Notes under the pieces: model-generated
The model's database searches: none
Told to the model about the DNA's origin: nothing
What the model saw: the letters and a program-made list of their open reading frames with translations, nothing else
Program-made: the position numbers and the translations under genes
In this document: piece by piece, positions 1 to 64,000 of the stretch
Layout of the letters: every line of letters begins with the position of its first letter
Position numbering within the stretch: the first letter of the stretch is position 1
Assembly (NCBI RefSeq): GCF_964204865.1
Contig: NC_135252.1
Coordinates: 17,505,383 to 17,569,382 of the forward strand
From: Styela clava
Lineage: Eukaryota > Chordata > Ascidiacea > Stolidobranchia > Styelidae
DNA: 64,000 bases
Reading direction: 5' to 3'

Positions 1-2583
1 TATTTTTACCTTTGTATGTTACATGGACCCAGCCTTACAAAAAGTATTTACTGTATTTTTAATTTCACCCAATATATCAAAGGGCGAGCTTTTGCTAAAA
101 TATTGACCTAAATCAAAAATTTTAGGTATCATTCTCTTATTAAAGGACAATTGTCCTGCTATATGCATTTACAATCAGTCATGCTTCCAATGCAAAGCTC
201 ATATTGTCTTTTCTCACCATGACCTCTTTATTACCTTTTTAGTCCTTTTTACCTTTTAGTCCTTTTTAGTGCTGGGTCGTATGACTCAGCATTATTTTAT
301 GTTTTGAATTCATCGATGCGCATCTTAAACACCAGATGTCGCTAATGAGCCTTCTTCTGAATGAATCGTACTGGCGGTTCTTGTAGTGTGGTTATTTACA
401 ATTAAATTTATTTCGAATCTATTGTCTTTCCATGATTTGTGCATTTTATTTCGGATCTATTGTTGTCTTTCCATGATTTTTGTATTTTTGAAGATAATTT
501 TTCCTTTTTTGTTGTCGAATCCACTGTTGTCTTTCCATGATTTGTGTATTTTATTTCGAATCTATTGTTGTATTTCAATGATTTGTGTATTTCTGAAGAT
601 AAATTTTCGTTTTTTTGTTGTTCTATATGCTTCATTGCTATATTTGCTGCTTTAATACAGCACCAAGGTGTCGCTGACTAGATGACTCATTGAGTCTATT
701 CGCGACCCCGCGTCAATTGCAATGAATCAATGTTTTTCGTTTTTTCAATTTACTGCGTTTTCTTTTGCCTCATATTGATTCTTGCATGACGAAATAAAAT
801 ATCTGAATCTGAATCTATTACCTATTTACTACTATGAATTGTTTCTTTTTACATATTTTATTCATCTCTGATTGACCCACTGTGTGAATGAGAGGATATC
901 ATGTAAGAAGAAACCATGCATAGTTCATGCACTGTGATGTCATGTAATATAGTCAGTTATATATTGGTAATATTTGAGCCTGATCTATGTTACTAAGATC
1001 TTGGTCTCTGGCACCCTTAATAACATCATTTTAATGTTAAACCATATTCGATTGTAAATTTTTTTTAATTTTTTATCTTTGTACATTTGGCATCGTTATG
1101 TCATAAACTGACTGACATTAGATTTTTAACAATCTACCTACCTTTGCTTTTTCCATGTTCTGTATGAAGTGGTTAGTTCCACATGAAATTTAATCCTACC
1201 TTGATCTTGTAGAATACCATTTATTCATTGATCATGTGCCTTCCAGCAATGACATTAAACAACATGATGCGCAACTCCGGCATTTTTGTCCGAAGATCGT
1301 ATTCGATAGCACGCTCCAATGCACATACTTGACGAGACGAAAACGAGCGGATGTGTGCTGCTTTCAAGGCGTAGCACGAATGGTGTTCGTGCCTGCTTTG
1401 ACAGTTGTTGTCGATTTTAATGATATTTTTAAAAGTTGGGGTAAAAAGAAATCGGTAAAAGGTAAGGTGAATACTATTGTTGTATATCACACCCGGGCAT
1501 CGCACTGTTAAGTACATGTGGGAAAGCCAGCCTTTGTCAAACACTACAAAGTTATTAATTCAGTACGGTACATAGTTGCCCATTTGCCGAAATTACATAT
1601 TTACTTACTCCTTATGGTTTCAAATAGTTCATGCACCTCCAGTTAGATTTTTTTAATCAGTGAGGATATATACTCATTGTTGATGGCTGCTCATTGTAAC
1701 ATACTATTACGCATTCACTTTTATTTGCGTATTGAATCAAAGTGTTAACAAGTTCACCTAACATTTCACTCATACCGGTCTATATTGTATAGTCTGATTT
1801 CTCAAGTATTTGGAGCCACGAATGCTTGTAATTTTCTGACTAAACCCTTTTATTAGTTGGTTTATTTTCCAAAATTCAGTAAAATATTTTTTAAATAAAA
1901 CATGAGATATTGGATTTATTAGCTTTTCCATTCTGAATCATATAGACTGCTTTATTTATTCTTAACGAAAATTAATAAATCTCCTCTCTTTCTTCAGATG
2001 TGAAAGTTGTGGACAAACCTGTCTAAGCATTGTGAGACTCTTGCAGCACAAGAGGCAATAGCAGAAATAGTAAGTATATCAATCAAGAAATTAAGCCGAC
2101 ATAAAGCAAAACTTTCAACTATTCGTCTAATCTCAATTTCCTATTATTTATTCACAGGACAACTATAGCAGACGGGGAGATATCAGAAGTCTGGCGACAT
2201 ATCAGTGACAGTGTGATTCCAAGAAATATAATGCAATTGAAAATAGAAAATTGCAATAGAAAAACAACCTATGGAGGCATGCAAAGACATTTGACCCTCC
2301 GGTAGAGTTGTGTATGGCCCCCACATCCTGCAGGGCTTGAGGAAAATAACTAAAAATTCCAAAGCGTAAGATTGCATAAGCGGTCTTATTTGTAAAAAGG
2401 CACAAAACACGCCAGACATACTTAAAACAGCTTTGGAAATGAGGATTACGGGTACCTCACTGCACCTGTGTTATATTTGGTTCATCAACTTTTGGTAGTA
2501 CTATAGAAGAATTCCGGAAGGGGTATAATCATCATTCATGATAAAATACTATCATATATTTTTTGAACAACTTCAATCTAGAC
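1..2583. other. gene-poor AT-rich stretch
   Basis: No coding exon is supported here. Open frames around 386-655 are produced by a tandem repeat. Frames around 1221-1544 lie in a dispersed repeat: about 115 bp near 1240-1360 reappear, inverted, at about 4950-5060. Shared blocks include the reverse complements of a CAATGACATTAAACAACATG block and a GCTCCAATGCACATA block. I see no promoter or splice pattern that would join anything here into a gene. Confidence 0.6.
422..631. repeat. 105-bp tandem repeat, two copies
   Basis: The block beginning TTGTCTTTCCATGATTTG starts at 422, 463, 527 and (degenerate) 568. Pairs 422/527 and 463/568 give a 105-bp composite period, each period containing two related sub-blocks of 41-42 and 63-64 bp. 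Because 105 is a multiple of three, open frames appear on both strands; they are a by-product of the repeat, not genes. Confidence 0.8.
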
Positions 2584-3770
2584 CAGGGATCTCAAACTCG
2601 CGGCCCCAGAGAACTTCCAGTGCGGCCCTCGAACGCTTAACAATAATTGTAATAGTATTTTGGAAGTTTTTTTTTTATCTAAATGTAATAGATTTTTCAA
2701 ACCTTCTAAAGTGAAATTGATTATTCACACAGAAAACAATTTACTGAAAGTAGTTTTGGAATATTAATTTTTTTTGTCCACATTTTGACCCAATTAAGAA
2801 TACACATCAAGCTAGCAAAAGAATACTTGAATAAAACACTTGAGTAATTAAATTAAACGCAAAGTACACGAAGAAGGTGGCATTTTCGAAGAAAATGGGA
2901 GTTGTAACATTTCTGCTCTTCACAAAATTCTGAAGCACATTGTTTAATTTGTCATATTTCCATCAATACAATCAAAAAACACAATAAGCTCAGCAGTCAA
3001 TATGACAAATTCGAAGACCAACTTCGAACAGAAAATTTCCATGTGTTTGTATATTAATATAATTATACAACGACTTAGTTACTAAAAATCAATATCAATA
3101 ATAATTCAAGCAATCCTATGCCACGCAATGTAGTGCGAAATGTCTTGTCGAAAAAATCTGTCATTTGTTTTTTTACTGATCTATACTTGAAATGATAAAA
3201 GTAACTTTTTTGCATTACTGGAATTAATTAAACATTCGTAAAGATCCAGATAAACCCATGATCATGTGGCCTCGTTAGTTAGAGTTGGTACTATAAAATC
3301 ATTTCAGACTGGCCTTAGTATGCTGGTGACACAAAAAAGATGCCAAACGCCAGGACGAATGTAATTATTAAAACATTGAGTTTATACTGTAGTATTTTTG
3401 TTAATTTTAGGTTCATATATTTAGATTAAGTTATTTTTAGTGTAAGTATTATTCTTTCCTTATTCAAAGCTTGTTCAAAAATGATTTTGATGGTTGTACA
3501 TAGAATTTTACGATTTTTTATAATAAATACTGTAACTTGCAAATGTTGCAATAATAGTGGAATGCAAATATTAATATGTAATTGCATTTGAAATTGAAGA
3601 AAATAATAAAACTTAATCCAACTGTTTAGTTGCATCACAATATATGTCACAAACTAAAACTATCTTAAAAATATCTTTTAAGTATACATTATCAAAAACT
3701 GTTTGCGGCTCTTTTTACAATTTTCAAAATGCAATGCGGCTCTCGAAAACCCATGAGTTTGACACCACTG
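2584..3770. mobile_element. hAT-like DNA transposon remnant
   Basis: The left end reads CAGGGATCTCAAACTCGCGG and the reverse complement of the right end reads CAGTGGTGTCAAACTCATGG. They share a CAGNGNTNTCAAACTC terminal motif typical of hAT-type termini, and both continue into a 'GCGGC' block. The interior is AT-rich with no transposase frame. The 8-bp flanks do not match well (ATCTAGAC versus ATTTATTT), so the insertion is old or the ends are not exactly placed. Confidence 0.55.
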
Positions 3771-6700
3771 ATTTATTTTCGACGATTCAAGCATTGCTTT
3801 GGGAAATTATATCACTTCAATTAAATTGAAATAATCTCGCTATATTATATACAAAATCGTTGCTATCATAAAGGTAAACCAATTCAGCCACTCGAAATAT
3901 ATTGGCCTTCACAAAGCAATGGAGGCAAAATTGAGAGTTCATGAGCTATGAACATTTGTTCTTTTCTTTGTCTTGAACTTTCCATACTCCACAGCCCCTA
4001 ATAATTTTTTTAATTTTAATTACCATGTGATAGTCATACATATCTTTAACTTGTATTTTCTGTCATGATGTATTATCTCAATGTGCCAAACTATTAATTT
4101 GTGTGCATATTTTGCTTCCAGATGACATAAATGTATTGTCATGTTTATTACCTCAGCTTGGAGTATTGACAAGAAAAAGGTGCCAGTAAATTAGGTAAAA
4201 AAATTTTCAACTCATTGTTATAATCAGAATTCACAATCAATAGGAATTATAAACAGCCAACAATCAGTGAGAATTATATGCGAAATCCCTCAGAATAAAT
4301 TTGTCTAAAATCGGAGGAAGGCAAAAAATATAGGTAGTTTCCATTCACACAAGCATTTCAAGAAGACTTGCTCGAGCCAAACTAAATGAGCATCGTCAGG
4401 TGATCGGTAAGGCTGCAAGTTGAATTCAGCCCTGCAACCTCCTGCATAGAAGATAATTTTAATTAGTGGGCTATGAGCTAAATTCCTAAATTTAAACAAA
4501 CCTATCTACGATGCATTATGTACCAGCAATGTTACCTACGATTAACTGAATATCTAATATGTCTAATAAATTCACCTACAAAAGCAAGTTCGATAGGTGC
4601 AAACTTTGTGTTATGGAATTGTATCGCAGCACAGTTTTGTATGACACCCTCTTTAAATGAAATTTCAATGATTAAGCGCAAACATTAAAATTACTAACTT
4701 TGAACTTTGTCATTATCTGCAAAATGTTCCACACAAATCTTTCCGCTATCGCGTTTGTAATCTTCTCTGATAAAAAAAAAACGTCTATGATGTCCAGAAT
4801 TGCTCTTTACAGCTTGCCTGTTATTCCAGCTTTCCAAGTAAGCAAAACTTCTTAGATATAGAGATTATTTTGTTTCGTTACAGGCGCAAAAAGGCAGGTA
4901 CTACACGTAAAAAAGACGCCGAGTAGCAAAAGCGAGCGGAAAACGGAAGCGAAAGGCGACGAGAAATATGTGCATTGGAGCGTATCATGAAATACAATGT
5001 TTTGCCTGTAGTCTTATGGAGTGACGTCAGAGTTGCCTATCATGTTGTTTAATGTCATTGCTTCCAGTTACACACTGAAGTTCAATTTTCTTACCATAAA
5101 AGGTTAAATTATTTATGACTACCGGTACTACCGTTGCATGCATACCATACTACTGGTAGGCTTCCTGTTCGTGAAACTTCATTTTTACCATTGATACCTA
5201 AACGAGAATATCGATTGGAAACCGAAGACTTATCGATCGATAGTTAGGGGATCCCCCAAAACAGAAACTGCAGTTTCGATTCATCCGCTCTTGTAACTTG
5301 CGCACTGCGCATCGCACACACACACTCGGCGGGTTTCAAAATTCTCTCGCTTTACAAAAATCTAGATCACTATATCAATAATTGATTGATAACTCGCTAA
5401 TTATACGACATAATTCGCCCAAAATCAATAGGCTACTGGTCCGAGATAAGATGAATGCACATGCAAAATCTGGAGCAGATTCAATCTCGCTTTCGTGAGA
5501 TATCGCGTGCATCTAACAGACAGACATACGTACAGACAGACATACATACATACAGACAAATACCTATCAATATACTTACCGATCTTAAGATCGATAAGTA
5601 ACAACTGTAGCCCTGCACCACGACCACAGTCACTTCACAATGGTACCATTGTTACTTTCCCTAAAAGCAGCTATCGTCATGGCTACTTAGATAATTGGTG
5701 CACGGAGTCGTTTCTTGTTTTGTTGTTGTTGAAACGCGAGATTACTGGGCATACCTGGTTGGAAAGCCTTGACGTATTTATATTTATTTTCAAATTAACG
5801 TATATATGATACTGTATATACACAGTTCGACTTTTTTTGTTATTATTTCCCTGTTAGACTTGCTTATAGGTGCCGCTGCTCGATAACCAAATTTGGTTTC
5901 TCGCGGCTCCCCTCACCCTGAAATGCCTTTTATTTATTTATTGCAATTTGTATATCAAGTGTGCATTTAGTATGGTGAGAAAATAAACTACTGATTACTG
6001 ATCTAGGGAAATAAATTTGGGTCATTGCTTGCGCGTTCAAAGCGTCCGATGGCGACCAGTTTCAATATTTCATCGTTTTAAGAAGGTGGTTAGAAACCGG
6101 AAGAACCTTCTTTTTAAAACAATCATATAAGTTATGCAATATATGAATGTGAAAAAATCGTATAGCATTTACTAATATATGCTACTATTCGTTCCTCAGT
6201 ACTGATTCGTTTATCTAAATTCCGAACGTTTTGCGCTCTCTACATTAGATTCTAATTTTACAGATTAATATATATTCATAAGTTATATAAAATTTACAAA
6301 ACTTTAAAATCATTTGTTTGCTGCTATCAATATTCGATCATTAAATAGCCGTCTGTCCGATTTCTTGAGATGACATTAACTTAATAATATGAATTCTGAA
6401 TCAATATGTAATAATGAGACATTTTGACGTTTTTGCAAAATTATTTGCAATTCCAACCTATGCTCCAGTTTGTTTCTGAACAAACCATTGTTATTACAAA
6501 AATAATCGGGTGGCAAATTGCAAAAGTTTTCGCATTGTAAAAAAAATTATCAAGAAAACCAAAATTAAAACCTTATTTTAGAATATTCAACTGTGTTATA
6601 TTTTGCCTTTAATGTTATGTGATTGTATTTGTGGCCGCAGAAATAGTTAGCTAATACAAGAATGTCAAATTTTGCTTCAAGTTGTCGCCAAGGAAGTCAC

Positions 6701-9700
6701 CCTCTGGCGACCCTAGTCGAAATTTAAAATCATTTCAATAGTCAGATCTTGCGATGAAATTATTAAACATTTTATTTTGATTACCAATCCATAAATAAAA
6801 TTTAATAAACAATATGGTAATGAATGAGCCATTTTTTTGTAAGAAGTGCTTTGAGGTATGTCTTAACAAAGTCGGGCGATTGTACAGTTGCTCAACAACT
6901 ATTTCTGCTCACCCGTTTCTGAAAATGCTATTCGGAGAAATAATTATAAAGATATGATCTCAAAAATCAGGCAAAAAAATGCTGCCAAGGACGATTTGCC
7001 AAATAGAGCGTTTTCATATTGAAATAAACAATTCTAAATAAACTATGTAACAACATAGTTTTGCACATGATGCATTTAACCGAGAAGGAGACTCGAGGTA
7101 GAATTTGTTCCAGAAAACGTATTGGTCACGTGATCCCTATACTCGCTGATCCAGTAACGTCTATCAAAATCAATAGACTCTCAATTTTAACTTACCGGTA
7201 ATTATTAATGGAACATTTAGCTACACAACGATCGTTTTTCATAGTTTTTTTGGATATACTTGTCTCGTTTTTGATTGAGTTGAGCCTCGATAATTTCTTT
7301 TCTATATTTTAAAAGCAATAAAACTCAATGAGTGAAATACATTTGATTGGTAAACATAAATAGAAAATGATATGCTGGAATTTTTTTCTTGAGTAGATTT
7401 GGATTGATCTATATTATAAATTTTACATTTTACACAATTAAGATTTTTTAATTCCAAACAATTTCAAAATTTGATATTACGTTAAGTTTAATATCATTGC
7501 AATGATTGCCTATTAGGGAAAATTCACCAAAGAACAGTATCTCCAAGATATTTTTCAAACGTATATAGAAGCATAATTGATAAAACATTTTTATACAAAG
7601 TAAAATCGCAGACACTGTTTTCAATAATTTGCACATATTTCAGAAACACAGATAAGGTTTCGTTTCCCGTTTATAGCGGAAAAGGATTTTATCTAAGATT
7701 TTTTTTCATTTCCTTCGACTATTGTCTGCAATAAAATATGAACTATAAAATTTACCAATATGCCAATAAGACATAATTTTACGATAAGACATTCGACCCA
7801 TGATTCAGTCTGGGTATAGTTTGTTGGATGCGTTTTGCAAATTTTTTACTGTAATATAGATGCATTGAAGTTAATTGTATTTGACGATGATTGTACATTT
7901 AGTTAGTATAAATTTATAAAAAAGCAAGGCATATGTATACCCGAAATGTAAATTTATCATTGAACAGATTGACTCTGCCGACGCTAGACACAATTTATAA
8001 TAGTACATTTCAAGTGAATAGCTATTAACCGTAAAAATTCCAATAAATTTTCCTGTTTTTGTCATTGTGCACTGACGATTGTGCAACAATTTTATTAACA
8101 ATATTTTACGAACACAGTATCTTAATTCTGATCTAATGCGGTTGGCGCGTTCAGCTACAAAAATAAACGATAATAACGTGTCCTTTAAAAAAAGAAAGTT
8201 CAGGCGCCAATATAGGTTCAACAAAATGGACTCTGAGAAATTGAGATTCTATTTCGATGGATAAATAACAGCGGAGCATAGCTGAACTTTCCCCTTATTT
8301 TTGAAATTCCCAGCGATAAATTTGTATGACGTAAACAATAGAAAATCTTTTACACAATTCCAATCTTCAAGAGATAGAGATATTTTACATTTTCATAAAT
8401 AAAAAAATAGTATATATAAGGCAAAATTCGATTATCAGCCAACTGTTTTGAAACAATAATTTTGTTAATTCATTGAGAAAAATATTGTTGTCGAATCTAT
8501 GCCAACGTCTTCGCAAAACATCTAAATTTAGCTATTTCAACCAGCCATGAAATTCCATAAGTATTCTAGGCCCTCATGTGACATTACGTATCGTGGCCAA
8601 ACGCGGGGATATCTATGTTTTGGTAACTGGGTTTACTATGGGAGAAAATAAAGCTACTTCATATGTCTGGAAGTTTTGAATTACCATCAATCATTTGACA
8701 CGTCTTATAACTCGCCATTATTTGGAAACCATGACAGATCATACTTTCTGTTTTTTTTTGGTGTTGTTTTGAAAAGGTTTTCCCAATGAAAAGAAAATAT
8801 CTCTAAGCCACACCTCGTGATATAACAAAGGAAAAGACAAAGTTCAATGTATTATATAGGCAATTCTAATAAATGTGGTCACACTTCAAGGAAAATTTAG
8901 AATCTATCGTGACTGAGAGATGTATAATCAGTCATATGTGGTCCTTAATTATCGTTTATTTGCCATTGAGCGAATTTCAGAAAGAAAGTGAAGTCACATA
9001 ATTAAATGTATTCTGAAAACACTCCTACTTTACGTGACAATTACCGTTGTTATCTGGAAACCAAAGCAAAGAAAATTATTGTAACGGTGTGCTTAAATTT
9101 GCCTTGCGAACGAGGTAGCGCTGAACGAAATATTCGAAAGCTGTACCAGGGAACAATTTTATTGTTCGATGAACCTTTTCCCTACATTTCACAATGAATG
9201 ACATTCTAGAATTTAAATCTTTTATGTACATACATGACTTACTAAAAGTACAAAGCAACGCGCGACGAAAAAAAATGAGTACATCTGAGATTTAACATCC
9301 AAATATGATTATGTACATAATTAAAAAAATATAGAATAATAGGGATTTAACACAATCTTAAAAAGGAGTAAAAATGAATGCTTTTTTAGCTTTTATTTTT
9401 TTCCTTCAAAATGAAACAGAAAATGAAAGAAAAGTCTCCTAAATCTTCAGTTTTTCAGCCCACTTTACCGACAGATTTCAAATTGGACAATGTCGAATAA
9501 CGTTAGATAATATGCCGTTATAAAAGTATAAGGTTGGATGCTGAATTAAATTTATATTAGTTTACTCAAATCATGATTTTCACCCTTCGTGTAAAGAAAG
9601 ATGTTCACGAGTCATGGATTTCAAAAGCGTGACTTTCCTACGTGATCAAACAATTGTGGGACGTAAACGGGCCAGAGAGAGCCAAATGGTTAAATGTCCA

Positions 9701-12700
9701 TAAGAAATATTAGGAAATTTATATATTTCTGTTTTATCCTAAAATATTTGCCCAGCTTGGTCAATTCTGAAATACTTGTAATGATAATGTTATAAACGCT
9801 GAGAGTGCGAAATTGAGAATGAATTTTCTGGGACTGTAAAAATGAATCTCAATGAATCTCTGGTTGTTTTGAACCGAACCGCTTTAGGACCGAATTATCA
9901 ACTTCAAATTACGCTTTGAAATCAATTGAATTTGGTAAAGTCGGATAAAATCGATTTTTGTCAGACTAAGCCCAACCCACTCACCTGTCATATTTGGCTT
10001 GTGTCGAACGGAAAATAGACTTGGTATGCTTAGCATAGGTCTCACCCAAAATTATTTATTCACCATTGTACGAGTGAATATGTGGATTAGGTATATTCTT
10101 TTTCCCGAGTCGAAGTAAAGAATTTTGATTCACCTTGTTTTTATCAGTATTTTTTGGAAATAACAAACGTGCAGTAAAAACGTCGTAAGCTGACGGAATC
10201 CCTAAACTGAAATGTAACATCAAAAATCAAACTGGCATTGATGGAACGTTTGGTTGATTTGCGTGCAATTTTACCGAACTGCTGATTCACGATTTTTAAA
10301 ATATATGACTAGTGATAAATTACGTATCAATTAACATATAATGTGATACAGCGCGGTTTCATGGTGGAATTATAAGTCAAAAGTCAATTTTATTCTTCAA
10401 TTCTTGGAATAAGTAATTGAATGGCATTGAAATATACGCGGTCACCAGATTTTAGAATTACATTTTTAGTCGGTGAATATATTTGGAAATTGCAATATAC
10501 ATGCTGTTATGATACACAATTTATATACCGTGAACAGAGAGGAAGCAGAAATACAAAAATGATAAATTGCGATGTTTTCTTATGCTACCGCGGAATGTAA
10601 ATGTAACAAAAACTGACTTCACACTTCGTGAGGTAAAATACAATAACAACAAAAAATTGCAAATATTGTCCTCGTGACATCTTCTTTGTACTATAATGTT
10701 ACAATGATATGTAAATGCTGAAGAATGGGTTGTAATACCTATTGCCTGATATTAAATTTCAAGTTTATTGTCACCCTTACGACGTAAAAAAGGTTGTTCT
10801 AAAAATGAACCAAGTATTTAATTACAATAATAAACTTAATGGCCTCAATGCCCAACACGTGCAATGTCAAGTGTGAAAAGAAACATGTTTGACATTTCTA
10901 ATCATATGTTATGCAGTTTAAGACCTAATTTTAACCTTCGTCACCCTTTTTGTATGTCATATTTACGCTATCAATTTAGAATTTGCTAAAAATAATTTTT
11001 TATTGTATTAAAGGCTTCCTCGTGCATTAATTATTGCCGTGCCAAGATAAATGGGGTAAAGGTAGCCGTGCAGAATGGCGTAATTTTGTTAAAGAGATGA
11101 ACGGTTGAAATCGGCGAGAAAATTCATAATGTTCGATCGTAATGGCTGAATTTTGTTGACACACGCGCATTATTATATTTATCGTTTTAATTCCGAAAGG
11201 GATTAAAAGCCATAGGTAAACAAACCTATTTCCATTTATGATTTTATTAAAAACCACATTCATACTTGTATGTTTAAAACTGTATAGAATGAGCTAACTT
11301 TCCCAAGGAACGTTAACGAATACGCATTTCGCCAAAAACCGATTATTAAAAATATTGCAAGAAATATAACTTGCAATTGCTAATTACGCAAAACAAATCA
11401 CTTCATTTTTTTAAGTTTATGAGTTCATTGAATTGTCATTAAATATCTGTCATTTTCTGTGTTCTGATTCCAGAACAAATTACGATAAGAATACAATATT
11501 TGTTTACTTATTTGCATAAGTTATATATAAGATAAACATCCATACTTACGCAAATTGGATCCTTTATTTGAGAATACATAACTCTTTACAACTTTCGCAA
11601 TTGCTGACAAACAAATTTTGTGTTCAAAGAATCGCTTTCGGTACAAACATTGTAAACTTAATTCTTAGGATTTCAGTTTTTAGCAATTACTGTTATTCGC
11701 CAGTATACAAATTGAGATATTCATGATGCACGCATACCACCAACAATGAGAATGAAGAGAACTTGAGTATATAAAATATGGCGACAACAATTGAACATCA
11801 AATTTATGTAGATTTCAAATCATTTTCCAACCGTATTTATTTTAGTATTTTCCAGTAACAAACTAGATATAATTTAAATATGAAACCAACCTTATTGTTT
11901 TTTTTTTCAAAGAGTTCCGTTTTGGTCAAAATGAGTAACACACTGCCATGCTTATAAAATTCTAATATGCTAAAATATAAGTCAAGGCCAATTGAGCTAA
12001 TGAAGACGGAATAGATATACCGTTATTTTGAGACGAAGATTCAAAATTCATAAATTTTTAGCAGAAATATTCTGTTTCAGCAATAAAATCATTATAGAAT
12101 GGGAGAAAAAGTAATTGCAGAAAATTTTTATATCGACTCAGTCTATACATTCACATCTTCACTTCAAGCGATAAACGTTCAAATGTTTCCAATGGCCCCA
12201 TATCTTGTCTGTGCCACACCGGTTAGGAGAAAGAATGTCTATTTGAAATTTTGAACACAATTTTAACAGTATTCGCGATGTTTATTTGACACCTAGTAAT
12301 CTATAATCGAACGAGTAGATTAATCCTAACCCTGTGTTTTCAGTATGTGTATTTAGAATTCTGGGTAATTCTGTTTGTTTCAACTTTTCTAACTCCTCGC
12401 TTGAACATTACTTTGAATCGTCCAGTTATTTCGTTGTCTGGCTATTTGCAAATTAAATAGAATAAACAGAATATTTTGTCGAATAGGCATGTTTTTTATG
12501 TTCTCTAATGAAATATGGGTAGGCTGGAGGTATGGTGGTATTACACAATGTGAAAAATATGTCGCTATAAAACCTTTAATCAATTAAGTATAAGTCTATA
12601 GTAAATACTGTTATGTTATGCTAATTCTCAATTCTGCGGATAACGAGAAGATCCATTGAAAATTGCATCAATCGTATAGTTTATTACAGTTTTATTTACA

Positions 12701-13221
12701 GTGATTTATAATAAATACAAGAATTCTTTATATTTTTAAATACGATTTGAAATTTCCCCCTTTCTGAGTTTATATTTCGGATTCATAGTAACGAATAAGT
12801 TTACTTGGAATTGTAAAATGAAAATACATTTCACCGAACAAATAAATTTTGAATTTATAACAAAAATTTAATAATACGTAAATAATATTGACAGTGCGAA
12901 TGGATATTATTTTTTAGGACATATGACTAAGCAAAGTTGTATTGTTATGGGCAATAGGTTTGTAATTAAAAAAGGTCATAAAATTAAACAGATTTGCAAG
13001 GTAACACTTTTAAATACCAAACTATCAACTGACTATTATTAATTATTGACAAGAGATTGTGTGATTTGGAAAAAAGCACCTGATCAAAATATAACAAATT
13101 ATCTAAATTCATTCATTCAAGCATTGCCGTGTTTTAATAATTAAAATCTACAAGAATAGGTGATTCGTCTTGGCAATTGAAGATTGCATAATTATATATG
13201 TTTGTTTGACAAAGTTTTACA
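3771..13221. other. gene-poor AT-rich stretch
   Basis: About 9.5 kb without a supportable gene. The longest frames (for example 7871-8224 on the minus strand) are low-complexity, lack domain-like composition and have no splice context. Besides the repeats near 4890-5060 and 5380-5610 listed separately, I see only AT-rich unique-looking sequence. Confidence 0.5.
5380..5610 (+). repeat. dispersed LINE/SINE-tail-like repeat, copy 1
   Basis: This segment is nearly identical to 59695-59900. Shared blocks include ATAACTCGCTAATTAT, CCAAAATCAATAGGCT, GCAAAATCTGGAGCAG and GAGATATCGCGTGCATCTAA, followed by a CAGACAGACA-type simple repeat and then CTTACCGAT...ATCGATAAG. A conserved block ending in a CAGACA microsatellite is usual for 3' tails of RTE-like LINEs and the SINEs that use them. 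That class assignment is inference. A weaker match continues upstream (5210-5265 with 59605-59660). Confidence 0.7.
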
Positions 13222-13331
13222 GGTACTCCTGAAGTATGCGCACCAAGATGTCGCATAACCTGAACCCTAACCTGGTACACAACCTGAGTTCAGGTTGTGT
13301 GCCATCTTGGTGCGAATACTTCAGGAGGTCC
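13222..13331. mobile_element. 110-bp foldback MITE (copy 1)
   Basis: Near-perfect hairpin. It starts GGTACTCCTGAAGTATGCGC and ends with the inverted arm through CTTCAGGAGGTCC; both arms carry the ACCAAGATG and CAACCTGA blocks. Flanks GTTTTACA and GTTATAGA agree at 6 of 8 positions, a decayed 8-bp target duplication. It belongs to the same family as elements at 14397, 15104, 23426 and 40574. No coding capacity; non-autonomous. Confidence 0.85.
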
Positions 13332-14396
13332 GTTATAGAAATTTATTTGTGATAATTCTGAGCAAAATTTCATTATCACTTATATTTTTCCACCAATAAT
13401 CACCAAATTATACTGGATTACTCATACAACGGCTTTCTTACGGCTTAAATCAGGGGATTTTGGGGCTGAAATGTTGTTAAACCACTGCTCAAAAGCATGT
13501 ATGTGTAGACGGAATCCATCCGATGTAAGTGCTACCGTCAATGTTATAGATTTAAAAAAACTTTTAGTCGATTTTTGATGTGATTAAAAATAAAAATTGT
13601 TGTTTATTGGGAGATTCGGGCTTTTCTTTTGGGTGGAAGTGTCAGGTTAATTTTGATACTTGAAGCGTCACATCGTCCATCAACGTTGTTTTAATATTAA
13701 CAACACATTCTGGAAAACGGATTACTCGTTTGACTGTTTATCTTCGACAAATAAAAAAAACGTTGACAGGTAGTAAAATGTAATTCGACTGCCTAACATT
13801 TGAGAGCAAACTGATATTTACCCAATGTATGATGTAACTCGTTATGTATTAGAAAGTAAACATGAACCTACCTAATAGAAAATTATAAAACTCCAACTGT
13901 AGGATTGATTCGGATTATTTAAAAACTACTGAAGGCGCTTAAATTGAAATCAAGTAAGAAAAGATTACTTACGTTATATTGTTAAAAACGGTCACAAATA
14001 TAAGTTTATCACATGTAAGATATTTATCTCTATGTGTCGGAACAATTCATATCAATGTATGGTAATATTTCATGTTTCCATTCGGATTCAAAATTGTCAT
14101 TTGAAAAAAGAAATGCAAATCTTTAAAAATATATTCCGATTGTCATAGTGACTGCCCTTATGTGTTGTGCCTGTAATATTGTATGTAAATAATGTGTCAG
14201 AGCTCACAGATGAGACTCATATTAACACAAAGCTTAAAACAAAATTTGGCAATGTGCCAAAAGTTCTAACTCCTGCCAGTGTATACATAACTGAATGCAT
14301 ACGCATAGTTAGTTTTAGTCAATAAACAAAGTAGAGTCAACTTTTGAGCTGAAATTGCAAAATATGGAAGGGTCAATAACTGTAACTCAACTTTCG

Positions 14397-14492
14397 GACC
14401 TCCTGAAGTATGCACGCCAAGATGACGCACAACCTGAACTCAACTGAACTCAGGCTGTGCGACAACTTGGTGCGCATACTTCAGGAGTATCC
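14397..14492. mobile_element. 96-bp foldback MITE (copy 2) with empty site in other arm
   Basis: Starts GACCTCCTGAAGTATGC and ends GCATACTTCAGGAGTATCC. Direct repeats AACTTTCG flank it at 14389-14396 and 14493-14500. The inverted paralogous copy near 16630-16655 has one AACTTTCG (as the complement CGAAAGTT) and no insert, so both the boundaries and the 8-bp target duplication are shown directly. Confidence 0.9.
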
Positions 14493-15103
14493 AACTTTCG
14501 CACAAGTAAAATGTGCTCTATCGTCTGCAATCGCAAAACATGCCAAGTTTCTTTTTGTTCATCAATATTAATCAGTGTTTTCTTGCAACTTCACTTGACA
14601 CACCCAGTTTCTTGGGTTGAATAAAGTTGTATAATGGAAAAGGCATTTCTGTAGATCTAATGAAGATTTGGAAACCTTTTTTAGTAAGGTGGTGTTCAAG
14701 AAAAGCAGCATGATCAAATAGTGATAGCAAATGTATTCACCAAACAACATTAAACTGCAATAATATGCCGATATAAATTATGAAAATTTATCGCAGTAGG
14801 TGAGCGATTTTGTAATTTTAGTAGGAGTAAGAATTAAATCTAATGACGTAGCAAGCAAGAAACCCCCAAATAAAATTAACAAACAAACTCCTACGCAAGT
14901 TTCTCTCTAAACGTTCACAGAAAGCAAATTTCAATTCAATTGTTGATAAAATGTCTGGCTGTTGTGATTCTCATGCTGTTGCGCAACTTCAAGGTAGTTT
15001 AAAAGCTCTCTCAATATTAAAACTATTCTTCTGTGAAAGGAATGCTATTATTTGGCATTTTGTGAATTTACAGTTATATAAAATCAAATAGAACAAAATT
15101 TTG

Positions 15104-15214
15104 GGATCGCCTGAAGTATGTGCACCAAGATGGCGCACAACCTGAACATAGTACGTGTGTACCGGTTAGGATTCAGGTTGTACAACATCTTGGTGCGCAT
15201 ACTTCTGGAGCACC
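15104..15214. mobile_element. 111-bp foldback MITE (copy 3), 8-bp TSD
   Basis: Starts GGATCGCCTGAAGTATG and ends CATACTTCTGGAGCACC. Exact 8-bp duplications AAATTTTG lie at 15096-15103 and 15215-15222. The opposite arm of the inverted duplication (near 16060-16085) has the corresponding AAATTTTG once, without the insert. Confidence 0.9.
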
Positions 15215-15949
15215 AAATTTTGGGCTATTTATTTTCTATTATAAAAGTAAATAATAGAACTAATAAACTTACATTTTGATTCGAATATTTATACATTTGA
15301 TCCAGAAAGTCATAAAGTTTACTGGATAATGAATAATTTACAAACGTCATCTTTCGTCAGATTTGCTTCGAAGTTTAAAGGATTCTATCTATCCTATCCA
15401 CGGTATTGTGACCAATCCAATTCTACTCAAGAAAAAAATTCCAACGCAGCATATCATTTTCTATTTATGTTTTCCAATCAAATGTACTTCACTCATTGAG
15501 TTTTATTGCTTTGTAAACATTAAAAACTGTAGCTCAAATTTGCTATATGTGCTTTCCTAAAAATTATTCAGTGGTATACCAATATTAGAGGTAGGCGTTG
15601 TGAACTTGTTTTGCGGGATAACGATAGAAAAATATACGTCGGAGAAGACATTGCGAATGTTACAACGAAATCTTTAATGAAAGTCATATATTAAATGGTA
15701 ATGTAAGATTGCATAATTGTTTATATCACTCATGTAAATCTAATCATATTTATAGATCTAATGCATATAACCAAAAATTTTGTTCGCTTGGGTATTCCGT
15801 TATTACGCGTGATTCCAGAATAACCGTTTTGCCATCATTGCCGAGACAGTGAATAAATTAATCTCTTAGTTAGAGCGTTAAATGGTTGTTTTTAACTCTT
15901 TAATCATTGATATTTTCACTTACTTATTCACTTTCAAGAAATAAATCCC

Positions 15950-17060
15950 TAAATTTGACAAGAGATGACGTTTGCAAATCATACGATATTTAGAAGACTA
16001 ATGATACTGAACAAATATTTTAACTAAAATTCAATTTTTTTTCTTTTATATATTTATATTTACAAATTTCACAAAATTTCGTTTTAATTAATTTTATATA
16101 ACTGCTAATTCTCATAGAGGTGAATATTATCATTCTCTTTTTAAAAGAATAGTTCCAATCTTGAGAGAGCCAACAGCATGATAATCATAACAGCGAGACA
16201 TTTATCAACAATTGAATTGAAATTTGCTTTCTTGTGAACGTGCAGAAAGAAACTTGCGTAGGAGTTTGTTTGTTCATTATATTTGGGGATTTCCTTCTTG
16301 CTATGTCATTCGATTTAATTCTTACTCCTACCATAATAATAAAATCGCTCACCTACTGCCATAAATTTATATAATTTACATCAGTATGTTGTTTGGTGAA
16401 TTAATTAAAAAGCAATATTTGATCATGCTATTTCTTTTGAACACCGCCCTTCTAAAAAAAAAGATTTTGAAGTCTATGTCAGGTTCGCCGAAATGCCCTT
16501 CTCATTATACAACTTTATTCAAGAAAAGAAAAAAAGGGCTGTTTCAGGAAAAGGCGCAAAAAGTCAAAAATATACATATCAATTAAAAGACATGTGCGTG
16601 TTTTTCGGTTGCAGACGATAGAGCACATTTTACCTTTTCGAAAGTTGAGTTACAGTTATTGGCCCTTTCCCGTGTATGTATTCAGTTATGTATACATTGG
16701 TGGGAGTCAGAACTTGAAGCACATTGCCAAGCTTTGGTTTGACCTTGACTTAATGTTAGTCTCACGTGTGAGCTCTGACTCTTGGACGAAAAAGCATTAT
16801 TTACATATAAAATTAACATTGCGGTAAAATAAACACGTAGGGCAGTCACGCAATCAATAAAAAATATTTTCCCAAGATTTGCAATATCTTTTTTTCAAAA
16901 TGATAATTTTAAATTAAAATGATATATTACATTTTATTGAATTGTTTCGACACAAAGCGATCTTTTAAATGTAGTAAACTTATATTTGTGACCGTTTTTA
17001 ACAATATAACGTAATGATTCAATCGTCTTCAGCAGTTTTCAGAAAATTCGTATCAATCTG
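15950..17060. repeat. right arm of the inverted duplication
   Basis: Reverse-complement partner of 13896-15365, separated from it by a spacer of roughly 590 bp (about 15366-15949). The frames at 14568-14750 (minus) and 16386-16586 (plus) are the same sequence in the two arms: both start MLFGE and share YLIML and LKK, but have drifted with different stops. This argues for a duplicated non-coding segment rather than a conserved gene. Confidence 0.75.
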
Positions 17061-20000
17061 ACAATACATTATTGCCCCAGTACAAACTTTAAATCACCTT
17101 ACTTCAATAACCAAAGGTACTTTACGTACTTAAACAAAGCCAAAGCCACAATTATGCTTTTTCTTCGATAATATAATCTATTTGAAATACACAGGGAGTT
17201 TCCATATTAGCTTATGCGTGAGTATTGAATCAAATTCTAACTCCGACCCAAGTTTAAATTTATTTTTCTCAAGTGAACAATTATTAATTATGGGAACGTC
17301 GACTTTACTCCACTTATTTGTCAGTTTGATTTTTGGTCGAAGAAAATTAATTATTAAGATTTGAGGTTAAATTTCCTTGAATTAATTTCAGTGATATACA
17401 GCTGTTGGTTCAATACACAAGGGGGGATTCAGAAATTGTACCGTTTACGTGACTAATACAACGAACTCTACATTCCACATAATATCACATAAGTAGGGAT
17501 ATAAAAGCGAAATAACCACATGGAGCGCACTCATGTCTAAGATAAAATATGATTTTTCTCAAGCTCAAGTTTTTGACTTGTTTTTGTAAGGAAAGTACCA
17601 TATTGTATACATATTTAATAATAACACTGAATTAAATTTATTTGTTTTACAATTTCAATAATAAAATGTTTTCATTAGTTATTGGAACGTGGGATTCCGG
17701 GTTTATCCAAACCTTTCGGTGTTGTTTCAACATTATTACAGTTTATATAAGATTCATAACACAGTTGTACAGTTACTAATAAATCAATTTGAGCGGTTAC
17801 ATTACTTCAAAATGTTATCTTTAGGAATATTAATGTTTGAACGTGAATTTGTTATACCTTCACCTGCCGCAAATAAATACTATAACTCATAAAACATTTT
17901 CATTATCTTTTCGAAGAATTGATTTCCATGATTTATTAAACTGTACTTATGGTTTTGAAATGCATTAACAACAAAAACAACTAAAAAATTTGGGCTTTTT
18001 CCATCCTCTTTAGATCACAGTTGTTCAAATTTCACACCTTTATAATAAGGCCTGTAGTACGCTGTATATCACGTCTATATTACGTCGTAATGTTGGTATT
18101 TTTTACGTTTGAACTGGCCATGGCCTTATTTCCGGATATAGCAATCCTGTATAATATTAATCTAATAAGGACAGTAAAACCAACAGTAAATGATACAAAA
18201 GCAACGCAAGCACTGGTCTTAAGTTATCATACACTGTAAATGCAAAAATATTGATATAGACTTTTACAGAGACGGGTTTAGAAAGATATGGCATTTGTGC
18301 GCAATTGAAATGATAAATTTAAAACAAAATTAAGATATTTTCAAGCTAGTTTTCATATTTTGACTCATAATAGGGAAATGTGTTTTTAGCATTGTCGTTA
18401 ACAATCGGTTTTCATTATGCGATAACAATCGCCACAGGATTGGTCATCGGTCATCGAAATGGTCAAACTTCGATTATACATACAAACGATCGATAAATAC
18501 AACGGAATTGAAAAAAGATTATATCACACAAATATGGATATAAATGTCAAATATAAACATTTAAAATCGCATTTAGTTTATTTTGAGAATGAACTGCTCA
18601 AATTCTCATTATGAAGCCAATTCTCAAAATGTTTCAGGGCTGAAATCTCAAATTATGAATAAACCATGATTTCAGGGACGGAAACAGTTTTTAAACCTGT
18701 AAACCAAAATAGAGTTTGTGGAGATATACATTTTTCTTACAGTTATTCAATTATTTTCAAACGCTCCTGAGAAGTTATTAAATGCTCAATGTAATATTGT
18801 TCCGAAATGAATAATGCACGATTCTAAACTATACGTTAAAATCCGATATTTTAGATTTAAAAAAATGCATTTTTTTCTTGATGTTCCATCAGTTCCATAA
18901 AAAAGAAAAGCGAGAAATGTTTTCTCTTTTTAATATTTCAATGCTAGCTAGCACAATTCCAAACAGTTATGCTCATATAACACTATATCAATAAAATGTT
19001 TCTCTCGCCAATATAAGGACAGCTTGTATATTGTAGGGTTCGATTCTTGTACCGCTAAGTGAGAAACGCCCTGTTAAATCTAGAAAAAAAAATAGAACGG
19101 TAATAGAAATAAAAATATTCGCTGTAGGTATTTTTTGCACAGTTCTATTTATCATATTGAGCAAAAATAGTTCAGTTTAATCTGGAAGATTCTGCAAGAT
19201 GCGATTTTTTTGTTTTATTTATTATTTGCAAAACATCGAAACTGGAAGTGTTTTGCCATTTAAATATTTACCTCGGATATAAAAAACTATTATGCAGGCA
19301 TGTGATTTCAACGAGATAAACTCAATTTTAGTTATTACGAGCGAATTTTTTGTAACATTGCTTTTTCGGTTTGTCTATATCCAATTCGGAATAAAATGTT
19401 AAAAATTTCGACAAACAGCGAATAAGAATTAAAAATTAGATATAGGTTCAAAACTGTTTGTTTTTTTTCTTCACTGCTGTTCGATTTGAATCTTTATTAT
19501 GAAGAGATGCATTTCCTGTTTTGAAGTGGGGATAAATTACATAATAATGTTATTTCCGGCTAATCTTCTAAAACGATGTTTATTTTATTTTTCTCCTTTG
19601 TTAATTAATTTTGAAAATTATTGAGGTCACGTCATATTTCAGAAATGGTATAAAATTGAACATTTCACATAGTCTCTTATCTGATTGCATTATTGTCAAC
19701 GTATGTCCATTAAATACAGTTATGTCGAGCGAGCAAATGGCGTAGTTGCATGAAATTTGGTCACGTCACGAGACAAAAATGGCGCTGCGTTGTCGCTTCG
19801 GGCATTTGTTGATGCAGTTCTTTTCAAGATTACCTTCTCAAAATTTATTTTTGTTGTTTAAAAAATAGATCAGCTAGAAATAAATGTAAAAGTGACATAT
19901 CATCAATACAATTTTATCCGTCTTTATTTTTACAATCAAATTCGATTACACCACACTTTAATTTCTGAAATAATTAATAAATAAAATAAAGAAATTTCTA

Positions 20001-21960
20001 AAAATTTAAATCCTAAAATAAAATTTTATTTGAATATCCAGAAAGTAGATAGATGGTCAGTCACATACACATTTTCATTAGTTACAAAGAGTTTTATCGC
20101 TAACACTTCATCCCGGTTGAATAAAAGAAATTCATTTAAATCTTTAAAATTTACAAAAAATATGGATACAAGTGAAATAGCAACGTGTTCGTCCGTCTGT
20201 ATTTACATTCTATATTATTCGCAGATGATCGACATAACCCGTATACGAATTGTACAAATATATCCCTATTTACACAAGTAGCGGTAGTCCGACTGAATTC
20301 ACTTATACTCAGAAAAGTTGTGTGAATTCTAGGAACATTGTCTCGGAGATTTCAGTCGTAAATCATGGACGGCCCACAATTAAAATACTTTGGTTATACT
20401 TTGACTATGCTTGGATGAGAAATTTATAGCTTTGTCTTTCTGTGACACCTTGTTCGTGTGTTAAACGTGTCACATTTACTATATCAAAGTTAAATTGTAA
20501 ATCACATTTGAGCCATTCATGGCAATAGCATGTATGTTGGGAAGCCACGTCGGATAAAATATCGAAATGGATGATATCATTCATTTGAACAATACTAACA
20601 AATACAAGGAGGTAGAAATTAATAATATCGTTATAAATTGTTCCGAAGTGTTTGATATTATAATTTGAACAAACACACGAAGAGAAATTTTATGTTCTAA
20701 TATGACCTGGGAGTCAAGATATGTAAAACTTTCCGTAAGTGATTCGAAGTTCTGTTTAATTAGGTTACGCAACTTACAATAGTTCTTATACCACTCCATT
20801 ATCAAATAACATTATGAAATATGGCAAAACGAAAGAGTGCGAACCCGAGTTTGATCGGTTTCAAATTGAATAGGATATTGGTTTTGCTACTTAATAGTTT
20901 ATATCAGACTATTTGTTGCCATCTTTAACAATTTTAACTCCATTTCAACAACATTAACAACAAAAGTTTAAAATGGTAAAACCAACTTAGGTAAAAATAT
21001 CATTTATAAACTTCCAGAGAAATTTAAAGTGAGAATTTTTGTCAAATTTACCTGATTGAGTTTATTTTCTCAATTTTAGGGTATCGCTAATTTCTGATTC
21101 CTAATGTTGATTTTATATCTGAATACTGTCATTTTATTAACATTAAAATTGCATTTTATTCAATTTTAGAAAATAGTCATTAAACCATTCTACTTTGTAC
21201 ATATTTTCAACCAGATCGTTAGATTGCGGCGCAAAGTCTTGTTGTTCCAACTGATGTATGTATATGAATCCAACCTATCAACGCGATCGCATTTCCAGGT
21301 GCGAGTCTGGGTCGAATTTAAAACCGCAAGACCGAACTAGGCTCGACTCAAATTATTTTATTTGAATCTTAAAATTGGGCATATCGGGTTAGAATAATAT
21401 TTAATTTTAGCAAATCATTGTTTAGGGCACGTTACCATGGTAATGACTTGAAAAATATTCCTAAAAAAGAAATTTAATCTCAAGATTAGACCCGTGACGA
21501 ACCCCGAAATGACCCCGAAACCACGATTCTTTCACTGAAAGATTCGGGAATTTTGTTGACAAATTCATCAAAATGTATTTCAATTCATCAAAATTACAAA
21601 CGATTTTAAATTTGCGAGAAAATAAATAAAATTTGATAAGTTCTTCGAAATTGTCAATAAGCAATTTCTCTCAGACTACTAAAAGAAATGAAGCGGGTAT
21701 TAAGTATTATCTAATTTGAAAAATAGTTTTAATTGGTTCAGGAGTTCGTACATAGAAGAGTTCGTACAAAAAATTGAAGATATTTTGTTGACCATTAATA
21801 CTTTGGTCATTTGAATGTTTGTTTCATGCAAAGAAATAACTATCGTTTAACGCAACACGCTAGATGGCGCAACTCCAACTTTGTGTATCAGATATTTTAC
21901 TTTCGTTTTGAGGTTAACATCGACTCCCAAACTTGAATAGATGCACGTAGACGCTCCTTT
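17061..21960. other. gene-poor AT-rich stretch
   Basis: No convincing exon, tRNA or repeat boundary was found. Short frames (17689-17892, 18021-18239, 20030-20281) have composition expected of random AT-rich DNA. A GGTTCGATTC motif near 19039 resembles a tRNA B box, but no matching acceptor stem or A box is visible, so no tRNA is called. Confidence 0.5.
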
Positions 21961-21981
21961 TTTTTGCGTGATCAATGCGGG

Positions 21982-21989
21982 TATATATA
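21982..21989 (+). promoter_or_regulatory. TATA box of the oxidase-organizer-like gene
   Basis: TATATATA followed by AGAGCTGC; a start site is expected about 30 bp downstream, near 22010 (TATCACAGTC). A likely 5' UTR intron runs from a GTAGGG donor at 22120 to a TTTCAG acceptor ending 22824, placing the start codon in the second transcribed exon. The intron is inferred from splice motifs only. Confidence 0.6.
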
Positions 21990-22838
21990 GAGCTGCTTGT
22001 GACTCAGGTATCACAGTCGAGACCGCAATATAAGAAGGATCGATAAGTTTCTTCTGTCCACGGAACGGTATACATTGCTATAATAATAGAGGTTCAACAA
22101 TAAGACACTGATATTGAAGGTAGGGAATCGTCAATTTGGACGTTGATATCTTACGTTAAATTGTTAAATGTTGTTTACATCTTTCAAAAATTCTAAAATG
22201 TTCAGATCTATCTAACGTACTATTCACATTTCGGCAAAATTCGCTTTCTTATCTAAAAAGTAATTCGAATATCGAATTTTTTTCATGTTTATATTAGTTA
22301 TATTGATTAACCTATCGGCTTTTACCATTTTGTGAGGAAATAGGCACTTATTTAAATCTAAATTACCAATGTAATACTCAGTAAATCCATTGTCATGGAT
22401 CATGTTTTAAAGTGTTGGTATTACTACCATCAATATTGATTATGCTAATTCCAATCTGGTATTGTTGTCCATCATGCGTGTGGTACAAGTCGAATTTTTA
22501 TTAAACGCAGTTTAGCTACGGCCAACATTCGGCCTTGTTTAAATTTGCATTCCTTCTGATCGAGGAAGTCTTTCAACAGGTACCATGGCTTTTGTCGTCA
22601 TTAGTTTAACGACGACTAAATTACATAATATATTACGCGCAAATTAAACGGTCGGCTAAAATTAGAACCACATTTTTCGTGATAAGTTGGTTTTGTTATG
22701 GTTTAAACGGAAATAAAACAAGAAGACCGATGATTAACTACCATTAACCTCGACTTAAGCCTCGAGGTATATGAAGTTCTTTTTTCTTTATAAAAAAATA
22801 TCTTACTTGTTAAAACGCTTTCAGCGTGTACAAGAGGT

Positions 22839-22880
22839 ATGATATGGTCTGAGAGAAGTTTCGAAAGAAGATTTACTTAA
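22839..22880 (+). promoter_or_regulatory. short upstream ORF ending one base before the main start
   Basis: An ATG at 22839 opens a 13-codon frame closed by TAA at 22878-22880; the main ATG is at 22882-22884. If the mRNA begins as inferred, ribosomes would meet this uORF first, which usually dampens translation of the main frame or favours a downstream start (another ATG, MTQVEE, lies at 22945). Confidence 0.4.
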
Positions 22881-22881
22881 A

Positions 22882-25800
22882 ATGGGGTGTCTTTCATATG
22901 GCAGAATTTTAAAAAATAGATATATTCAAACTATACGTCGAAAGATGACACAGGTTGAGGAGAATTGTGAGAATTTGATCCAAGCGTTCCAGGAAAAAAC
23001 ATCGTTGGCGAACAAGGTGTTTCAAGAAAAACCGAATGAACGAGTGACATCGTTTTCCTCGCGAAAAGATTCTGAAACAAGTGATCTTTCCCTCTCGGAC
23101 GACTCTGAAAACGAACAGTCTTCCACAGCTAATAAAAATGAAATTCATTACGTAAAAAGTGCGAAAGTTCTCGGTATCCACAAGCAAGACAGACCGAAAG
23201 TGAACTACGTGAGTGTTACATTAGAATTTTTTATGATTAGAATTTACGACATTACCGCAAAACTTAAAGTTTTATCAAAGGTATAAATCAATTAAAATTT
23301 CCACAAATTAAGCGTAATTTCCACAAAATAGCAAGTATATTAGTAAGATTTTGTTAGATAATAGTCTAACTTTTTTATATAAAACAAGATATAACGCATT
23401 TGAAGCTGTGTAATAATAAAAGTTGGTACCTCCAGAAGTACGCGCACCAAGATGGCGCACAACCCGAACATAGCATGTGTGTACCGGTTAGGATTCAGGT
23501 TGTGCGACATCTTGGTGCGCATACTTCTGAAGCACCAAAAGTTGTCTTAGGACACCATGAATTTGATTTTGGTATTGCAGCTCTTCGGCATTTTTTACTG
23601 CTTCGAATGAATGACTTAATGAGTTTGGGCTTGTATTTCTAATTCAATAGTGTTTAGCGTAGAAATGTCCTCGACATCTATAATCGGAAAAATACTACAC
23701 ATGCATGGTTGAAATTGAAATATATCGTTTCAATATTTCATGTGAGATCCAGAATCGGTTCTTTTAAAGTTTGAGGAGATTTTTACAGTTGAATAAATTT
23801 ACATTTCCTTTATTTATTTTGGGAGTCATTTAACGATGAAAACAAATAAAGAGTATTTGTCAACGTAGTATCTAATGTTTACCAAATATCACATTAACAA
23901 GTGTTGGCCAATAAATTAAAAATGTTTGATTTGAGCTATCAGGGCATATCTTTATAATAATGAGATTTAACCATTTGTTCAATGTAAGAGAATCGAAAAG
24001 TGATGCATTTTGTTATATTTTGACTGATGAGTGGTAAACTTGCTCTAAATAATTTTTTTTATATATTTTTTTTATTGCAGTTGTATGTTCTGATTGTAAA
24101 GTGGAGTGACAGAAGTCAAGTAACGATCTATAGAAAATGGAAGGAGATAAAGGAATTGCAAGACAATTTGCTCACAGTAAGTGGAATTTACAGTCTAATC
24201 AGCATTTTAATAAAAAAAATACTTTCAATTATTGTTTCACTTTTGAAACACTTAAGTCTTTATTGCAGAACGCAAATGAATAAGCATTTATAAAATTTAT
24301 GAGAAATTTTCTTATCGAGGTACAATGTCCTTACGAGGCTTTTGTTCAAATGATTTTGAAATCATTTGCGACCCATTGCACGCAAGGGTTACATTAATGA
24401 ATGTGGTATTATGTGATTTTCTTTCCCTCGTATCCGTTTTAGTTGAAGCGGACAAAATTATCATAAAATGGCGACAGATAACGAATTTGGATTTTCATAA
24501 ATAAATATTTCGATCATGGTCAATTCCATAAAAGTAGGTTAAATTCAGAAACTAATATAAATTGGAATTCATATTATTCGGAATCGCTCTAAAATAAAAC
24601 GCGCAAATTCAACGCCATATAGAGGTATAGTTCAAAATGCTTATCGTGTAAAATAATTTTTTTTATGAAATTATGACGTCGGCATATTATTTTTGAGCAC
24701 AAATTGAATGGTTTGCGTGCAACATTTATAATATTTCTACCGGCAAAAAATTTGTAAAACAAAAAAATGATACCATAAATTTTCACGGCCCAATTTACCC
24801 ATATAACGAAATTCAAAACGTAGATATAATTGCATAAGTGGAAATTATCAATTCTCGTGTAAGAAAAGTGTTTGATTGTTGTGGTTTTGCGATTTCATGT
24901 TATCGACAGTGAAAATTTTTCAAACTCAGAGAACCATAAGTTGATAATTGGAAAAATTCAAATTGCAAATTGCCAAAGTTACTATTTCGGTACTTGTTTT
25001 ATATCGTATTATTTAAAATATTCCATATAATTCTTTTCCAAAAAGAATTTAAAACAACATTTGACCTCGTGCACTTCATGCAGCCCAGATGCTTCGTTCT
25101 GTATACCATATGTTTATCTTGTGTAATATATTTATCAGCCGCAATAAAAATCTAATTTGAAACAAAACATGCACATTAATACCTGTGGATATGTTAGATG
25201 TATTACATAATAATGAAACATTAACAATCGTAATAGAGGCTTTTGGATTTAATTGCATTATTTATAACATGATATAAAAGTAAACAGCACGTAATTACTC
25301 AGTCGACAAAGTCTGCACGAATCGAAATGTTTATAATTATAATTCGCTACAAATAAACAAAAAAAAACTAAACAGATAATTTCTGAAATTACCTGGTATT
25401 AAATTAAAAATTTAATTTTATTGATAAGTCTGTCTCAGGTTCAACTATTTTATTGTTACAAGATTATTACCTTTTTTATTTGAATCAAAATCACTCATTT
25501 TTAACCAAGACAAGTAGAAAATATGTGGCAACTATTTTATGATACCGTGACCTAAAGTTCAAATTGCGTCATAGGTTGCCAAGAATAATAAATCAAGCGA
25601 GACAAAAAGATATTTAAAGAAAACTACTCGACGAGTGCGAAGCGAAGCACGATTTGCGCAGGGGACAATGCAAAAATTGAAAATGATTGATGGACTGAAC
25701 AATTTCTTTGAGGTATTCATTTGCTTTCAATATTTACATAATATTTTACATTCTTAGAAATTCAGTATTCGATTTTTATGTAAGTTTAGAAAAGTTTTAT

Positions 25801-28800
25801 ACAACAAAGCGTCATCAATTTGGTCATTATTATTACCTAATTACGTGTCACAATTTTGTATATTCAATCGTTTTTTTAGTAATTTTATGTTCGTTTTATT
25901 CATAGTCGGTGACGCACTTCGAAGACTTGTCTCATTCAAATGACGCTCGACGATTTTTTAAACCAAATGACAGAGATCTTAGTTCAACTTCTTGGAGGTA
26001 GGTTTTTATTCATTTAACATAATAACAATATTTCATAGACAATCAGTGCAAAAAAATAACTCTTTTTACTTATTTTGAAAACCGTATTCGTCAAAGAAAT
26101 TCAGCCAACTTATTTGCTATAATTATTTTTTAAAACGGATTTTTATTCTCATTCCTTTAGCGGAGATGGAAGAACATACTTTTATATCACAAGAGATGTG
26201 TTATGCGAAAGGAATAATGCCTATGTTGCCGATGATCAAAGTGATGTCATAGAAAACGATCCTGAAAATAACTGGATTCTTGCGTCACAAAGCAGCGTCG
26301 AAAGCGAGGTATATATTGCTCTTATCATAGTGGTTGTGGAAGTGGAAAAAAGTTGATCATGTTATATTCGATAATAAATTCACGTAAAACTGAAAAATGA
26401 TGTAAATTTACAAACATTATAAGTGACATCATCTGGAATGACTCATTCACAATTCATAATAATTACAAATGCCATTAGTAATAAACTAGTTAATGACTCA
26501 ATATCTATCTTTCAATAATTATTAAATGTTTTAAATGTAAATAGTTATTATTAAAAATTGATTACGTCATATACAGAACTCAGAAGATTCTTTGACTGTG
26601 GCGCTGGACATAGCATATGAACCTGATCCCAATATTACATGGCCGATTAAATCGAGTGTTCACGTGGCAATTTGCGAATACAAAGCAACCGAAGATGATA
26701 AAAAGGAAAATATAATCAGTCTTGAAAAAGACGAGGAAGTCGATGTCTTGGATCGTAACGAAAGTGGTAGGTGATTATTATAATTTGTGGTTAAATATTC
26801 TAATAATTAATACTTTGAAAATTAAACTTTTCATTTGCCTAGTTATTAACAAACCAAATATATATGAAAATATTTTTTATAATAAAAGAGTCGCACGCGA
26901 TATTTTAATTATTTCGTCTCAGTTAGAAATATGAGTATTTCTGTAAACTTACAGCACTTAATCAAAACTCAAATTTTTAATTAATTCCGAAACTTAATTT
27001 TTTACCCGGAATTCTGATAAGTATCCCAATAATATGCAGATTGAGGATTCTCAAAATAGGGCTCATAATTCAAATTTACTCTATCTATCGTATTATGAAT
27101 ATATTAGGCATATGACGTAGATTTTATTAAATATATAGAGGAAGATTTTATTTGTTTTGTCCACCAGAAAACATATACACAATAAAACATAATTAATAGA
27201 AAGCAAAATAGTTCTCGGTACAGACTGGGTGGCAACGATACGACCATGCGGTTATCGGAGTTAGTTACCACCCAATATTAATATCAATAAACATGAATAA
27301 AAAACGCTTCAGATATGAAGATATATACATATATATTTATAGTTGCTGTTATCTCTATATTGGTATTAATTGAATCATTTCATTAAGGTTGGTGGCTGGT
27401 TTCTCGTATAAACGAGAACAATCCTTCCGACAAAGCTCCCGAATGTGGATACGTTCCGTCAGATTATCTTCAAGCTATTGAAAGAGAAGACGCTTTCAGT
27501 GATCTACTTTCCCCAGATTCAGTTTTTGATCGTGAAAACTCGTATGAATATGTAAGTTATATTTCACATTTGTTTCTATAAATAGAGACATCAATATTGT
27601 GTCAATTTCATCAAAGCTAAAATATACCTCCTCAAAGCAAGGTCACGAAAACTCACTCAGAAATCAGAATGATCCCCGAGCGAAGCTACGGGCGACCACT
27701 AAATTGTTAAGAGCTATTGACAGTTTAAAGAATTTTAGTGTAGTACGTATTGTACGTTATTAAATAGCGATTGACGCGAGGCTTGAAACAGTTCGCGTCG
27801 ATACGTTCGGGGAAACATCTGTGAGGCAGTAAAACCCACATAACTGAAGTTTTTACCAAAATATATATAACATGAATGCAGAAATGAATCCTACAAAATT
27901 TTGGCATTTGATCTTATTTTTTATCATAAAATATTTGCATATGCTAATATGGAACAAATTTTTTTCAGGACCCAGATGTTGATGAATCCAGCATTTGTAG
28001 TAGCGAGGGAGATGCTGACGATGAACAGCCCGCTAAAACGACAAACACTCAGAAGACAACTCAAACAAAACTGTCAAAATCTTCTCCATCGCTGTCTGAC
28101 TCAAGCTCAGACAGCGCTTTTGAAGAAAACGAGTTTAAGTACACTAACAAAAATCATGCTAAGCTAATTCTACTCAGAAACGGGCACACACCGGGAATGA
28201 ACAAACGACATAGTCTGCCCGCTGTCCACGAACTTACAGAATCCACCACCGAGGAAGAGTCTTCATCACCTTCATTATCCAACTCTACAGAATCATTGAA
28301 TTCTCCGATAAAATCGACAAAACTTTACAAGAAACGAAGGCAAAGAAACAAATCGCATGTTGTTTCACCACTAGCAGAATCTGGCAACGGTGTACCGTCT
28401 CTTGGTCCTCGCACGCGTTCAAGTGGAACATCTGGGGTAGGATCACGTTTGAAATCTCACGCTGCCAGAAGATCAACATTAGTCAACATGCACAACTCTG
28501 CTCTAGGAGTTTCTATGCCAAACGTTTTTTTGCCCGAATCACAAAGCAAGTTATCCACAAATGCCGCATTTGAAAGAAGAAGCACACTCGGAAATATTTC
28601 CGCTCTTCATTTTTGTGGATCAATGCCAGATGTTCACGGAAGATCATTCAGCAATTCACCAATCCTTTCAACAATCAGTCGGAGTTCTTCAAATCTCTCA
28701 GCAGCGAATAGAGTGGGGTAGGCTTACTAAATGATTTTATCTAAATGACAGATGATAATTTGCGTTCGCAATCGTAATGACTAAAACAAAAATATAGCAA

Positions 28801-29521
28801 AATATCATTGTGATGTATTAAGAGGCGGAATTCGAATTTTTAAGCACATGTTCTCTTTTGTATCTTCACTAAATTTTTACTGAACAATTTTTCGTTTAGA
28901 ATGGATTATATTTCAACAAAAGAATATGAAGCAAACAACGCAGATGAATTAAGTTTCGAAGAAGGAGCCATAATTACAGTTTATCGAAGGAATCCAAATG
29001 GATGGTGGCTGGCGAGGTAAAGTTTTGAATTGATACTGTTTTTAATGAAAAACCCGGTATTGGAATTATTAAAAAATAAAGTTATATATAATACATCAGT
29101 AAAAATAAATTGGAAAACTTCAATTTTGAAAGAAGACTAAACTTAGATGTCGATTGAATGGCCAAATAAATCTATATATATACAAAATAGCAAATACCCC
29201 CCAATGAAACTGAATTAAACTTCAAATCTTGGTTAGATATAGCCTTCACATTGAATTTTACTATTCATCTTTGCATAACACAACGATGTCAAGGATCCCT
29301 ATTATCAAGTCGTTGTGTTGGTTCCTTGAGAAAAATTAATGATTTTCATTTGTAACGTTGAACTACCAAGAATATTTGTCTGTTTGTTTTGATGCAAGTT
29401 CTTATGTTTTATTATTTCTTTCAGTTATCAAGGAAAGAACGGACTTGTCCCAGGAGTTAACTTGAAAAAGTACAACGATCCTTTGAGACGACTCAGTCTT
29501 CATGTATTTGAAATGTTGTAA
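22882..29521 (+). CDS. p47phox/NOXO1-like NADPH oxidase organizer (PX + two SH3 domains)
   Basis: Ten exons with consistent phases: 22882-23208, 24081-24176, 25662-25712, 25906-25997, 26161-26308, 26577-26766, 27388-27551, 27969-28717, 28900-29016, 29425-29521, giving about 676 residues. Exon 3 could instead start at 25575. A PX-like segment spans residues ~90-141 (LYVLIVKWSDRSQ then IYRKWKEI, with the phosphoinositide-type Arg after Tyr) and ends near NNFFE. SH3-1 spans ~266-333 (HVAICEYKA, GWWLVSR, YVPSDYL). SH3-2 spans ~608-664 (ADELSFEEG, GWWLARY, GLVPGVNL), resembling NOXO1's second SH3. Family members carry p22phox/NOX and activator proteins to membranes for superoxide production. Odd points: the middle of the PX domain was not found, and a ~270-residue serine-rich linker separates the SH3 domains, where p47phox has a short one. 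An SH3PXD2/TKS-like scaffold is the main alternative. Confidence 0.85.
23426..23536. mobile_element. 111-bp foldback MITE (copy 4), 8-bp TSD
   Basis: Lies in intron 1 of the PX/SH3 gene. Starts GTACCTCCAGAAGTACGC and ends GCATACTTCTGAAGCACC. Exact duplications AAAAGTTG lie at 23418-23425 and 23537-23544. Its interior (CATAG..GTGTGTACCGGTTAGG) matches copy 3 most closely, so at least two subfamilies exist. Confidence 0.9.
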
Positions 29522-29759
29522 TATACTTATGTTGTACATTTATTGATGTTTCATTGATTTTCCGCTAGCATGCCACGGTTGACAAACATCTTGAAAATAT
29601 GAATTTCTTCCATTATCAATCGCTAATTATTGATTTGAAGTATATATTATACTTATTGCTTTTGCCATCATTTTTATATTCTATATCATTTTTCCAATTT
29701 TTTGTTTTTCAAATTATGCATTTTATCGCTTTACATTATACTTTGCGCGCAAGTTTCGA

Positions 29760-29765
29760 AATAAA
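29760..29765 (+). promoter_or_regulatory. polyadenylation signal of the PX/SH3 gene
   Basis: AATAAA about 240 bp after the TAA at 29519-29521, in an AT-rich 3' region with no nearer canonical signal noticed. Confidence 0.5.
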
Positions 29766-30424
29766 ATAATCACATTAAAACTGTATATTTTAATCTGTGA
29801 AAATGAACTTCTAGGCAAGCATTGTCATGAATAATGCGGGAGGAAGTTTTGATTAGTCAGCTTAGCAATTGATACTCGGACAGACGGATATTACTACTGT
29901 TAGTGACCGTTGTCTGTATGTAACAGATAATTAATTTACACAATTAGGTGTAATTTTAATCAAATCTTCGCCAATTACCTCAACAAAAATCAATACCTTC
30001 GGTTTTGATAACTGGTCTACAAAACTAATTCTTCTCGCGGTAAATACTTGAAAACAGAAAATATATTATGTTATCTTTTGCCGGGCAACAGTCTCTGTAC
30101 ACATTTTATGTCATAATTGTAATGACTATTCCCGTGGCATTCACAATATGAGATCCGTTTCTTGCGCGTTTCCGTCCGATTGAAGAAATCTATAGGTATG
30201 GATAGCATGGGCCCCACTCATCCCATTTTTACCACACTTGTCAAGGGACAAGCGTGGGATAAGTGGGTCATGTTTTGGAAATTGGGTGCTAAATGGGAAC
30301 AAATCGAACTCGACAATTTTGAGACTTCGGATGGTAGATATTGTTGTACGACTGCTAGAACGCCATAGTATTACCAAATGAATAATTGATTCAGAAGAAT
30401 GCTATTTTCGTAATCGTTTAAATT
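29766..30424. other. intergenic, no gene seen
   Basis: Short frames at 30141-30377 (minus) and 30162-30368 (plus) overlap each other. The plus-strand region carries a small imperfect inverted repeat (CCCACTCATCCC near 30213, with GGGATAAGTGGG near 30257) that suggests a decayed foldback element rather than a gene. Confidence 0.4.
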
Positions 30425-30790
30425 CAGAAAGTTCACAAGATATCACCAGCTAATCTCAGTCAAATTTTAATTGTCTGTCCATTTCAATTTATTTTTCTAT
30501 GCTATGACGCTTGTGGAATATATGATTACCAAAGCAGTCAACAATCGCTTTACATCGCCAGCGCCATTGGAGTCTACATGCGGCCTTCGCAATATTGCGA
30601 AGGCCACATGTAGGCTCCAATGGCATTGACGCTGTCCCAAAAGGGCTGACTGCTGTAAAGCGATTGTTGACTGCTTTCGTCATCATATATTCCACATGCG
30701 ACATAGCATAGAAAAATAAATTAAAGTGAACAGACAATTAAAAATTGACTGATTTTAGTCGGTGATCTGAATATCTGCAAGCTTTCGAAA
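30425..30790. mobile_element. ~360-bp near-perfect palindrome (foldback element)
   Basis: The two halves are inverted copies of each other around a centre at about 30594 (CTTCGCAATATTGCGAAG). Paired blocks include AATTGTCTGT (30470), TTATTTTTCTATGCTATG (30488) and GTCAACAATCGCTTTACA (30537), with their complements at 30733, 30704 and 30655. Matching continues, weaker, through ATCACC...CTAAT to about 30425 and 30790. There is almost no loop. The frame at 30489-30737 (minus) is an artefact of the palindrome. Confidence 0.85.
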
Positions 30791-32768
30791 TAAGATCGAC
30801 AGTCCCGGGCTTACAAATGGCATTCTTTAGTATATCATAGCTACGCGCGGTGCGTGCTATGTACTATGTGCGGTGTCACTAATTCAGGAAAAAACAGCGC
30901 TCTGTTTGCGAAAACAAATCGCCAACACTTAAACCACAGATTGGAACATTCCAGAAACTACTGATTTATTTAGGTTGAACATCATGCGCTATTATATTTG
31001 GTCATTTTAAACACCCAATAGACTATTGAATAGTTTTGCTAAATTGTTGTGGTTGTTGTTCTTGTTTGGGTGATCGTTGTTATTGTTATCGTGATAAAGA
31101 AGTTCAATTAATCAACACTTAAAGATGGAAGAAGCTAGAATGCTATTGTATTTATTGATATTTGAAATTATCTCTGAAACTTATAATATTTCCCTACAAA
31201 TTTGGCTATTTTATGTATCGAGCGCACACCATCATATGACATTTGACCCAATTCTTTATACATTTCAATAGAATATAGCTGACATTGCATATTAGTCATT
31301 TGACCTTTGTGTCCGTATATTTGAGCATTGCTCTCTTATTTCTCTTTTATTATTACCTGGTGATAATAACCTTGATAATTTGATGATATAATTATTAATT
31401 GGTGATTACCGTTCCGATAACTAATCGCACTCGTGGCCGAATAGCAACGATTAGCAAGAAAGCATAAAGTTACTAATATTTTCCAGTTATTCAACTACTT
31501 GAATTTTAAGTTTTCATGCTGTTTTCCATCCCACAAACAGGTTCAATATAAAGTAAATTCACAATATAAATCTGAGTAAAATAGAAATAAACCGGACAAT
31601 TGTATAAATCGCTCAATTTCACTTCAACTTTGACATAAATTTCCGTCTTCAAGAAAATTGCTTATTATAAAAGTATCAGGAAAACAAAAACATAACGGTT
31701 AGGCTGTGGTCGTCTTCAAAAACAGTTTGAATTGAAATTATTGAATTACAAAAATGCACAAAATATTCGGTATTATTATCGGCTGATCTAAACAATTCGC
31801 AATGTAGTTCAAATTTGAAACACTTGTTCAATTTCCTAAATTTTGCCAAATTATAGGATCAAAATCTTCATTTTAATTTAAAAGAATAATTAAATATCAA
31901 TCTTTCGATCTGCAAAATTCAACATTATATATATGATTAGGTTCTTTAATCATGGCGAAGGATATTAAGTTGTTTGATCTTTCCAATAATGTAATTAATA
32001 TATATCCCGCACTCTCGCCAAATTTACATCATTTAGCGATAAATGGTCAATGTATTATACTACATATTATGTTTTATAATAGAGTTTATTGTCTTTCAGA
32101 AAGCCGGAGGAGTCATAATTTGACCTAACTTTATTTCCTAGCGAGTTTTAAAAGGAAATGGGATAATGAAATATTGATTAATTTACAATGTTTAAACTTT
32201 AAACACTGCTGCAACTGATAATCGATGCACATAAGCGCCGTATATTAGCAACAATGAAATCTTCAAATTTTGTAAACATAAATTTTCCAATCACGGCTAA
32301 AATAATCACTTATTCCCTAATTCATATCACAGCATGGAAAATATCTCTGCGTTTCAGGAAGAAGAAAATGAGTGAACTCGTTTGAAACACTCGCAAATAG
32401 TTTGACAATGATGAAATTTAAATAAAAGTCAGTTTTACATTAAAATGTTTCTGATGATAAATCACGACTTTGTAAATTCCTTACTCGGCCGTTTATTTTG
32501 TAGAATTTAATTGTACAATAACAATGTATCACTGAAACTTGCAAAATGCAAGAAAATAATCTACATTAATATCGAAACCGAAGCAATCAAACTGTGAAAT
32601 TTATTGACTATTGAGATTCTCAAAATTTTTATTGTAACATATCATACAAAGATATTTTTGTCACAGACGGATCTTGAATTTAAGAAAACATTATTTTTTT
32701 TCAATATGCTTTTGCAATGCATCAGATTTACTCAATTCATATCTAAACTCATGTGGATATTCACTCGA
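30791..32768. other. intergenic with fragments of a dispersed repeat
   Basis: About 2 kb upstream of actin. Around 31030-31100 and 31315-31345 are pieces, in reverse orientation, of the repeat best seen at 39065-39760 (for example TATTTGAGCATTGCTCTCTT is the complement of AAGAGAGCAATGCTCAAATA). No exon is supported. A weak CArG-like CCCTAAATGG lies at 32769-32778. Confidence 0.5.
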
Positions 32769-32846
32769 CCCTAAATGGTTTATAGAAGCGCGAACACATG
32801 GAGCTCGTTGCTCGATCGCACTATAGATCGAAATTGCGAACACTTA

Positions 32847-32856
32847 CCATATATGG
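32847..32856 (+). promoter_or_regulatory. CArG box (serum response factor site) of the actin gene
   Basis: CCATATATGG is an exact match to the CC(A/T)6GG consensus, 55 bp upstream of the TATA box. SRF sites of this kind are standard in muscle actin promoters, including those of ascidians. A second, one-mismatch version (CCCTAAATGG) lies at 32769-32778. Confidence 0.8.
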
Positions 32857-32911
32857 TAACGCGTAATCGTTCAATATGAATGGCGACAACTGCTTTCGCA
32901 CTTAGCTCCCC

Positions 32912-32918
32912 TATATAA
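32912..32918 (+). promoter_or_regulatory. TATA box of the actin gene
   Basis: TATATAA, 79 bp before the ATG at 32997; transcription should start near 32942, giving a 5' UTR of about 55 bases with no upstream ATG seen. Confidence 0.8.
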
Positions 32919-32939
32919 CCGCACATTGACAAACAATAA

Positions 32940-34336
<1,397 letters not shown>

Positions 34337-34461
34337 ATATGCTTGCTCAACACATAAAATTCTCACAATATGGATTAAGTTAAATTCGTATTAATAGTTA
34401 CTAGTAAAACATTTTAAAATATTTCATTCATTGGTCATTTGGCGAAAACTTTTTGATATAT

Positions 34462-34467
34462 AATAAA
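34462..34467 (+). promoter_or_regulatory. polyadenylation signal of actin
   Basis: AATAAA about 125 bp after the actin stop codon, followed by a TG-rich AGTGTG stretch. Confidence 0.7.
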
Positions 34468-34744
34468 TGCAGTGTGAAAAAAAATGGAATGAAAGTTTAA
34501 TGGATATTTTGAGAAGTGTGGTATAGCCAGTAATGAGATTCGAAATTATAAGAACAGGTTTTGTTTTGTATCGAAATCACTAACAGCAGGGTAAGCTGCA
34601 TTAACATGACACACTTTCTATATCTATCACGTAACTTTCGAAGCCACAAATGTAACGATAGTCGTTAGCTGCAATGCAAGTTTTCCATTTTTTCTAAAAC
34701 AAAAAATAGGAAGGGTTCGATTTGTATTACTATTCGGTATAATC

Positions 34745-36569
34745 CAAAATGACTATAAACCAAGTGGAGACACCGAGTGCAATGGTGCATATCGGACGCC
34801 ATTTTGTGTCCAAAAAATAAGGTGAACACGACATCGTCGGTTTGTTTCAGATTCGCCAGAAGGTCTCGTTCGTCAATTTGTTTGAAGATTTTTTACTGTT
34901 TTGCATTTTATTGGGGTAATTTCATCATTTGTCTTTTGCTATTTGCCTCGTGGAATCATACTGGTATCGTGCGGTTTCGTGAAAGTTGCGATAGTTATCT
35001 TATCATCCCGTGTGAGTTATGCAACTTTGAAACCTCATATCTAGGAGACTAGGAAGACATAATCTAGGAGACTAATTATACTTATGAGATGGAGGTGAAA
35101 TGTTGCGATTATGTTGCGAGGTTAAAGATAGCTTTCGACATTAGATAGAATTTATCGTGCATCAGTAAAATTGTATAAGCTGTTTCATTCAATGTTCTCC
35201 AATTCTTGACATGTCCACTGCGCAAACTTGAGTAAAACAACAACGTTACCTAATTACTTCGTTACGCAATTACGTCGCAACGTAGCAACGTTCTGTATGA
35301 CAAAAACATATCGCTTTCCTTCGCAAGTGCGAAACGTCATTAACATAATGCATACGTTTAAATAAGGTACTATTTGAACTGGTATTATGATACCTGGCTG
35401 TTGCAACAGTTGCTCCAAAAATTATAGAATGTAAACGACTCATGGCTAGCACAGTGTGCGGCCTAATGAATTTCATCGAAGCATGTACATTATAAGGTAC
35501 AAAATTTAAAAACCAGCCGCCGCGACTGGTGCTGCATCTCTTATCAACTTATTATTGGCAGGATATTTCGATTCTTTTGCGTCGAAAAATGTAAAATCAT
35601 ATAAATATTTGAAAATTAATGGTTTTACCCAATATTTGGGCCACCCATCCAAAAAAGTAATCGTATTTTTGCGCAGAGTATAAACTATATTTCGCGCAAA
35701 TATTAATACCTTTCTTAATATATGTTCGCCTGTTACTTTTCTGACAGATAAAGTTGCTTGAAATATAATTTCCAATCTTGCCACAATATCGCTTTTAAAA
35801 TTTTGAAACGTTTTCTCAATTTAAGGTTGAATATTCACGCAAAAGTGGAGGCAAATAAAATTATTGAAAACGGTATGCTAGACCTGCGGCAAGAGATCAA
35901 GTCAAATAAATAATATATTATTTTATACACTCCAGATTATTATATGTTCTTGTAAACGTGATATACGCCGTTGTCTTTCATTCCATTCATGTAGTATATT
36001 TTTTGGATATTATTTTGGCAATGTAGGCTACACCTCGTTGAAAATTTGCGATACGCATATTTTAATATCATGACATGTACCGCAAAAATAGTGCAAGTTT
36101 CTGTAGTATAAGTTGTATCGTAAATATATACTACTACGGTTGTATTGTAGTTCTGTCAGTTTGTTAAAATAGGTTCTGTGCAAGTAGCCATAATAACACC
36201 AGGAATTTTATTATAACTTGAGAAAATGTGTATCTTTTTGTTTAATATTTTGGTCTTATCGGGTTGTTGATTTATCGAGGGAAGTTGGAAGACTTTAACC
36301 TTAACTTCGTATATGCTGACCATACCGCTGAGCCGAATTATCTGAGAACATCTGCGGATAAATAAATTTTCAGAAGAATGTTCATTCGTTTTGCCGCTGC
36401 GAAAGTTTGGTCCAAATTATTGAGCATCGTTTTTTTTAATCAGCTGTTTAAATCACTTAGTTAGGATCATACAGCGATAGAACTCTGGACACAAAATGGG
36501 TGGTGTGACGTCACACGAGCGCTTATAACGTTACCAATGGTTGTCCTCACTTGGTTTATAGACACTTTG
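34745..36569. mobile_element. 1.8-kb hAT-like DNA transposon with exact 8-bp TSD
   Basis: The left terminus CAAAATGACTATAAACCAAG and the complement of the right terminus CAAAGTGTCTATAAACCAAG are inverted repeats. Both continue into a CCATTTTGTGTCC block about 60-80 bp further in. The element is flanked by identical 8-bp copies GTATAATC (34737-34744 and 36570-36577). An 8-bp duplication with CANNG-type ends fits the hAT superfamily. Internal frames (34777-35052, 35506-35784) are short and show no transposase motif, so it is non-autonomous or decayed. Confidence 0.85.
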
Positions 36570-36577
36570 GTATAATC

Positions 36578-39060
36578 TAGCTGGGCTATTGAGAATCAGA
36601 TGATATTACAAGCCTTCGATTTGAACGTAGTTTTAAAGTCAAGAAAAGTTTCGTCTAAGCAAAAATTTCATATTTCAATATATAGAAATTTTTCATCCAT
36701 TATTGTTACTGAATTCATGTGCACTGAACTGGTTGATATGTTTAGATATATTAAAATATTTTATTACAACGAATACAGAGCGTGAATGCAATTTTTATTA
36801 TCAACGGCCTAGCGAAGGTTCTTAACCTTTCGCACATTTTATTCGCTATCAAAGAAAAATTGACAAATGTTCCACTATTAAAAAGTGTGCAAGATTTACA
36901 AAGGCTGACGACGTGTCAAAATCAAGAATTCTCTTTCATTGGTCAGTAGCAGATTCTCAAATTTATAATGTAATAGCATTTACTCATTTACTTTGTGTAA
37001 CTGCTCTGCACGAACAGTCAGGGTTAGGTAAGGGGCTACTATAGTTTCGGATAACTGTTATATTTCCAGTTTGCCAATGTCTTCCCCATTCATTACATCA
37101 TGAGAATTTAACGTGCAATGCTGTGGACCGAAAAACGTAGCCGTAAGACTAAATAGTTAAAACGTGCTCACTCTCACATTTTAATCCAATTTTCAATTTT
37201 TATGAAAATTCGTATATTTCAGTTCGTAAAATCACAGATAATTAGACCTAATTTGAACCTAATGAAACTTCCAAATTACTAACCAGTAAAGAATTGCAAA
37301 CAATTATTGACATACTTTTAATGTAACAGTCGTTCTTTGTGACCTGGACGACACCGACTGCACACTAGATATTTATTAACAGTTCAATAACGCGGTCTTT
37401 CAAGCCCCAAGTTTGTATCCTCAATCCAGAAAAACACACAACTCGAAGTATACAGTTGACACGGTTATCTTAATACAAACGTAAAAACAAATCAATACAA
37501 AATACTTGCAATAAATAATTAATCATACACAATTCGGCCTTTAGAAAGCCTACTCAAATTTATGAACATAATTATCAAACATAGTTAATTATTAAGTCGA
37601 ACCAAATTACTATTGAATAACTTGCAGTCTTCAAATCAGAAAGAGTTACAAATTATAACATACCGAATTTGTCTGCTATTCCAGGCTTAAATTATCATAA
37701 GTTGAACATGAAATCATTCGTCAATGAAATCCGAACAAATCAATCAAATAAACTATAACTGTAAAATCAATCACAAAAGGCCATTTAATGCTCATAAAAT
37801 ATCCCTAAGATAGGCCTATGTGGGCAGCCATAATCTACAATATTTAATCGTCCTACAGTCAAAACAGAAGCCAAGGTCGCTGAACAAGTTTAACTTATTT
37901 ACAAATTACAACGAAACGAGCGCCATTCTCTGCAAAAGTAAAGCGCTATCTAAAGCAAATTACCGAAACTATCCATGTCTAAGCGAGACATGTCTGGGCA
38001 AGCAATTGCCACGAAGACTCTCTCAATTGTTTCGTAACAAAGTGTGTAGAAGCACACTGTCAATCAAGGGAAATTACGGCGTCAACAATAACAAATAAAT
38101 TACTACACAAGTTAAACAGACGCAATGTTTAAGTCAATACAAAAATCAAGTGAATGCGATTCTCAATGTAACAGATACCTAACAGTGACATCAAGTATCC
38201 ATCTAATTAAAACTTGCACCTCCGGTATATCGTTATAAGGAAAACAATAAAAACAGGGATGAAGTCATTCCATGCCAATCTGGCGGGTATGCAAGTAAGA
38301 CACATATAAGAAACAATTGAAAAAAGGGTATCAACAACACAGTGACAAGAATGGTCTAACTCTAGGGCAATACCACGCGGTAAATAAAGAAACGGGGAAC
38401 GACGAGGAAACGAAACACTGTCTTCGTAATCATCATAGAATAAGAATATGTTTACAATGTTCGAAATAATGGTATTGGCGCTGTACATTTTGTAGTAAAT
38501 GAGCATGTGGTCTCAATAAGAAACTATCTTTAAACGGATAAAAGGGTTATATGTCTAAACTACAACGCGAGATTGCGTAGCGAAGAAAACAAATAAACAT
38601 GTAAACATTCGGAGACAAAGTAAAGTTAAACAGCGACATCATGCGACGCGAGTAAAGCAGTAAGGATGATGCCACGAATATCACCTTACTGATGGCTAAA
38701 AAGATTAGGCGAATGATCGGTAATCAATATGATATAACCACCAAAGAGCACTATTTTAATAAATCATTGAACGCATGTCATGTTTAGTGGTTATTGCAGA
38801 AAATTAATCTATTGGTTTACTTAATCGAACTAATTTCCTTCCTTATCATCTATCAATCGGTTCGCAAGATTATGATTCATCAGTGAGGGGGCGAGGAAGC
38901 ATTTTGCACAAAATGAAATTTGTAGGTTTTGATCATATTAGGCAATATCATGCATATGTAATTACAAACACGGCCTACACAGTATCGATTGGAGCGTGAT
39001 GCAATATATCGTGTTGTTCGATTTGGAACATCAACTTCGCCTTCACTTTCCTTAATTGTG
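36578..39060. other. intergenic, no gene recognised
   Basis: Two frames stand out by length, 37820-38098 (plus) and 38207-38506 (minus), but neither shows a domain, splice context or compositional bias that I can defend. Base composition here is slightly less AT-rich than in the left part. No promoter was identified. Confidence 0.4.
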
Positions 39061-39064
39061 ACAT

Positions 39065-39760
39065 CAAAAATAACAAGAGAGCAACGCTCAAATATATGGA
39101 CACGTGGACTAGAGCGAAGCAGGGTTTACTTTTGACGTTACCGGTACCGTACCCTCAAAAAGTTCCGGGTTTTCAGTCGCAAGAATTTTCACAGTCAGCC
39201 GTCACGCTTGGCGGATTAAAAACCGTGTTCCCATAATTAAAAATGAATACAGCGCAATTTTGGATGAAATATTAGATCTCATAAGATTCATAGAAAATTC
39301 AGGAATAAATGAAAGTAATAGCCTTCTGGCAAAAAAATCAATCTTGAACCACTGAAAATTCCAAAGCAATTGGTCCAGTATTTGAAGAGAAAAGCGATTT
39401 TTTAATGATAATGACGAAAGAAAATAACAATAACAACAAAATTTTGAAACGATCGTTATGGCCACTAAACGTGTCCAATAATGCCAGATGCGATAATAAT
39501 CACAAGAACAATAGAGCAATGCTCAAATTTATGGACACGAAGACTCACAAAAGAAACGAATCACATAGACGCCATTTTTAAAACAAATGAATGTAATAGC
39601 TTTCTAGCGACAAATACAATATTCAACCACAGAACATTTTAAATCTGTTTGTCCAGTGTATAGAGAGTAAAGCGATTTTTTCTCAACAAAAAATGAGAAT
39701 TTTAATAACAAGGATACCATAACAACCACAATAATAACAGCTTCCCATATTGAGCGTGTA
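39065..39760. repeat. dispersed repeat, two adjacent copies
   Basis: Two head-to-tail copies (about 39065-39500 and 39500-39760) share a GAGCAA(C/T)GCTCAAAT(A/T)TATGGACACG start. They also share a body motif with CTTTCTAGC/CTTCTGGC followed by CCACTGAAAATTCCAAAG and AAGCGATTTTTT. The same family occurs at 53850-54300 and 56435-57105 (inside the methyltransferase units) and inverted at 41395-41560 (LOX intron 1), near 50950-51010 and near 31030-31345. Class unknown. Confidence 0.7.
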
Positions 39761-40573
39761 TTGGCCGAAATGTACGTGGACCGAAAAATCTGTGAGCCCG
39801 GCGATATTTACTGGTGAATATAAATTAGGATGATGTTATTGAAGCATGAAGTTCACGAAAACTTTCCAGACTGTCCATTTTAGGCTGACGGCTTTGGTAG
39901 GGAAAATCAAAACGAATGATTCCATATTGCATTAATTATGGGCATTTAGTTTTAAGAGTTTATTTTCGACGGTCAAATAACGCAAATATACTTATATATA
40001 TATAAAATAAACTTCTAAAATTCTCTGGTTTACAAAATTAATAAAAAACCTATAAATCTTTGAAGATTTCATTGAATTTTGAATATATATTTCAACCGAA
40101 ATGTTAAATAAACAATGCGAGAAATATGAAATCAAGATAACAAGATGAACGCTAACAAATCTACAAATTGTTGCAATTTTACAAGAGAATGTCATATGTA
40201 CAAATGATATCTGTGGCTTAGATATGCTGTTTGCTGTAGACGCCAAAGAGCGGAAGCTTGTTCGATTTAGCCACTGGCACGGTTACTGACGTATACATCA
40301 CGAAGTGAAGCGTCGTTTTCGCGTCTTGTCAGCTTGGATTTCCTGCAGATGACAAATTGTTATCGCGAAAGAGCAGTTAGAAAATGTTGACAGACGTGAC
40401 TTGATCTAGGTATAGAGGTAATTTTTCATTTTGAAATTTAAAAAAAAGTTTACTATAATTACCTAGCCCTGCGAATGATATTTATTAAATAACGAAAAGT
40501 ACAAAGATGAGGATGGTATGTTGAAGCTTGTAAAATAGCATACAGTCAGTTTTTGCAGATTGAAAATAGGATC

Positions 40574-40683
40574 GGTACTCCCGAAGTATGCGCACCAAGA
40601 TGTCGCACAACCTGAACCCCAACTTTGTACACAACCTGGGTTCAGGTTGTGCGCCATCTTGGCGCGCATACTTCAGGAGGTCC
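40574..40683. mobile_element. 110-bp foldback MITE (copy 5), 8-bp TSD
   Basis: Starts GGTACTCCCGAAGTATGCGC and ends CTTCAGGAGGTCC. Exact 8-bp duplications ATAGGATC lie at 40566-40573 and 40684-40691. It sits about 340 bp upstream of the lipoxygenase start codon. Its interior (CTGAACCCC...ACACAACCTGGGTTCAGG) matches copy 1. Confidence 0.9.
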
Positions 40684-40725
40684 ATAGGATCTAGTATTAT
40701 TGAACTCACAGGTTTTTTCATGAGG

Positions 40726-40733
40726 TATAAAAG
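40726..40733 (+). promoter_or_regulatory. possible TATA box of the lipoxygenase gene
   Basis: TATAAAAG lies 288 bp upstream of the first coding ATG (41021). It would give a 5' UTR of about 260 bases. No other evidence supports it. Confidence 0.3.
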
Positions 40734-41020
40734 AGCAAAGAAGTTTCAGTTGCTACCATAATTTGAAAACTCAAAATTATATTATTGGATCTACAGCCGT
40801 TATATATATCGGGTTTAGTACGAGCGTAAGAGCGTTCTTTGGCTTAATTAAGACAGCTTACTCACAAATATTATTTTGTCTAATAATTCTATTTTCGTGC
40901 AATAATTTTCAACGAATTCATTAGTATATTCATTGCTGCATTGGTGCAAGAAATGTACAAAATTTGCTGTTACTTTCCATGTTTTAGTGCAGTAAGTTTA
41001 GTGCATCGACTAACGTAACA

Positions 41021-44000
41021 ATGAACTATTCGCCAAACAAAAGACCTAGGATGGGGCCACAATCTGCCAGATATCAAATAATCGTAACGGTGAGAAACAT
41101 ATTTTGCATTGTAATTTATTACCTCAGTATCCCTTAGTCACCCTTAGATTTTTACGATGATTTAAAATAATAAATCTGCCATTAAAATGGGTATTTAAAT
41201 TCAACTAGTATATATGAGTTGGAATTTATTAGTATATATATTTGAGTGGCTACTTGAGGATTGTCAATGGTGGGTAATATACATAACTAAAATACAAGCA
41301 AGACTGATGGCAGTAGCAAGACTTCAAAAGATTGGGTTTATCCAACTCTTATAACCTGGCGATGCTTATATAGGATTTGTATTTGTTGGACACGAAATGG
41401 AGCTATGGATCGTTTTGTTGTTAAATTGTTGTTGTTAGTATTCTTGTTGCTGCTGTTTTTTTTCTTGACTACTGGACCAATTGCTTTGAAATTTTCAGTG
41501 GATAAAGATTTTTCCCTAGAAGGCTATTACTTTCTTTTATTTCAAATATATCTGCGGGCGCTATGGGATTCATTGCCCACTTTTTCTTTTTATCAATTCA
41601 AATGTAAAATGCTATATATTTTAAAATAAATCACTTTGAAAGTACAAAATCCTGTTTTTTGAATTCTAGACATCAAAGGCGTATGTTGGGGCAGAAGGAA
41701 CTACCAATACCGTTTCAGTGGTTTTAACTGGAGAGAGTGGAAGAAGAACGGAGGAAAAAATATTGAGGGAAGATGGAGATTTGTCATTCAGACGTGGAGA
41801 AACCGATGTTTTTGAAATAAACGCGATGGATGTTGGACTTCCAATTATTGTTAAACTGCGTGAGTGCGATTCTGCTTATACTTGCATTTGTTATTATATG
41901 CAGTAAGATGGTACTTCCGAAGTATGTGAACCAAGATGGCGGACACCGAAACGTAGTATGTGTACCAGGTCAAGGTTAAGCCATAATTTTATTCCAATTT
42001 TCCTTATTTTAGTTCTATTACGAGTTCAGGAACTAGCCAAGTGACTCCCGGGGTATTTATACCTGAAATTATGGCCTAATCCCTGCCTGGTACACATACC
42101 ACATTCCGGTGTCCGCCATCTTGGTTTAAGGTTGCATAAGAGAGGATTACATATCGAAATCCGTATTATTCTAAAAATATATATTTGTGCAAACGTTCTG
42201 ATATTTACTCTGAGTGTTTTGAGAAAAGAAGCGATTGCAATGCATTTGTCGGCTAAAGCGAAGAGATTTTTGTTGTGATTTAAGCTATATTTTTTATATA
42301 TATTGCCGGAATTTGACTATAAAATATTGAAAATGATCCGGGGTTGAAAAGTCAGAGTTCAGGGTAGATACGGGCACATCATTTAATCTGGGATGTACCA
42401 ATTTGAATATATTAAACAACAAAGGAAATTATTCGATACTTCCGATAATAATGAGTTTTCCTGACATTCTGACGACTTGGTAACTGTGGTCCCGTGGCTA
42501 GTCTCAGGTAGAAGGTATAGGTATGGTATTATGAAGCTAAATCGTGCTTTCCGGTCAAAATTCTATGGCACGACATGATTGTTCACAGAGTATATGCATG
42601 ATTTGAATATTTATTCCGTCCAAATTTCTGAATTGGTAAATGTCTAGAATAAACTTTGACCAATCGAGAAGTTTAAACACTCACCGAAGCCCAATAATTT
42701 AGGTCTTCTTCAACATACTGGAAAAGATCCTTGGGCTGTGAGAACCATTGTGGTGAAATACAAAAACGAAGAAGTCACGTTTCCAGTGTATGATTGGATT
42801 GAAGATGAAATTTCAGTCACTTGCGGAGAAGGTGAGAAAACAAAATTTATCATAAAATTATTATTATTACATAATTTCAGTGCAAAATTGTTTTCCGGCG
42901 CTCCAGAGGTGTGTGTACCAATATGGAGGTAAATAATTTTGTTCGCCTACTCTACATCAAATTGTGTGGAGAAACTGAAACTTATGGGGGTATATTCACT
43001 TAGCTAACACAGACAGTCCCCGAACTCGTAATGGAGCGGTGCGGTTCCACGAATAAGCACGGGAGTATGCTCGCCAAGTCAGAAAAGGCTTTCGTGTGCT
43101 GCAAAGCGATACAATAGATTTGATAGCACAATATGACAAAACAACAAGTTCTCATTAGATAAAATAGAAAACAACGAAGCTCTGATTAACGATCGAGCAG
43201 CAGTCATACCAAGAAAGAGATTCAGAAAGCATGGTTGCCGTAGTCATCTGAGAAAACTGGAAATATACTGATAAAAAATTCATAAAATAATTACTCTACC
43301 TGTAATAAATAGTTGAATGCCGTGAGTCTGAAATTCTAAAAAAAAACATTTCAGAAATACCTGTTTGATTCCATTACTATATATATATAGATGATGTTGG
43401 GAACTTTTCTCTCTCTTAGCATTGCTTACGCATAAGATCCGAAACAAAGATGTCTTAGAGATGCGAAAACTTGAAGTCGAAAAAGCGCAGGCTAAAATTC
43501 AATGGTCTTCTCCTCCCGGACCTGAGGACTTAGGTCGAAGAATGCCACGTTTCATGAATGCGAATACAGTTGAAGAAATGCCATTGACATTTCGACCTAC
43601 AGAGAGTTGGATAAGTTCTTTTGCAGAAAACGACATAGAAAATGGTGCAAAGAAAGCTATGGGACTTGCACAAAGTAGGTTCCAATTGCTAGTATTGGGA
43701 TATCCAACATTGTGTCTTTGTATAATACAACATTGCGTTATTATTGGTATGTTATTAATAGGAAAATGACTCAAAATGCACAGAATGTCTACTTGTCTAA
43801 GCTTTCTTGCGATAAATCAGTTAACTATTATTTCCATTGCACATGTAGCATAAATACCAAGTGTCTATAATCTCGTTTCAATATATTTTGTTTATATTTT
43901 TCTGTTAAGGCCAACAGCTTAAATTGGACAGTCTGGAAAGTTTTCACGAACTCTATGCTTCATTTGAAGACGGCAAAGAAAGATCTTCTCATTTGGACAG

Positions 44001-47000
44001 GTGCAGGAATTTAAAACATTTGAGTATTGTTGAATATCTGAAAAAGCATGAGGCATGTGGAATACTTATCGTGTTGAATATCATTTATATATGATTTATA
44101 TTACGCATTTAGAGAAGAAATTAAGAACAATTTCCTTATGGACTTTTTCGGATGAACTATGGTGATCAAACATGGTATTTACCAAAGGAAAATCAGTGAT
44201 TCTTAACCTTTTTTGCTACATTCCCCTCTTTGCTGATTTTGAAACTTTTCATTCCTCCATGGTATGAGTAAAACTCCGCTTCCGTTTGTTCATCAATATT
44301 TAGTGGATGATTAGATACTTGCAACATACTCTCGACATATATACGACTTCGGTACAGTTTCAAATAAGTAAAAGATGTCAGTTATACTACACACAAATAC
44401 AAAGCAAAAATTTCCTCTTTCGAAAAATTGAAAACCTCCCTCAGATATGATTACCGCCGACTGAGTACGTCTAGACTCTAGATAGATTTTATTTTAGATC
44501 AATGTTTGTTTCCCAACCGGGGGTCCATGGCTCCTAATTGGGCCACGGAACAGTTAGAGGGAGGCCACAGGTCCTGAAGGGGGCCGCGATCACGCGATAA
44601 ATAAAAGGTTAAAAACCACTGATTTAAGCATTGGTATTGCTTCTGAAAAACACAAGATGGAAACTTATTACGCTTCCAAACATTAAAATATACTAACTAA
44701 AAAACTACTTCTAATATTCTGCATATAGGTAGTGATTGTTTGGTTCAATACGCCATTTCCATCATTCCCTCGTTTAGATAAAGATTTGTTAATTTATTTG
44801 TTTCTTATTGAAGATGGCAGAGTGATGAGGAGTTTGGACGTCAGCAACTCAATGGAATCACACCAATTTCAATAGAAAGGTTTGTGAACACTTTTTTAGA
44901 ATATTGGAAATACATTCACAATTAAAAATAACAAGCTTCCACCTAATTTTATAACTCGAATTTTGGGCGCCACAATGGCAAGGATTCCGGTTCTTCTCGA
45001 TAGGCGTAGCTTCTTACATAACGTTAGATGTACAGGGCCTTGTTCGCAGCAAATTAAAAGGCTTACGTTTCGTATAAAAAAAAAAAAACTAACCCCGAAT
45101 GTAGATATTTTTGTTTGTATTGCTAACCAAACACTTATGACCAGATAAAACTATATTTTTTATATATGCCCTGACGCGAACAATACTATTTATGATGAGT
45201 TGGAAATCAGCAGGACACCTCGCCCAGATAAAACTGACAGTTTTTCTAATATTTGGTTCTATTCATTTCAATAAAATCCACACTATCGCGATGTAAAATC
45301 AGATTCCTACTTTATCTGTACTTTATTTTTGACGCAGATGCACAAAACTTCCAGAAGTATGTAAAATAACGGACGATGACGTTCGAGAACTGATTGGTGG
45401 ATACTCTCTTCAAGAAGAAATGAAGGTATGAGTGTCTTGAAGATGCTAATAGCCATTGTATTAAATATGATACGTCCGTTTTGGGTTTATTGACTAGTTT
45501 TCAGACGAAAATGACCTTGACGCTGCTTCAACAGCGCAAAAAATTTTCTTTAGTCTTAAACGAAAGCGACGAAGTATAATACAAACATTATCAAATGCTA
45601 AAGCAGTGTATGAAACTTATCATATTTCTCATAATATCAGTAATTAATACGAGATGTTTGATCTATTAATTTCAACATTTTTGGTTTAAATTCGCTTATT
45701 TTGGAAATATTTATATGGATGTTTTATACAAAGGTCCCGCAAATAAAAAAAAACCGCCAACGCTCAAAAAAAAAAAAAAAACTAGTAATTATACAGTTTG
45801 GGTTTGGGTTTAGAATATAGATTCAAATCATTTTTAACTCTAACCTCAACTCAGATTGGATAGTTACTAATTTGTTATTTAAAACCGTGCCGGCGGTGTT
45901 TTTTTCAAATCTCACATTTTCGCATTAGTGACTGGGGCTTTGTACAAAAGATTCCTTCATTTCTCTCTTACTATGCGTAAAAGGTTTATTTAATTGTTCT
46001 TTAGCTAGTGTTATGCACAAGTCGAGCTTCTACTTTTGTACAGTTTAAAATGTTTGCATTAATGGGAATCATAGTAATAATAAAGAACTAGAAATAGAAT
46101 ACCGCAGCAAAATTTCTCCCCAAGAAAGACAAAATTCGTTTCAGAGAAGAAATTTCTCACCGATCGAGAAACGCGGAATTGTGCAGTGATAAGAAGTGAT
46201 AAGGCAGAAGATAAGAATAAAAGCTCAAAAATTAGATGAGATCTATATACTGACACTTGAATAAAATAACAACAACTCAATCTGAATTATTAACAACAAA
46301 ATTCACTTTATAGGATGGAAAAGTTTACATTGGTGATTACAGCGAAATCTTTCACGGTGAAATTCGGAACAAAGACGTTGCTGGTAATCTACTGTACTGT
46401 CCCGATGCAATCTGCCTATATTATGTTAATTCGGAGGACAATTTGGTTCCGATAGCTATCCAGCTTGTACCAAATGATCGTGAAACTATTTTTACCCCAA
46501 AAAGTTCACCCGAGGATTGGATGCTTGCTAAAATGTATATGAAAGTGACGATGGGAAACTTACATGAGGTGCGTTGTTAACACATTCACGTCTAACTGGA
46601 GATTAGAAGAGGATTTTGTATTACTTCATATCTATTTTATGAATTGTGCGTGAACACTGATATGACAAGTCTCCTATTCTTGATTATAATGTGAGCGTGC
46701 ATATTTAGTAGAATTATGTCATGTATGCCGGCGCTTAAGGTATGTGAACCAAGATAGCGGACACCGGGACGTAGTATGTGTACCAGGTTAGATCATAATT
46801 TCAGGAACAAATACTACGGGAGTCACTTGGCTAGTTCCCGAACTCGAAATAGAACCAAAATAAGGAAAATTAGAATAAAGTTATGGCCTAACCCTAACCT
46901 GGTACACAGAATACGTTCCGGTGTCCGCCATCCTGGTTCACATATTTCAGGAGTACCCAATAATATAATCACCAGACACCTAATTTACATTTTACTATAA

Positions 47001-50000
47001 TAATAAATACAATAGTACGATATAAGTTTTTTAACTTCTTTATGGGCTAAATTGACACACTCTCATAAACTCAATAATTGACGTTTTTATCAGTTTCTAA
47101 ACTTATACAAATCGGGATGAGTCAGATCATTTAATATGATCTCTGAGATGTAGAAAATGGTGCAAGCTTGATTTGTTTTCTTTTCTTCTAGTGGTCTTAT
47201 CATTTTCTTATGACGCATAATGTAATGGAGCCGTTTTCAATATCGTTGTTCCGATCTTTTCCACGATCTCATCCTATGTATAAATTATTGCACCCCCATC
47301 TTCAAGTGGTTACAGTGATCAATACCATCGGAAGACCAAACTTGATGGCAAAAGAATCAGCGTCAAATAAGTCAATTGCAATTGGTGAGTTCTTCACTTA
47401 TAATTGAAATAGAAAGGCTAGTTCTTATTTTCCTGATTTTTGAAGGGCATAAGCATATTTAATTTAATATGGTGTAAATGGGGACCAGTGGTTCTCAACC
47501 TTTTTGTTAAATTCTCCTCTTCCTCATTTTAAATCTCGTTTTCTTCCCTACTATATATAAAAAGTACTTTATTTATTCAATCAATGGAGCCTTATCCAAA
47601 GTTATGCTAAAGTCGCACTCCCGTTATTTACAGTTTAAGTAGTTAGTAATACTGGTGATGCTACAGCAAATACACAGTGAAATTTCTCCTCAAGAACTTT
47701 ACGTTTTCGTCGTCGATTTCAAAACAATCCTCATAAAAACTACTAGCAAAGTAAAAGTGTTTCCAGCTATTCTTGAATCGTTTCATTTTGATATAAAAAC
47801 TGTTTGGCCATGATTTGCTTTAAAAACGTCATTCTTGTGGCGCTCCAGAATCGTGTGTACTAATATGGAGGTAACTAATTTTGTTCGCCTACCTTACATC
47901 AAGTTGTGTAAAGGGACTGAAGCCTATGGGCAGAGGGGTATTGGCTCCTAACTTGGCTAACACAGACAGTTCCCGAACTCGTAAAAGAACTAAAATGAGG
48001 AAAATCGGAATAAATTTAAAACCTAACCTTAACCGGTAGTACCATTTTTGTTATATAATTTTCTTTCATTTTATGTTTAAGAGGGAGAGAACATAATAAG
48101 ACAAATTTACAAGAATTTTCATTTTGATGATCTTGTGATTCCAGAAGTTATCAAGAAAAAGGGTAACATGAATTATAGTATTTAATATGTTGCGGAAATT
48201 TTTATTTATCACTTTATATTTTTCAAACAGTGCAATTCAGCAGTGTAAATTTATAGGTAGGAAACCTCTGTTACTTCAAAGATTGAAACCATACCTGTAT
48301 GCTATATAAGAAAATCAACATTGCTATCGCCATTATTGTTCTAATCCCATTCAGCAGATTTACTCCGTATTAACATTCCACTTTGTTTTATAAATGCTAC
48401 AGATATTTATCACCTTTTATTTCACTAGTCTTATGTTTTGTTTTGAATAATGATAAATGATTGATAAATGTTTTAAAATACTTTACAGGATTAGATGACA
48501 AAAAGCTTTTGCCGAAGTTTCACTACCGAGATGACGCTGTTGAATTGTGGGAAATTATTGAAGACTTTGTTGGTGATGTCATAAAGCACTACTACACTTC
48601 TGACAATGTAAGACGTCCATGCTTGCTTGAAGAAATATTTTAAAAGCTATTCATTCCTTTGAAATTACTTACGAATTTCCTGTGATCATATGCAGAGTCA
48701 CACTTTGGTAAGGCTTCTAATTCATTCCCGATATGGTAAGAGAATGTACATGGATGGAAGCCGTGACAGACTATTTCGAATTAGCTCTTTGATTAGCTTT
48801 TTAGTGATGAAAATATTGTTCGCTTTCCGTTATATTTTCTATTTTCATCAGGATATTCAATTAGACGAAGATTTGCAATGGTTTATAAAAGATGTGGCGG
48901 AGAAAGGATGGGCATGGTTTGATGGAAATAAACGAGGAATTCCTGTACCGTTGACATCCATTCAAGAGCTGGTAAGAAGATATTAGTCTGCTGGCTATCA
49001 CATCGTAATATTTGGGGACTAAATGTTCTGCAATAATGCCATGTTCAAGAAATAGTATTACTATTATTTATAAGTGCGTGGTAAATTGTAGGCAATCTCT
49101 TGGCATATTAAAGAAAAATGGTAGAAAACAGAAGAAGATCGTGGTGATTCAAAATGGATCTTGTTTAGAAAGCCGCCGTCACTAATACAAAAATGTGAGA
49201 TTTATCAAAACACCCCCGCCTTGCCAGTACTGCAGATTTCACTCGCCATGTTAGGGTTACGTGGCGCACTGAAAATCAGGCAAGGCTGGACATATCCCTT
49301 TCGTCTACTTGTCTAGGCCAATAAATACCGCACAATCATTAACGGTACAGCATGGCAAATGGATAATATGCTTCTTTTAAAAGGTCCACATTGTAAACGG
49401 ATTTGACAGTAATTTTACAACCAAATCCATTTTCTTTCCTACTTAAAATAAACTCTAGATTGGGTTATACCAGTTTCATTTAGATATTTCTGTACTCATG
49501 CACAACCCACTCCAATATAAGATTTCAAATTTGGTTTAATTAGTTGATGGGATACGCCAGTGGTTGTCTACCTTATTTGCTGAAAACCCCCCTTTGGCCC
49601 ATCATTCTTCTCCCAATATGCATAAAAAATCTTATATTTGTTTTCTTAGCTAGTGTTATACGCAAGGTGCTTCCCCCACGTTTGTACAGTTAAAGTAGTT
49701 TATAAATAAAAACTAATGTAATGATAATAATCTAAAAAATATTAGTAAATTCGCATGAACGTAAAAACGTGGAAATAGTGCTTTTGAAATTTGGGATCAT
49801 TCGTGTCATTGCTCGTAACAGTTCAATTTTTTTTTTCAGATTCGAATCTGTACTTGTGTTATTTACACAAGTTCTGTACAGCATGCCGCCATAAACTTCC
49901 CTCAGTACGAGACTTATAAATATGTACCAAACTCACCATTTGCAATGAGACTGCCACCACACAAGCAAGGAGAGGTATTTAGGATATTTTTTCCTCATTT

Positions 50001-51503
50001 ATTTTTAATTTTTCCAAACTACGTAGATCATTGCAAAGAAAAAACCTTTCAACAGCGGAACTACAAGATTTATGTGTATATTGAGTGACTATACTTACTC
50101 CTATGAAATTGACTGTGTACATTACTTGAATGGCCGTATATGTATATCTAATTGGGTGTATAAACATGACATTGGCTGTGTATGTACATTTCCAAAATGG
50201 CTGTATTTGCATATCAATTGGCTGTATATGCATATGATATTGGCTGCATATGCATATTTAGTAGGCGCTATATATAAATTTAGTTGGCATGACATAAATG
50301 TATATTTTTGTCTGTATATGTATATCACGTTACCAACCCAACTCGAAAAATAAGAATATACCTATTGTCCGCCAATACCATCCATTTTTTTTATCTTGGA
50401 CTAAACGATGGGCCCAGGAATGAGAGCTACTTACAGGATTTGGATATGATTTCACATTTATTCCGAAGGAGAGGAAAACAGATAGCATGGCTCTATGATA
50501 TGGCGAACCATTGCCTATTGTTTAGCTACCCGTTTACGTCGGGTATAAGATTAGTTACCCAGGTATTTGCTGCAGATGCAAGGGCGTGATAAAACTACGC
50601 CAACACGATCACGTCAACGCGCGAATATAGAAGCCAAAACCTATCGAATATATCCAACGTGCTTTCAACATTTTTTATTCAATCATTCATCATCAATATC
50701 ACATTTGATTCAGTAGATTTCATTTGATGCCCCTATTTAAAATCTATGCTCAATTGGTAAGGTTTCTCAAAATGTAAAATCGCGTCATATTTTATTTTAA
50801 TTTACATCTTTTCAGGCTACGATGCAAAGAATATTGGATTCTCTCCCTAACTTGTTTATTTCGTGCTTATCCATATCAGTGGCCAGTGGTTTGTCGCAAT
50901 ATCACGACGAAATAGTAAGTGAAAAGTCATTGGTATTCACAAAACAATATTTAATTAATGATTTTCAGTGGTTAAACATCGTTGTTATCGCTAGAAGGCT
51001 ATTCCTTTTAAATCAATAATTTTTATGGGCATTTGGGGATTCGTTTTCAACTTTGAAGTTTTGTGTGATGATTTCAACAAAATTAAAAACTATGCACTTC
51101 ATGACGGTTTCGCGATAGTATTTCAGCAATGTCATAGTTTGCAAAGTCGGGAGTATTGGATAAAGTAGACTACAGGTACCGCTCCTGTAAGAGATTTGAT
51201 ACCGGTAGACTACTCCTTATTTTTTTGCCCTTCATCTCCATATGTGTGAGCACTGTTTGTGTTTTTTTGTCCTTGTGTTTATCGTGTGTTTGTTTTTTCA
51301 TCGCAAATTTTTCATCATTTCAGGTTTTACTTGGAAACTATCCAATCAAGCTTTTCACAGAGAAGGAAGTTCTGAAAAGCATTGAAAAATTTAAGAAAAA
51401 ACTGGACAAACATGATGAAAGAATTCGTAAGAGAAACGACAAACTCGAATTCCCATACGTTCATCTTCTGACGGAAAAAATACCTAATAGCATCGTTATA
51501 TGA
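41021..51503 (+). CDS. animal lipoxygenase (arachidonate lipoxygenase family), complete
   Basis: Fifteen exons with matching phases: 41021-41089, 41670-41859, 42703-42831, 43420-43674, 43910-44000, 44814-44879, 45338-45425, 46314-46568, 47192-47384, 48082-48162, 48489-48607, 48852-48971, 49840-49974, 50816-50914, 51324-51503. The product is 689 residues, the normal animal length. An N-terminal PLAT/LH2 beta-barrel (residues ~18-125: YQIIVT, FRRGETDVFEI) is followed by the catalytic domain with the EEFGRQQLNG signature (250-259). All five non-haem iron ligands are visible: His385 and His390 (HFLMTH), His567 and Asn571 (QHAAIN), and the C-terminal Ile689 (PNSIVI). These enzymes add dioxygen to arachidonate-type fatty acids. 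The stereocontrol ('Coffa') site, 43 residues after the first His, is Gly428 (INTIGR), which predicts an R-type product. Exons 1-2 encode the PLAT start. Introns are rich in MITEs. Confidence 0.95.
41911..42132. mobile_element. ~220-bp foldback-ended MITE in LOX intron 2 (family 2)
   Basis: Starts GGTACTTCCGAAGTATGTGAACCAAGATGGCGGACACC-like and ends with the inverted GGTGTCCGCCATCTTGGTT. The interior carries CCTTATTTTAGTTCTATT and GAACTAGCCAAGTGACTCCC. The copy at 46730 has the same interior in the opposite orientation. The termini resemble those of the 110-bp family (TCCTGAAGTATG, ACCAAGATGGCG), so the two families are related. The right end is eroded and no clear target duplication is visible. 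Confidence 0.75.
42897..43060. mobile_element. truncated MITE in LOX intron 3 (family 3)
   Basis: Starts GGCGCTCCAGAGGTGTGTG and contains CCAATATGGAGGTAA, TAATTTTGTTCGCCTAC and CCCCGAACTCG. It matches the more complete copy at 47839. The right part is missing or diverged. Confidence 0.65.
44194..44621. mobile_element. hAT-like remnant in LOX intron 5
   Basis: Left end CAGTGATTCTTAACCTTTTT; complement of the right end CAGTGGTTTTTAACCTTTTA. A nested CCCAACCGGGGGTCCATGG near 44513 looks like the end of another hAT-type element. Related left ends are at 47486 (CAGTGGTTCTCAACC) and 49558 (CAGTGGTTGTCTACC). The last shares TAGCTAGTGTTATACGCAAG-type sequence with about 46000-46030. Confidence 0.6.
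46730..46960. mobile_element. ~230-bp MITE in LOX intron 8 (family 2, inverted interior)
   Basis: Ends carry GGTATGTGAACCAAGATAGC and its inverted partner GTCCGCCATCCTGGTTCAC, finishing CATATTTCAGGAGTACC. The interior (GAGTCACTTGGCTAGTTCCC, AACCAAAATAAGGAAAAT) is the reverse complement of the copy in intron 2. The frame at 46776-47000 is contained in it and is not a gene. Confidence 0.75.
47486..47670. mobile_element. hAT-like left-end remnant in LOX intron 9
   Basis: CAGTGGTTCTCAACCTTTTT followed by a body similar to 44194 and 49558 (TCTCCTCTTCCTC, ACTATATAT, TACAGTTTAAGTAGTT). The right end was not located, so the boundary is approximate. Confidence 0.45.
47839..48043. mobile_element. 205-bp MITE in LOX intron 9 (family 3)
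   Basis: Starts GGCGCTCCAGAATCGTGTG and ends CTTAACCGGTAGTACC. Flanks ATTCTTGT (47831-47838) and ATTTTTGT (48044-48051) differ at one base, an 8-bp target duplication. The interior contains GACAGTTCCCGAACTCGTAA and AAAATGAGGAAAATCGGAAT, also present in family 2, so the families share ancestry. Confidence 0.75.
49558..49720. mobile_element. hAT-like left-end remnant in LOX intron 12
   Basis: CAGTGGTTGTCTACCTTATT, then CCCCCCTTTGGCCC and TTAGCTAGTGTTATACGCAA...TTTGTACAGTTAAAGTAGTT. The later block also occurs near 46005-46050 in intron 7. Right end not located. Confidence 0.45.
50090..50335. repeat. degenerate minisatellite in LOX intron 13
   Basis: About eight to ten units of roughly 20-28 bp built on (A)ATTGGCTGTATATGCATAT, with many TATG/CATA steps, so long frames are open on both strands (50072-50353 plus, 50122-50328 and 49979-50233 minus). 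Those frames are consequences of the repeat. Unit boundaries are approximate. Confidence 0.75.
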
Positions 51504-51599
51504 ACATTATTGCACATTAATATTTACACCATTATATGTATAAGCAGAGTTTGAATTTTGTATAGCAATATTTACATTGTGTTGAAGATGTATTGTAAA

Positions 51600-51605
51600 A
51601 ATAAA
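51600..51605 (+). promoter_or_regulatory. polyadenylation signal of the lipoxygenase gene
   Basis: AATAAA 97 bp after the TGA at 51501-51503. Confidence 0.7.
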
Positions 51606-52531
51606 GAAACAAATAAGTCTTTCTTGAACCTGCCAATATATTTTTGGTCACGTTTGATAAGGTTTAACAATAACCTACCTAGGGTGACCATTTGTTCGGA
51701 TTTGCAAAGCGTTCAAAGCGGTCACCCTTCATTTAACTAATTATGAATAACTTGTTTTCAACAAGAAGAAAACTAAAATCGAACAAATTTAGTCTAATGC
51801 TCTCTACCAGTGTTGTGTACCCCTGCGTGTAACTTGACACTGTAACTCTGAGCGGGTCTTGCAGATTTTCTTCAGTATTGCGTATTTCGTGCTTAGATCC
51901 TTGTGAAGTTCATGTCAAAAATATTGATTCACAAAGATGGCTTGAACCAAACACTGATTTCGTAACATAAAATTGCTGTTTGAGCTTGCGCTGACCAATG
52001 GATAGTGGCAAGATGTGAAGTGCCTCTTCGTTTGTCGTCGCTATAGACTACCCGCAAATGAGACATACGCAAGCTGTTTTTACGATGGTAAAAGAAAATC
52101 CATCTCCCATTCATCGTGAAAATGGAAGGTTTTCTTTCGTTTTTCTGCCATTTTTCTTTGAAATCAATAATTGTATTATTGGCATTGCTGCTTCACAAAT
52201 TAACGGACATGAAAAAAACGCGGGTTCGTGGAAAGTGACATCTGTGTGATGTCATAATTGGGAGAGTAATAAATGACCCGTTACATTACTGAGGTCAAAT
52301 AAAAGTTAAAATAATCGTTACCATAATAATCGACATAGTGTTATTCTCAGTTCTCAAATAAGACATAAGTGGGATTTATACAAGAATAACATGACAAAAA
52401 TTAATTGATGTAGCTTACTTATAAGCGCCGTTGTTAAGCTTATTTTGGAATTTTGGAACAGACCTGCGGGCGACTCGTTTGGTCTTCTCGGGCGACTTAG
52501 TGCCCGCGGGCAACGGGTTGGTGACCCCTGG
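51606..52531. other. intergenic with MITE fragments
   Basis: Contains a short inverted repeat around 51681-51728 (AGGGTGACCATTTG with GGTCACCCTT). At 52440-52531 there is a hAT-type end in reverse orientation: the complement of the right boundary reads CAGGGGTCACCAACCCGTTG and runs into GC-rich GCCCGCGGGC. The frames at 51929-52114 and 52058-52249 are unsupported. Confidence 0.5.
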
Positions 52532-52609
52532 TCTATATAGACGTTAATTTGTCGAAAGACGCCTGTGCATAACAATCAAAAACCAGCGATTCTTGTAATG
52601 CAGTGAATA

Positions 52610-52990
52610 ATTTTGAAACTTCTATCAATTTCCTTTGTTAAATAGAATATGAAAAGTCAGCTTAGGAAACCGTCGACAGAATTTGGCGTTTTTTTTACGA
52701 AAAAATATCTCTTGAAAAAATAATAAATCGCTTGAAGAAGTAACAGCTCGAGCAATAAAACCAAATGCTGATGAAAATGTACTTGAAATTGGATTCGGCC
52801 TTGGTAAGTGAAAAGCTTCGAAATTATTACGAAATTATTACAAATGATTCAACAAGGTACACTGACGCTGTACAGAGGACTAAATTCGTGAACGTAAATG
52901 AAGAGAACATCTTCGATCCTGGATTGAAGCATGATTTTGGACTCATTTTTGTTACAAAACCTGATTGCTGTTTACATCCCGAAACAGTAA
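52610..52990 (+). pseudogene. class I methyltransferase pseudogene (unit 1 of tandem array)
   Basis: Clear relic of the intact copies at 55012 and 57359. The start codon is lost (ATT at 52610), an early TAG interrupts the equivalent of FVKEN, and a TAATAA follows the LLKK segment. After the conserved VLEIGFGL segment and donor GTAAGT, the sequence jumps from inside the intron (near 52843) directly to the DSTRYTDA part of exon 2, deleting about 430 bp of exon 2 with the SAM-binding core. The tail (FDPGLKHDF, TKPD) and 3' flank remain. Frame at 52765-53052 is not a gene. Confidence 0.88.
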
Positions 52991-55011
52991 ATACTTTAAA
53001 AAAACTTTTATTGGGGCTTCTGGAATCACTTTGCAGACCATTTTGTAAATAGAAGAACTTTTATGTCAATGTAAAAAATCTTCTGTGTCAATGTTCGTTT
53101 GACTACGAGAGGAATCATTTTGAAGTTATAAAATAAATATCTTTAAAGTATCAATTTATTGTATTAATGTATGGCAGGGTTCATTACATATTTTTTCATA
53201 TTATGAAAAAAGTAATATGTCGTAAATGAAACGTTCACTACTTATATTATCTACTAAAACACATAATCCTACACGTAATCTGTTGATGCTTCGTTTCTGT
53301 TTCATGGAGGTGTTATTAAAATGGTAGATATGTTAAATATTGTACTGTAGAATAATAGAATAGCCCTGCAACCTTTATCAAAGGAGGGCAAAAATACAGA
53401 TCACTGGGTGAGGCCGCGGTCCGCACCGTCATTTAAGATATAGCATTTATATTAGTTGTATACACAAAACTTTTTTTTTGTCATTGATCTCACGGCATTG
53501 TTATGGGTCTGTCTATGCGGAAATGGCGAGTTGTAATTGCTATTCAAATTTATTGTCACAGCGACTTTAAACGAATTCAGTGAGACCTACGTTTTTATAA
53601 CATTGTGTATTTTGCAACAGAATTTTGCTTGTTAGTTTTGCTAATATAGCAGTGGCACGCAGGTATTGGTAGAGGCTTTGCTACGCAAGAGGATTGGTAT
53701 TGCTCCCACATGCCAAAATAACTAAACTTAAAACTGGTTTCTCGGGCACACTATTCAAAATTGGCCATATTTCCGCGGGCCGCACAATTTTTCCATGAGC
53801 CGCAGTTTGCGCCCCGTATCTGGCCCTAACCCTAACCCCTAGAAAAAACGATTATAAGTGAAACAAGAGAACAATGCTCAAATATATGGACATAACAGCC
53901 AAAACTAAGCAGTACGGTATGCAATCTGTCGCAGCAGACTATAGGTACCACATCTTTGAAGACTCCACGTGACCACCAGATATCATTTTACGCGAAAGCA
54001 GAACCGTCACAAGGTGCGCAATTTTTAATATTGATGTCGTCATCACACACACAAAAACGAAGGCCAAAATGAAAAGTAGCACAGGTATGAAATCTGGCTT
54101 GACTACCGGTCCAGCAGTGTTTACGACTAACGGATTGCGATGCGCAATTTTTGGTGGCCCATACAGCCCGCAGAAATTTTTGAAATGAATCAAAGTAATA
54201 CCTTTCTAGCAAAATATAGAATCTTTAATCGCTGAAAATTCCAAAGAAATTAGTTCAGTAATAAATGAGAGAAGGGATTTTTTTCATAACGATATAAAAA
54301 CATAACAATGCAACAGTACGACTTAACCGGAATACCGGTAGGTGCTCGCCACTAATATAGTCTAGTAATAATTAGTTCAGAAGATCTCGTGTGCTGCAAA
54401 GACACACAAATAGGTTCGAAGTTCACGATGCAAACGAAAGACTTTATTAAAATAGTGTAAAATCCACGATTAAAGCAGATAGAATGGAATAGCGACAAAA
54501 TACGGTCCTCACTCAGCGACAGCAAAAGCAAAGGGAGCGAACGCTGCGAACTGCAGCCAGTTCATATATGCAGTGGTGGTTGGAGTCGAGTAACAGGATC
54601 TAACTATAGGCCGAATTATAGATCAGACTCCACACACCAATGCATATGCAACACTAGACAAGAAATATAGATAAAATATAAAACAATAAAAAATAGGACA
54701 ATCCAGTCCCGCCACAACAATAATAACAAAACGATTCATATGTACACTTCCTGTCTAAAATCAGACTTTCATGATAAACATGAAACATCAAAATAACTAT
54801 GGAACAATTAGATACAGCTGGATAGTCGATTACTCATTTATGAAATGTCAATATTTGACAATGCGACCCTTCATTTTATACGCCGTTTTGCTCTGCTGCA
54901 CTTAGCTGCAGATTACTAAGTTCAGTCGGCGTCTGACTGGAACTGATTACGTATACGTTATTTGTCGAAAGACTCCTGTGCGCTGCAATCGAAAACCTTT
55001 TGCAGTTAAAT
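52991..55011. other. spacer between methyltransferase units 1 and 2
   Basis: Holds a decayed hAT-like element (about 53365-53840), matching the intact one at 55930, followed by a copy of the dispersed repeat (53850-54300), a solo LTR (54309-54716) and about 170 bp directly upstream of unit 2. That last part is also found upstream of unit 3 (ACAATGCGACCCTT, TTTATACGCCGTTTTGCTC). Minus-strand frames at 53939-54212 recur at 56518-56845 because the DNA is duplicated; they have no other support. Confidence 0.7.
54309..54716 (-). mobile_element. solo LTR of a Ty3/gypsy-like retrotransposon
   Basis: On the minus strand it reads TGTGGCGGGACTGGATTG ... CTGTTGCA, i.e. TG...CA ends, with an internal AATAAAG signal (complement near 54440). 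Identical 4-bp flanks ACAA lie at 54305-54308 and 54717-54720. The paralogous position in unit 3 (near 57085: CATAACAATAATAACAAAAC) is uninterrupted, which proves the insertion boundaries. No internal retrotransposon coding region or second LTR is present, so it is a solo LTR; the gypsy label rests on TSD size and terminal sequence. Confidence 0.85.
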
Positions 55012-55776
55012 ATGTTGAAACTTCTATCAATTCCATTTGTCAAAGAGAATATGAAAAGTCAGCTTAAGAAACCAGAGAAGGGATTTGGCGGTTTCTTTAC
55101 GAAAAAATATCTCTTGAAAAATAATAAATCGCTTGAAGAAGTAACCACTCGAGCAATAAAACCAAATGCTGATGAAAATATACTTGAAATTGGATTCGGC
55201 CTTGGTAAGTGGAAAGCTTGGAAATTATTACAAAATTATGCACTTATGCTAAACAAGAATTGCTTATTCATTGTCTTCTTCACAGGAGACGGGCTGCAGT
55301 ATGTTTTACAAAACGCTTCAAAGAATGGGAATGGTTTGCTGTATGGGGTCGATCATTCAGAAGCCATATGCAAATGGGCGCAAAACCTGATGTATAAAGA
55401 CATAGCGAATGGTAAGCTCATAATCCTGAATGAAGATGTTGCAAAAATGTCGATTACAAATGAAACGATAAACAAAGTGTTCCACGTTCATTGCAGTCAT
55501 TTCTGGCCGGAAATGGATGTTGCATTGAACGAAATAAAACGAGTCTTAAAACCCGGTGGTTTGGTTGTGTCTGGAGCGGACCTAACTCTAAAGAAATGGG
55601 GAGTTGAAAAAGGGCTAATAGACGAATGGATGTATGATTCAACAGGGTACACTGACGCTCTACAGAGGACTGGATTCGTGAACATAAATGAAGAGGACAT
55701 CTTCGATCCTGGATTGGAGCATGATTTTCGACTCATTTTTGCCACAAAACCTGATGATAAAATCACGAAACAGTAA
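55012..55776 (+). CDS. class I SAM-dependent methyltransferase (unit 2)
   Basis: Two exons, 55012-55204 and 55286-55776, give 227 residues. The start is the ATG aligned with that of the sister gene (MLKLLSIPFVKEN). SAM-binding motif I is ILEIGFGLGDG (57-67), the ribose-binding acid is Asp87 (YGVDHS), motif II is NEDVAKMS (113-120), then FHVHCSHFW and VLKPGGLVV (151-159), the usual Methyltransf_11 order. The substrate is unknown. Motif I resembles small bacterial methyltransferases of the 'EIGFGPG' type. The 81-bp intron splits the glycine loop, is a multiple of three and contains no stop, so unspliced RNA would still encode a longer frame with a disrupted loop. Sister gene at 57359 is about 85% identical by eye. 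Confidence 0.87.
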   Translation: MLKLLSIPFVKENMKSQLKKPEKGFGGFFTKKYLLKNNKSLEEVTTRAIKPNADENILEIGFGLGKWKAWKLLQNYALMLNKNCLFIVFFTGDGLQYVLQNASKNGNGLLYGVDHSEAICKWAQNLMYKDIANGKLIILNEDVAKMSITNETINKVFHVHCSHFWPEMDVALNEIKRVLKPGGLVVSGADLTLKKWGVEKGLIDEWMYDSTGYTDALQRTGFVNINEEDIFDPGLEHDFRLIFATKPDDKITKQ

Positions 55777-55929
55777 ATATAATGAAACAACTTTCATTGA
55801 TGCTTCTGGAATGGCATTTCAGACCATTTTGCAGACCAAAAAGATGCTTTTGATGCTTCGTTTCTGTTTCATTGAGGTGTTATGAAAAATGATATGTGAA
55901 ATATTGTACTCTGAGATAATAGAATAGAC

Positions 55930-56421
55930 CAGGGGTGTGCAACCTTTATTGCAGGAGAGCTAAATACAAGTCACTGAGTGAAGCCGCGGTCCACACCTTC
56001 ATTGAATTAAGATATACCGTAGCCTTTCTAGTAGTTGTATACACAAAAGTTTTTTTTTTGTTATTGATTTTACGGCATTGTCAGGGGTCTATATGCGAAA
56101 ATGACGAGTTGTAGGCTAATTGCTATTCAAATTTATTGTCACACCGACTTTAAACGAATTCAGTGATAAACACGTTTTTATAAGATTGTGTATTTTGCAA
56201 CAGAATTTTGCTAGTTAGTCCTGCTAATATAGCAGTGGCACGCAGGTACTGGTATAGGCTTTGCTACGCAAAAGGATTGGTATTGCTCCCACATGCCAGA
56301 ATAACTAAACTTAAAACTGGCTTCTCGGGCACACCATTCAAAATTGGCCATATTTCCGCGGGCCGCACAATTATTCCGTGTGGGCCGTATCTGGCCCGCG
56401 GCCGCAGTTTGCACACCCCTG
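55930..56421. mobile_element. 492-bp hAT-like element with exact 8-bp TSD
   Basis: Starts CAGGGGTGTGCAACC and ends GTTTGCACACCCCTG; the ends are inverted repeats, followed inside by GC-rich GGCCGC blocks. Exact 8-bp copies GAATAGAC flank it at 55922-55929 and 56422-56429. A decayed version occupies the same place in the preceding unit (about 53365-53840), so the insertion predates the duplication. No transposase. Confidence 0.88.
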
Positions 56422-56782
56422 GAATAGACGATTATAGGTGAAACAAGAGAACAATGCTCAATATATGGACATAACAGCCAAAACTAAGCAGTACGGTATG
56501 CAATCTGTCGCAGCAGACTATAGGTACCACATCTTTGAAGACTCCACGTGACCACCAGATATCAACTTACGCGAAAGCAGAACCGTCACAAGGTGCGCAA
56601 CTTTTAATATTGATGTTGTCATCACACACACAGAAACGAAGGCCAAAATGAAAAGTAGCACAGGTATGAAATCTGTCTTGACTACCGGTCCAGCAGTGTT
56701 TACGACTAACGGATTGCGGTGCGCAATTTTTGCTGGCCCATACAGCCCGCAGAAATTTTTGAAATGAATAAAAGTAATACCT

Positions 56783-56984
56783 GGTGACCGTACATTTGAA
56801 CCCACGTACATTTGAACCCATGCGTATATCCGCGGGTTCAATCATATGCGGGTGCTAAAACCCATGGGTTAGGGTGAGTATGGGTTCAAATATCCGTAAA
56901 ACAAAAAACAATTCATAAGTGCGATAGTATGCAGGTGCAATTGTCATGGGTTCAAATGTACGTGGGTTCAAATGTAATGGAACC
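56783..56984. mobile_element. 202-bp foldback element with 9-bp TSD
   Basis: Left end GGTGACCGTACATTTGAACC and complement of right end GGTTCCATTACATTTGAACC are inverted repeats, both continuing CACG. Smaller TGGGTTCAAAT repeats recur inside. Exact 9-bp flanks GTAATACCT lie at 56774-56782 and 56985-56993. The paralogous site before unit 2 (near 54195-54205) has GTAATACCT once. A 9-bp duplication suggests Mutator- or Merlin-type mobilisation. Confidence 0.88.
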
Positions 56985-57358
56985 GTAATACCTTTCTAGC
57001 AAATCTTTAACCGCTAAAAATTCCAAAGAAATTAGGTCAGTAATAATTGAGAGAAGTGATTTTTTTCATAACGATATAAAAACATAACAATAATAACAAA
57101 ACGATTCATATGTACACTTCCTGTCTCAAATCAGACTTTCACGATAAACATAAAACAGCAAAGTAACTACAGTCGATTAGTCATTTATGACATGTCAATA
57201 TTAGACAATGCGACCCTTTATTTTATACGCCGTTTTGCTCTGCTGCACTTAGCTGCAGATTACTAAGCTTAGTCGACGTCTGACTGGAACTGATTACGTA
57301 TACGTTATTTGTCGAAAGACTTCTGTGCGATACAATTGTAAACTATCTGCAGTTAAAG

Positions 57359-58640
57359 ATGTTGAAACTTCTATCAATTCCTTTTGTAAAAGAGAATATA
57401 AAAAGTCAGCTTAAGAAACCAGATAAGGGATTGGGCGGTTTCTTTACGAAATACCTCTTAAAAAATAATGAATCGCTTGAAGAAGTAACTGCCCGGGCAA
57501 TAAAACCAAATCCTGATGAAAATGTACTTGAAATAGGATTCGGCCGGGGTAAGTGGAGTTTAATATTTTACTGAAGTCTTCTGACCAAAACGTTTTTGGT
57601 CAATTTTATCATTTCAATATGCTGCTCACGTTTTGTTGATATTCAAGCCCAAACATTTTTTGCAGGTAAAAATGTAGCGAGAAATAACTTCACTAAAAAT
57701 AGAAAAAAAGGTTGCGATTTTCTACGAAATTTCTGCAAGTGCTAATCAAGAATTGCTGTGTGCTTATTCATGGGCGTAGCCATGGATACCTGAGAGGCCA
57801 TGGTTCCTAAAAAATTTGAAACAGTCTTGCATTTGTAGTGAGGCATACATTTTTACGTCTTTTACGACACCCTTGTGCTCTAATCTTGAACAATTTACTG
57901 AAAACTGGGCATTTCCTGGCTAGCTATCAATAATCCTTTCACTGGAATAAACCAATCGAGATAGATGAAAAATGCGTGCAAACTTACCTTGGATAACTCC
58001 GACAGCGAAGTACGTTGTAGAGAGATTTATTAAGATATCAGTGTATGCTTTTAACTGGCATTGTGATGTTATAAATTTTTTTGCCATTTTTACAGTTTTA
58101 GGATGGCTACGCTGTTATGCTTATTCATCGTCTTTTTCTACAGGAGACGGGCTGCATTATGTCTTACAAAACACTTTAAAAAATGGGAATGGTTTTCTGT
58201 ATGGGGTCGATCATTCGAAAGCTACTTGCAAATGGGCGCAGAATCTGATGTATAAAGATGTAGCAAATGGTAAGCTCATAATCCTAAATGAAGATGTTGC
58301 GAAAATGTCGATTGCAGATGGAACGATAAACAAAGTGTTTCACGTTCATTGCTGTCATTTCTGGCCGGAAATGGATAATGCACTAAGTGAGATAAAACGA
58401 GTCATGAAACCCGGTGGTTTGGTTGTCTCTGGAGCTAATCTCACTTTAAAGAAATGGGGAGTTGAAATTGGGCTAACAGAAGAGTGGATGCATGATTCAA
58501 CAAGGTACACTGACGCTCAACAGAGAACTGGATTCTTGAACATACATGAAGAGATCACCCACGATTCTGTATTGGAGCATGATCTCCGACTCATTTTTGC
58601 CACAAAACCTGATAACCACATCTCGAAATTGAAAATATAG
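57359..58640 (+). CDS. class I SAM-dependent methyltransferase (unit 3)
   Basis: Two exons, 57359-57548 and 58144-58640, give 228 residues. Same architecture as the unit 2 gene: VLEIGFGRGDGLHYV for motif I, YGVDHS, NEDVAKMSI, FHVHCCHFWPEM and VMKPGGLVV. It has one residue fewer in the FTKYLL segment and a longer C-terminus (DNHISKLKI). The intron is at the identical phase-1 position inside the glycine loop but is 595 bp long, against 81 bp in unit 2. The stop overlaps the start of a 3' region with AATAAA only two bases downstream. Frames starting at 57972 include intron sequence. The substrate cannot be told from the sequence. Confidence 0.87.
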
Positions 58641-58642
58641 TA

Positions 58643-58648
58643 AATAAA
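58643..58648 (+). promoter_or_regulatory. polyadenylation signal of unit 3
   Basis: AATAAA immediately after the TAG at 58638-58640, implying a very short 3' UTR; the equivalent position in unit 2 reads AATATAATG and lacks the exact hexamer. Confidence 0.45.
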
Positions 58649-60477
58649 CTTTTATTGCTGTTTGCGGACCAATTTGTGAAAACGGAGATAGATTTTTACG
58701 GCCCCATATTTTCATGTATAAAATGCGTTTGGCTACGAGACGCATCATTCGGAAGTTTATAATTTAATTATCTTTAAAGTTTCAGTTTATTGTATTCATG
58801 TACGCAAAGTTCATTATATTTTTTAATTGCTATCAAATTATGAAAAAAGTAAGTTGTAGTGAAACGTTTACTTATAATATCTAATAAAGCATATGTTTAT
58901 GTAAACTTATTTGTATATTCAACATGAACTTGTTTTACCGAGTTCGAATGTTTTTTATTATTAAACCTCACTCCTCAAATTTTTGTTGTGCTGACTTTCA
59001 TTCGTATTCAGCACCATCAAGTTTGCAACTCAAAACTTTGCTTGTCTGCTTTGCAAGTCTGTGCTTTTGATTGTGACATATTAAAACAAATAAAACCATA
59101 CTAAATTACGTCGTACAGCATCGATAACCACACGCAACGCGCTTCGTCGCTATATTATGTCTTTGTTTATATGAGAAAAAATATCGTTTGAACAGGCAAA
59201 TGGAATTGCAACATCATGTTGTTATCTCCAACCAAATATTTGATGGTAAAGAAACGAGCGAGTTCAATCTATTTATCTAGCATCCTTATAGGTAAACGAC
59301 CATCTGAGTTTGGCAAGGAAGCTACACCCCATTTTCCCATTGACCATTTTTATTTTTTCCAACCTCTTTTTTAGATTTCTGGGGACCAGGGGCTCATTTT
59401 CCCGGTAATTCTGCAGTACTCGTAGCTATCATAGCTCCAACTTAGGTATTTGCACCCGACACTGATCCGACGATAAATACTGATAGATTTGACCATTTTC
59501 AAATGATTTTCATAGCATTGTACAAACGATCCGACGAAATGGTAATTATACAATCAAAATCAAGTTTTCCGACCAGGTACAACAATAAATAGAAAACGAG
59601 AATATCGGTCAGAGACCGAAGACTCATCGATCGAAAGTTGGGGGATTCCCCAAAAACGCTCTTACTCCATAGTGACACCTTGTGTCCCATTACTAATTAA
59701 TTAATAACTCGCTAATTATGCGAAATAATGCATCCAAAATCAATAGGCTTCTGGTACGACATATAATGAATGCACATGCAAAATCTGGAGCAGATTCAAT
59801 CTCGCTTTCGTGAGATATCGCGTGCATCTAACGGACAGACAAACAGACAGACAAATACCTATCAACATACTTACCGATTAGAATCGATAAGTAATGACAT
59901 TACCTCAATTAAAGTAATAGGCCTATCTAATACATTACGAAATGCGTTGAACATTCAGCTAGATAGGACTGAAACATAACTGTTTTAAGCAAATATAAAA
60001 CATATCTGAAGTATTAGAATAATAGGGCAAAAGCTGAAATTTTAATATAGAAATTATTTACAAATATGATGTGCTTTTTGAGCTGGTACCCCATCATAGT
60101 TGACATGAAATCATACAAATAGCTGTATAATGTGGACATTTGCGTGTCTGTTCCGGGCTGGTTATTAATCGTCCTATTATAGAGCAAAATTACATTTCTT
60201 TTGTATAGCTGTTGCCATAGTAACAAACCTATGTTTACAGTACGTTAATTTATTTTTTTAGGCGGCAACGTCATAATTCTTTTGTTCATTTTTTATTACG
60301 GCATTAAATATTAATGTATATAACTAGTTGGATACGCTATAATTAAGTCCGAGTTTGAGTTGCTTCAGTTTGCTATTTAACGCTCCAAGATAAGTCAGAC
60401 AGGATATTTTAGACGATACTTTTGGTAAAATATTTGATTTCACTGCTTGAGATTCTCCGGTATGTTGTTGAATTATC
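58649..60477. other. intergenic, no gene seen
   Basis: The first ~250 bp match the 3' flank of the pseudogene unit (compare 53147-53262), marking the end of the tandem array at about 58900. The rest is AT-rich, with a copy of the LINE/SINE-tail-like repeat near 59605-59900. Confidence 0.6.
59605..59900 (+). repeat. dispersed LINE/SINE-tail-like repeat, copy 2
   Basis: Matches 5210-5610 (see that copy). The best part, 59695-59900, ends in (CAGACAGACAAA) and CTTACCGATTAGAATCGATAAG. The two copies share orientation and 3' end and differ by substitutions and by the length of the simple repeat. Confidence 0.7.
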
Positions 60478-63400
60478 ATGGACAAAAAGAGACAGAAAGT
60501 TCGAGGCAGCATGGTTTCAATCACGACACAAGTAAGTCTGTAAAACAGATCAATATAACGATCCATAAATAAAAGCTTAACATCATATTAATTGAGTATA
60601 TCTTTTAATTGAACGCAAAGCATAGCTGTGTTTTCCTGATCGCATTGACGAGAACTGCTTCAAGTCTCGCATCCATTGTATTTACTAACGCGCAATCCCA
60701 CACTTTACATCTTTTTAGCGTCAATATCTATCGCCATTTTGGTTGTCAGTCGTATTTTGGCCTAGGGATATTATCTTCAATTTCCAAGTGAGTCCTCGAT
60801 ACCTTGATTTGAGTAAATATTCTTATAAAAAAAAATTGAAAACCCAAATGGAGTTATTAAAATATTGTTTTTCTGTATACAAACAACCTTATCATATTTG
60901 AACGTTGAATTTCAGCCTGATAACGAGAGAGAAAAGATCATAAAACTGGTGCAGGTATGGCGATCAAAATATGAAAAATTGTACGCCACATCACAGGATT
61001 TTGATGAAATTATCACCAAGTTAAAAAGAGAAAATGAACAAATCAGAGACGAAAAAGAAACGTAAGGACAAGTTTTCCTTTAATATTATCTAAAGTTGTA
61101 TCATAATCAACTACTAATCGGTTATTGGTACTACAAAAATTAGCAGTCTTGAATATGTGCTGAACACTTGTCCGTAAGAAGTCACGCTTTTTATAATTTT
61201 AAAACGTATCGAATTTTTTCTAATATGACATATATTGAACTTTTTGTAACCTCTGATAGTTGTAGCTTGTATATTGTGTCTGAGATATGATTTTATTTGC
61301 TATATACTTGATGCAATGCAACATAAGTTATTATTATAACTATCAGCTATAGAGATACGCGAGACTAACTATACCTTTCCTTGCTTTATGCCTTTGCGTA
61401 TGAAAATCCCTGTGTGTATGAAGCAAGAATGCTGTAGCCCCCCAAAAAATAACCATTCTATTTGATTCAAACGTCTTGTTGCACACGAACACAAATTTAC
61501 ATACTATTGAATCAAATACGATATAGTTAATTAATAATTGTTCACACTATCCCAGGGTCAGCCATCAGCTTCAAGAGAAACTGACAAAGGAAAGGGAGGC
61601 GGCCGAAATCAAAATAAGTGAACTTTTGACAATAGCTGACACAGCGGAAAAACAAAATGAATTAGAAACAAGAGATATGAAAACAAAACTTCAACGATTA
61701 GAACGAGATACGCAACCGATAATTAATATGTATAAAGTACGTATCATATAATTCAGCCTAAAAATTCAGGAAAAATAATTATCACAATAAAATGAGATAA
61801 GTTGGAATAAATACTATCAAAACTACTTACCCATCTCTAGTGCAATGCGGGTATATCCGTTTGTATATAATGTAAGGATGCTGAAGCAAGTTTGAAGGTA
61901 ACTAACCTGAGTAAGTCAAGTCTTACTGCACATTAACTAAAACGTGTGTTAAGGTGCAGCAAGATTCATGAATTGCTCAGGATAGTTACAATAAACATGA
62001 CATATATCGTAGTGTTTTTTATCACTCCAAGTCGTAACGAGACTAAAGATAATCCACTAATATGAAGCAAAATATTTGGCTCAAAAAAATAAAATCTACG
62101 TTGCTTTTCTTTATTGATTAACTGATTTGACCTTCTGGAAGCAGTGATAGATATGTTCTTAATCTGTGTCTTGTAACCACTATTTATTCAGTTGAAATCC
62201 TCATCCCACCACGCTATTTTCTCTGAGCAACATTGAATAATAATTGCAACAACTTATTCGGGTCGAGTGGGAATATCATCAAGCAATTTTTGTTATCCAC
62301 AATTGAATGTCTTTTTGTAATTTTTAGGAACGAGTTGAAAAGATGCAGAAACATGTTGAGAAAACAGAAGAAACCAATGCTCAATTAAAAAGTGAAAATG
62401 AAAATTTGTTGGCAAAATTACAGCAAACTGATGTTGATAAAATTGACGAAATTAGTGAATTAAAACGAAGGTATTTAAAATACTCATAAACGTACGAAAC
62501 TAAGAAACACCATGCCAAAAAAAACGAAGAGCTTATCAAAAAATACAAAATTTTTATGAAAATTTTCGCTCAGTTTCCGGTTTTAAATTTAGCAAAAATA
62601 AAAAACAATTTTATAACAACAATTCGTAATTCTAAAAATGAACAAAAGTCAGCCTTTCTCTTACTGCTGCCTTATAAAATATCTTCATATATTTGACGAA
62701 TAATTGATTCAAGTTGCAAAGATTTAATATTTTATATTTTAAATTGTTAACTTCATATTTATTTTTATATACACATCTAACATGCGTGTGGACTAGCAAT
62801 TAATGGTTAAACATATATATATATATATGTAAACGGATAAATAATATAATGTACAAGTAACAAAACAAAATATACAATATATATACACCATACATTTTTT
62901 TTTGTAAAATTCAGTCATCGACAGAAGCTTGTAGCAATGAAAATAGCAAATGCTGCTAAATTGCAATTTCTGAAGAAAGCAGCAGAACAAAATTTAGAAG
63001 AACAAGCAAAACAAATGAACGCCGAACACGAGAATAAACTTAGTATTTCGAAGAACGGAAACGAACATGCAGAAAACAAAGGCGAACCAGAACATACAAT
63101 GGAATCTATTGTGACTGTTGGCGAAAAAGAAATTGAAAACATCAAAAAACAGGTAGGTTATTTGTTCAATGAAAATATTTTCTCCGTAGAACAATTAAGT
63201 TTACTGACAGGTGAATAAATAAATACTAAAAGTCCTAGTTTTGTTTAAACACATGAAACACTCTTCAATCAAATTGTAGCGTTGCTCAGAAAAAGGTTAT
63301 TGCAGTAGTAATTAGTATCGAATAATTTGAAATTAGTTTTTGGCCAAAACTTTATTTTATTTCAAATGATTATTACCTTTCATGCGTCACAAATTATTAA

Positions 63401-64000
63401 GCTGTAATATTAAATACCTACACGTACAAACAACATAACGTACAAAAGTATAGGAGACGATCACATGAAGCGTATGGTATTTAAAACAAAATTTTGAATT
63501 ATTTTTCTAGTATGAACAGGAAAGCAAACAACTCAAAAGAGATGTTGAAAACATAAAAGCAGAAAAACAAAGAATCACTGATGAATTAAAATCGGAATTG
63601 TTCAAAATGAAGAAAAGGGTTGAACTCGGAAGAATAAAGTAAGTAGAAATCTAATCCCCCCCCCCCCCAAAGAAAAAAATAAAAGAATCGATGTCAGAAC
63701 ATAATCTAGAACGAATATAACTTTATAGGTACAATAATAAATAAACTGAATTTTAAATGTTAAAGTTTGATATAAATCTTCTTCATTTTTGTAGAAGTGA
63801 TTAAGAAATTAATAATTACTGTTTTTTGGGTCACCCTGTTTAATAATGAATAGCTGTTAATAAATGATAGACTATTAAATTGTGTGTGTGTTTTTTTTAA
63901 ATTTAAAGACTTCAACACAAGGAACAAGTGATTAAAGATTTGAAAATGACAATAACCGACGCAAACACTCAGCTATCCAGTGATAGAAACAGACGAAATA
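60478..64000 (+). CDS. coiled-coil protein, 5' part (runs off the window)
   Basis: Seven exons with consistent phases: 60478-60531, 60916-61061, 61556-61736, 62328-62470, 62915-63152, 63511-63638, 63909-64000 (continuing). About 327 residues are visible from MDKKRQKVRGSM onward. After a short basic N-terminus the sequence is almost continuous alpha-helical heptad-type coiled coil, rich in Glu, Lys and Gln (KLKRENEQIRDEKE, QLKSENENLLAKLQ, KQLKRDVENIKAEK). A looser stretch (GNEHAENKGEPEH) falls in exon 5. No enzymatic domain is visible. Such proteins are often centrosomal, ciliary or Golgi scaffolds, but I do not recognise the family. The first exon is small, so an alternative start upstream is possible. 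Confidence 0.7.

Follow-up and report, generated by a model that had tools for sequence, protein, structure and literature searches.

Whether a lipoxygenase of the ascidian Styela clava forms R- or S-hydroperoxides is the question raised by a glycine codon in a 64,000-nucleotide stretch of contig NC_135252.1, hereafter the window. Under the Coffa/Brash rule, as given in passages of two reviews, alanine at the switch position goes with S products and glycine with R products, with a few exceptions (PMC13059375, PMC11582214). Judged from its sequence, the gene probably encodes an intact animal lipoxygenase, with PLAT and iron domains, of the same kind as coral 8R-LOX, 11R-LOX, and vertebrate 5-LOX, and with an R-type switch and a mainly R product, a reading that we favor with some reserve. 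The R-type switch is a state already known in coral enzymes, and the Styela enzyme is a further member of the family. The weights that we assign to an R product, to an S or mixed product, and to the lack of ordinary dioxygenase activity are matters of judgement and were not computed.

Structure of the lipoxygenase gene

The gene lies complete in the window, on the forward strand at positions 41021 to 51503, where the chaining of splice sites by phase, together with homology, gave 15 exons encoding 689 residues, the protein length proposed in an earlier note on this DNA; it runs from an ATG at 41021 to a TGA ending at 51503, and all 14 introns have GT-AG boundaries (Table 1). Pfam placed a PLAT domain at residues 18 to 121 (E = 1.6e-12) and a lipoxygenase domain at residues 227 to 671 (E = 2e-64), an order that is the layout of animal lipoxygenases. 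The best match of this model among PDB sequences is a single stretch over residues 32 to 687 (E = 3.8e-110). Two other models were discarded: one of 686 residues that used a weak donor at 44072 and reached only E = 1.4e-94 in its best PDB match, in three stretches, and one of 662 residues that lacked exon 10 (best PDB match, E = 7.5e-101, in two stretches). Exon 10 was recognized because the 662-residue model, set beside the coral protein, was short by a block of about 30 residues. An NCBIfam search with this shorter model assigned no family, and when it was used as a tblastn query against the window (E ≤ 1), every one of its 14 exons mapped to a single place, with no second lipoxygenase copy; one further weak stretch was returned on the minus strand at 39840 to 39896 (E = 0.014).

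Table 1. Exons of the Styela clava lipoxygenase (LOX) gene and the switch codon, in window coordinates
Feature	Position	Strand	Basis or content
LOX exon 1	41021..41089	+	Start codon, residues 1-23; phase, GT donor; PLAT match starts at residue 18
LOX exon 2 (PLAT)	41670..41859	+	Splice chaining, Pfam
LOX exon 3 (PLAT)	42703..42831	+	Splice chaining, Pfam
LOX exon 4	43420..43674	+	Splice chaining
LOX exon 5	43910..44000	+	Donor CAG/gtgcag; exon 5/6 junction DRWQSD opposite coral DRWHED
LOX exon 6	44814..44879	+	Splice chaining
LOX exon 7	45338..45425	+	Splice chaining
LOX exon 8	46314..46568	+	Splice chaining
LOX exon 9	47192..47384	+	Iron ligands His385, His390; Gly428; translation, PDB match
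Gly428 codon GGA, Coffa position	47330..47332	+	Translation, alignment
LOX exon 10	48082..48162	+	Encodes EGENIIRQIYKNFHFDDLVIPEVIKKK; coral GGGGH not retained
LOX exon 11	48489..48607	+	Splice chaining
LOX exon 12	48852..48971	+	Splice chaining
LOX exon 13	49840..49974	+	Iron ligands His567, Asn571; pocket Phe586
LOX exon 14	50816..50914	+	Pocket Ser616, Gly622, Leu623
LOX exon 15	51324..51503	+	Ile689 at the C terminus, presumably the fifth iron ligand; TGA stop

Iron ligands and the switch position

Exon 9 translates as WSYHFLMTHNVMEPFSISLFRSFPRSHPMYKLLHPHLQVVTVINTIGRPNLMAKESASNKSIAI, with WSYHFLMTH, INTIGRPNL, and IAI as its successive landmarks. The earlier note had placed both histidine ligands in HFLMTH and a glycine 43 residues past the first of them; our model bears this out, with the same residue numbers, the same spacing, and GGA at the codon indicated. 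Exon 9 alone matched 47 distinct PDB sequences at E ≤ 0.001, so the likeness reflects homology and not chance; the residue in the Coffa column was read from the alignment in 5 of these 47, the other 42 being placed by coordinates only or not judged. Glycine occupies the column in four of the five displayed alignments (IDTIGR in three coral AOS-LOX sequences and INTLGR in 11R-LOX), and alanine occupies it in the remaining one, 8qdr (INALAR). By the start and end coordinates of matches of equal length, the counterparts of Gly428 are residue 542 in soybean LOX-1, residue 403 in the 15-LOX chain 1lox (inferred offset, 1), and residue 428 in the 5-LOX chain 3o8y (inferred offset, 18, giving 410). 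Residue 410 of 5-LOX, the position equivalent to Gly428, is alanine, as the earlier note states. The switch residues named in a section of PMC13059375 are Ala542 in soybean LOX-1 and Ala404 in 15S-LOX1. Alignment with coral 8R-LOX, one of the comparisons that the earlier note had proposed, sets Gly428 opposite Gly427 of that enzyme. The glycines of coral AOS-LOX and 11R-LOX, the coordinate match to soybean residue 542, and the pairing with 8R-LOX Gly427 therefore show that the column was assigned correctly, and Gly428 is, as the alignments place it, in the Coffa column, where the alanine of the vertebrate 5-LOX type is not found. The GGA codon is one base from GCA (alanine) and is read here from one sequence.

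The alignment to 8R-LOX also retains the iron ligands His385, His390, His567, and Asn571; Ile689, the final residue, lies outside the span of that alignment and is taken as the fifth ligand. Leu432, four residues past Gly428, corresponds to 8R-LOX Leu431 and supplies the invariant leucine of the R-type rule, and the residue before Gly428 is Ile427. In an enzyme of this construction, hydrogen abstraction by the iron would take place at a bis-allylic carbon of a polyunsaturated fatty acid; with no methyl group at residue 428 and with Leu432 as a shield, O2 could have access to that end of the pentadienyl radical from which mainly the R-hydroperoxide arises.

Relationship to characterized lipoxygenases

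The whole protein matched 54 distinct PDB sequences, the ranking being led by five coral AOS-LOX (8R-LOX) sequences, followed by 11R-LOX and 5-LOX. The best match (E = 3.8e-110, 372.3 bits) is the lipoxygenase domain of 3fg1, 2fnq, and 3dy5, which are labelled allene oxide synthase-lipoxygenase protein and which we take to be 8R-LOX; 192 of 551 aligned residues are identical over residues 130 to 687, and the likeness includes the TIGR motif, the His/His/His/Asn ligands, and the leucine four residues past the glycine. With exon 9 as the sole query, 11R-LOX (3vf1) came first (E = 1.4e-10), but for the whole protein it ranks below the coral enzyme (343.4 bits), and its INTLGR has leucine ahead of the glycine where the INTIGR of Styela has isoleucine; arachidonate 5-LOX (3o8y) matched residues 15 to 689 (E = 1.1e-98). 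Pfam detected no allene oxide synthase part in the 689-residue protein or in the 10 scanned open reading frames among the 27 of at least 100 residues in the window. A contig scan directed at the bacterial base rate of glycine gave 118 pattern matches and one relative, a lipoxygenase from a Saprospiraceae MAG (L001:3001-4431) that is 32% identical and has glycine in the Coffa column (NNEAGR), one sequence that amounts to no base rate. Among the titles and abstract openings of the matches listed in a literature search that most subscription journals fall outside, there was no expressed or purified tunicate lipoxygenase. A 1999 paper reportedly deals with Ciona eicosanoids. Two Ciona proteins with a lipoxygenase domain appear in the portion of a proteome table available to us (PMC13225635). 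Passages of PMC7018956, PMC2365766, PMC7349721, and PMC8124189 contained nothing to the point.

Exceptions to the rule and the residue ahead of the glycine

The part of the earlier note that equated Gly428 with the R-type state has held, as has its column assignment, but the chirality that it drew from them depends on a rule with exceptions among fish lipoxygenases and in a Myxococcus fulvus mutant. Mutagenesis elsewhere has gone both ways: in the sections available to us, Ala300Gly raised the 9R product of Cyanothece LOX2 (PMC5437038), M. fulvus LOX1 with Ala410Gly remained S (PMC6612559), and a number of mammalian ALOX15 enzymes were little affected by exchanges (PMC10531496). The Coffa glycine of the Styela enzyme is shared by zebrafish LOX1 and by ALOX15 orthologues of bony fish, which yet, according to the same incomplete text, form mainly 12S-HETE: zebrafish LOX1 almost exclusively so, and the enzymes of N. 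furzeri, P. nyererei, and S. formosus with a minor 8R part (PMC10531496); an extract of PMC9787790 deals with the same fish enzymes prior to chiral analysis. It is accordingly possible, against the odds as we see them, that the rule is broken in Styela as in bony fish, with Gly428 in the Coffa column and a product that is mainly S or a mixture of S and R, a prospect for which the exceptions stated in the reviews (excerpts of PMC13059375 and PMC11582214) and a substrate pocket largely unlike that of 8R-LOX also speak.

The residue ahead of the glycine argues against such rule-breaking. The fish enzymes have arginine there (the RG motif). With Arg409Ile, the 8R-HETE of the N. furzeri enzyme rose from 15% to 40%, the 8R share of the P. 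nyererei enzyme became twice what it had been in a 1:4 mixture, and the S. formosus enzyme made a mixture of nearly 1:1 (PMC10531496, section 2.8). Styela has Ile427 in place of that arginine, as does coral 8R-LOX, and this agreement with both the coral enzyme and the R-shifted fish mutants raises the odds of R; Ile427 is, besides Gly428, the best reason to expect R chemistry. In the fish enzymes, however, isoleucine ahead of the glycine was not enough for a clear R majority, about half or more of the product of the Arg409Ile mutants being 12S. The Styela enzyme provides a natural experiment on whether isoleucine or arginine ahead of the Coffa glycine decides between R and S. Should its products prove to be R, the map of R and S chemistry among animal lipoxygenases would gain one more point; if not, the enzyme is a routine member of its family.

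The substrate pocket

We compared 17 residues that line or clamp the 8R-LOX pocket, taken from a portion of PMC10968607, all 17 letters of which fit the chain at the offset used. Six are kept (8R-LOX numbering: His384, His389, Gly427, Leu431, Ser441, and Leu627), and 11 are changed (Tyr178 to Phe197, Arg182 to Asp201, Gln380 to Glu381, Leu385 to Phe386, Val438 to Ser439, Leu444 to Ile445, Ala589 to Phe586, Ala620 to Ser616, Thr623 to Val619, Val624 to Ala620, and Ile626 to Gly622). Four of the six residues that the same portion of PMC10968607 treats as strategic (His384, His389, Leu385, Leu431, Leu627, and Ile626) are retained and two are changed. The coral-type pocket end (Ala589) and the carboxyl-side Arg182 are replaced by Phe586 and Asp201, the alignment being weak around Arg182, and the coral GGGGH stretch soon after the Coffa helix is represented in exon 10 by EGE and a three-residue gap. 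With 11 of 17 pocket residues different, neither the oxygenated carbon nor even the substrate can be predicted by transfer from 8R-LOX.

A phenylalanine adjoining the first histidine, Phe586 for Ala589, Gly622 for Ile626, and the loss of GGGGH are features that might also be expected if fatty acid dioxygenation were not the main activity of the protein, be it a hydroperoxide isomerase or a lipoxygenase of weak or no activity; the switch residue would then have little meaning. We consider this very unlikely, the iron ligands being kept and the whole frame intact. A more far-reaching version of the R-type reading, which we think unlikely, is that an invertebrate chordate has retained an R-lipoxygenase resembling that of corals, in which the switch is Ile-Gly-Arg and the substrate pocket has been remodeled. 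R specificity would then be old in animals, the S specificity of most vertebrate enzymes would be derived, and the regiochemistry could be one that is undescribed.

Surroundings of the gene

An actin gene, presumably of the muscle type and ascidian-like, lies upstream at 32940 to 34336; the open reading frames at 32940 to 33470 and 33525 to 33944 match Pfam Actin, and a third, extending to 34336, resembles its end by eye. Downstream, two neighbors resembling Methyltransf_11 occupy open reading frames on the forward strand (54937 to 55776 and 57969 to 58640) and are 80% identical over 165 residues. A tRNA search of the window found none. Fold-back repeats occur ahead of the lipoxygenase gene at 40578 to 40679 (pair I6), in intron 2 at 41929 to 42126 (I3), and in intron 8 at 46741 to 46944 (I4), and inverted arms of 170 nucleotides at 41910 to 42079 and 46788 to 46957 are 88% complementary. 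The fold-back repeats resemble short mobile elements of the inverted-repeat type.
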